From a virus: a stretch of DNA of 36,126 nt. The notes under the pieces were generated by a model. That model saw nothing but the letters and a program-made list of their open reading frames with translations. It was not told where the DNA came from and made no database searches. Positions within the stretch are counted from its first letter, which is position 1, and every line of letters begins with the position of its first letter. The stretch covers positions 1-36,126 of IMG/VR virus record IMGVR_UViG_3300046727_000398; one strand, given 5' to 3'. A program made the position numbers and the translations under genes. This document shows, one piece after another, positions 1-36,126 of the stretch.

Positions 1-69
1 GCTGATCTCGCGCTGCTGATTCCACGCGGCTAGCAGGCGCTTGCCCTCGTCGGTCTTCGGTTCGAACAT
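1..69 (-). CDS. Partial small hypothetical protein (N-terminus only)
   Basis: This is the last gene of the leftward operon visible here, and its 3' part lies outside the window. Only 23 residues can be read, starting MFEPKTDEGKRLLAAW. The ATG at 69 is preceded by GGAGGG at a good distance. An in-frame ATG at 84 has a poorer ribosome binding site. No function can be assigned from so little sequence. Confidence 0.5.
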   Translation of the reverse strand, partial: MFEPKTDEGKRLLAAWNQQREIS

Positions 70-88
70 GCTGCCCTCCGGCATGGGA

Positions 89-107
89 GCCGGTCGTGGT
101 GACCGGC
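89..107 (-). other. Intergenic hairpin downstream of the DUF932 gene
   Basis: GCCGGTC and GACCGGC form a perfect 7-bp stem around a 5-nt loop, between the stop of the DUF932 gene and the start of the next leftward gene. There is no U tract on the transcribed strand, so it is not a standard terminator. It may be an mRNA stability or processing element. Confidence 0.3.
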
Positions 108-119
108 CCCCGTTGGTGG

Positions 120-1178
120 TTAGCTGTCGAGCGCCATCGCGGCAGCGTAGGCCCGCGACTTCTCCTGGGCGCGAGCCCCGAAGAGCGCGCCCTCGTCCGC
201 GTTGCGACCCTCGCGCCAGTCCGCGACCTCCGTCACGGCGTTGTACGCGGCCCACGCGGTGCCACGAAGGTTCGCGGGCTCGAAGGCCTCGAACCGCTCC
301 TGGGCGGTGGCGCGCATGGCGCTGATGGTCTCGTTCGCACGCTCGTACTTCTCCTGCTCCTTCTGCAGGTCGATCAGCATGCTCGGCGTGAGGGCCTTCT
401 TGAAGACCTCAGCCTCGGTGTCGGTAAGCTGCTGCTTCAGGAGCGCGAGCTTGGGCGGCAGCTTCGGAAGCTGGAACGCCGCGTAGATGATCGCGTCCAC
501 GTCCTTCTGCGTGACCTGACGATCCGCGAACGCGGTGAAGATGCCCTTCGCGGTCTCCTTCATCTCACGGAACTGCGTGACGAGCCGCGCGGCCATGTCG
601 ATCCGCTGCTGCACATCCTGCGAGTGGGGGATCGAGAGGTTGATGGTGGCCTGACCCTGGGCCTGCGTGTTCGTGTTCCAGCAGACCACGCGCACGCCGC
701 TGTGGAAGAGCCGGTGGCCGATGCCCGGAACGCCGCTGAAGTTCGCGGCGAAGTACGAGCGCATCTCGTCGCCCTTCACGGCCCAGTCCTCGCCACGGAA
801 GCAGAGGAACGCGAGCCCGCCGTCCTGCAGCACGCCAGCGGTCTCCACGAGGTAGCCGTTCTTCGGGAGCATGTCCAGCGAGCGTGCGAGCTTCACGTAG
901 TCCGGAGGCATCCACGAGCCGGTCGCAATCCCCATCATCGAGGGCTTCGGATCGTCGGCCGTGGGCTTGCGGATCAGCGCGATGTTGTCGGTCTCGTGAC
1001 GCACGCCGTCCATCTCGTAGAAGAGCGGCGACTGCTCGAAGCTGATGTCGCCCGCGACCTCACGCATGGCGTCGCTGGCGGAGATGACTTCGGTCGCGCC
1101 GAAGATGCGACGCGCGATGTTGTGCCACGCCGGCTTGGCGCGGGCGATGAAACGGTTGCCGAGGATCATGTGAGACAT
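120..1178 (-). CDS. DUF932 domain protein (phage/plasmid-like protein family)
   Basis: The protein has 352 residues. Its overall pattern resembles the DUF932 / TIGR03299 family found in phages and plasmids: an N-terminal region with FYEMDGV and IALIRKPTADDP, a central block GIGHRLFHSGVRVVCWNTN, and an alpha-helical C-terminal half rich in Gln, Glu and Lys. The biochemical role of the family is not established, though it is often found in early or replication regions. The ATG at 1178 has AAAGGAG just upstream, and the preceding gene stops 3 nt before it, so the two are translated together. It is by far the largest gene of the leftward operon. The length is normal for the family and no truncation is seen. 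Family assignment rests on remembered similarity, not on a search. Confidence 0.8.
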   Translation of the reverse strand: MSHMILGNRFIARAKPAWHNIARRIFGATEVISASDAMREVAGDISFEQSPLFYEMDGVRHETDNIALIRKPTADDPKPSMMGIATGSWMPPDYVKLARSLDMLPKNGYLVETAGVLQDGGLAFLCFRGEDWAVKGDEMRSYFAANFSGVPGIGHRLFHSGVRVVCWNTNTQAQGQATINLSIPHSQDVQQRIDMAARLVTQFREMKETAKGIFTAFADRQVTQKDVDAIIYAAFQLPKLPPKLALLKQQLTDTEAEVFKKALTPSMLIDLQKEQEKYERANETISAMRATAQERFEAFEPANLRGTAWAAYNAVTEVADWREGRNADEGALFGARAQEKSRAYAAAMALDS

Positions 1179-1180
1179 GG

Positions 1181-1390
1181 TTAGGCTCCTTTGTTGGCGC
1201 GGCTTGCCGCGCAGTTCCAGGCGGTTGAACGCCGCCTGTGGTTATGGTTGCAGAGGTCTCGTACGGGGAAGTCGGTGTCGCCGTCGAGCTTCACGGAGTG
1301 GTACGCGCGTTCGCGCACGATGTAGGCGATGGTCCAGCCCTGGTCGATCAGTCGCTGCTCGCTCGTCGGCACGTCCGGATCGTACTTCAC
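1181..1390 (-). CDS. Small hypothetical protein
   Basis: This 69-residue protein starts at a GTG with a strong GGAGG 7 nt upstream. The N-terminal part (DVPTSEQRLIDQGWTIAYIV) looks like a folded small domain. The C-terminal tail is rich in Arg, Asn, His and Cys. It ends 3 nt before the DUF932 start and its last codons form that gene's ribosome binding site, which implies translational coupling. A structured intergenic element (1410-1482) lies directly upstream. I do not recognise the family. Confidence 0.6.
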   Translation of the reverse strand: MKYDPDVPTSEQRLIDQGWTIAYIVRERAYHSVKLDGDTDFPVRDLCNHNHRRRSTAWNCAASRANKGA

Positions 1391-1409
1391 TTGTCCTCCT
1401 GGGTCAAGG

Positions 1410-1482
1410 GGTGACGCGGACCGTACTCGTGTACGGCACGGCTGGCTTGTTCGGCCACGGCTAGCTAGGCCGCCGCGTCACC
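1410..1482 (-). other. Intergenic multi-helix RNA element
   Basis: GGTGACGCGG at 1410-1419 is perfectly complementary to CCGCGTCACC at 1473-1482. This closes a 73-nt element containing a 6-bp hairpin with a tetraloop (1421-1436) and a 5-bp stem (1452-1456 with 1468-1472). It occupies almost all of the only long gap inside the leftward operon, between the genes ending at 1488 and starting at 1390. On the plus strand the closing helix is followed by GCCA, as in a tRNA, but there is no T-loop or anticodon arm. It is probably an mRNA element: processing site, attenuator or regulator. Confidence 0.4.
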
Positions 1483-1487
1483 GCCAT

Positions 1488-1703
1488 CTAGACGTAGCTG
1501 ACGTTGAAGGTCGCGACGCCCTGCCGGGGCGCCTCGGTGCGGATCATCAGGTCGTGTGCGGTGCAGACGGCGAGACGAACCTTCTCGCCCGTGTCGCGGT
1601 CGGCTCCCTCGTGCACGTAGCTCGCGGGCTTCAGGCAACGCGGGTCAGCGCCGCAGTCCTCGCGAACGCCGACGCCGACTTGGGTGCGGAAGACGATGGT
1701 CAT
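1488..1703 (-). CDS. Small Cys/His-containing protein
   Basis: The protein has 71 residues. It contains C17-x5-C23 followed by C47-x2-H50, a spacing compatible with one zinc site, and otherwise looks like a small beta-rich domain. The ATG at 1703 overlaps the stop of the upstream membrane peptide (ATGA), so the two are coupled. An upstream extension of the same frame has shadow-like composition and was not used. Function is unknown. The zinc role is inferred only from residue spacing. Confidence 0.65.
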   Translation of the reverse strand: MTIVFRTQVGVGVREDCGADPRCLKPASYVHEGADRDTGEKVRLAVCTAHDLMIRTEAPRQGVATFNVSYV

Positions 1704-1789
1704 GCCAGGACCTCCATCAGGAGCAGCAGGATCGCTGCGACGACGAGCAGTGCCATCTCGTACGGCCACATCAGGAGCCTCTTCATCAT
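1700..1789 (-). CDS. 29-residue single-span membrane peptide
   Basis: The short frame reads MMKRLLMWPYEM and then a run of Ala, Leu, Val and Ile (residues about 12-27). This is one transmembrane helix with a positively charged N-terminus, so an N-in orientation is likely. The ATG at 1789 has GGAGG immediately upstream. Its start overlaps the stop of the preceding gene, and its stop overlaps the next start by ATGA, so it sits exactly in the operon. Composition and placement support a real micropeptide, possibly an inhibitor or a membrane-active early protein. Function is unknown. Confidence 0.6.
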   Translation of the reverse strand: MMKRLLMWPYEMALLVVAAILLLLMEVLA

Positions 1790-2067
1790 GCCTCCAGGCA
1801 GTTACGTCGGACCTGCTTGACGTACTTGGTGTCGTTCGGGAGCTTGAGCGTGTGGCGCGCGCTGCTGCGGATGCGGTCGAGGAACGCCCGACGCGCGTTC
1901 GCGATGCGGGCCTCGGTGCCGAAGAGCTTCTGCTCGACGCGCACGCCGTAGTCCATGTCAAGCGACTCGCGGCCGTACATCCACTGGTTCGCCTGCTTGA
2001 TGATGACATCGCGCTCGGCCTTGGGCAGCTTGGGCAGCAGGTCGAGCACCTCGGCGTGCAGTGTCAC
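1786..2067 (-). CDS. Small charged helical protein
   Basis: This 93-residue protein is mainly alpha-helical by composition, with blocks such as LPKLPKAERDVIIKQANQW and a basic C-terminal half rich in Arg and Lys. It starts at a GTG at 2067 with GGAGG upstream. A longer frame extends upstream but overlaps the neighbouring gene and has shadow composition. The stop overlaps the start of the membrane peptide. The basic half would suit nucleic-acid or protein binding, but no family is recognised. Confidence 0.65.
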   Translation of the reverse strand: MTLHAEVLDLLPKLPKAERDVIIKQANQWMYGRESLDMDYGVRVEQKLFGTEARIANARRAFLDRIRSSARHTLKLPNDTKYVKQVRRNCLEA

Positions 2068-2297
2068 GAGGCCTCCTTCATCAGGCGGATCGCTAGATCG
2101 TAGGGGCGCATGTGGTCGCCCACACCGTCGTCGTTCGACTGGGGCGACTGGTCGCATCCGAAGTCGCCGTCCACCTGCCACGCGGGGTCCAGCGGGTTCG
2201 TCGCGCCGGACATCTCGCGACCTTCTTCCACGTAGTGCCCACACCAGATGCAGTAGCCCGGCTCCATCTTGATTTCACGGCCTCGTGCGTCCTTCAT
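2064..2297 (-). CDS. Small CxxC protein
   Basis: The protein has 77 residues. C16-x2-C19-x-H21 near the N-terminus and a lone C48 could form one zinc site, probably of knuckle type. The middle is acidic (DGDFGCDQSPQSNDDGVGD). The ATG at 2297 overlaps the stop of the upstream gene (ATGA), and the 3' end overlaps the next GTG start, so it is firmly in the operon. Function is unknown. Confidence 0.7.
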   Translation of the reverse strand: MKDARGREIKMEPGYCIWCGHYVEEGREMSGATNPLDPAWQVDGDFGCDQSPQSNDDGVGDHMRPYDLAIRLMKEAS

Positions 2298-2494
2298 GCG
2301 GCCGCCTTCAGGACCAGCACGTCGCCCATGTCGGAGAACGCGTTCAGGCCCTCCTGGTGGTGGAACGCGCACACGATGATCTCGCAGCCGAACTCTTCGA
2401 ACGCGGTCACGGCGATACGGCCGCAGACCGTGCCCTCGTCGATCACCTCGCATTTGCTGGACTTTTCGAGTGATTTACGCCAGACGATTGTCAC
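2294..2494 (-). CDS. Small hypothetical protein
   Basis: This 66-residue protein has a beta-rich core (GRIAVTAFEEFGCEIIVCAFHH) and ends in an Ala-rich tail. The GTG start at 2494 overlaps the upstream stop (GTGA). Cysteines at C15, C24, C37 and C42 do not make a clear zinc motif. No family is recognised. Confidence 0.65.
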   Translation of the reverse strand: MTIVWRKSLEKSSKCEVIDEGTVCGRIAVTAFEEFGCEIIVCAFHHQEGLNAFSDMGDVLVLKAAA

Positions 2495-2772
2495 TTGTTG
2501 TATCCTCCCTCTTTGAGGTCGTGGTCACAGTCTACATCGCATCGCCTCGCGCAGTCAACACACACGAAGCGGAGCGCGGCCTGATTCCCCGACACAAGCT
2601 GCCAGTAGCTGTAGGCCCAGCGCGCACAGCGGCTGCAGCGCACGGGCTGGTAGTGGATCATGTCGAACGCCTCGACGTGAGGCTTGATGAAGCTGTAGAC
2701 CGCTCCGGAGAAGCTCTGGCGCTGGTCATCCCACAGCACTCCGGGCTTCAGATGGACTCCGGGCTGGAACAC
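2491..2772 (-). CDS. Zinc-ribbon-like small protein
   Basis: The protein has 93 residues. Two CxxC knuckles (C46/C49 and C71/C74) are separated by 21 residues, followed by further C78, C82 and H84. This is a good fit to a zinc ribbon or treble-clef fold. The N-terminal half is unrelated and contains many aromatic residues. The GTG start has GGAGG upstream and the 3' end overlaps the next start. Zinc ribbons of this kind bind nucleic acid or protein. The partner cannot be told from sequence. Confidence 0.75.
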   Translation of the reverse strand: MFQPGVHLKPGVLWDDQRQSFSGAVYSFIKPHVEAFDMIHYQPVRCSRCARWAYSYWQLVSGNQAALRFVCVDCARRCDVDCDHDLKEGGYNK

Positions 2773-2780
2773 GCTGCCTC

Positions 2781-2909
2781 CTAGCTGTCGATTCCGAAGA
2801 ACCGGTCGTAGAGCTTGAGCCAGAACCGCTTCCAGCGGCTGAGGCCCGCGTATCGCGGATCGTAGTGCGGATCGTTCGAGTCGATCATGCGCTGCAGGTG
2901 CGAGAACAC
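2781..2909 (-). CDS. 42-residue basic/aromatic peptide
   Basis: A short frame begins at the GTG at 2909, which has GGAGG 6 nt upstream and lies 1 nt after the stop of the upstream gene. An internal ATG at 2888 has no good ribosome binding site, so the GTG was preferred. The C-terminal half (SRWKRFWLKLYDRFFGIDS) is a strongly amphipathic, basic and aromatic helix that could lie on a membrane or bind a protein. Function is unknown. Confidence 0.55.
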   Translation of the reverse strand: MFSHLQRMIDSNDPHYDPRYAGLSRWKRFWLKLYDRFFGIDS

Positions 2910-2910
2910 T

Positions 2911-3135
2911 TTACACCTCCCGAATGGTCAGACCGCCACCCAGTAGCGTCTCGGTGCCACAGAAGACACAGGGCCCGTCGATGTCGTCGGCAGGCATCGG
3001 CAGCCGGTAAGGTTCGAAGCCGTGGTGACGCGCACACTCGATGCTGCAGGCGACCGCCTCGTGTAGGCCGGTCACCATCGTGTCCATCGTGCTGCCACTG
3101 ACGCGGGGCACACGGACGATGACGTTGAGGATCAC
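2911..3135 (-). CDS. Small Cys/His protein
   Basis: The protein has 74 residues. C30-x3-C34 with H37/H38, then C56-x2-C59, make a plausible four-ligand zinc site. The N-terminus (MILNVIVRVP) is a beta strand. The GTG start at 3135 overlaps the stop of the upstream gene (GTGA). Family unknown. Confidence 0.7.
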   Translation of the reverse strand: MILNVIVRVPRVSGSTMDTMVTGLHEAVACSIECARHHGFEPYRLPMPADDIDGPCVFCGTETLLGGGLTIREV

Positions 3136-3485
3136 TTTAGCTCCCTCTGGATGCGCGCCATCTCCTCGCGCTGTTCCATGTCGGACGGTGCGTCGTGATA
3201 CGCGTTGCGGTCGGTGTCGGCCATGTCGGCGTGCATCTCAGCGATGCAGCGGCCGCACTTGTCGGCGTACTCGCCGTCGCCGTCGCCGGTCGCGGGGCTG
3301 CCGCAGTCACACAGTGCGTCTATGCGGCGTCCCAAGCACTCATGGACGTCTTCGATAAACTCTTCGACGCTCATGTCTCCGATGCTGAAGCCGTGCTTGT
3401 TCTGCAGGTCGATGCCAAGGTCGATCGCGGCATCCCAGTGTGCTTGGATGCGGTCCTGAAGCGCCTTCATCTCAGACTTGGTCAT
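3132..3485 (-). CDS. Helical protein with C-terminal Cys cluster
   Basis: The protein has 117 residues. Residues 1-58 are helical and acidic (EEFIEDVHEC). Residues 59-84 hold C59-x-C61 and C77-x2-C80 plus H84, flanking an acidic Gly/Asp loop. This looks like a small zinc-stabilised hairpin. The C-terminus is a charged helix. The ATG at 3485 follows AAAGGA at normal distance, and a longer frame upstream is shadow. The 3' end overlaps the next gene by GTGA. Function is unknown. Confidence 0.75.
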   Translation of the reverse strand: MTKSEMKALQDRIQAHWDAAIDLGIDLQNKHGFSIGDMSVEEFIEDVHECLGRRIDALCDCGSPATGDGDGEYADKCGRCIAEMHADMADTDRNAYHDAPSDMEQREEMARIQRELK

Positions 3486-3498
3486 GGTGTTCCTTTCG

Positions 3499-3579
3499 TT
3501 AGCGGGCAGCGATCTCGCGGCACAGGTGGCAGAACCACTCGGGCGTGAGGTGGCCGAAAGCACAGGTGATACGGTGCAT
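3499..3579 (-). CDS. 26-residue zinc-finger-like micropeptide, first gene of the leftward operon
   Basis: The frame is very short, with AAGGAGA placed correctly before the ATG at 3579. It contains C6-x3-H10 and C17-x2-C20, enough ligands for a minimal zinc finger, ending CHLCREIAAR. It lies 13 nt before the 117-residue gene and is the first gene after the candidate leftward promoter. Its small size leaves open that it is a regulatory leader peptide rather than a stable protein. Confidence 0.5.
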   Translation of the reverse strand: MHRITCAFGHLTPEWFCHLCREIAAR

Positions 3580-3789
3580 CGTGTCTCCTTGGTGGTGTCA
3601 GGCGCTTCGTGGGGGCGCATCCTGCGCGCTTTCGGCCATTCGGCCTTGCCCTTCGGTCACCGCCGCGTGAAGGCGGCCTGACGTGGTGACCTGCCGATCC
3701 GTCGCAGTTTCCGCCGTTGCTCTGGCTCGCTGTTTCTCGGATCGGCGCTCGCTCGGGGCTACTGCTCGATTCGGCCGCTGGCGAGCTTG

Positions 3790-3819
3790 ATGATGACAGA
3801 GCTTGCCGGGCCCTGTCAA
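3790..3819 (-). promoter_or_regulatory. Candidate leftward sigma-70 promoter
   Basis: Reading leftward, TTGACA (3819-3814) is followed by an 18-nt spacer and CATCAT (3795-3790), which matches four of six -10 positions and has TG one base upstream (extended -10). It is the best match on this strand upstream of the leftward genes. The transcript would begin near 3783 and have a 200-nt leader. Confidence 0.45.
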
Positions 3820-4359
3820 GGTGTGTGAGCCGGTCGCCTAACTGCCCGCGCATGACTCGCGCCTCGCGGGCTTCGTGGCTTCCGGTTCGTGGCGAGGACC
3901 GACTTTCGTCCTGGTGGGCTCCGTCGGGCTCGGCGCTTGTCGCGCTGTCTCCGATGTGCCGGTCGTGGATGCCGGGTTCGCTCTCGCGCTCACCCTGACG
4001 GGGTCCTCAGCGCTTCGCCTACCGGCCTTCCACCTGACTCGCCTATGCCTGCTCCCGGCTGCCCCGGGGTCACCTGCCGATCGTCGGGCCTCTCTGGCGA
4101 GCGCCTGGGCCTTGCGACGGGTTCAGCGGGTTCGATGACTCAGGGTTGCATAGGGCGTGCCATCCGTTGCCCGCTGCCATTCAATGAGTTAGCTCGCCCC
4201 GAGGCGGCCGGTTGAGCGTGAGGTGGGCGAAACGCCCGTGCGCGTGGGGCATTACGCCCGACCTGTGCCATCGAGGGCTCGGCGGCTGGGCATGGGGTGG
4301 TCTAACCCACGGCGCGGGAACGCTCACCCAGGAATCGACGCGAGCCCTGACGATTGTGC

Positions 4360-4388
4360 TTGACACGGGGGCCGGGCGGTGGTATGAT
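4360..4388 (+). promoter_or_regulatory. Rightward sigma-70 promoter
   Basis: Perfect TTGACA at 4360-4365, exactly 17 nt of spacer, and TATGAT at 4383-4388 preceded by TGG (extended -10). Transcription should start near 4395 and read the whole rightward gene set. The same architecture, including GTGGTATG around the -10, recurs before the tRNA array at 34507-34535. Confidence 0.8.
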
Positions 4389-4460
4389 CCTTGCTCAAGC
4401 ATGAGGCGTGCCGGATGAAGGGGGGAGTAGAGCACCCAACAAACGCCCATAGATAAAGAC

Positions 4461-4491
4461 GTTAGGCGCTTTTCAGGCTGCGCCAACTTTT
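4461..4491 (+). promoter_or_regulatory. Possible leader attenuator hairpin
   Basis: GTTAGGCGC and GCGCCAAC pair with one bulged A around a 10-nt loop and are followed directly by TTTT. This resembles a weak intrinsic terminator between the promoter and the first rightward gene. The U tract is short, so it may attenuate rather than stop transcription. Confidence 0.35.
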
Positions 4492-4516
4492 GGATGGCAA
4501 ACCGAAGGAGGGCCCG

Positions 4517-5206
4517 TTGGGCTCCGGCGATGCAGCTAGCAAGCGCGAACACGCAAAAAGGTACCTGCTAGCCAACCCACAGGCTAGCAACGAGCAGGTC
4601 GTCAAGGCCTGCCACGTGAGCCAACGCCTCGTGTCGATGGCCCGCGCGGAACTTCGGACTCAGGGCCTCATCCCACCAGCCTTCGGGGACTGGAAATCGA
4701 CCAGCCCGCCCACCCCACCGGAGGCGCCCGGGGTCCCACTCATCACGACCGAGCAGCTTCTCGCCCAAGGCGCGGCCGAAGTCGTGGCCGTCCTCGATCC
4801 CGAGATGTCGTACGAGGACCAGCTTCTCATCTGCAAGAAGTTCGCGAACGCCGCGAGCCAGTCGCCGCAGGTTCGGCTAGCCGCGATCCAGCAGTACAAC
4901 AAGATCAAGACCGATCGCGTGCAGGCCGAGTCACTCGGGCCCGGCGAGCCCGCGAACGACAAGGACCGCATCCGCCGGCTCTCGCGCATCCTGGAGGCTG
5001 TGGGCTTCGTGCTCGCGGTCGCCGCGTTCGAGACGGCCTTTGGAAAGGCGAACGATGCCCAAGCCACTGACGCTGCGGGCGCTGCACCGTCGGTGTCAGC
5101 ACCTGCTGATGAACCCGCTGCTCACGGTGACGGAGACGCCGATCTCGAAGGAGATGGCGAACGTGGAGTGGGATTCGGCGGCGACCCCGCACAAGATCAC
5201 GATTAA
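4517..5206 (+). CDS. Putative terminase small subunit
   Basis: The protein has 229 residues when started at the TTG at 4517, which has AAGGAGG 5 nt upstream. The frame also allows a TTG at 4490 with no such site. Residues about 20-50 read as a helix-turn-helix (SNEQVVKACHVSQRLVSMAR). The middle contains PQVRLAAIQQYNKIK, the kind of helical core seen in small terminases. It is the first gene of the rightward operon and lies upstream of the large terminase, as expected for a DNA-recognition subunit. The last 50 residues are Ala/Asp/Gly-rich and are read out of frame with the next gene over 152 nt, so this tail is overprinted. The call rests on position and the HTH, not on a recognised family. 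It could instead be a regulator. Confidence 0.5.
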   Translation: MGSGDAASKREHAKRYLLANPQASNEQVVKACHVSQRLVSMARAELRTQGLIPPAFGDWKSTSPPTPPEAPGVPLITTEQLLAQGAAEVVAVLDPEMSYEDQLLICKKFANAASQSPQVRLAAIQQYNKIKTDRVQAESLGPGEPANDKDRIRRLSRILEAVGFVLAVAAFETAFGKANDAQATDAAGAAPSVSAPADEPAAHGDGDADLEGDGERGVGFGGDPAQDHD

Positions 5207-5507
5207 GATTGACGCTCACCAGGACGGGCGCACCAAGCTGATTCTCCACGAACTGATGCACTACATCCTCCACGAGGACCTGGACATCGTGGGCAACCTC
5301 TCCGACGACATCGAAGAAGCGATCGCGGAAGGCATCGGAGGACTCCTGTGGGGGTACGTCGACAGCGACAGCCGACGAACCACGTGGTGGCGACGGGCGC
5401 TGGCGGAGAAGCTCACGCCACCGTCCATCTCCATCAACGATCCGACGAGGACCTCGATCACTTCATCGCCCGTCTCAAAGAAACGCGTACGATCCGCCCG
5501 GACGTGA
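5055..5507 (+). CDS. HExxH metalloprotease-like protein
   Basis: The protein has 150 residues. H65-E66-L-M-H69 forms a zinc-dependent peptidase motif inside a hydrophobic helix (KLILHELMHYIL), and an acidic helix about 20 residues later (DDIEEAIAEG) could supply the third ligand. The region before it (PHKITIKIDAHQDG) is a beta strand, as in small IrrE/SprT-like peptidases. The ATG at 5055 has GGAAAGG upstream. Its start overlaps the previous gene by 152 nt, and its 3' end overlaps the next gene by 160 nt, so the last 30 residues are low-quality overprinted sequence. Possible roles are prohead maturation or cleavage of a host regulator. Neither can be decided from sequence. Confidence 0.65.
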   Translation: MPKPLTLRALHRRCQHLLMNPLLTVTETPISKEMANVEWDSAATPHKITIKIDAHQDGRTKLILHELMHYILHEDLDIVGNLSDDIEEAIAEGIGGLLWGYVDSDSRRTTWWRRALAEKLTPPSISINDPTRTSITSSPVSKKRVRSART

Positions 5508-5623
5508 TCGGGCACCCACGGATCGACGCGACTCTCCGCAGCGACCCTCCGCCGGCTCCGCCGACCAAGGGCTGCTACAAGTCCCTCCCCCTCTTCGAGG
5601 AACCCGAACCCGATGAATCGTAG
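5348..5623 (+). CDS. Hypothetical protein overlapping the metalloprotease gene
   Basis: This is a 91-residue frame starting at a GTG with GGAGG exactly 6 nt upstream (5337-5341). The first third is overprinted on the metalloprotease gene. The remainder (DEDLDHFIARLKETRTI and a Pro-rich tail) has codon use like neighbouring genes. The C-terminus overlaps the next start by 11 nt. No family is recognised. An alternative reading is that it continues the metalloprotease gene by frameshift. Confidence 0.5.
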   Translation: MGVRRQRQPTNHVVATGAGGEAHATVHLHQRSDEDLDHFIARLKETRTIRPDVIGHPRIDATLRSDPPPAPPTKGCYKSLPLFEEPEPDES

Positions 5624-5882
5624 CCTCTGCAACAACTGCGGCAAGCCCAAGGAAGACAACGAGTATTACAACCCGCGCTGCACTCCGTGCCAGACCGCCG
5701 TCGACGAGGCGCGCCAGAACGCCGCCAACGCCGAGAGCCGCGACGAGTGGCAGGCGAAGAAGGAGCAGGCGCTCGAAGCCCGCCGTGTCCCGCTGGGAAT
5801 GGCCGCGAAGAAGCGCCCCGATTCCCACTTCAGTCGGATCGACACGACCGACTACGAGGAACGCATCAATGAGGCCCGCTAA
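5613..5882 (+). CDS. Small zinc-ribbon protein
   Basis: The protein has 89 residues. C6-x2-C9 and C23-x2-C26, separated by 13 residues, are a classic zinc ribbon at the N-terminus. A charged helix (residues about 28-55) and a basic tail follow. The ATG lies inside the end of the previous gene, and its own end overlaps the next gene by 14 nt. Similar short ribbons occur next to packaging genes or HNH nucleases, but no His-Asn-His motif is present here, so nucleic-acid or protein binding is the likely role. Confidence 0.75.
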   Translation: MNRSLCNNCGKPKEDNEYYNPRCTPCQTAVDEARQNAANAESRDEWQAKKEQALEARRVPLGMAAKKRPDSHFSRIDTTDYEERINEAR

Positions 5883-6036
5883 GGTGAAGGCGGGCCTCTT
5901 CGAGTTTCTGCCCGTTCAGATCGCGATGTGGGCCGTGGCCGTGTGGATGACGGCCGCCGCCTCGAACATGGTCTGCTCGCTCCTGTGGAACGTCGTGTCC
6001 GCAGTCGCGGTACTCACCCACTCGCTGAGTCGGTAA
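5869..6036 (+). CDS. Small membrane protein
   Basis: The protein has 55 residues. After a basic N-terminus (MRPAKVKAG), residues about 13-50 are almost entirely hydrophobic (PVQIAMWAVAVWM and LLWNVVSAVAVL), enough for one long or two short transmembrane helices. GAGGAAC precedes the ATG at 5869. It ends 3 nt before the large terminase gene. Function is unknown. Confidence 0.65.
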   Translation: MRPAKVKAGLFEFLPVQIAMWAVAVWMTAAASNMVCSLLWNVVSAVAVLTHSLSR

Positions 6037-6039
6037 CTC

Positions 6040-7839
6040 GTGCGCTGGGACCTCGAAGCGGAACGGTCCCTATGGCGCGACGTCTGCGCCCCACGAGGCA
6101 GGAAGACACACCCGGACGCCCTCTGGTGGTTCGTTCGCATCGCCTGGGGCGCTGATCACTACCTCGACCGAAAGGGCGGGGCGCGCTGGCTTAGTGCCCG
6201 CGTCCACAAGCCCTATCTTCGTTGGCTTCAGTCACAGCTACTCGCGTGGAAGGAAAGCCGCTGGTCCGGTAACGTAGACCTCTGGCAGTTGGCGATCATT
6301 CTCCCGCGCGGCTTCGGCAAGACCCTGGTGACCACCAAGGCCGCCATGCTCTGGATTCACCTCGATGACCCCGACGCATCAACCGCGATCGGCTCCGAGG
6401 TCCAGCCGAAAGCCCAAGCGTTCCTGAAGCCTATCAAGAAGGTCATGCAGGGCCAGGACCCGAACGCGTGGTTCTCGTGGCTCTACGGGCTCTGGTACAA
6501 CCCGGAGCGCGAGTGGTCGCAGGACAAGGTCGAGCACGCCTACCGCCAGTCGGTCGGCATCTCGGAGCCGTCCTTCGACACGTGGGGCGTTGACAAGGGC
6601 CTCACAGGCTACCACCCGGACGTCGTTGTCTTCGACGACCCGATCAGCGCGAACAAACTGCGGCAGGGCGGCGACTCCTGGCTCCGCGCGGTCCAGCGCG
6701 CGCACGACGCGATCGAGCCGGCCGTGAAGACGAACGGGCTCTACATCCTCGTCGGTACCCGCTACCTCGTTGACGACATCCTCGGCAAGGCCCTGAAGGA
6801 CGACGGCGTCAAGTCGTGGGACGGCATGCCCTCCCAGGACACGGACCTGATGTCGGACATCGGCAAGGGTACGTGGCGCGTCTACTACATGTCGGGCCGC
6901 GACGTCGCGAACACCACGAACTTCCCCGAGGGCGAGCCCACGCTCCCCGAGGTGTGGTTCCACGCTAAGATGAAGCGCTACGAGAAGCGCGATCCCGAGG
7001 GCTACGCGTCGCAGGTCCTCAACGACCCGACGACCGGAGAGCACATGGCGCTGACGCAGGAGCAGGTCGAAACCATGCGGATCAAGTGCACGCCCTCGTG
7101 CCCCGCCGGCTGCTTCCCGCGCCAGCACCTCCCGCTGATCGAGTACGCGACCGTCCACTGCGACACCGCCTACAAGAGTCCCGAGCGCCGAGGCAAGGGC
7201 GACGACAACGTCATCGCTGTGTGGCTGCACCCGGCCTCGCGCAACGGGACCGTCTACTTCGATGGCGCGAAGCGCGACAAGACGTGGCGCTCCGAGGACT
7301 TCAACGACCAGCTAATCTACACGCTCTCGGACCTCAAGCGGCGCATGATCCGCGTCCGAGTCATCACCGCCGACAAGAACCCCGGCGGCCAGAGCGGGCT
7401 GTGGAAGACCTCCGTGATCCAGGCGATCGAGGGCGCGCGACTGCGCGTACCGGACATCCAGGAACTGAACCGCTCGGAAGGCAAGACCGAGCGCATCATG
7501 GTGGCCTCGAACTACTGGGCCGAGGGCCACGTGAAGCTCGTTTACGACGCGCCCCAGCGCGAGCGCCTCGAATACGAGATGGTCCGCGTCGGCAAGCTAA
7601 AGAGCGGCATCGACCTCTCGGACGCGTGCGCGGACGTCTTCGGTAGCGAGCGCCCGGGCCAGGACTGGTACCACAAGGCGCAGACGCAGTCTGGCTTCGA
7701 CCCGGACGAGGGCGCGTTCCCGCGCCAGCCCGGCGACGAAATCCTCAAGAACTGGCGCGGCCCCCTGCTCGACTCAGACGTAGACAAGCTCTACGACGAC
7801 CAGCACCCGGAACTCGCTCCCCCCGACGAAAGGTGGTAA
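6040..7839 (+). CDS. terL: Terminase large subunit
   Basis: This 599-residue protein is the ATP-driven motor and nuclease that packages DNA into the prohead. The N-terminal ATPase has a Walker A variant PRGFGKT (residues 89-95), Walker B VVVFDDP (195-201) and a coupling motif LVGTRY (237-242). The C-terminal RNase H-like nuclease shows D375 in TVHCDTAY, ITADKN near 445 and a last acidic cluster DLSDACAD (525-532). A Cys-rich insert (C350, C354, C358) sits between the domains and may bind zinc. The GTG start at 6040 has a weak ribosome binding site and probably relies on coupling with the gene ending 3 nt earlier. Length is normal for podovirus-type large terminases. Confidence 0.93.
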   Translation: MRWDLEAERSLWRDVCAPRGRKTHPDALWWFVRIAWGADHYLDRKGGARWLSARVHKPYLRWLQSQLLAWKESRWSGNVDLWQLAIILPRGFGKTLVTTKAAMLWIHLDDPDASTAIGSEVQPKAQAFLKPIKKVMQGQDPNAWFSWLYGLWYNPEREWSQDKVEHAYRQSVGISEPSFDTWGVDKGLTGYHPDVVVFDDPISANKLRQGGDSWLRAVQRAHDAIEPAVKTNGLYILVGTRYLVDDILGKALKDDGVKSWDGMPSQDTDLMSDIGKGTWRVYYMSGRDVANTTNFPEGEPTLPEVWFHAKMKRYEKRDPEGYASQVLNDPTTGEHMALTQEQVETMRIKCTPSCPAGCFPRQHLPLIEYATVHCDTAYKSPERRGKGDDNVIAVWLHPASRNGTVYFDGAKRDKTWRSEDFNDQLIYTLSDLKRRMIRVRVITADKNPGGQSGLWKTSVIQAIEGARLRVPDIQELNRSEGKTERIMVASNYWAEGHVKLVYDAPQRERLEYEMVRVGKLKSGIDLSDACADVFGSERPGQDWYHKAQTQSGFDPDEGAFPRQPGDEILKNWRGPLLDSDVDKLYDDQHPELAPPDERW

Positions 7840-7843
7840 CCCC

Positions 7844-8449
7844 GTGACTCACTATGTCGTGTTCGACATCGAGACGCGGAAGATGGCAGACGAAGTAGAG
7901 GGCGGGTTCGACGGGCTGAAGAAGGGCCTCGGTGGAATCTCCGCGATCGCGGTCTACGATTCCCTCCGAGGCAGGACGTTCCTCTACGATGACCACTCGC
8001 TGGAGTCCTGCGCGGCCCACATGGAGAAGGCGGACGTGGTGGTCGGCTTCAATTCGCACTCGTTCGACGCGTCCGCGATCGAGGGCATCCTCGGGCGCAA
8101 GCTGCGCCTGAAGTGCCACCTGGACCTCCTCACCATGATCTGGGACTCGCTCCGCAAGCGCGGCGTCCACCAGTTCAAGGGCAACAAGCTGCACGACGTC
8201 GGGCTCCGCACCATCGGCCGGGGGAAGACCGGCTCCGGCGCGCACGCTCCGCAGCTTGCGAAGGACGGACGCTGGGCAGAACTCTTCCAGTACTGCGCCG
8301 ACGACACCGAACTCACCAAGGACTTGTTCGAGCACGCGCTCACCAAGGGCGGCGTGATCGACGTAAACGGCAACTTCCTGCCACTCAGCTTCCCCTCGTG
8401 GGTTCGGCTGAAGGACGACGCGGATGCAGTACCAGCTTCAGCGAGCTAG
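7844..8449 (+). CDS. DnaQ-like (DEDDy) 3'-5' exonuclease
   Basis: The protein has 201 residues. All three exonuclease motifs are present: Exo I FDIET (D8, E10), Exo II VVGFNSHSFD (N70, D75) and Exo III YCADD (Y150, D154). It belongs to the RNase H-like 3'-5' exonucleases that trim single-stranded DNA or RNA. It is a stand-alone domain with no polymerase attached. It lies between the large terminase (4-nt gap) and the portal gene (26-nt overlap), which ties its expression to packaging rather than replication. It might process genome ends or debranch packaging substrate. That role is inference. Confidence 0.85.
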   Translation: MTHYVVFDIETRKMADEVEGGFDGLKKGLGGISAIAVYDSLRGRTFLYDDHSLESCAAHMEKADVVVGFNSHSFDASAIEGILGRKLRLKCHLDLLTMIWDSLRKRGVHQFKGNKLHDVGLRTIGRGKTGSGAHAPQLAKDGRWAELFQYCADDTELTKDLFEHALTKGGVIDVNGNFLPLSFPSWVRLKDDADAVPASAS

Positions 8450-10340
8450 GGGAACCGTAGCGCGCCGGGACCAGATCATCGAGATGGTCCTCTCGCGCCA
8501 CAAGTTCTCCGAGTCGTACTTCACCGGAATCCGCAACAGGCTCCCGCGCCTCTACGACCTGTGGCGTGGCGTCTACACCGGCAAGTACCACCCGCACAAG
8601 AACAACATCCACATCCCGCTCATCTTCCAGATGGTGTGGGCCGACGCGGCGCGCAAGGTCTCGACGAGCCTCAACAGCTATCCGCTCGTCTACTTCGCCG
8701 GCTACGGGCCCGACGACTCGAAGATCGCGCGCAAGCGCGAGGCGCTCTTCAACGCGCAGGCGAAGGACGCGGAGATGTTTATGAAGGAGGTCGAGACCTT
8801 CGTCACGGCCGACCTCTACGGCGTCGCCATCAGCGCCGTGATGTGGGACCACCGAGAGGAAGAGCGGATGATCGAGAAGGTCTCGACGCTCCCGCTCTCG
8901 GGGACCCGCGTCCGCCAGATCAGGAAGGGCATGCAGACGACGTTCGACGGGCCGAACTACGAGCCGGTCGACCGCCTCGACTTCTTCCCGCAGCCGAACG
9001 TGAAGCCCCGCAACATCACGTGGGCGATCCGCCGCTACTTCCTCGACGTCGACGACCTCCGCTTCCTCGTGTCGCAGGGCATCTTCGACGGCGACGAGGT
9101 CGACCGCCTCGTCACGGAGGACGGCGCCGGCTACACGATGCAGGCCACGGACGACGCGCTCATGCGCCGCTTCCAGGTCCGCACCGGCATGACCGACGAG
9201 GCCGCGCGCTGGATGGACAAGTACACGCGCCCGGTCGAAATCCTGGAGTTCTGGGGCAAGGTCCCGAGCGAGTTCGCGGACGATGGCGTGATGAAGCGCG
9301 TCATCACCGTCGCGAACCGCCGCTACCTCATGCGTAACCGACCGAACCCCTTCTGGCACGGCCGGCTTCCCTTCATCTTCTACTCGCCCACGCCGGACCC
9401 GCACTACTTCGACGCGCCCGGCAAGGCCGACATCGCGGAGAAGCTACAGATCGCCGCGAACCGCTACGTGAACCAGGGCCTCGACGTCGCTGACCTGACG
9501 ATCGACCCGATGCTCATGTACGACCGCAACAAGTTCATCAACACCCGCAACATGTACGCACGCCCCGGCAAGATGATCGGCGTCGACGGCAACCCGCGCG
9601 ACGTCCTCGCGCCGGTCGAGTACAACCTCCAGGGCTTCGCGCTCTCGCTCCAGAACGTGAGCCAGATGCGAAACTTCGTGGAGATGGGAACGGGCATCGT
9701 GGAGGACGCGATCGCGGGCCAGCAGGGCCCCGACCGCGAGACCGCGCGAGCGTTCATCGGTCGCCGCGAGGCAGCCGGTACGCGCCTGATGCTGGAGTCC
9801 CGCATCTACGAGGAGAACTACCTCGAACCGCTCGCGAACATGTTCATCGCGCTCGACAAGCAGTTCCTGGAGACGCCCCGCGAGGTGATGATCCTCGGGG
9901 ACAACGCGATGATCGACCCGATCACGGGCGACCCGATCGACCTCACCCGCGAGCACCTCTCGGACACCGACATGGTGCCGAACTACGCGGCTCGGGCCAT
10001 CGGCGCCACCGTCTCGCTCTCGAAGGCCGTGCAGCAGCAGAACCTCTTCCAGCTTCTCCAGATGGTGGGCGTCGCGCCGCAGATCATGGGCAGCATCAAC
10101 ATGGTCAACTTCATGCGGACCGTGATGCGCGCGATGGAGATTCCGAACGTTAACGAGATCATCCAGCAGCAGCAGGTGATGGGGCCGGCGCTCGCTGCGG
10201 CCGGCGGCAACGCGCAGCAGGTTCCCACCAGCGGCCAGCTTGCCCAGGGCGCGATCCCCGCGCCGCTCCAGGCCCAGATGGGCGGACAGCAGGCCACCGG
10301 CCTCGCGAACTCGATGCAGGGCGCGCTCCAGCCCGCGTAA
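8424..10340 (+). CDS. Portal protein
   Basis: The protein has 638 residues. It follows the terminase, has a mixed alpha/beta core with many acidic and aromatic residues, and carries a C-terminal Gln/Met/Ala-rich tail typical of podovirus head-tail connectors. Segments such as FHGRL-like FWHGRLPFIFYSPTPDPH and the long helices after residue 400 (ETARAFIGRREAAGTRLMLE) match the wing, stem and clip layout of large portals. Twelve copies would form the DNA channel at the unique vertex. The ATG at 8424 overlaps the exonuclease gene end. Assigned from gene order, length and general pattern. Confidence 0.85.
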   Translation: MQYQLQRARGTVARRDQIIEMVLSRHKFSESYFTGIRNRLPRLYDLWRGVYTGKYHPHKNNIHIPLIFQMVWADAARKVSTSLNSYPLVYFAGYGPDDSKIARKREALFNAQAKDAEMFMKEVETFVTADLYGVAISAVMWDHREEERMIEKVSTLPLSGTRVRQIRKGMQTTFDGPNYEPVDRLDFFPQPNVKPRNITWAIRRYFLDVDDLRFLVSQGIFDGDEVDRLVTEDGAGYTMQATDDALMRRFQVRTGMTDEAARWMDKYTRPVEILEFWGKVPSEFADDGVMKRVITVANRRYLMRNRPNPFWHGRLPFIFYSPTPDPHYFDAPGKADIAEKLQIAANRYVNQGLDVADLTIDPMLMYDRNKFINTRNMYARPGKMIGVDGNPRDVLAPVEYNLQGFALSLQNVSQMRNFVEMGTGIVEDAIAGQQGPDRETARAFIGRREAAGTRLMLESRIYEENYLEPLANMFIALDKQFLETPREVMILGDNAMIDPITGDPIDLTREHLSDTDMVPNYAARAIGATVSLSKAVQQQNLFQLLQMVGVAPQIMGSINMVNFMRTVMRAMEIPNVNEIIQQQQVMGPALAAAGGNAQQVPTSGQLAQGAIPAPLQAQMGGQQATGLANSMQGALQPA

Positions 10341-10354
10341 CGGAAAGGACGTAC

Positions 10355-11029
10355 GTGCGGTCAACCATCGGCATCCCCATCTCCACGAAGGGGCGCCCGA
10401 GCCTCAAGGAGACGCTTGGCAGCGTTCGAGACCAGGGCCTAGAGCCCGGCGACCGCGTCCTCGTGATCTTCGACGGCCCGCCCGAGGTCGGCTACAGGGA
10501 CCTCGTGGCCTCCTTCGGTCCCCAGTTCGAGAGCGAAGTGCGGCCGACGCGGAACCCCAGGGAGTACGGCCACGGCCAGTTGAACTATGCGCTCGACAAG
10601 CTGCGCGGTACCGTGGACTCCATCGTCTACCAGGACGATGACGACGTGTTTACGCCCGGGGCGTTCGACGCCCTACGCGCGCACCGCGACGCCAACCCGG
10701 ACCACCTCATCATGGCGCGGGTCGACAGCCACGTGTGGGGCCTCCTCTGGCGCGAGCCGAACTTCTCCACGCTCGTGCTGCCGGACGACGAGGACTGGAA
10801 GGACGCCGGCATCTTCGCTCTCGACGGTCACTGCGTCGTGATGCCGGGCCGCGCGCCCATCCTGCCGAAGCACGCGCTCTACTACAACGGGGATCAGGTA
10901 TACGCGCAGACCGCGAACCTCCTGTTTCACCCGAACGTCATCTGGTGCAAGAAGGTCATCTCCCTCACGCGCCCGCACGAGCGGGCCCAAGACACGGCCC
11001 TGCAGTATGCGGAGCACGCCTGTGACTAA
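10355..11029 (+). CDS. GT2-type glycosyltransferase (first of cassette)
   Basis: The protein has 224 residues. It has a GT-A fold pattern: an N-terminal strand with STIGIPIS, a nucleotide-binding region, and an acidic metal/nucleotide-sugar motif VYQDDDDVF (DDDD at 94-97), with acceptor-side strands after it. It would transfer a sugar from a nucleotide donor. The acceptor is unknown. It starts at a GTG with GGAAAGGA upstream, 15 nt after the portal stop, and overlaps the acetyltransferase gene. It is shorter than cellular GT2 enzymes and lacks a membrane anchor, so it acts in the cytoplasm. Its position suggests virion-protein or surface-sugar modification. Confidence 0.75.
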   Translation: MRSTIGIPISTKGRPSLKETLGSVRDQGLEPGDRVLVIFDGPPEVGYRDLVASFGPQFESEVRPTRNPREYGHGQLNYALDKLRGTVDSIVYQDDDDVFTPGAFDALRAHRDANPDHLIMARVDSHVWGLLWREPNFSTLVLPDDEDWKDAGIFALDGHCVVMPGRAPILPKHALYYNGDQVYAQTANLLFHPNVIWCKKVISLTRPHERAQDTALQYAEHACD

Positions 11030-11528
11030 ACTGGTCGCGATCCCCGTTACGACGCCCGAGCAGGTGGATCAGATGCGTCTGATCTACAACGAGTGCCGCC
11101 CCTTCCTCGCCACGAAGCCGCTCCCCGAGCGCACCTACGAGGAGCAGCAGGAGTGGTGGGCCTCGCTGCCGAAGACGACCTCCCGCGTGAAGGCCTTCCT
11201 CTACGAATCGGTCGACAAGCCCGGCGAGACCGTGGCCTTCTCGATGCTCCAGTGGAAGCTCACGGGCCGCACGACTCCGATCTTCGGCATCTACTCGAAG
11301 GCGCGGGGCCTAGGCTTCGCGCGCGAAATCATCCAGCACTACCTCGACGAGGCCGAGGGCCCCCTCTACGGGGAGATGCTCGCCTCGCACGAGGCGATCG
11401 TGAAGATGAACTGGGAAGTCGGCTGGCAGAAGATCGAGGAGCGGGACGGCGTGATCTACCTCTACCATCCCAACCCTCAGCGCTCCTACCCCGACTACGC
11501 GGGCATGCTGGAGTACTGGAATGGCTGA
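11022..11528 (+). CDS. GNAT-family N-acetyltransferase
   Basis: The protein has 168 residues starting at the GTG at 11022, which has GGAG 8 nt upstream. An in-frame ATG at 11007 is possible but lies deeper in the preceding gene. The acetyl-CoA site ARGLGFAREIIQHYL (residues 95-109) and the late segment AIVKMNWEVGWQKIEE fit the GNAT fold. Next to a sugar aminotransferase, the likely substrate is the amino group of a nucleotide-linked amino sugar, as in the QdtC/FdtC-type step. That substrate is inferred from the neighbours. It overlaps the genes on both sides by 8 nt. Confidence 0.8.
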   Translation: MTKLVAIPVTTPEQVDQMRLIYNECRPFLATKPLPERTYEEQQEWWASLPKTTSRVKAFLYESVDKPGETVAFSMLQWKLTGRTTPIFGIYSKARGLGFAREIIQHYLDEAEGPLYGEMLASHEAIVKMNWEVGWQKIEERDGVIYLYHPNPQRSYPDYAGMLEYWNG

Positions 11529-12111
11529 GGCCGCGCGCCTGACCTACATGATCCCCACCCTCGGGCGCACGACGCTGACGCGGGTGGTGGACCAGATTCG
11601 CGAGCAGATGCTTCCCACCGACGAGCTTATCGTGATCGCGGACGGCGCCATCGACGCGGCCCGCGCCATGATGGAAGAGCGGCTGGCGGACAACGTCCGC
11701 TACTTCGAGCACGGGCCCACCAACAACTGGGGCTCCGAGCAGCTTGACTTCGGAACGGAGCACGCGACCGGCGACTTCCTCTGCTACATCGGGGACGACG
11801 ACGAGATGCTCCCGGGCGCGATGGAGGCCGTGCGCGCCGGCGTCGAAGGGAAGGTCCAGCCCCACTGCTTCGCCATGTACCACAGCGGCCGAGTCCTAGC
11901 GAACACGCTGGCGGCCTGCAACGTGAGCGGCCAGCAGATCGTGGTGCCCAACGTGCCGGGCCGCATCCCCCGCTGGGCCGAGGATCGCTCGCAGCTTTCG
12001 GACTACGTCTTCATCCAGAAGGTAGCCAACGAATGGTCGGACGTCGGCGTCCGCATGCACGACGATCTGATCTGCCGCCTGCACGCTCAGAACTTCGGAA
12101 GGGTGTTCTGA
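11521..12111 (+). CDS. GT2-type glycosyltransferase (second of cassette)
   Basis: The protein has 196 residues. The N-terminal strand MIPTLGRTTL and the motif CYIGDDDEMLP (DDD at 92-94) are the two hallmarks of a GT-A glycosyltransferase. The C-terminal half contains a conserved-looking His near the end (VGVRMHDDLICRL). It is distinct from the first GT2 in this cassette but of similar size. The ATG overlaps the acetyltransferase stop by 8 nt, and its TGA overlaps the ATG of the aminotransferase gene. The acceptor is unknown. Confidence 0.75.
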   Translation: MAEAARLTYMIPTLGRTTLTRVVDQIREQMLPTDELIVIADGAIDAARAMMEERLADNVRYFEHGPTNNWGSEQLDFGTEHATGDFLCYIGDDDEMLPGAMEAVRAGVEGKVQPHCFAMYHSGRVLANTLAACNVSGQQIVVPNVPGRIPRWAEDRSQLSDYVFIQKVANEWSDVGVRMHDDLICRLHAQNFGRVF

Positions 12112-13199
12112 TGAACTTCAACATGCACCGCGATCGCCACCGCTGGGACGAACTGAAGGCCACCTTCGGGCGCGTCCTGGAGAGCGGCATCTTCATCATG
12201 GGCCCGGAACTCCGGGACTTCGAGCACGAGTTCGCGGCGTTCTGCGGAGTCGCCCACGCGGTGGGCGTAGGCTCCGGGACCGACGCGCTCAAGCTCTCGC
12301 TCCAGGCCCTCGGCGTGAAGCCCGGCGACGAAGTCATCTCGCCGGCCATGAACGTCGCCTACACGGCCCTCGCCATCAGCGCGGTCGGCGCGGTGCCCGT
12401 CTTCGCGGACGTGGACCCCAACACGCTGACGCTCACCGCCAAGACGGTGCGGCCCGTGCTCTCCTCGAAGACGCGCGCGATCATCCCCGTGCACCTCTAC
12501 GGCCGCATGGCCGACATGGTCGGGCTCAAGGCGCTCTGCGAGGAGAAGAACCTCCTCCTGATCGAGGACGCGTGTCAGGCCCACGGCGCGAAGATCAACG
12601 GCCAGCGCGCGGGCTCGTTCGGCCACACGGCGGCCTTCTCCTTCTACCCCACCAAGAACCTCGGGGCCTTCGGAGACGGCGGCATGATCGTCACCAACGA
12701 TCCGGCCGTAGCGAAGCTGGCCCGCACGCTACGTGACGGCGGGCGAGTGGATCGCTACGTGCACGCGGTGATCGGCAGCAACACCTGCCTCGACGAGGTG
12801 CAGGCCGCGTTCCTCCGCGTGCGGCTCCCCCACCTCGTGATCGAGAACGCGTGGCGCCGATGGCGCGCCGGCCGCTACTGCCAGGGCCTCAAGGGCGTCG
12901 GCCTCCTCTGGGACACGCCCGACCGCGCGTCCGTGCATCACCTCTTCCCCGTGTTCCACCCGAGGCGGGACGAACTGATGGCGCACCTGCGGGACCGGGA
13001 CGTGCCGTCCCTCGTCCACTACCCGGTGCCGCTCCACCTGCAGCCCTGCTACGAGTACCTGGGCCACAGCAAGGGCGACTTCCCCGTATCCGAGAAGGCC
13101 GCGAACGAGGAACTCTCGCTTCCGATGTTCCCCGACATGACCTACGACGAGCAGGACCGGGTCATCACCGCCGTGAACGAGTTCACGGGAAAGGCCTAA
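12111..13199 (+). CDS. DegT/DnrJ/EryC1/StrS-family PLP aminotransferase
   Basis: The protein has 362 residues, full length for the family. It shows GSGTDALKLSLQALG near residues 54-68, the strand PVHLYGRMADM, the cofactor-ring Asp in IEDACQAHGA (D153) and the PLP Schiff-base lysine in SFYPTKNLGAFGDGG (K182). These enzymes aminate a 3- or 4-keto nucleotide sugar with glutamate as donor. In this cassette the product would then be acylated by the GNAT and used by the glycosyltransferases. No dehydratase or epimerase is seen in the window, so the keto-sugar must come from the host or from genes elsewhere. The ATG at 12111 is chosen over an upstream frame extension because it overlaps the previous stop (TGATG). 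Confidence 0.9.
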   Translation: MNFNMHRDRHRWDELKATFGRVLESGIFIMGPELRDFEHEFAAFCGVAHAVGVGSGTDALKLSLQALGVKPGDEVISPAMNVAYTALAISAVGAVPVFADVDPNTLTLTAKTVRPVLSSKTRAIIPVHLYGRMADMVGLKALCEEKNLLLIEDACQAHGAKINGQRAGSFGHTAAFSFYPTKNLGAFGDGGMIVTNDPAVAKLARTLRDGGRVDRYVHAVIGSNTCLDEVQAAFLRVRLPHLVIENAWRRWRAGRYCQGLKGVGLLWDTPDRASVHHLFPVFHPRRDELMAHLRDRDVPSLVHYPVPLHLQPCYEYLGHSKGDFPVSEKAANEELSLPMFPDMTYDEQDRVITAVNEFTGKA

Positions 13200-13200
13200 C

Positions 13201-13596
13201 ATGGCAGGCGTGGACCCGAACTTCACCTTCTCCGGCGGCAGCCTCAACATCGAGGTGGCGCCCGAGCAGATGGCCGCGATGGAGTTCATCGTCGGCTCCG
13301 ACGCGTGGGTGGGGGTGTTTCGCCCCCTGCTCATGGGCATGCTTCGCAGCTTCTACCACGACCTCGCTGACCCCTCGCAGGAGCGCCGAGACCTCAAGTC
13401 CGACGACTACTGCCGTGGCGGCATCATGGTCGTGAACGCGCTTCTCACGTTCCCCGAATCCGCGATCACGGAGAAGTACCGTGAGCAGGAGCGGGTCGAG
13501 GGCGAGAAGTCGATCGAGCAGGACTACGCGGACCGCGCGTCCGCCGGAAGCATAGGGCCGCTGGGGTTCCCCACGAACCCGGAGGATGACTACTGA
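13201..13596 (+). CDS. Hypothetical protein
   Basis: The protein has 131 residues. A mixed N-terminal half has a hydrophobic stretch (WVGVFRPLLMGMLRSF), and the C-terminus is acidic (PTNPEDDY). It is translated one base after the aminotransferase stop and overlaps the next small gene by one base, so it belongs to the same transcript. It may be a head or morphogenesis protein, given its place just before the scaffold gene. Family not recognised. Confidence 0.7.
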   Translation: MAGVDPNFTFSGGSLNIEVAPEQMAAMEFIVGSDAWVGVFRPLLMGMLRSFYHDLADPSQERRDLKSDDYCRGGIMVVNALLTFPESAITEKYREQERVEGEKSIEQDYADRASAGSIGPLGFPTNPEDDY

Positions 13597-13772
13597 TGCC
13601 GTTCAAGAGCAAGGCACAGATGCGGAAGTTCGGCGCTATGATGAATAGCGGCGAGATCAGCAAGGCAGAGTTCGACAAGTGGGCGCACGCAACGCCCGAC
13701 ATCAAGGACCTGCCCCAGCGTGTGAAGGCCGACCGCCAGTCGAAGCGGCCCGCACGTAAGAGCGCGAAGTAA
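13596..13772 (+). CDS. Small basic phage protein of the KSKAQ..K type
   Basis: The protein has 58 residues. It starts MPFKSKAQMRKFGAMM and contains a WAHATP segment followed by a basic tail. Proteins with this pattern are common near structural genes of many phages and are often annotated as hypothetical or DUF3008-like. The ATG overlaps the upstream stop (TGATG). GGAGG sits upstream. Role unknown; the basic tail suggests contact with DNA or with acidic virion proteins. Confidence 0.7.
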   Translation: MPFKSKAQMRKFGAMMNSGEISKAEFDKWAHATPDIKDLPQRVKADRQSKRPARKSAK

Positions 13773-13823
13773 CGGCCGACCCGGACCTCGCGCAACCTCA
13801 CGGTCGGAAAGGACCACAACGAC

Positions 13824-14849
13824 ATGGCAGACTTCACGCACCCGCAACAGGTAAGGGATGCCCTCGCGGCATCCATCGGGGAAGACGTCTTCAATCAGAT
13901 GGAGGCGCAGGACCCGCTGCACAACGGAGGAAATCCGCTGCCCCAGGCCCCGGACCACCCGGAGCCCGCAGCGGCACCCGCAGCACCCGCACCGGCAGCG
14001 CCCGCCCCGTCGGCCAACCCGACGCAAGCGGCGGCCCCCGCACCGGCTGCACCCGCTGACAGCGCACCTCAGCCCGTCGGACAACCCGCTACGGACGAGA
14101 AGGGCCTGCTGCTTGGCAAGTACGCCCGCACCCCGGAAGGTGAACGATTCGCCACCGACTCGTATCACCAACTCCTGCGAGCGAACAAAGAGCTTCTCGC
14201 CCGGGCCGAACGTGCCGAGGGGAAGCCGATCCCAATGACGCCTTCGGGCGTCCGCACCGAACCGGTACCGGCCGCAGTGACCAACGATGCCTACAAGGCG
14301 TTCGCGGAGAAGTACAACGTGGACCCCGAGGACATCGCGGGGCTCGTGCGTGCCGAGGCTCAGAGGACCGTGGATGCCGTGATGAAGCCGCGTGACGCCT
14401 ACGTGGAAGCGGATCAGTTCATGGCCTCGAAGTACCCCGAGTCGGTAACGCTGCGCGACGAACTCGTGCAGTACGTGCAAAGCAACCCCGACGTGGCCGC
14501 TGTGGTCCAGAAGGCTTGGGACTACGGGGACTACAAGGGCGCGCTGGAGATCGGCTGGAACCGCTACGAAATCGCTCGCCGCGCCGAACTGGCGCAGCAG
14601 GAGCGAGGCATGGTCGCGAACCAGCAGGTCCGCACCGAAGAGGTGCAGGCCGCTCGGAAGGATGCGGGGCTCATCACCAGTCAAGTCAGTGGCGTACACG
14701 CGCCCGAGGGAAAGCAGTACGCGCCCGACGCCGCGCGACAGGCAGAGTTGGAACGCCTGTGGCGTGCCGGTCACCGCGAACCCTGGCTGCGTGAAAACAT
14801 CGGCAGCACCCTCCCCGATGAGCTTTTCGGCGTGGGAGGGGGCAGCTAA
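13824..14849 (+). CDS. Putative capsid scaffolding protein
   Basis: The protein has 341 residues and lies immediately upstream of the major capsid gene, where scaffolds usually sit. The N-terminus is followed by a long Pro/Ala-rich disordered segment (about residues 36-90). A helical region rich in Ala, Glu, Gln and Arg then forms likely coiled coils (LLRANKELLARAERAEG and ARRAELAQQERGM). This is the usual scaffold architecture, with no enzymatic motif. GGAAAGGA precedes the ATG at 13824. The protein would assemble inside the prohead and leave before DNA entry. Confidence 0.75.
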   Translation: MADFTHPQQVRDALAASIGEDVFNQMEAQDPLHNGGNPLPQAPDHPEPAAAPAAPAPAAPAPSANPTQAAAPAPAAPADSAPQPVGQPATDEKGLLLGKYARTPEGERFATDSYHQLLRANKELLARAERAEGKPIPMTPSGVRTEPVPAAVTNDAYKAFAEKYNVDPEDIAGLVRAEAQRTVDAVMKPRDAYVEADQFMASKYPESVTLRDELVQYVQSNPDVAAVVQKAWDYGDYKGALEIGWNRYEIARRAELAQQERGMVANQQVRTEEVQAARKDAGLITSQVSGVHAPEGKQYAPDAARQAELERLWRAGHREPWLRENIGSTLPDELFGVGGGS

Positions 14850-14857
14850 CCCTTCTT

Positions 14858-14871
14858 GGGCCACTAGGCCC
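14858..14871 (+). other. Hairpin upstream of capsid gene
   Basis: GGGCC-ACTA-GGCCC forms a 5-bp stem with a four-base loop in the 36-nt gap between scaffold and capsid genes. It may protect or process the capsid mRNA. There is no U tract. Confidence 0.3.
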
Positions 14872-14885
14872 GGAGAACACACCAC

Positions 14886-15875
14886 ATGGCAGCACCCGGA
14901 AACTTCGGTGTCTACAAGTTCGGGTTCCTCGCCGGCAGCGGCGCGAACCGAGAGGACTTGCTGGACCTCATCACCAACGTGGACCCGTGGGACACGCCCT
15001 GGGTCACCCAGGCCCCCAAGGTCACGGCGAGCCACGTCGTGCACGAGTGGCTGACCGACTCGCTCGGAACCGTGGACGACACGGGCGCCGTCGAAGGCGA
15101 TGACTACGCGTACGCCTCGACCACCACGCCCGCTCGCGTCCTCAACGTGACGCAGATTCTCCGCCAGGACATCGGCGTGAGCGAGACGCAGCGCGCAGTC
15201 TCGCCGGCAGGATTCAAGGACGCCTACGCCTACGAAATCCAGAAGGCGACCAAGCGTCTCGCGATCAAGCTGGAGAAGCGCATCTTCGGCGTCACCTCCG
15301 CATCGGCCACCGGTAGCTCGGCGCTCGGTCGTGTGATGAAGTCGTTCCAGGACTTCATCGTCACCAACACGGGCGAGGCCGACGGTGGAACCAGCAGCGG
15401 TAGCGCATCGGTTCTCACCTCCAGCAGCTTCAACAGCCTGCTCCAGACCATCTATCAGAACGGTGGTAACCCGGAGCAGGTGTACGTCTCGCCGTCCGTG
15501 AAGCGCCAGATCAGCAACTTCGCCCTCACCCAGCAGAACCGCAACATCGCTGCTGCGGAGAAGAAGCTGGTCGCAGCGGTCGACATGTACGACAGCGACT
15601 TCGGTCTGCTGCAGGTCGTGCTCGATCGTTGGGTTCCGCAGTCGACGAACACCTCGTCGGCGGCAGCCTCGGCCCTGGACACCAGCGGTCGTCTCTTCTT
15701 CCTGCAGCGTGCGATGAACCGCCTCGCGTGGCTCCGCCCGATGCAGCACACCCTGATCGGCAAGCGCGGTGACGCGGTGGCCGGTATCGTGGTCGGGGAG
15801 TGCACCCTGGAAGTCCTCAACGAGAAGGCGAACGGCATGATGCTGCGCGTCAACAACAAGAGCAGCGTCACCTAA
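14886..15875 (+). CDS. Major capsid protein (DUF5309 / SU10-type, HK97 fold)
   Basis: The protein has 329 residues. The N-terminal part LLDLITNVDPWDTPWV followed by VVHEWLTDSLG is the signature pattern of the DUF5309 capsid family, typified by the phage SU10 capsid protein. The expected E-loop and P-domain region follow (ATKRLAIKLEKRIFG and later NGGNPEQVYVSPSVKRQISNF). It follows the scaffold gene and is followed by a strong hairpin. GGAG lies upstream of the ATG. It forms the shell of the head. No protease-cleaved N-terminal extension is apparent. Confidence 0.9.
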   Translation: MAAPGNFGVYKFGFLAGSGANREDLLDLITNVDPWDTPWVTQAPKVTASHVVHEWLTDSLGTVDDTGAVEGDDYAYASTTTPARVLNVTQILRQDIGVSETQRAVSPAGFKDAYAYEIQKATKRLAIKLEKRIFGVTSASATGSSALGRVMKSFQDFIVTNTGEADGGTSSGSASVLTSSSFNSLLQTIYQNGGNPEQVYVSPSVKRQISNFALTQQNRNIAAAEKKLVAAVDMYDSDFGLLQVVLDRWVPQSTNTSSAAASALDTSGRLFFLQRAMNRLAWLRPMQHTLIGKRGDAVAGIVVGECTLEVLNEKANGMMLRVNNKSSVT

Positions 15876-15894
15876 TACGTGACGTTGTTGGTGG

Positions 15895-15916
15895 GGAGGG
15901 GGCTTCGGCCCCCTCC
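15895..15916 (+). terminator. Strong UUCG hairpin after the capsid gene
   Basis: GGAGGGGGC-TTCG-GCCCCCTCC is a 9-bp perfect stem with a UUCG tetraloop, 20 nt after the capsid stop. No U tract follows, so it may act as a partial terminator or a 3'-end block that keeps capsid mRNA abundant relative to genes downstream. Many podoviruses place a leaky terminator here. Confidence 0.5.
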
Positions 15917-15933
15917 GCTACCACGGAGGTATC

Positions 15934-16197
15934 ATGGCAGGACCAGCCCGAAAGGGATTCCCGCAGGACAACATCCAGTCGGCCGGCGTCAAGTCCGGAA
16001 CCGGAGCAGCCTACGGTTCCGACCAGATGCTCCCGATCGACCCCCTCTTCGACTCGGACCAGCCGGACCGGTTCCCCGTCGCGGACCCGGACAACAAGGT
16101 GCCCCAGGACGACGAGATGGTCAACGGGCACTACGAGAACACCAAGAGCGGACCTCTCGCGTTCGCTGACGGCAAGGACCTTCGTCCCGGCCACTGA
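15934..16197 (+). CDS. Small acidic hypothetical virion-region protein
   Basis: The protein has 87 residues, acidic and Pro/Asp-rich, with little predicted order (DSDQPDRFPVADPDN). GGAGG lies ahead of the ATG at 15934. It is the first of five small genes between capsid and tail genes, a place used for decoration or head-completion proteins. No family recognised. Confidence 0.65.
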   Translation: MAGPARKGFPQDNIQSAGVKSGTGAAYGSDQMLPIDPLFDSDQPDRFPVADPDNKVPQDDEMVNGHYENTKSGPLAFADGKDLRPGH

Positions 16198-16207
16198 GGT
16201 GACCAAC

Positions 16208-16495
16208 ATGGCAGTACTCAACGGGCTCCCCGAGCCCGAGCACAGCCCGTTCAACAAGAGCGGGACCGAGGCCCGGTTCGCCCAGCGCGACTACAGCGAG
16301 GGGATGAATCAGGTCGGCGTCGACGGCGACCAGAACGGAGCGTCCGAGGCGCAGCCCACGGCGTTCGCCCACGGAGTGGACGAGCAGCAGTGCCAGTGGG
16401 AGAACGGCAAGGAGAAGTACATTCTGTCCAACCAGAGGGTCGCTCCCAAGTCGGGAGAAGCCGGCCCCGGTGGCGATTCCGAGCAGGACGGGTAA
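16208..16495 (+). CDS. Small hypothetical protein with NGKEK motif
   Basis: The protein has 95 residues and is largely polar. Its C-terminal part contains WENGKEKYILSNQR. The next protein (16501-16704) carries YSNGKEKLVSNKS, so the two share a short motif and may be paralogues or bind the same partner. The start at 16208 was preferred to upstream in-frame positions because it follows the previous stop closely. Function unknown. Confidence 0.65.
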   Translation: MAVLNGLPEPEHSPFNKSGTEARFAQRDYSEGMNQVGVDGDQNGASEAQPTAFAHGVDEQQCQWENGKEKYILSNQRVAPKSGEAGPGGDSEQDG

Positions 16496-16500
16496 CGCCG

Positions 16501-16704
16501 ATGGCACGCAAGACCCCAGCAGCACGCAAGAGCGCGCGCGTATCGAGCGGCAAGATGCCGTTCGCCAACAGCCCGCCCGAGCCGGACATGTTCTACTCGA
16601 ACGGCAAGGAGAAGCTCGTTTCCAACAAGTCGGTGGACATGGGCTCGATCGCCAAGGGAACCGACAATTCGGCCCCGAAGGGGAAGGGCGGGAGGCGCAA
16701 GTAA
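16501..16704 (+). CDS. Small basic hypothetical protein with NGKEK motif
   Basis: The protein has 67 residues. The N-terminal part is basic (MARKTPAARKSARVSSGK), the middle holds FYSNGKEKLVSNKS, and the tail is basic again (GKGGRRK). It overlaps the next gene by one base (TAATG). The basic composition would suit packaging-region DNA contacts inside the head. Function unknown. Confidence 0.65.
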   Translation: MARKTPAARKSARVSSGKMPFANSPPEPDMFYSNGKEKLVSNKSVDMGSIAKGTDNSAPKGKGGRRK

Positions 16705-16925
16705 TGGCCCGCAAGTCCGCAGAGGCGCGGAAGGCCGCACGCTCCGATTACGCGGCGGCATCCCACAGCAAGCTCGGATCGGGTAAGCGCTTCGCGGCGG
16801 TCGAGAAGTCGGCCGCAGCAAGCGGCGCCCGAGACCCGGGAGCAGTAGCGGCCGCGATCGGCCGAGCGAAGTACGGCGGAGCGAAGATGGCGAAGATGGC
16901 CGCCGCCGGACGCAAGAAGGGCTAA
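16704..16925 (+). CDS. Small basic phage protein (GARDPGAVAAAIGRAKYG type)
   Basis: The protein has 73 residues, strongly basic and Ala-rich. The segment SGARDPGAVAAAIGRAKYG followed by KMAKMAAAGRKKG is a recurrent phage pattern usually annotated as hypothetical. It is coupled to the previous gene by TAATG. It may be a minor head protein or DNA-binding peptide. The assignment rests on pattern memory only. Confidence 0.65.
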   Translation: MARKSAEARKAARSDYAAASHSKLGSGKRFAAVEKSAAASGARDPGAVAAAIGRAKYGGAKMAKMAAAGRKKG

Positions 16926-16937
16926 CCAGCCCGGTAC

Positions 16938-16955
16938 CGGCGGGGCAACCCGCCG
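16938..16955 (+). other. GNRA-capped hairpin
   Basis: CGGCGGG-GCAA-CCCGCCG is a 7-bp perfect stem with a GCAA tetraloop in the 45-nt gap before the gene at 16971. It is probably an mRNA stability or processing element. Confidence 0.4.
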
Positions 16956-16970
16956 ATTCCAAGGAGACAC

Positions 16971-17228
16971 ATGGCCGCACCCCGAGTAGCCCCGACCGCG
17001 CGGATGGTGAAGCGCATCAACCAGACGAGCGTGCCGATCGACACGACCGGCATGGACCCCGAGATGCTCGCCACCTTCCACCAGGAAGCGCAGCGGCGCA
17101 GCCTCATGCAGAACATCCTCTCGCCCTTCATGTCCGCGCTCAAGGGCAACAAGCCGAGCGCCGACAAGGCGAGCGTACGCACCGTGAAGCAGCCGCCCTC
17201 GACGGGCGGCGGATCGGCGGGTCAGTAA
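16971..17228 (+). CDS. Small hypothetical virion-region protein
   Basis: The protein has 85 residues. A polar N-terminus, a helix with PEMLATFHQEAQRRSLM and a Gly/Ser-rich tail are visible. AAGGAGA precedes the ATG. It ends 2 nt before the next gene. No family recognised. Confidence 0.6.
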   Translation: MAAPRVAPTARMVKRINQTSVPIDTTGMDPEMLATFHQEAQRRSLMQNILSPFMSALKGNKPSADKASVRTVKQPPSTGGGSAGQ

Positions 17229-17230
17229 TC

Positions 17231-17572
17231 GTGGCGACCAAGCACACCATCAGCTTCGCGGACAAGAACCTCCTCCAGAGCGTGGTCACGCCGGAGGTCC
17301 TCACGCCGCTCGTGCCCCGCATCGGGGAGATCGCGGACGGCGTGAAGGCGTTCCGCGACATGCAGCACGAGATCAGCGTGCTCGGGCACATGTCCCGCCG
17401 CACGGGCTTCGTGAAGGGCGGCCACTTCCAGTTGGTGGCCCGCATCCCGAGCAGCGTGCGCGCGGCCGTGCTGCAGATCATGCCGGACGCGTTCACGGAC
17501 AAGAAGCAGTTCTACGAGCTTCTCGCCGGTCCGCTGAAGGCCTACGACACCCGCAGCAAGATCGTCCTCTAA
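17231..17572 (+). CDS. Hypothetical structural-region protein
   Basis: The protein has 113 residues and starts at a GTG. It has a helical, amphipathic N-terminal half (TPEVLTPLVPRIGEIADGVKAF) and a second half with HFQLVARIPSSVRAAVLQIM. It precedes the GT4-like gene. It may be a head-completion or internal protein. No family recognised. Confidence 0.65.
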   Translation: MATKHTISFADKNLLQSVVTPEVLTPLVPRIGEIADGVKAFRDMQHEISVLGHMSRRTGFVKGGHFQLVARIPSSVRAAVLQIMPDAFTDKKQFYELLAGPLKAYDTRSKIVL

Positions 17573-17587
17573 AGCGAAAGGGCGCAC

Positions 17588-18868
17588 ATGAGCGCGCTGG
17601 TTGAGCAGAGCACCGACCTCCTCGGCATCTGGAGCTACGATCCCACGCGGCGCCCGAGCGCCTGCACCTACTACCGCGTGGAGGTCCCACTCCGCATGCT
17701 CACCCGCATGGGCCTCGGTGAGTCGTGGTGTTCGACCCAGAGGGACTCGCAGATCGAGTCGTTCCAGGCGCTCGCCCACTCGGACATTGGCCTCTTCTAC
17801 GGCACCAGCGGCGACGAGGACGGTCTCCCGAGCCGCACGGTCGAGTCGATCCGGATGATGCACTCGGGGATGACGCCGGACGGGCGCCGGGCCTACCCGC
17901 CCTCGCTCGTGTACGACCTCGACGACAACATCGACTACGTGCACCCCTTCAACCCCGCGTTCTCGCGCCTCGGCACGCGCAGCGGTTCCGGCGACCTCCT
18001 CCATCCCGGCGACAACATCACGACCGTGATGCCGGACGGCAAGGAACTCCCGGTGTGGCTCGACATGGAGACGGTCGACCCGGACGGCGTGGTCTTCGAC
18101 ATCTCCCGCAATCGCGCGCGCGTGAACTCCTGCCACGCCACCGCCCGCGCGTGTCATGGCGTCACGGTCCCGAGCGAGATGCTCGCGAAGTACTACCGCG
18201 ACGTCCACAAGTGCCCGCGCGTGTACGTGTTCCCTAACACGGTGGTAGAGGACGATTACTGGTTCCCTAATCTCGCGAAGCGCGACGATGGGAAGGTACG
18301 CATCCTCTGGCAGGGCGGCCAGTCCCACATGGGCGACTGGTGGCCGCTCCGCGACGCGCTCCGCGAGGTCGCCGCGAAGTACCCGCAGGCCGTGTTCGTG
18401 ATCTGGGGCACCCAGTACCCGTGGATTCACAACGTGGTCCCCGAGGCGCAGATCGAGTACCACGAGTGGCTGGAGTACTCGGCCTACAAGATCAAGCGCC
18501 ACGGGCTCGACTGCGACATCAACCTCGCGCCGCTCACGAACAACGTGTTCAACCGCTGCAAGAGCGCGATCAAGTGGTACGAGGCCAGCATCGGGCCACG
18601 CCCCGAGGCAACCCTCGCGTCCGGTATCGCTCCCTACGTCCCCGAGATCAAGGACGGCGAGACCGGGCTGATCTACAGGACGCCCGAGGAGTTCGCCCAG
18701 AAGCTGGGCACCCTCATCGAGAACGCGGAGCTTCGTCGCAAGCTCGCTGAGAACGCCCGCACGTGGGTCCGCGCCAACCGCACCCCCGAGGCCACGATCC
18801 CCGGCCTCTACGACTTCTACCAGGAACTCCGTGCGGTCCGCCGCATGGAGCATCTGGCCGAGAGGTAA
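17588..18868 (+). CDS. GT4-like (GT-B fold) glycosyltransferase
   Basis: The protein has 426 residues. The C-terminal half follows the GT-B Rossmann donor domain: ILWQGGQSHMGDWWPL, a strand AVFVIWGTQYPW, the block CDINLAPLTNNVFNRCKSAIKWYEA, and DGETGLIYRTPEEFAQKL with a final helical segment. The preceding part contains HGVTVPSEMLAKYY and VYVFPNTVVEDDYW, as in GT4 enzymes that bind a nucleotide sugar. It lies among virion genes rather than with the cassette at 10355-13199. It ends 3 nt before the adaptor gene. Likely role: transfer of a sugar to a virion protein or host glycan. Confidence 0.8.
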   Translation: MSALVEQSTDLLGIWSYDPTRRPSACTYYRVEVPLRMLTRMGLGESWCSTQRDSQIESFQALAHSDIGLFYGTSGDEDGLPSRTVESIRMMHSGMTPDGRRAYPPSLVYDLDDNIDYVHPFNPAFSRLGTRSGSGDLLHPGDNITTVMPDGKELPVWLDMETVDPDGVVFDISRNRARVNSCHATARACHGVTVPSEMLAKYYRDVHKCPRVYVFPNTVVEDDYWFPNLAKRDDGKVRILWQGGQSHMGDWWPLRDALREVAAKYPQAVFVIWGTQYPWIHNVVPEAQIEYHEWLEYSAYKIKRHGLDCDINLAPLTNNVFNRCKSAIKWYEASIGPRPEATLASGIAPYVPEIKDGETGLIYRTPEEFAQKLGTLIENAELRRKLAENARTWVRANRTPEATIPGLYDFYQELRAVRRMEHLAER

Positions 18869-18871
18869 CCG

Positions 18872-19813
18872 ATGTCGATGCTCCTCACCGACGCGCAGAC
18901 CTACGTCGCGCGCGTGATCGCGGGCCAGGACGACCCGAACCTCTACGCGGCCGCGCTCGACTCGATCCGCGCCACGTACCTGAAGTGGGGACGGGACCAC
19001 GACTGGACCTTCCTCCTGCAGGACAATTCCCAGGCCACCTCCATCGCGTCCTGTGTGATCGCGGGCGACGGCGTCACCGTCACCAACGCGACCGCCGGGG
19101 CGCTTTTCGGCGTCAACATCGGTCAGACCGTGACCGGCACCGGCGTGCCCGCGAACACGACCATCTCGGCCGTCACGGAGACGAACGGCCAGGGCGTGAC
19201 CGCGTTCACGCTCTCGGCCGCCTCGACGCCCGGCACCGTCACGCTCACCTTCGGCGCCTACATCCCGCTCGCGGGCTCGACGCAGGAGTACAACCTCCCC
19301 TCCAACTTCTACAAGCCCTACAGCGCGCGCCTGAACTCGAACGCGCGCACGCTCGTGTACTTCCGTCTCCGCGAGATCGACCGCAAGGTAGCGCGCCAGG
19401 ATCGGCTCGGCATCCCCACGCACTACTCGATCTACAACATCCACGTCTTCGACTCGACCGCGCAGCACCACCACCTCCGCCTCTACCCGATCCCCTCGCC
19501 TACCTCCACGACCGGCGAGAGCGTGTTCCTGAAGTACTACCGCGCGTTCAACATCGCCTCGACCGTGATCGACATTCCGGACGACTTCCTCTACGCGTTC
19601 CTCGACGATGCGCGCGTGCACCTCATGCAGATGAAGTCGGAGGACGACCCGCGCCTTCCGATCCTCCTCCAGAGCGCTCTGAAGGGCTTCAGCAGCGCCG
19701 TGGACCAGGACGAGCAGGAGAGCGAGGACGAGGACCTTCGCTGGATGAGCCAGCAGGAGGCCGGAGAGCAGAACTACGTGGACTTCGACCTCTGGTCGTA
19801 CTGGGACCGCTAA
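18872..19813 (+). CDS. Head-tail adaptor / tail tubular A-like protein, with inserted module
   Basis: The protein has 313 residues. The N-terminal helical part (SMLLTDAQTYVARVIAGQ and YLKWGRDHDW) and the C-terminal helical bundle fit a connector ring protein bridging portal and tail nozzle. It sits directly before the nozzle gene, as in SU10-type and T7-type phages. Residues about 58-128 form a separate Thr/Val/Gly-rich beta module (VTGTGVPANTTISAV to GTVTLTFG) that interrupts the connector and matches a module in the next protein. Coupled to it by TAATG. Confidence 0.75.
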   Translation: MSMLLTDAQTYVARVIAGQDDPNLYAAALDSIRATYLKWGRDHDWTFLLQDNSQATSIASCVIAGDGVTVTNATAGALFGVNIGQTVTGTGVPANTTISAVTETNGQGVTAFTLSAASTPGTVTLTFGAYIPLAGSTQEYNLPSNFYKPYSARLNSNARTLVYFRLREIDRKVARQDRLGIPTHYSIYNIHVFDSTAQHHHLRLYPIPSPTSTTGESVFLKYYRAFNIASTVIDIPDDFLYAFLDDARVHLMQMKSEDDPRLPILLQSALKGFSSAVDQDEQESEDEDLRWMSQQEAGEQNYVDFDLWSYWDR

Positions 19814-22608
19814 TGGCGATCCAGAAGATTCCCCTCAACGGCGGCGTCGTGACCGCGCGGGACGGCACGCTCCTCGCGGAGAACGAGCTTCAGCAGGCAG
19901 ACGACTGCGTCCTGAAGCCCTTCACGCCGGCCGTCTACCGCGCGCCGGGACGCACGGCCTACGGCACCGTCTCGGGCGGCAACCCCGTGAAGGCGCTCGC
20001 GCACCTCGCGTTCGACGACAGCAGCGACGTGCTGCTGGCGTGGGCCACGACTTCGATCTTCAGCAGCCCCTTCACCGCGCTCACCGGCACCTTCTCGTCG
20101 CTCATCACGGGCCTCAACGCCACGACCGACGACCAGATGGACGTGATGAACTACTCGAACGCCCAGTACCTCATGCTGGGCGCCCAGAACAAGCCGCGTC
20201 GCGTCGCGTACCTGCCCAATAGCGTCATCGCCGGCTCCACGAACCCGCCGAGCCTCAGCGCCCGCACGATGGGCATGCAGCCGGTGGACCCGAGCCAGAG
20301 CGACACGCTCACGACGCCCTTCAGCGTCGCGACCATCGCCGGCACGTGGCCGACCGCGCTCGGCACCGGAGCCTACTGGTTCATCATCACGGAGGTCTTC
20401 GACCCCGGGATGGCGGACGAGATCGAGGGCAGCTTCGTCGCGTACGACAAGGACAAGCGCTTCCTCGCGAAGAGCGTGACCATCTCGGACGTGACGACCC
20501 AGGGCGTGCGCGTCACGCGTCACAGCCCCTTCCAGAACGACGGCTCGAACGGCACCAATAACGCGACCGCGTGGCGCGTCTACATGTCGAGCCGCAACCC
20601 CGATACCACGATCCCGCCCGCCCTCACGGACTTCACGCTGATCGCGACCGTGGGCGGCACCTCGGGCACCGCGCCCGCTAGCGTGGACCTCATGTCGGCC
20701 GCCTCGGTCAACACGACCGGCTACGGCCCCACCGGCACCGTCGGCTTCGTGGGCGCCCAGGCCACCTTCGCGGGCGCCCAGGCCTTCACCAACGCCGCGA
20801 ACATCATCGGCCGCTCGAACAACACTTACGCGGACGCCACGGACGACCGCGCGGCCGTCATCTGCAAGAACTTCGGGCTCAACGCCGCTATCGTTGGCAC
20901 CATCGTTGGCATCGAGGTGCTCATCAAGATGGCGTGGCAGCAGAACAACGGCTCCCCGCCCGCTGGAGCGTGGGTCTCGCTCTCGAAGAACAACGGCGTC
21001 GTGGAGGCCACGAACCGCCGCGAGGCGATCATGCAGTTGGTGCGCGCAGGCGCGGTAACGCTGCCCTTCACGGCCGGCACCATCAAGGTCGGCACGCCCT
21101 CCGACACCTGGGGCGCCACGTGGCTCAACACGGACCTCGCTGACGGCAACTTCTCGGTAGTCGTCGGCAAGCTCGGAACGGCCGGCAACGACGACCTCCA
21201 GATCGACTCGGTGGCCGTGAAAATCTACACGAACGGTCAGGCCGTCGACAAGAACGGCACGCCCTTCGCGGTGATCGTGCTCGAAGACGAGCTTGGCGTG
21301 AGCGCGAGCTTCGGCGCGAACTTCCCGCCGCCGAACGCCACGACCGCCGATGTGTTCGAGGGCCAGGGCATCTACAACGACCCCACAAAGCCCACCACGA
21401 TCCGCTACTCGATCCCCGATCGCCCCGAGGCCTGCCCGACGCCCTACGTGCTCTCGTTCCAGAGCCGCAAGCGCGACAAGGTCACGCTGATCCGCCGCGT
21501 CGGCCCGATCCTCGTGGTTGGCATGTCAAACTCGATCAAGCGCGTGAACTACGTGCCGACCCAGGCGGACCCCGCGTTCCTCCCGGGCCGCTGCTTCGAG
21601 GACGTCACCGTGCGCCAGGGCATCCCCGGCCCCGGCTGCGCGGTCGTGTTCGACATGGGCAGCGGGCCCGTGCTCGCGTACGCGTCGAAGACCGGCATGC
21701 GTATGACGGACGGCCAGATCGACCGCCCGCTCAACAACGATCAGGCGTGGTCCTCGCTCGTCTCGATCTCGAACCTCTACCTCGCGCAGCTTCGCGACGA
21801 CATCGAGAATCAGGCGCTCGTGCTCGACTACGTCCCGGCCGGCGGCTCGACCCACACGAAGTCGATGCAGTTCAGCTACAACCCCATCCACATCAAGCCG
21901 GACGGCACGCTCCCGATGATGGGCCCGAACAACAAGAAGGCCCGAAGCTCCGCCTCGGCGGAACTCTCGGACGTTCCGGTGTTCCTCTCGGGCCACTCGG
22001 TCAACGGGATCGTGTACGTGGAGAACAGCGGCACCAGCGCGATCGTCGGGGAGACCCTCTCGCCCACGATCCGAACGAAGCTCACCTACCTCGACGACGT
22101 CGGGCACAAGGCGCGCACGAACCGCGTGTACCTCCGCGTAACGGCGGCCGGCGAGACCGTGACGGCCGTGGGCACCACCACGAACGGCAGCGTAACCGTG
22201 GCCGGCGCCGCGACCTTCACCCAGATCGTCCCCGGCATGTTCGTGAGCGGTATCGGCATCCAGCCCGGCACGAAGATTTCGGCCGTGGGCAGCAGCAGCA
22301 GCATCACGCTCTCGCGCGCGGCGAACGCCAGCGGCACCGTGACGCTCACCTTCAAGACCGGCGCCGTGGAGGCCACCATCCGAGCGCAGAACGTGAACGA
22401 GGCCGTGGCGGACCGCTCGACCCTGATTGCCGACTGCTCGACCGGCGGCCTCGTGCGCCTCAACCTCGAAGCGCAGGCGGAGGCCCACGAGATCAAGGTC
22501 GCGCAGACCATCAGCCCCGTCGTGTCGCCGCAGGTGGACCCGAACATGGTCCTCCACTACATGGCCTACGACGCGGTCTCGCACGGTAGGGAGACGGGCA
22601 ACCGCTAA
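19813..22608 (+). CDS. Tail nozzle / tail tubular B-like protein
   Basis: The protein has 931 residues, long for the family. Its N-terminus MAIQKIPLNGGVVTARDGTL and central repeats of beta strands match podovirus nozzle proteins, which form the tip of the short tail. It starts at the ATG at 19813, overlapping the adaptor stop. A longer upstream frame exists but belongs to the shadow of two genes. Residues about 783-850 hold a beta module like that in the adaptor, and residues 290-470 contain another beta-rich insertion. The C-terminal region (EIKVAQTISPVVSPQVDPN) is typical of the family tail end. Confidence 0.8.
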   Translation: MAIQKIPLNGGVVTARDGTLLAENELQQADDCVLKPFTPAVYRAPGRTAYGTVSGGNPVKALAHLAFDDSSDVLLAWATTSIFSSPFTALTGTFSSLITGLNATTDDQMDVMNYSNAQYLMLGAQNKPRRVAYLPNSVIAGSTNPPSLSARTMGMQPVDPSQSDTLTTPFSVATIAGTWPTALGTGAYWFIITEVFDPGMADEIEGSFVAYDKDKRFLAKSVTISDVTTQGVRVTRHSPFQNDGSNGTNNATAWRVYMSSRNPDTTIPPALTDFTLIATVGGTSGTAPASVDLMSAASVNTTGYGPTGTVGFVGAQATFAGAQAFTNAANIIGRSNNTYADATDDRAAVICKNFGLNAAIVGTIVGIEVLIKMAWQQNNGSPPAGAWVSLSKNNGVVEATNRREAIMQLVRAGAVTLPFTAGTIKVGTPSDTWGATWLNTDLADGNFSVVVGKLGTAGNDDLQIDSVAVKIYTNGQAVDKNGTPFAVIVLEDELGVSASFGANFPPPNATTADVFEGQGIYNDPTKPTTIRYSIPDRPEACPTPYVLSFQSRKRDKVTLIRRVGPILVVGMSNSIKRVNYVPTQADPAFLPGRCFEDVTVRQGIPGPGCAVVFDMGSGPVLAYASKTGMRMTDGQIDRPLNNDQAWSSLVSISNLYLAQLRDDIENQALVLDYVPAGGSTHTKSMQFSYNPIHIKPDGTLPMMGPNNKKARSSASAELSDVPVFLSGHSVNGIVYVENSGTSAIVGETLSPTIRTKLTYLDDVGHKARTNRVYLRVTAAGETVTAVGTTTNGSVTVAGAATFTQIVPGMFVSGIGIQPGTKISAVGSSSSITLSRAANASGTVTLTFKTGAVEATIRAQNVNEAVADRSTLIADCSTGGLVRLNLEAQAEAHEIKVAQTISPVVSPQVDPNMVLHYMAYDAVSHGRETGNR

Positions 22609-24848
22609 TGCGGACCGCGCCCCAGCTTCGACTCAGCAAGGACTTCGAGGACCCGACCACCTCACTGCGGGTCCTGAAGCGCGAGATCGACTCGAAGCTG
22701 AACCCGTTCCTGCGGGACATCGGCCAGAGCGTGAAGCGCCACGACATGGGCCTCACCTCGTCCGGCAACGGCGCGCCGATCCCGACCCCGGGCGGACCGT
22801 TCTTCCTGCTGCCCGGCCGCTTCGGCGGGCAGATCGGCTACGGCGCCACCGAGTCAGGAGGTTCGCTCCGACTCCGCTCGACCGCACACAGCACGAAGGG
22901 CCTGATCTACCTCGGCTCGTCCGACATCACCGTCCTCGATGACGTGAACAACCGGCTCGGCATGGGCACGCTCACGCCGGCCGGGCGCGCGCACATCAAG
23001 GCCGGCGCCCACACGACCGCCAAGGGCAAGCCGAACTCGTTCATCAGCACGGACGCCACGAAGCCCTGGACGAACCCGTTCAGCGGCACGATCCCGCTCG
23101 TGTGGGACACGGTCGACGAGGAGAACTGGCCCGGCGCGGGCGACACCACGTGGTGCCAGACGAACGGCGGCACGATGACCGCCGGTAGCTACTCGATCGA
23201 GCTTGGCATCAACGACGTCCCGTTCTTCGGCAACAACGACGGCTGGGTCCTCACGTTCTCCGTGCGCCGCGTCAACGCGGGCGCCGCCACGATCACCTGC
23301 ACCGCGAACCTCCGGCAGGGATCGGGCCTCAGCGTCGCCATCACCACCCTTAGCAACGCGCAGGTCACGAGCGCGTTCCAGCAGTTCAGCTACACGCTGC
23401 TCACGGCCGAGACCGCGTCGATGGCCGTTACGACCGGCTTCTTCCGCGACCTCCGCATCCGCGTCACGCTCACGGTTACGAGTGGCACGTTCAACGCGGG
23501 CGGCACGGAGTTCCTGGAGTGGGGCTGGGGCCAGCTTCAGGCTCCCGGTAGCGGCGGCACCGACGTCACCGCGCTGATCCTCGAAAACAACTCGTCCGAC
23601 GATCAGGCGCTTCTGGAGCTTCGCAACGGCGCCGGTAACGGCGTGAAGATCACCGCGCCCTCGGCCGTGACGACCCACACGCTCACGATGCCCGGCACCC
23701 AGGGCGCCGCGAACTCGTACCTCAAGAACGACGGCACCGGCATCCTCTCGTGGGACACGGGTGTCGGCTCGCACAAGCTCCTCGACGGCGTCTTCAACAA
23801 CGACACGGACCTCCACACGGTCGTGCTCGGTGACATCATCGCGGGCAACAGCACGCCGCACTGGCAGGCCGTGGCCGGCAACACGACCGCGACCCGCAAG
23901 TTCCTCCGCCAGACCGGCAACGGCTCGATCAGCGCGCTGCCCGCGTGGGACACGATCCTCGCGGCCGACGTGCCCGGCTCCGCGCTCACGAAGACCGACG
24001 ACACGAACGTCACACTCACGCTCGGCGGATCGCCCAACACCGCGCTGCTCGCGGCCACGAGCCTCACGCTCGGCTGGACCGGCACGCTCGCGATCGGCCG
24101 AGGCGGGACCGGTGCCGGTACCGCTCTCGCGGCCTTCAACGCGCTCTCGCCGCTCACGACGCGTGGCGACCTCCTCACCCGAGATGCCACGAACAACGTT
24201 CGGCTCGCGCTCGGTACTGCGAAGCAGGTCCTTGCGGTCAACGCGGGCGCTACCGACGCCGCGTGGGCCTCGCTCGACAACACGTACCTCGCGGATCGCC
24301 TGCGCCACATCTGGCTCCCGCCGAACGTGTTCTCCCAGTCGAACGGCACCGCCTCCACGCTCCAGGCCATCAGCCTCAGCGCCACCCCCAAGGCCGTTGT
24401 CGAATACAACTGGGTGGACGCGCCGGCCGTTGGCCCGCAGGCCTTCACCACGCAGTTCATTGTCCCCCAGGACTACGTGTCCGGCACGACGATTCAGGTC
24501 TTCGTGCACTGGTCGGAACTCACGGCCAACCTCGCGGACCTCAAGTGGGTGTGCCGCTATAGCTGCATTGTTCTCGGCAACAAGGAGAACATGAACGGTA
24601 CCTGGACCGGTCCCACCGCGCAGATCATCGTAGACAACGGCGCGACCGGTAGCGGCGGCGACTACGACGTCGGAGTGGCGAACTACCACGCCGTAAAGCA
24701 GTTCGGCACCGACATCCCCTCGACCGGATTGGCGGCCGGTAAGTTCGTCATCCTCACGATGGACCGTCTGAGTACGGATGTGAACGACACCCTCAACAAG
24801 ACCGTCGAGTTCCTCGGTATTGAACTCCGGTACACGGCGGACATGTAA
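22608..24848 (+). CDS. Tail fibre protein
   Basis: The protein has 746 residues. A short N-terminal tail-attachment region (LRLSKDFEDPTTSLRVLKREI) precedes a repetitive beta-rich body with Gly, Thr, Asn and Ala. The segment GGTGAGTALAAFNALSPLTTRGDLLTRD is a common tail-fibre repeat pattern. A distinct C-terminal domain starts near residue 560 (HIWLPPNVFSQSNG) and is likely the receptor-binding tip. No peptidase or depolymerase motif is evident. Coupled to the nozzle gene by TAATG and to the next gene in the same way. Confidence 0.85.
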   Translation: MRTAPQLRLSKDFEDPTTSLRVLKREIDSKLNPFLRDIGQSVKRHDMGLTSSGNGAPIPTPGGPFFLLPGRFGGQIGYGATESGGSLRLRSTAHSTKGLIYLGSSDITVLDDVNNRLGMGTLTPAGRAHIKAGAHTTAKGKPNSFISTDATKPWTNPFSGTIPLVWDTVDEENWPGAGDTTWCQTNGGTMTAGSYSIELGINDVPFFGNNDGWVLTFSVRRVNAGAATITCTANLRQGSGLSVAITTLSNAQVTSAFQQFSYTLLTAETASMAVTTGFFRDLRIRVTLTVTSGTFNAGGTEFLEWGWGQLQAPGSGGTDVTALILENNSSDDQALLELRNGAGNGVKITAPSAVTTHTLTMPGTQGAANSYLKNDGTGILSWDTGVGSHKLLDGVFNNDTDLHTVVLGDIIAGNSTPHWQAVAGNTTATRKFLRQTGNGSISALPAWDTILAADVPGSALTKTDDTNVTLTLGGSPNTALLAATSLTLGWTGTLAIGRGGTGAGTALAAFNALSPLTTRGDLLTRDATNNVRLALGTAKQVLAVNAGATDAAWASLDNTYLADRLRHIWLPPNVFSQSNGTASTLQAISLSATPKAVVEYNWVDAPAVGPQAFTTQFIVPQDYVSGTTIQVFVHWSELTANLADLKWVCRYSCIVLGNKENMNGTWTGPTAQIIVDNGATGSGGDYDVGVANYHAVKQFGTDIPSTGLAAGKFVILTMDRLSTDVNDTLNKTVEFLGIELRYTADM

Positions 24849-25348
24849 TGCCCCTTCCCACCGATGCGGAAATCCGGCAGGCGTTCGTGACGCTGGGGCA
24901 GCTTGCGGCCGCCGGCTCCTACTACAACGGACTCCCGAGCGGCACCACGGTCCTCAGCGATACCGAGAAGACCGCGATGACTGGCGCGCTACAGTACCTC
25001 AGCCGCGCCAACATCACGCCGCTTGAGAGCGTTGACCGCACGACCCAGCTTCCGTCCACGCCATTCTTCACCGCCACGAGGCAAGGCGTATACCTCGTGG
25101 TCGGCTACTTCCTCCTCACCACGTCCGCGAGCGCCGGGACCGCAACATTCGGTCTAGCGTGGAACGACGGGCGCCTCGCGCAGAGCGAGAACCAGCTTAC
25201 GAACGTCCCCATCACCGGCACCGGCCAAAAGAGCTTCACCAAAGCCGTTGTCCTCGGCGCCGGCCAGAGCATCTCGGCCAACGTAGCACTGAACGGTGTG
25301 ACCGGGGCCCCGGTCTACAGCGTCTACGCTCGAATCATCGAGCTTTAA
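24848..25348 (+). CDS. Tail-tip or fibre-associated protein
   Basis: The protein has 166 residues. An N-terminal helix (TDAEIRQAFVTLGQLAAAG) is followed by a beta-sandwich-like C-terminal half (YLVVGYFLLTTSASAGTATFGLAW). The layout resembles small head-binding or receptor-binding proteins that cap fibres. It lies directly after the fibre gene with a TAATG overlap. Family not recognised. Confidence 0.6.
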   Translation: MPLPTDAEIRQAFVTLGQLAAAGSYYNGLPSGTTVLSDTEKTAMTGALQYLSRANITPLESVDRTTQLPSTPFFTATRQGVYLVVGYFLLTTSASAGTATFGLAWNDGRLAQSENQLTNVPITGTGQKSFTKAVVLGAGQSISANVALNGVTGAPVYSVYARIIEL

Positions 25349-25358
25349 CGGAGCAAGC

Positions 25359-26090
25359 ATGCCCTTCGCAGCCCTCGCGCTTCCCGCCGCCAGCCTCCTC
25401 GGTGGCATCTTCAGCCTCTTCGGCCACCGCCAGAAGCCGCTGACGCCGGAGGAACTCGCGCGGTTCTTCGGACCCGAGGCCCTCGGTAAGGACACGGTGG
25501 ACCTCTTCAATCAGGTCATCAACTCGCCGGCCGGCCAGTCGATGATCCAGCAAGCCCAGGGATCGGGGGCGCGCATCAGCCAGAACGTCGCGCAGCGCCT
25601 CGCTGCCTCGGGCATCGCGGGCGGCGGCGGCGAGTCGGGCGTCGGCAGCTTCGCGGCCGCAGCGGGCCAGGAAGCCGGCAACGTCCTCCAGACGCGCGCT
25701 CGCGGCGACATCTTCTCGAAGGCGATGGAGGCCGCGCTTCAGAACCTGCAGATGCGTGCCGGCCTCGCGCAGCAGGGCCGCCTCGCGATGATGGACCAGC
25801 CGACCACGATGGAGAAGATCGGCGGCGCCATCAGCGGAGCCGCGTCCAGCGCGCTCGCGAACTACCAGCCGAACGCCGCATCCGCCGCGCCCACCGCGCA
25901 GGACCTTCTCAACGCGAGCGGCGGCGCGACGACTCCCTACGAGGCGGCCCTCACGAAGGGCGGTCTCCGGGGTCTCAGCGCGCCGATCGGCTACCAGAAC
26001 TTCTTCGCACCGAGCGGGCTCGGCAAGCCGACCGGACTTTCGAACGCCATGAATAGCTGGATGAAGACCCGCACGCCGGTCTACGCGTAA
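25359..26090 (+). CDS. Putative internal virion / ejection protein (small)
   Basis: The protein has 243 residues. It starts with a hydrophobic helix (MPFAALALPAASLLGGIF), then amphipathic Ala/Gln-rich helices with Gly-rich hinges (IAGGGGESGVG). This is the pattern of small ejection proteins that line the head-tail conduit and enter the host envelope. It precedes two larger helical proteins, as in the T7/P22 ejectosome order. The call is by position and composition. Confidence 0.6.
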   Translation: MPFAALALPAASLLGGIFSLFGHRQKPLTPEELARFFGPEALGKDTVDLFNQVINSPAGQSMIQQAQGSGARISQNVAQRLAASGIAGGGGESGVGSFAAAAGQEAGNVLQTRARGDIFSKAMEAALQNLQMRAGLAQQGRLAMMDQPTTMEKIGGAISGAASSALANYQPNAASAAPTAQDLLNASGGATTPYEAALTKGGLRGLSAPIGYQNFFAPSGLGKPTGLSNAMNSWMKTRTPVYA

Positions 26091-26099
26091 GGAGCGACA

Positions 26100-27101
26100 A
26101 TGGCAAGCCTCAGTCAGACGATGAACGCGACCCTCTCGGGCGGTAACCTCACGGCCCCGAGCGTCGCGAACCCGAACGACACGGTACCGCCGATGCCGCC
26201 GAGCGGCGGACTCACGCCCGACAGCGACCCGGAGGTTCAGCGCGTTCAGGACGCGTGGCAGAAGCTGCAGGGCATGCTGGAGTCCGGGCAGTTGAAGGTC
26301 AACGACAACATCCACCAGATGTTCGCAGAGGAAGCCCAGAAGCTCCAGCAGGAGCCGACGACGCAGGCGCCCGGACCCGGGGCCGCGTTCGCTGCTGGAG
26401 TGGGCGGCCTACTCTCGTCGAGCGCGCTGAACAACCCCGGCATCGCCCAGGGCGTATTCAGCACGCTGGACCAGCGCCGCAAGGAAGCGCTCGCCTCGAA
26501 CGACAAGAAGGTCGCGTCGCTCCGAGACCTGCGTCTCCAGGAACTCGACTACCAGTCGAAGGCCGCGCAGCAGGCCGGCGACACGAAGGCCGCTCTCCAG
26601 GCCGAGGAGTCGAAGGCGACTCTCCAGGCAAAGATCACGAAGGAGGACGAGGCGAAGGCGGCAGCACGCAAGACGCAGGAGCAGGAGTTCGAACTCCAGA
26701 AGATTCGTCTCCTAAACAGTGGCCGCGAGAACGTCGCGCGCATCCACATGAACCAGAAGCTCGACGACATTATGAAGGGCTACGAGGTGCCCAAGTTCGT
26801 CGCGCAGATGATGCAGGACAACCGCAAGGGCATCCAGTCCTCCACCGACCGCTACATCCTCGCGAAGGGCGGCATGAACATGATCGACGCGGACGAACTC
26901 GCGCGGCTGCAGGCGCAGGAGAAGCGCGACATGGACGCCGGCGACCAGAGGCTGCTCCAGCAGTACAAGGAGGGCAAGCTCACGCCGGGCGCTACCAACA
27001 CGCACGCGGGGGCGCCGGGCGCAAACAGCGTCCACGCGCCGGCCGCGAACGCGCACCAGCAGAAGATCGACGAGATTCGCAAGAACGCGTTGGGGCAGTA
27101 A
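26100..27101 (+). CDS. Putative internal virion protein, coiled-coil
   Basis: The protein has 333 residues. The N-terminal part is Pro/Ser-rich. Residues about 110-220 are a long charged coiled coil (KEDEAKAAARKTQEQEFELQ), and the tail is Ala/His-rich and flexible. GGAGCGACAA precedes the ATG. The same leader occurs before the gene at 31032. It is probably part of the DNA-ejection apparatus. Confidence 0.6.
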   Translation: MASLSQTMNATLSGGNLTAPSVANPNDTVPPMPPSGGLTPDSDPEVQRVQDAWQKLQGMLESGQLKVNDNIHQMFAEEAQKLQQEPTTQAPGPGAAFAAGVGGLLSSSALNNPGIAQGVFSTLDQRRKEALASNDKKVASLRDLRLQELDYQSKAAQQAGDTKAALQAEESKATLQAKITKEDEAKAAARKTQEQEFELQKIRLLNSGRENVARIHMNQKLDDIMKGYEVPKFVAQMMQDNRKGIQSSTDRYILAKGGMNMIDADELARLQAQEKRDMDAGDQRLLQQYKEGKLTPGATNTHAGAPGANSVHAPAANAHQQKIDEIRKNALGQ

Positions 27102-30100
27102 ATGGCCGACTTCACGATCAACCCCCAGGAGCCGCTCTCGACTCCGAACGATCAGATCGTAGTACCGCAGCCCGCACCGAAGCCTTCGGGACCGGTGGCC
27201 GGGCTGCGGGCGCTGTACCCGGAACTCTCGGACCTCAACGACGAGCAGCTTCTGAAGGGCGTCCACAAGACGGACTTCGCGGACCTCGACGAGCCGACGT
27301 TCCTCCGTGGGCTCTCGAAGACCTACGGCCCGGTGGAGCAGCCGAAGAACTTCCTGGAGCAGCTTCACGACCACATCATGGGCACGGGCGCGGCGCCGAA
27401 CCTTCGGGCTCCCGGCGCGCTCGCGGTCCCGGCCGGTATCCTCTCGGGCGCCGCGCAGTTCGGCAAGGGCCTCGCTGACGCTGCCGCGAACGAGGACACG
27501 CCCGAGCGCAAGTTCGTGACCGACACGCTCACCTCGATCCCGAAGAGCCTCTGGGGCGACCTCAACGCGACCGCCACCACCATGCGGTCCGTCTACCGGC
27601 TGCTGCCGCCCGACATCCAGCAGATGCTGCCGAAGGGCACCGTGCCCTCGGACCAGGAACTCGCCAAGTCGAACGTCCGCACCGTCGCTACGCTCGTCAG
27701 CCTCCTCGCGGGACCGCGCGCCGGCGACCTCCTGAAGGAGGCCGGAGCCGGCCTCATCAAGACCGCAGCGGCCGAGGGCGCCACCTACGGCGGCACCTAC
27801 GAGGCCGTCACGGCCGCGATGCAGGGCAAGGACATCCCGACCATCGGCCGCCAGACGCTCGGCGGCACGATCGCCGGCACGATCGCCGGGCCCGTCCTCG
27901 CGAAGGGCGCGGACGCGGTCGCCTCGAAGATCGCTGAGGCCTCGTCCTCGATCCCCCTCTGGTTCGGCAAGGACACCGCCGCGCCGGTGGAGGTGAAGGC
28001 CGACGCGCCCGGCGTCGCACGGCGCGGCACGCCCCCAAGCCCCGTGGCGACCGAGCCGAACCCCGTCGAGCTTCCGCCGAACCAGCCGACCTACCTCCCG
28101 ATGCCGGGCCAGCAGGAGACGATGCCGGGCGGAGGCGTGCCCGTCACGTTCCAGCCCGTGGAATCGCCGGCCGGCCAGTTCCCGGGCCTCGGCGCCCAGC
28201 CCAACACGCTCCCCGGGCAGGTCCCGGGCCTCACCGGCAACGCCGCGCAGGCTCCGCCGGCCGCCGCCGGACTCCCCGGCGCGACCCCCGGCCTGGAGCT
28301 TCCGGCGTCCCCCGTCGCCCCCGAGATCACGCCGGCGGACCTCACGAGCCCGCTGGAGCAGCCGCGCCCGCCCGCACCCCCGCTCCAGGTCCAGCCGAAC
28401 GCCGTTCCGCCGACCCCGGCCGCGCCCGCTCCCACGATGGGCGGCACGACCGAGGGCCCGCTGCCGGCCGGCCCGCCTCCGGGCTTCCAGCCGAACGCGA
28501 TCCCGCCCACCAACACGCCGCTCGACCGGCTTCCGGACCTTCGGGCGACCGAGCCGAACCCCCGCCTTGGCCCGACCGCGCCCGCTACTCCCGCGCCTCC
28601 CACGCCCCCCGGCCGCTGGCGCCAGTACGTCGAGTTCGCGGACCAGAACATCTCGGACGCGAAGGCCCGCATCATGGCCCGCCAACAGGCGAAGGGCCTT
28701 ACGGGAGGACATCTCCATGACCTTCTCACGGGCGAGCAGGGCTTCGCGGACCCCGCGAACGTGAGGGACGCCGGCATCATCGCGGCGAACTACATCCTCC
28801 GTGGCATGTCCTCGACGGCGGAACTTGGCGAAGCGCTCGTGCGCGACCTGGGCGAGGCCGCGCGCCCGCACATCCAGCGCCTCATCGACGAGGGGCAATC
28901 GCTCTACGCCGCGCGTCGGCCGGCCGGCCACGACGGCATCCGCACGATCGCGTCCCACTACATGGAAGAGTTCGGCGCGGCGCCGGTCTCGATCCCCACG
29001 AAGTTCGAGCGCCTGGACCCCGCTTGGGGCCGCAAGGTCGCGGACGCCTACGAGGCGATGCCGTCCGCCGAGAAGTCGGCCACCTCGTCCTACGCCGCGT
29101 TCCGAGACGAGATCGCGCGCCAGTACAAGCACGCTGTGGACTCCGGCATCAAGTTCGTGTTCTCGCCCACCGACAAGTACAACGGAAACTCGGCCGCGAT
29201 GCTGAAGGACCTGCGCGACAGTAACACGCTCACGGTCCTGAAGACGCCCGACGACTTCAACCACCCGTTCCTCTCGAACGAGGAGAACGATCAGTTCCGC
29301 GCGATCCACGATCTCTTCGGTCACGCGCGCGATGGCTACACGTTCGGACCGGACGGCGAGTACAACGCGTGGAAGTCCCACGCGAACATGTTCTCGAACA
29401 AGGCTATCCCCGCGATGTCGACCGAGACGATCGGGCAGACCTCGTGGGTGAACTTCAACAAGAACGTGAAGAAGGGCGCCCCTCTCAGCGCGCTGCCCTA
29501 CGCGGAACAGAAGGGCTCGCTGCTGCCTTCGTGGGTCTACCAGCCCGCAATCGACGCCCGCGAGGCCGGAAACGTCCGCGTGTCGCTCGGCAAGGGCTTC
29601 GTGAAGGCGGGCGGCAGAGAGCAGAAGCTCGTTCCCGTGGCGAAGGCGCTCACGAAGCGCATCGTCCCCGTCACCACCGAGCGCGGGCAGGTCGCGCGCG
29701 CGCAGGCCGACATCACGGAAGGGCTCCCCGACTACCAGAAGGCGAACCCCCAGGCCGCAGAGTGGTACCACACGGACGTGCAGCAGTTCGAGAAGAACGT
29801 GCAGCGGGAGTTCCCCGACACGAAGGACCCGGACCGCATGGGCATCTACAAGCTCGCGCTCGCCGTCATGTCGCCGTCGCGCAACCCCGTGATGAACGTG
29901 GACGCGGCCAGCCGCCTCTGGGACGTCTTCAACAAGAACGGGTCGTTCCCGATCATCGGGCGCCTCGGGCAGGAAATGGGCATCAACGCGCGCCCGGCCC
30001 TCACGAAGATCAACAACTTCCTCCGCGAGCAGGGCAGCCCCGCGCAGGTGATCGACCACCTCACCTCGAAGGACGCGAGCGGCGACTACCACGCGGTGAA

Positions 30101-31019
30101 CGAGTTCGGCCCGAAGGTCGGACGCTTCTGGCTCAACCTCATGGGCATCCACGACGAAGTCACGGTCGACGTGTGGATGACGCGCTGGTGGAACCGCGTG
30201 ATCGGCACGCCGCTCGACAAGAACGGCGAACTTCTCGACGCGCCCCGCAACGACAAGGAGGGCGACCTCATCCGACGCACCGTGGCCGACCTCGCGCAGC
30301 AGCAGAACATGGCGCCCGACGCGATGCAGGCCGTGATCTGGGACCGCGAGAAGAAGCTCTGGCGCGACGCCGGAGCGCGCGACAGCGGTAACATCGCGTT
30401 CGCGGACGCGTCCTCGATCGTGTTCCGCAACCGCATGAGCGCGCGCGAGAAGACCGCCGGCCTCCTGAACCTCGCGAAGCAGCCCGAGCTTGGGGCCGCC
30501 GAGGCGCCGAAGGCCGCGCCGCAGGAAGACCTGCAGGCGATGCTGGAGAAGGGCCGCATCAACCCGCTCCAGTATCAGGGCAGCGAGGGAGCCACCTTCC
30601 GCATGATGCAGTACGCGCGCAAGGAGAGGATGATCGCGAAGCCCGACGCCGTGAAGGGCGACGCGTTCTGGGTCGCGCCGGACGGTCAGATCATCGAGGT
30701 CGGCAAGAGTCTCCACTCGATGGTTGCGGAGCACATGCTGAACGCTGGCGGCATCAAGGCGCCAAAGGGCGTGATCGGCATGAACAACGCGCAGAACCAG
30801 CTTCTCCAGAACCTCGGGTTCATTCGCGCGCAGACGCAGTACGGGCACCTCGCGGTCGAGTTCGCGCGTCAGGCGAGCGACCGGCAGAAGCGCACGCTCG
30901 CCGGCTTCCTCAAGGAGTATCCGTTCCGTGGCGGTCAGGCCGTCTCGGCGGATGGCAAGATGGGCGAAACCGCAGGCACCTGGGCCGAGTTCCTCCGGCT
31001 CTCCGACACCCTCGACTAA
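27102..31019 (+). CDS. Large multidomain internal virion / polyvalent-type protein
   Basis: The protein has 1305 residues. Residues 1-300 are helical and Ala/Gly-rich. Residues about 300-520 are a Pro-rich linker with repeated PxxP and AVPP blocks. The C-terminal half holds several globular regions. One shows IHDLFGHA (H736, D737, H741) followed by GEYNAWKSHANMF and TETIGQTSWVNF, a His/Asp-rich pattern seen in large polyvalent phage proteins and probably a catalytic or metal-binding site. A later segment VTVDVWMTRWWNRV and IAKPDAVKGDAFWVAP suggest further domains. It is injected or packaged, given its neighbours. Domain names cannot be fixed without a profile search. Confidence 0.7.
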   Translation: MADFTINPQEPLSTPNDQIVVPQPAPKPSGPVAGLRALYPELSDLNDEQLLKGVHKTDFADLDEPTFLRGLSKTYGPVEQPKNFLEQLHDHIMGTGAAPNLRAPGALAVPAGILSGAAQFGKGLADAAANEDTPERKFVTDTLTSIPKSLWGDLNATATTMRSVYRLLPPDIQQMLPKGTVPSDQELAKSNVRTVATLVSLLAGPRAGDLLKEAGAGLIKTAAAEGATYGGTYEAVTAAMQGKDIPTIGRQTLGGTIAGTIAGPVLAKGADAVASKIAEASSSIPLWFGKDTAAPVEVKADAPGVARRGTPPSPVATEPNPVELPPNQPTYLPMPGQQETMPGGGVPVTFQPVESPAGQFPGLGAQPNTLPGQVPGLTGNAAQAPPAAAGLPGATPGLELPASPVAPEITPADLTSPLEQPRPPAPPLQVQPNAVPPTPAAPAPTMGGTTEGPLPAGPPPGFQPNAIPPTNTPLDRLPDLRATEPNPRLGPTAPATPAPPTPPGRWRQYVEFADQNISDAKARIMARQQAKGLTGGHLHDLLTGEQGFADPANVRDAGIIAANYILRGMSSTAELGEALVRDLGEAARPHIQRLIDEGQSLYAARRPAGHDGIRTIASHYMEEFGAAPVSIPTKFERLDPAWGRKVADAYEAMPSAEKSATSSYAAFRDEIARQYKHAVDSGIKFVFSPTDKYNGNSAAMLKDLRDSNTLTVLKTPDDFNHPFLSNEENDQFRAIHDLFGHARDGYTFGPDGEYNAWKSHANMFSNKAIPAMSTETIGQTSWVNFNKNVKKGAPLSALPYAEQKGSLLPSWVYQPAIDAREAGNVRVSLGKGFVKAGGREQKLVPVAKALTKRIVPVTTERGQVARAQADITEGLPDYQKANPQAAEWYHTDVQQFEKNVQREFPDTKDPDRMGIYKLALAVMSPSRNPVMNVDAASRLWDVFNKNGSFPIIGRLGQEMGINARPALTKINNFLREQGSPAQVIDHLTSKDASGDYHAVNEFGPKVGRFWLNLMGIHDEVTVDVWMTRWWNRVIGTPLDKNGELLDAPRNDKEGDLIRRTVADLAQQQNMAPDAMQAVIWDREKKLWRDAGARDSGNIAFADASSIVFRNRMSAREKTAGLLNLAKQPELGAAEAPKAAPQEDLQAMLEKGRINPLQYQGSEGATFRMMQYARKERMIAKPDAVKGDAFWVAPDGQIIEVGKSLHSMVAEHMLNAGGIKAPKGVIGMNNAQNQLLQNLGFIRAQTQYGHLAVEFARQASDRQKRTLAGFLKEYPFRGGQAVSADGKMGETAGTWAEFLRLSDTLD

Positions 31020-31031
31020 GGAGCGACAAGC

Positions 31032-33617
31032 ATGGGTCTGGTTCCCGAGCCTCTGATCGAAGGCCTCTCGTCCGCGCTGGACAAGGTATTCACGCGCGCG
31101 GTCCCCGAGGCCGCAGACCGTGGCACCGCCGAGGCCCCCACGATCCTCACCAAGGCCCTCGCGAACGCACCGAAGCCCGGTGAACTTCCGCCCGGCATCC
31201 GCGAGCGGGCGCCGGACGTGCCGTTCGCGGGCCCCGAGCAGATGCGTCAGGCCTCGCGCGTCACCGCCGCGCCGGCCACGAAGCAGACGCTCTCGGACAT
31301 CGTGGACAACACCTACACGGGCCTCAGCGGCCTCTTCAAGAGTGAGCCCGGTCTCCCGAACGACCTCAACGAATCGTTCGGAGAGACGCGTTCGCTGGAA
31401 CGTCGCATCCGCGATCAGGTCGAACTGGAGCTTCGCGACGAGACGCTCGCGCCTATCGCGAACCAGGGCAAGCAGTCCTACGTGCAGGCCCAGCAACTGT
31501 GGGACTACATGGTGAACGCGGACCGCACCGCGCAGGCCGCCGCCCAGGGCCTCGACACGGTCGACGGCATCCCCGCGCGCACGGTCGAGAAGGCCACGGC
31601 CGATACGTGGAACGCGCTCACGCCCGCCGCGCAGGCCGCGCACGAGAACGTCCGCAAGAAGTACGACGAGGCGTTCCAGTTCGCGATCCAGCGCGGGTGG
31701 ATCGACCCCGCGCGCTACCGCGAGGGCTACAGCCCGATCAAGCGCATGGCGATGGTGCTCGACGCGATGCGTCAGGCCGGCGGCGAGGACGGCATCGGCA
31801 GCGACGCGCTCGTGCAGTTCCTGCGCCGAGCCAAGAGCGGCGGCCTCCGCGAGACCGACGGCACCGTGCTCCTCACCGACTACCTCACCTCGATCCGACG
31901 ACGTGCCGCGCAGGAGGACCTCGCGGCGAAGATCATCAACGATCCCACGCTGAACTTCACCGACCACCCGGACGTGAAGAACCTCATGGCGGCCGGCAAG
32001 CCGCTGCCGAAGGGGCTCGCGTACTGGACGCCGGAGCCGGGCGGCATGGGCTACATCCAGAAGGACCCGCTCCAGCACTCGCTCGACGGCGCGCTCGACG
32101 GCATGAACATGCCGCAGAACCGCGACCGTGGGCGCCAGTTCGTGCTGCCGACCCGCGTGGCCGAAGCGCTCAACAACTACAATCCCCGCATCCCCGGTGA
32201 GGCCGAGAACGCGATCTACCGCAACAGCCGCGCGTTCAGCCGCGTCTTCACGTCCTACAACCCGGCCGTGACGAGCGTGAACCTCGTATCGGACCACGCG
32301 CTCGCGCTCACCTCGCTCGCCGCCGAGGGCGGCCCGGGCCGAGTGATGGGCTTCCTTCGCGAGTGGCCGGACGCCGCGAAGTCCGCTATCGGCGGCGTGT
32401 TCTTCGGCAAGGGCGGCGCGAAGTACAAGCGCGCGCTCAACGAGGGGCTCGCGTCCTCAACCTTCACCTACGACGTCGGCGGAGCGCCGGTCTCGAACAT
32501 CACGCAGCAGTTCCGCGCGGCCGACAGCCGCACGGGCCTAAAGGCCGCCGCGCAGGCAGCGGCCGCCGCCCTGCCCGACTTCCTCGCGAAGGCGCGCCAG
32601 ACCGGCGAGATGATCCCCCGCATCGCGGCCGGCCAGGAAGCGCTCCAGCGCACCGGCAACCTCAGCGAGTACGGGCGCGTGGGGCGCGAGATCACGGTCA
32701 ACTTCTCGAAGGGCCCCGCGATCATGCGTAACCCAACGGCCGGATTCGCGGCGCCGTTCTACACGTTCTTCGGTGCGGTGACCCCGAAGATTCTATCGCT
32801 CGCGACCGACAAGAGCACGCGCGGCGGCATGCTCACGGCCCTAGCGGCCGTGCCCACGACCGTCATGCTGTGGAACTACCACGACGACGACTATGAGAAG
32901 GTCGAGAACTCGCTGCCGGACTATGAGCGCGACAACATGCACTACATCGTGCCGGGCCCGGACGGCAAGCCCCTCATGGACCCGACCGGCAAGCCGATCG
33001 TGAAGCGCCTGCAGTTCTGGGTGCCGGAGCAGGTCGCCTCGATGTTCGGGCTCCAGAACCTCCCGAGCCGCATGCGCCGCGTGGCCGAGGGCCGCTCGAC
33101 CGTGGGCGACTTTGCGGGCGAGAGCGCCTCGACCGCAGGCCGCTTCTGGGCCGGCTCGATCCTGCCCGCACGGCTCGCGCTTGAACTCGGATTCGGCCGC
33201 AGCCTCCTCACGGGCCAGGAACAGAAGCCGGCCGACGCGATCGTGAACATGATCCCGCAGGCGAAGCTGATCCGCGATGCGGTCCTGAACGCGAAGAGCT
33301 TCGGTCCCCGCGAGGCCGCTCGCCGCACGCTCTCCTCGCTCGCGGGCCTGCCGGACGCGGCCGTGGTACGCAAGGGCGGCGGCACGCTCGACGCGGACCT
33401 CATGGACGCGAAGCGGGACCTCGGTCTCGCGACCGCGCGCATGCGGAACTTCTACATCAACGGAGACACCGCACGAGGCAAGGACGCCGAGAAGGACATG
33501 AAGGAAGCGACCGACCGTCTCCAGCGAATCGGACTGGCGATGCAGGCCACCGGGAAGAAGCCGGACATCCCGCCCGAGCTACTCGGGCAACCGCCAGAAG
33601 GAGCACCCACACCATGA
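31032..33617 (+). CDS. Large internal virion protein with LPD38-like region
   Basis: The protein has 861 residues. The middle part, with MIPRIAAGQEAL, EITVNFSKGPAIMRNP and AAPFYTFFGAVTPKI, matches the pattern of the large polyvalent protein associated domain LPD38, found in phage ejection and conjugative polyvalent proteins. The N-terminal 300 residues are helical, and a hydrophobic patch follows (LTALAAVPTTVMLW). The C-terminal 120 residues are charged helices. It overlaps the next gene by ATGA. It is probably delivered with the DNA or helps form a channel across the envelope. Confidence 0.7.
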   Translation: MGLVPEPLIEGLSSALDKVFTRAVPEAADRGTAEAPTILTKALANAPKPGELPPGIRERAPDVPFAGPEQMRQASRVTAAPATKQTLSDIVDNTYTGLSGLFKSEPGLPNDLNESFGETRSLERRIRDQVELELRDETLAPIANQGKQSYVQAQQLWDYMVNADRTAQAAAQGLDTVDGIPARTVEKATADTWNALTPAAQAAHENVRKKYDEAFQFAIQRGWIDPARYREGYSPIKRMAMVLDAMRQAGGEDGIGSDALVQFLRRAKSGGLRETDGTVLLTDYLTSIRRRAAQEDLAAKIINDPTLNFTDHPDVKNLMAAGKPLPKGLAYWTPEPGGMGYIQKDPLQHSLDGALDGMNMPQNRDRGRQFVLPTRVAEALNNYNPRIPGEAENAIYRNSRAFSRVFTSYNPAVTSVNLVSDHALALTSLAAEGGPGRVMGFLREWPDAAKSAIGGVFFGKGGAKYKRALNEGLASSTFTYDVGGAPVSNITQQFRAADSRTGLKAAAQAAAAALPDFLAKARQTGEMIPRIAAGQEALQRTGNLSEYGRVGREITVNFSKGPAIMRNPTAGFAAPFYTFFGAVTPKILSLATDKSTRGGMLTALAAVPTTVMLWNYHDDDYEKVENSLPDYERDNMHYIVPGPDGKPLMDPTGKPIVKRLQFWVPEQVASMFGLQNLPSRMRRVAEGRSTVGDFAGESASTAGRFWAGSILPARLALELGFGRSLLTGQEQKPADAIVNMIPQAKLIRDAVLNAKSFGPREAARRTLSSLAGLPDAAVVRKGGGTLDADLMDAKRDLGLATARMRNFYINGDTARGKDAEKDMKEATDRLQRIGLAMQATGKKPDIPPELLGQPPEGAPTP

Positions 33618-33967
33618 TGCAGATGTTCACGCCCGCAGAGGGCAACGCGTCGCTCGCGCCCTGGCTCATCAAGATGCTCGCCTCGCTGCTCGCGATCGCG
33701 CTCTTCGGCTGGGGCACGTGGTCGACGCGCGAACACTACGACGCCCGCACCGCGCTCGCGGCCGTGCAGACGGACGTTCAGAACATGAAGGGCACGGAGG
33801 CCGACCACTACGCGTCGCTGCAGAAGAGCATCGACCAGCTTCGGGTAGACGTAGCGAACCAGCCGAGCAACCACACGCTAGACCGCATCGAGGCGAAGCT
33901 CGACCAGATCAACACGAGCCAGGGCGTGCTCGCGCGCAGGCAGCAGGCGCTGGAGGCAGCAAAGTGA
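33614..33967 (+). CDS. Membrane-anchored coiled-coil protein (spanin- or holin-partner-like)
   Basis: The protein has 117 residues. Residues about 16-36 are a single transmembrane helix (WLIKMLASLLAIALFGWG). The remainder is a soluble coiled coil (SLQKSIDQLRVDVANQ, LDRIEAKLDQINT). This is the layout of an inner-membrane spanin (Rz-like), but also of small holin-associated proteins. It overlaps its neighbours by 4 nt on both sides and is directly before the holin. No lipoprotein partner (Rz1) was found. Confidence 0.6.
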   Translation: MMQMFTPAEGNASLAPWLIKMLASLLAIALFGWGTWSTREHYDARTALAAVQTDVQNMKGTEADHYASLQKSIDQLRVDVANQPSNHTLDRIEAKLDQINTSQGVLARRQQALEAAK

Positions 33968-34479
33968 ACCTCAAGGACATCGTACGCACCGTGGCGCCCA
34001 CGATCGCCACCGCCCTCGGCGGACCGCTCGCCGGCACGGCCGTCGCGGCCCTCAGCAACAAGCTGCTCGGGAAGCCGGACGGGAAGGAGCCGGAGCTTCT
34101 GGCGGCCGTCGCGTCCGCGAGCCCCGAGACGCTGCTGAAGCTGAAGGAACTGGACCAGGAGTTCGCGGCGAAGATGGGCCAGCTTGGCATCGACCTGGAG
34201 AAGATCGAGGCCGACGACCGTGCGAGCGCGCGCAACCGGCAGGTCGCGCTGAAGGACTGGGTTCCCAACGTGCTCGCGCTCTCCGTCATGGCTATGCTCT
34301 TCGCGATGATGGGCGTCATGCTGGCGGGCAAGGTCGTGCCGGTAGAGAGCCGGGACGCCTTCAACATCCTCCTGGGCATGCTCGAAGGCTCGGTTCTGGC
34401 CGTGATGAACTACGAGTTCGGGTCCAGCCGCAGCAGCAAGGCGAAGGACGAAATCCTCGGTAAGGTCGCCTCCCAGTAG
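33964..34479 (+). CDS. Predicted holin (3TM/GTA-holin-like)
   Basis: The protein has 171 residues starting at a GTG that overlaps the upstream stop. The N-terminus is a Gly/Ala hydrophobic helix (TIATALGGPLAGTAVAAL). A charged loop includes the ADDRASAR motif common in this holin class. Transmembrane helices at about 100-121 and 133-150 and a basic C-terminus follow. It would form membrane lesions at the end of infection. The endolysin gene is not in the window. Confidence 0.7.
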   Translation: MNLKDIVRTVAPTIATALGGPLAGTAVAALSNKLLGKPDGKEPELLAAVASASPETLLKLKELDQEFAAKMGQLGIDLEKIEADDRASARNRQVALKDWVPNVLALSVMAMLFAMMGVMLAGKVVPVESRDAFNILLGMLEGSVLAVMNYEFGSSRSSKAKDEILGKVASQ

Positions 34480-34506
34480 GACTTATACGATTTCTCAAAA
34501 AAGATG

Positions 34507-34535
34507 TTGACACGCGTTCTGCAACGTGGTATGCT
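34507..34535 (+). promoter_or_regulatory. Promoter of the tRNA array
   Basis: TTGACA at 34507-34512, 17-nt spacer, TATGCT at 34530-34535 with TGG just upstream (extended -10). The -10 surroundings (GTGGTATG) are the same as in the promoter at 4360-4388. Transcription should start near 34542. Confidence 0.75.
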
Positions 34536-34543
34536 ATCACCTC

Positions 34544-34605
34544 GGTCAGGAACCCGCCCGGCTCCCGGGATCGGCCGTCACCACGCGAGCCAGTGCCTCC
34601 TGACC
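34544..34605 (+). other. Structured leader before the tRNAs
   Basis: GGTCAGGA and TCCTGACC form a perfect 8-bp stem enclosing a second stem, GGCTC with GAGCC (34560-34564 with 34587-34591). The element begins at the predicted transcript start and ends 9 nt before the first tRNA. It could be a 5' cap structure, an RNase processing guide or a small RNA. Confidence 0.45.
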
Positions 34606-34614
34606 TCCTCCTTT

Positions 34615-34688
34615 TGCGGGATCGTCTAACGGTAGGACAACGGCCTCTGAAGCCGAGAATCTGGGTTCGATCCCTAGTCCCGCAGCCA
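34615..34688 (+). tRNA. tRNA-Gln (CTG)
   Basis: Acceptor TGCGGGA/TCCCGCA pairs fully and the anticodon loop is CTCTGAA. D-arm (GTCTAACGGTAGGAC) and T-arm (TTCGATC) are present, with encoded CCA. It has an A-A mismatch at 27-43. First gene of the array. Confidence 0.9.
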
Positions 34689-34695
34689 AGTTTGA

Positions 34696-34773
34696 TGGGC
34701 CGTAGCGCAGCCAGGTCAGCGTGCCTACCTCGGACGTAGGCGGTCGCAGGTTCGAATCCTGCCGGTCCAACCA
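34696..34773 (+). tRNA. tRNA-Pro (CGG)
   Basis: Acceptor TGGGCCG/CGGTCCA includes one G-U pair. Anticodon stem CCTAC/GTAGG encloses the loop CTCGGAC. T-loop TTCGAAT and encoded CCA are present. Reads CCG. Confidence 0.9.
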
Positions 34774-34780
34774 TCTTCAT

Positions 34781-34858
34781 AGGGGAGTAGCGCAGCCCGG
34801 TCAGCGTACCTCTTCGGGATAGAGGTGGTCGCGGGTTCGAATCCCGCCTCTCCTACCA
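34781..34858 (+). tRNA. tRNA-Pro (GGG), lacks U33
   Basis: Acceptor AGGGGAG/CTCTCCT includes one G-U pair. Anticodon stem CCTCT/AGAGG pairs fully around TCGGGAT, which puts C at position 33 where U is nearly universal. The body is close to that of the preceding tRNA-Pro. Encoded CCA. If the loop were drawn as 9 nt the anticodon would read CGG, still proline. Confidence 0.85.
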
Positions 34859-34859
34859 G

Positions 34860-34934
34860 TGGGTCGTAGCGCAGCGGTAGCGTACGTGCCTTGGACGCAC
34901 GTGGTCGTGGGTTCGATCCCCACCGACCCAACCA
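34860..34934 (+). tRNA. tRNA-Pro (TGG)
   Basis: Perfect acceptor TGGGTCG/CGACCCA. Anticodon stem CGTGC/GCACG around CTTGGAC. T-loop TTCGATC and encoded CCA. It begins one base after the previous tRNA and completes the proline set. Confidence 0.9.
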
Positions 34935-34948
34935 GTTTCGGAGGAAGC

Positions 34949-35155
34949 GTGACCATCACCATCGAGCCCGTCATCCGCACGGACGGCATCACCTCCTGGG
35001 GCGTCTACGTGACGCTCGACGGAAAGAAGACGATGTCGTACGCGTACGAGACGGTGCCGCCCGACGACCCCGACTACGAGTCGCAGGTCCTCAACAAGAG
35101 CGCGGCCGGCCTCGTCGAGATCGCGCTGAACCTGAAGAAGGAACACTACAAGTAA
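34949..35155 (+). CDS. Small protein within the tRNA array
   Basis: The protein has 68 residues. GGAGG lies ahead of the GTG at 34949. The frame stays open further upstream through the tRNA-Pro gene, but that part is structural RNA and was excluded. Sequence: a beta-rich first half (ITIEPVIRTDGITSWGVYV) and an acidic helix with an LKKEHYK end. Function unknown. Confidence 0.65.
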   Translation: MTITIEPVIRTDGITSWGVYVTLDGKKTMSYAYETVPPDDPDYESQVLNKSAAGLVEIALNLKKEHYK

Positions 35156-35157
35156 TC

Positions 35158-35246
35158 GGAAGCGTGGCAGAGTGGCCGATTGCACCGGTTTGCTAAACCG
35201 GCAGCGCCCAACACGCTCGAAGGTTCGAATCCTTCCGCTTCCGCCA
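35158..35246 (+). tRNA. tRNA-Ser (GCT)
   Basis: Acceptor GGAAGCG/CGCTTCC and anticodon stem CCGGT/ACCGG around TTGCTAA. A long variable arm, typical of class II tRNA-Ser, is present. T-loop TTCGAAT and encoded CCA. It starts 2 nt after the upstream stop. Confidence 0.9.
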
Positions 35247-35251
35247 GTTTC

Positions 35252-35326
35252 GTCCGCGCTCCTGCTGGGTCGGGGGCGTGCCTGCAAAGCTCGCTGATCG
35301 CGGTTCGATTCCGCGCGCGGACTCCA
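35252..35326 (+). tRNA. tRNA-Cys (GCA)
   Basis: Perfect acceptor GTCCGCG/CGCGGAC with the discriminator T expected of tRNA-Cys. The anticodon loop is CTGCAAA, with one U-U mismatch in the anticodon stem. The D-loop is short. T-arm CGCGG/CCGCG, encoded CCA. Confidence 0.8.
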
Positions 35327-35331
35327 GTTTC

Positions 35332-35420
35332 GGAAGATTGGCCGACCGGTAAGGCTCTGGTCTCGAAAACCAGTGACGCGTCAAGAGCGCGACGGGGTTC
35401 AATTCCTCGATCTTCCGCCA
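35332..35420 (+). tRNA. tRNA-Ser (CGA)
   Basis: Perfect acceptor GGAAGAT/ATCTTCC. Anticodon stem CTGGT/ACCAG around CTCGAAA. Long variable arm (class II). T-loop TTCAATT and encoded CCA. Reads TCG. Confidence 0.9.
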
Positions 35421-35427
35421 GCATCAC

Positions 35428-35503
35428 GCTTCGTGTAGCTCACCGGTAGAGCGGCACCCTGAAACGGTGCGCGCTGTGGGTTCGACTCCCACCCGAAGCG
35501 CCA
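35428..35503 (+). tRNA. tRNA-Phe (GAA)
   Basis: The acceptor GCTTCGT pairs with CCGAAGC except for a mismatch at 7-66. Anticodon stem GCACC/GGTGC around CTGAAAC, T-arm GTGGG/CCCAC, encoded CCA. The discriminator is G rather than the usual A. Confidence 0.85.
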
Positions 35504-35508
35504 GACAT

Positions 35509-35583
35509 GCCCGATTGGCCGAGCGGCCCAGGCACCGGTCCTACAAACCGGCAAGGGGGGTTCGACTCCTCCATTGGGTACCA
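35509..35583 (+). tRNA. tRNA-Val (TAC), lacks U33
   Basis: Acceptor GCCCGAT/ATTGGGT includes two G-U pairs. Anticodon stem CCGGT/ACCGG pairs fully around CCTACAA, which places C at position 33. T-arm GGGGG/CCTCC and encoded CCA. This is the second tRNA in the array without U33. Decoding identity relies on the 7-nt loop reading. Confidence 0.75.
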
Positions 35584-35591
35584 AGCATCAC

Positions 35592-35668
35592 GGACTCGTC
35601 GTCTAGAGGCCCAAGACCCTGCCCTGTCAAGGCAGTGACCGTGGGTTCGAATCCCATCGGGTCCGCCA
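35592..35668 (+). tRNA. tRNA-Asp (GTC)
   Basis: Acceptor GGACTCG/CGGGTCC with one T-G pair. Anticodon stem CTGCC/GGCAG around CTGTCAA. D-arm GTCTAGAGG and GAC. T-arm GTGGG/CCCAT, discriminator G, encoded CCA. Confidence 0.9.
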
Positions 35669-35672
35669 CATT

Positions 35673-35748
35673 CGCGTCATCGTCTAGAGGCCCAGGACGT
35701 CAGGCTTTCAACCTGACTACACCGGTTCGAATCCGGTTGGCGCGGCCA
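35673..35748 (+). tRNA. tRNA-Glu (TTC)
   Basis: Acceptor CGCGTCA/TGGCGCG with one T-G pair. Anticodon stem TCAGG/CCTGA around CTTTCAA, T-arm ACCGG/CCGGT, encoded CCA. The D-arm shares the GTCTAGAGGCCCA block with the preceding tRNA-Asp, suggesting a shared origin of the pair. Confidence 0.9.
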
Positions 35749-35765
35749 AGCAACACGGAGAGCAG

Positions 35766-36026
35766 ATGGCGCGCATCACGCCGGAGCAGCAGATCGCGAA
35801 TCGTGTGAAGGCGGCCGGCACCAACTTCCTGAAGTCGCGCCGCGAGTTCGCAGCGGCCTCGGCGCAGGAGGACAGCGTGCAGCAGGCGAAGATTCCTGCG
35901 GCCGCGAAGCAGCCCCAGGGCAAGGTCCGCAACACGCGGCTCCTGCCCAAGGGCGTCGCCCAGGGACCGAGCGTCGGCTACCCCGACGGTCTCGCCTCGG
36001 GAGAGGACCAGAAGCAGTACTCTTGA
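35766..36026 (+). CDS. Small basic protein within the tRNA array
   Basis: The protein has 86 residues. It starts at an ATG with GGAG upstream. It is basic and Ala/Gln/Lys-rich (EQQIANRVKAAGTNFLKSRREF), with a more polar, Gly-rich C-terminal third. It sits between tRNA-Glu and tRNA-His. Could bind RNA, but no family is recognised. Confidence 0.65.
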   Translation: MARITPEQQIANRVKAAGTNFLKSRREFAAASAQEDSVQQAKIPAAAKQPQGKVRNTRLLPKGVAQGPSVGYPDGLASGEDQKQYS

Positions 36027-36032
36027 TGTGAT

Positions 36033-36108
36033 GGTGTTCGTTGCGTAACGGCAGCGCATCTCGGCTGTGAACCGAGAGGAACGGGTTCGAATCCCGTCGA
36101 TCACCCCA
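36033..36108 (+). tRNA. tRNA-His (GTG)
   Basis: Extra 5' G at 36033 (G-1) paired with discriminator C, the histidine mark. Acceptor GTGTTCG/CGATCAC has a single T-T mismatch. Anticodon loop CTGTGAA, stem CTCGG/CCGAG, T-loop TTCGAAT, encoded CCA. Confidence 0.85.
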
Positions 36109-36113
36109 GACAT

Positions 36114-36126
36114 GGCGCGCGTGGCA
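36114..36126 (+). tRNA. Possible start of a further tRNA, cut by the window edge
   Basis: The spacer GACAT after tRNA-His is identical to the one before tRNA-Val. The next 13 bases (GGCGCGC, then GT and GGCA) fit a 5' acceptor strand, positions 8-9 and D-stem start. An ATG at 36112 could instead open a gene, but it lacks a ribosome binding site. Confidence 0.3.

Follow-up and report, generated by a model that had tools for sequence, protein, structure and literature searches.

The locus raises the question of why genes for sugar modification lie among the head genes of a phage, which of them belong together, which sugar they would make and where that sugar would go. The window, that is, the whole stretch of DNA analyzed, is an IMG/VR contig of 36,126 bases classed as linear, a class that often denotes a fragment. 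Profile searches assigned the head genes (terminase phrog_38, portal PF23899, capsid PF17236 and adaptor PF24175) to the SU10 type, and the phage carrying the insert, with its SU10-type head, is taken for a podovirus. The insertion is flanked on the left by the portal protein gene (positions 8424 to 10340; SU10_portal PF23899, E = 5.8e-20) and on the right by a small conserved late gene, g13201 (13201 to 13596), which directly follows the portal gene in relatives with an empty site. Downstream lie a scaffold-like gene (13824 to 14849), recognized by its location upstream of the major capsid protein gene and its conservation among relatives, the gene for the major capsid protein itself (14886 to 15875; SU10_MCP PF17236, E = 6.8e-71), a possible acceptor of the sugar, and the head-tail adaptor gene (18872 to 19813; SU10_adaptor PF24175, E = 4.4e-9), all on the plus strand. 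These flanks bear out the placement given in the first-pass annotation, inside the late structural operon in the interval from portal to capsid. The terminase-portal interval harbors a DNA-polymerase-exonuclease-like gene (phrog_403, 7844 to 8449), which is kept in most relatives.

Four genes on the plus strand fill the space between the portal end (10340) and g13201. They encode a GT-A fold glycosyltransferase with a DDDD motif (GTa, 10355 to 11029; PF00535, E = 1.4e-9), a GNAT-fold N-acyltransferase (11022 to 11528), a minimal GT-A glycosyltransferase of 196 amino acids (GTb, 11521 to 12111; PF00535, E = 2.5e-12) and a DegT-family PLP-dependent sugar aminotransferase with the lysine K182 (12111 to 13199; PF01041, E = 2.2e-110). 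When each protein was searched against profiles, both glycosyltransferases and the DegT protein scored above the family cut-offs. The GNAT protein remained below the cut-off of PF00583 (16.3 bits, E = 0.012; cut-off 20.7) and was identified by its family alignment and by the fold of its AlphaFold model (pLDDT 74.5, pTM 0.72), which matched the GNAT fold at a TM-score of about 0.6-0.7 and an E-value of about 1e-7; the 305 PDB matches at E<=0.001 were led by GNATs. The GT-A fold of GTb was modelled as a complete minimal domain (pLDDT 91.7), and its best fold match was WrtF (TM 0.81), others being SpsA and a 190-amino-acid Leptospira glycosyltransferase; GTa was assigned by PF00535 and its DxD motif. 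The genes overlap by 8, 8 and 1 nt if the GNAT gene starts at GTG 11022, which is preceded by GGAG, whereas the alternative start at ATG 11007 extends the first overlap to 23 nt. D92-D93-D94 is invariant across 11 glycosyltransferase sequences, as are K182, the PLP lysine, and the ring-binding aspartate D153 in all seven aligned DegT proteins. Thus the first-pass annotation was right to describe four overlapping genes with intact catalytic residues (DDDD, DDD and K182). Base composition gives no sign of a foreign origin, as GC content (64-68%) and GC3 (91-94%) resemble those of the adjoining genes. No strongly hydrophobic 19-residue segment was found in the cassette proteins, which indicates that they have no membrane anchor, and no flippase or GtrA/GtrB-type partner is present in the cassette.

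The insertion site was compared in 29 related loci gathered via portal homologues. The portal stop and the possible start of g13201 are only about 10-19 nt apart in L012, L013, L016, L022, L023/L024/L035 and L031, and the two homologues overlap in L015; the corresponding gap in the window is 2860 nt. The nearest relatives, L009 and L011, which are more than 99% alike and share 68% of the portal and 83% of the capsid sequence with the window, carry 2133 nt at the homologous site (L009:9215-11349). These encode one open reading frame of two fused glycosyltransferases, followed by an NAD-dependent epimerase (PF01370, E = 8.7e-43). The occurrence of empty sites alongside different sugar inserts marks this as a site for insertions whose sugar genes can be exchanged. 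GTa is 56% identical to the first half of the fused L009 glycosyltransferase and belongs with the sugar insert of L009/L011, outside the unit formed by the other three genes. As the partners of GTa differ among relatives, the four genes were rejected as a single cassette. Of the compact pathway for an N-acylated amino sugar that had been proposed, the enzymes for amination, N-acylation and transfer are therefore present, but the conserved unit is the trio of GNAT, GTb and DegT. This trio is itself accessory, being missing from the homologous site in most relatives.

Besides the window, seven phage sequences carry the trio (L002, L037, L007, L008, L023, L024 and L038), with overlapping genes in every one; L033 is a fragment near-identical to L037, and L035 is near-identical to L024. 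This recurrence argues against a chance association. Homologues of GNAT, GTb and the portal were retrieved from the viral collection with two-row alignments, whereas single-sequence queries gave none. The window and L002 share the gene order GNAT-GTb-DegT; the remaining trio phages have GNAT-DegT-GTb. In a DegT-profile scan of viral contigs, which gave 80 loci, the GNAT of the trio occurred only next to DegT proteins of the trio clade. One further locus (L064:4662-7675) holds a trio-clade DegT and GTb without the GNAT, and another glycosyltransferase-like reading frame upstream. All eight phage DegT proteins form one clade (support 100/99), which is split into the window, L002 and L037 on one side and L007, L008, L023, L024 and L038 on the other. 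The GTb tree shows compatible groups; the GNAT tree is mostly unresolved. The agreement of the DegT and GTb trees indicates a phage module of long standing whose genes move together. Its location varies: the trio lies in the terminase-portal interval in L002 and L037, upstream of the terminase in L023 and L024, after and overlapping an M15-peptidase-like gene in L007, and amid non-structural genes in the 65-kb contigs L008 and L038. L038 and L019 are parts of one 65-kb contig, and the portal-capsid region in L019 lacks the trio. Hence the trio can exist outside the structural operon, and late expression alongside virion genes does not hold for all members. Taken together, the trio is a phage-specific set that recurs in several distantly related phages at different places in the genome. 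Protein searches of the phage collection gave no match for GNAT and GTa, which are thus nearly absent from GenBank phages.

An accessory set of genes that is absent from the homologous site in most relatives could also be passing cargo with no fixed phage function. This is highly improbable, as the catalytic residues are retained at 35-50% identity, the genes overlap in all members, the trees are compatible, dN/dS is below 1 in the tested pairs and no broken copy occurred among the members seen.

The sugar was narrowed down from the aminotransferase. Among solved structures, the DegT profile scored best with DesV, 7b0d (filed as glutamine--scyllo-inositol transaminase), QdtB, 7n63, 5u1z and WbpE, so that DesV and QdtB are within the top three PDB matches. 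The aminotransferases acting on 3-keto sugars reached 434 (DesV), 411 (QdtB) and 344 bits (WbpE), whereas the 4-amino enzymes scored 90 to 230 bits lower (perosamine synthetase 251, ArnB 239, WecE-type 200). The DegT is thus more similar to the 3-keto-sugar subgroup of QdtB, FdtB and DesV than to 4-keto enzymes. In the tree, the phage clade stands beside, and is not nested within, the FdtA-linked clade. The near bacterial DegT genes sit in polysaccharide clusters. Among those whose surroundings were read, an FdtA/QdtA gene is located close by in Tritonibacter, Aminobacter and Streptomyces NBC_01276, whereas none was seen around those of Streptomyces RerS4 and Azospirillum; in Rhizobium and Sinorhizobium the neighbors are a Gfo/Idh/MocA oxidoreductase and acyltransferases. 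The GNAT adjacent to the Tritonibacter DegT was considered as a relative and is not detectably of the trio GNAT family. The sole strong bacterial homologue of the trio GNAT (48% identity) was found in a Candidatus Symbiothrix MAG (L041) by scanning the bacterial collection with a four-row alignment, a seven-sequence alignment being too diverse; wider genome searches in the phylum and order of Symbiothrix gave weak generic GNAT matches or none. On this single MAG contig of 4.3 kb, the GNAT gene directly follows FdtA (PF05523, E = 7.4e-53) and lies four genes before a DegT gene. The genes between GNAT and DegT encode KAS III, an SDR and an enoyl-CoA hydratase, a hint that the acyl group may be other than acetyl. 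Since the DegT is nearest to 3-keto enzymes and a GNAT homologue adjoins FdtA, the pathway probably yields an NDP-3-N-acylamino-(6-deoxy)hexose, in which the 3-position, the dTDP carrier and the nature of the acyl group are predictions from homology.

The precursor step had been reported as missing, and indeed RmlA, RmlB and FdtA have no family match in the contig, and a search of the window for a nucleotide-sugar dehydratase or epimerase gave no family member. The claim of a missing keto sugar can be made narrower, because the precursor is probably a 3-keto sugar. Such a sugar is normally made by FdtA/QdtA from the product of RmlB. Among contigs that may be incomplete, FdtA (PF05523) was absent from the window and 19 related contigs, RmlA from the 10 contigs searched, including the window, and the epimerase/dehydratase family of RmlB from all 20 contigs except L009/L011. 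Hosts that make the 3-keto sugar usually own an aminotransferase, so the benefit of a phage copy is hard to see, which counts against the proposed pathway. The absence of an encoded FdtA would be accounted for if the amine were placed at C4, starting from dTDP-4-keto-6-deoxyglucose, a common intermediate of the rhamnose pathway, as in WecE/WecD; no ketoisomerase would be needed, and WecD, encoded next to WecE, is annotated as a sugar N-acetyltransferase. This alternative, which concerns only the chemistry and fits any target, is rather unlikely, as the DegT groups with 3-keto enzymes both by sequence score and in the tree, well away from WecE and ArnB.

Several known systems resemble parts of this gene set. 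In the pathways to dTDP-3-amino-3,6-dideoxyhexoses of O-antigens, S-layers and macrolides (QdtB, FdtB or DesV with FdtA/QdtA), the aminotransferase is similar to the phage DegT over its full length and has the same catalytic residues. The phage proteins differ in forming a separate clade on contigs that lacked FdtA, RmlA and RmlB in our searches, and in having a GNAT-fold acylating partner, whereas the usual partner is a left-handed beta-helix transferase. The WecE/WecD and PseC/PseH systems share the pairing of a DegT protein with a GNAT acyltransferase, but act on 4-keto sugars, and the phage DegT scores far under the cut-offs of their models (for PseC 212 versus 423.5 bits). The viral contigs L067, L070, L073, L078, L114 and L123 also encode a phage DegT of a probable 3-amino-sugar route, but with FdtA beside or near it and without the trio GNAT. 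A fuller phage route of this kind is found at L067:2161-11752, with several glycosyltransferases, DegT, FdtA and a hexapeptide-type acyltransferase.

A third glycosyltransferase of the GT4/GT-B type is encoded on the plus strand in the interval between the major capsid protein and the adaptor (17588 to 18868; PF13524, E = 2.3e-7; phrog_7162, E = 4.2e-25). It was overlooked in the first reading. The gene is present downstream of the capsid gene in 13 related contigs (L002, L009, L011, L013, L014, L015, L019, L022, L024, L026, L032, L035 and L036), or 11 allowing for the near-duplicates L009/L011 and L024/L035, and is core to the lineage with or without the trio. Its only relatives in GenBank phages are in six records, including the Streptomyces phages Zuko and KimJongPhill.

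In the reading we prefer, to which we give about an even chance, the insert serves as an accessory locus for sugar decoration. The DegT would aminate a 3-keto nucleotide sugar of host origin at C3, the most likely substrate being dTDP-3-keto-6-deoxyhexose, and the GNAT would acylate the resulting amine. GTb, with the help of GTa and the lineage-core glycosyltransferase (17588-18868), would then move the 3-acylamino sugar, either singly or capping a short chain, onto a soluble acceptor, most likely a virion protein from the same late operon. As to the target, we favor glycosylation of the capsid or tail as a working guess. This is supported by the glycosyltransferase genes in the structural operon, both in the cassette and between capsid and adaptor, by the insertion site amid head genes and by the lack of membrane segments in the cassette proteins. 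The position in the structural operon, which had been taken as a pointer to the virion, is real in this phage but not diagnostic, as L007, L008 and L038/L019 have the trio outside the structural operon. According to papers citing Freeman et al. (2023), mycobacteriophage virions carry glycans on capsid and tail-tube proteins, and the phages encode glycosyltransferases. The phage studied here differs in that it also encodes enzymes that would make an amino sugar, and glycosylation of its virion is a prediction. Sugar genes adjoin head genes in other phages as well: the Manatee Spring podovirus Podoviridae sp. ctQWt234 (MW202801) has a comparable island after the major capsid protein, and Zuko has a UDP-glucose dehydrogenase and a glycosyltransferase upstream of the terminase, but these are other enzyme sets without the GNAT-DegT-GTb trio.

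The main rival to virion decoration is the late transfer of the sugar to a glycan on the host surface (LPS, capsule or teichoic acid), which would block superinfection or the re-adsorption of progeny to debris. The nearest folds of GTb, for example WrtF and SpsA, are bacterial envelope glycosyltransferases, the near bacterial DegT proteins belong to polysaccharide clusters, and the L007 trio overlaps the M15-peptidase-like gene. This target is possible but clearly the less probable one, given that the cassette provides neither a membrane anchor nor a flippase or GtrA/GtrB-type partner, and that the core glycosyltransferase and the insertion site lie amid head genes. A Gtr-type seroconversion cassette encodes membrane-bound GtrA, GtrB and Gtr proteins, whereas the phage cassette proteins have no such hydrophobic segment. 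Attachment of the sugar to phage DNA, as a hypermodified base protecting against restriction, is very unlikely. Viral glycosyltransferases are known to attach diverse glycans to DNA (Pyle et al. 2024, as cited in PMC12619734), but the dCMP/dUMP hydroxymethylase of the thymidylate-synthase type (PF00303) on which T4-like DNA glucosylation relies was absent from 10 contigs of up to 65 kb, which may be incomplete genomes.

In the one close pair available, GNAT and GTb have diverged far more than the flanking genes. Across terminase, portal and capsid, the DNA of L023 and L024 is mostly 88-97% identical; identity is about 93% in the N-terminal half of DegT, but only 64-76% across GNAT and 77-79% across GTb. 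The proteins share 61% (GNAT), 73% (GTb) and 90% (DegT) of their residues, with dN/dS values of 0.73, 0.58 and 0.30, respectively; this divergence of GNAT and GTb stems from one close pair and could be explained by recombination. Tentatively, the trio might be a phage-evolved mobile module for glycan diversification, in which amination stays constant, whereas the acyl group (through GNAT) and the linkage or acceptor (through the glycosyltransferase) change fast. If so, distantly related phages could cover their virions with 3-acylamino sugars that derive from the host and vary from phage to phage, forming a shield that can be altered. The common view of phages is mostly that they borrow or trim the sugars of their hosts. 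The analysis redefines the unit as a phage-specific trio and narrows the sugar to a probable 3-acylamino hexose. If borne out, a trio for making an unusual amino sugar and attaching it would be a genetic handle on the surface chemistry of virions and would make it testable whether variable phage glycans act as a shield or change the host surface. It also offers a few candidate enzymes for N-acylamino sugars.

Two further features of these genomes were observed. The gene of the major capsid protein is interrupted in relatives at about residue 35. Similar interruptions in L014 (about 5835-6405) and L019 (just upstream of 15489) had no Rfam match in the default scan; the insert of about 590 bp in L013 (L013:14212-14802), apparently with a small open reading frame, matches an Rfam group I intron at 47.5 bits (E = 7e-11), slightly under the gathering score of 50. 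The right end of the window, downstream of the structural genes, contains a cluster of 12 tRNA genes (34615-36108) for Gln, Pro (three), Ser (two), Cys, Phe, Val, Asp, Glu and His.
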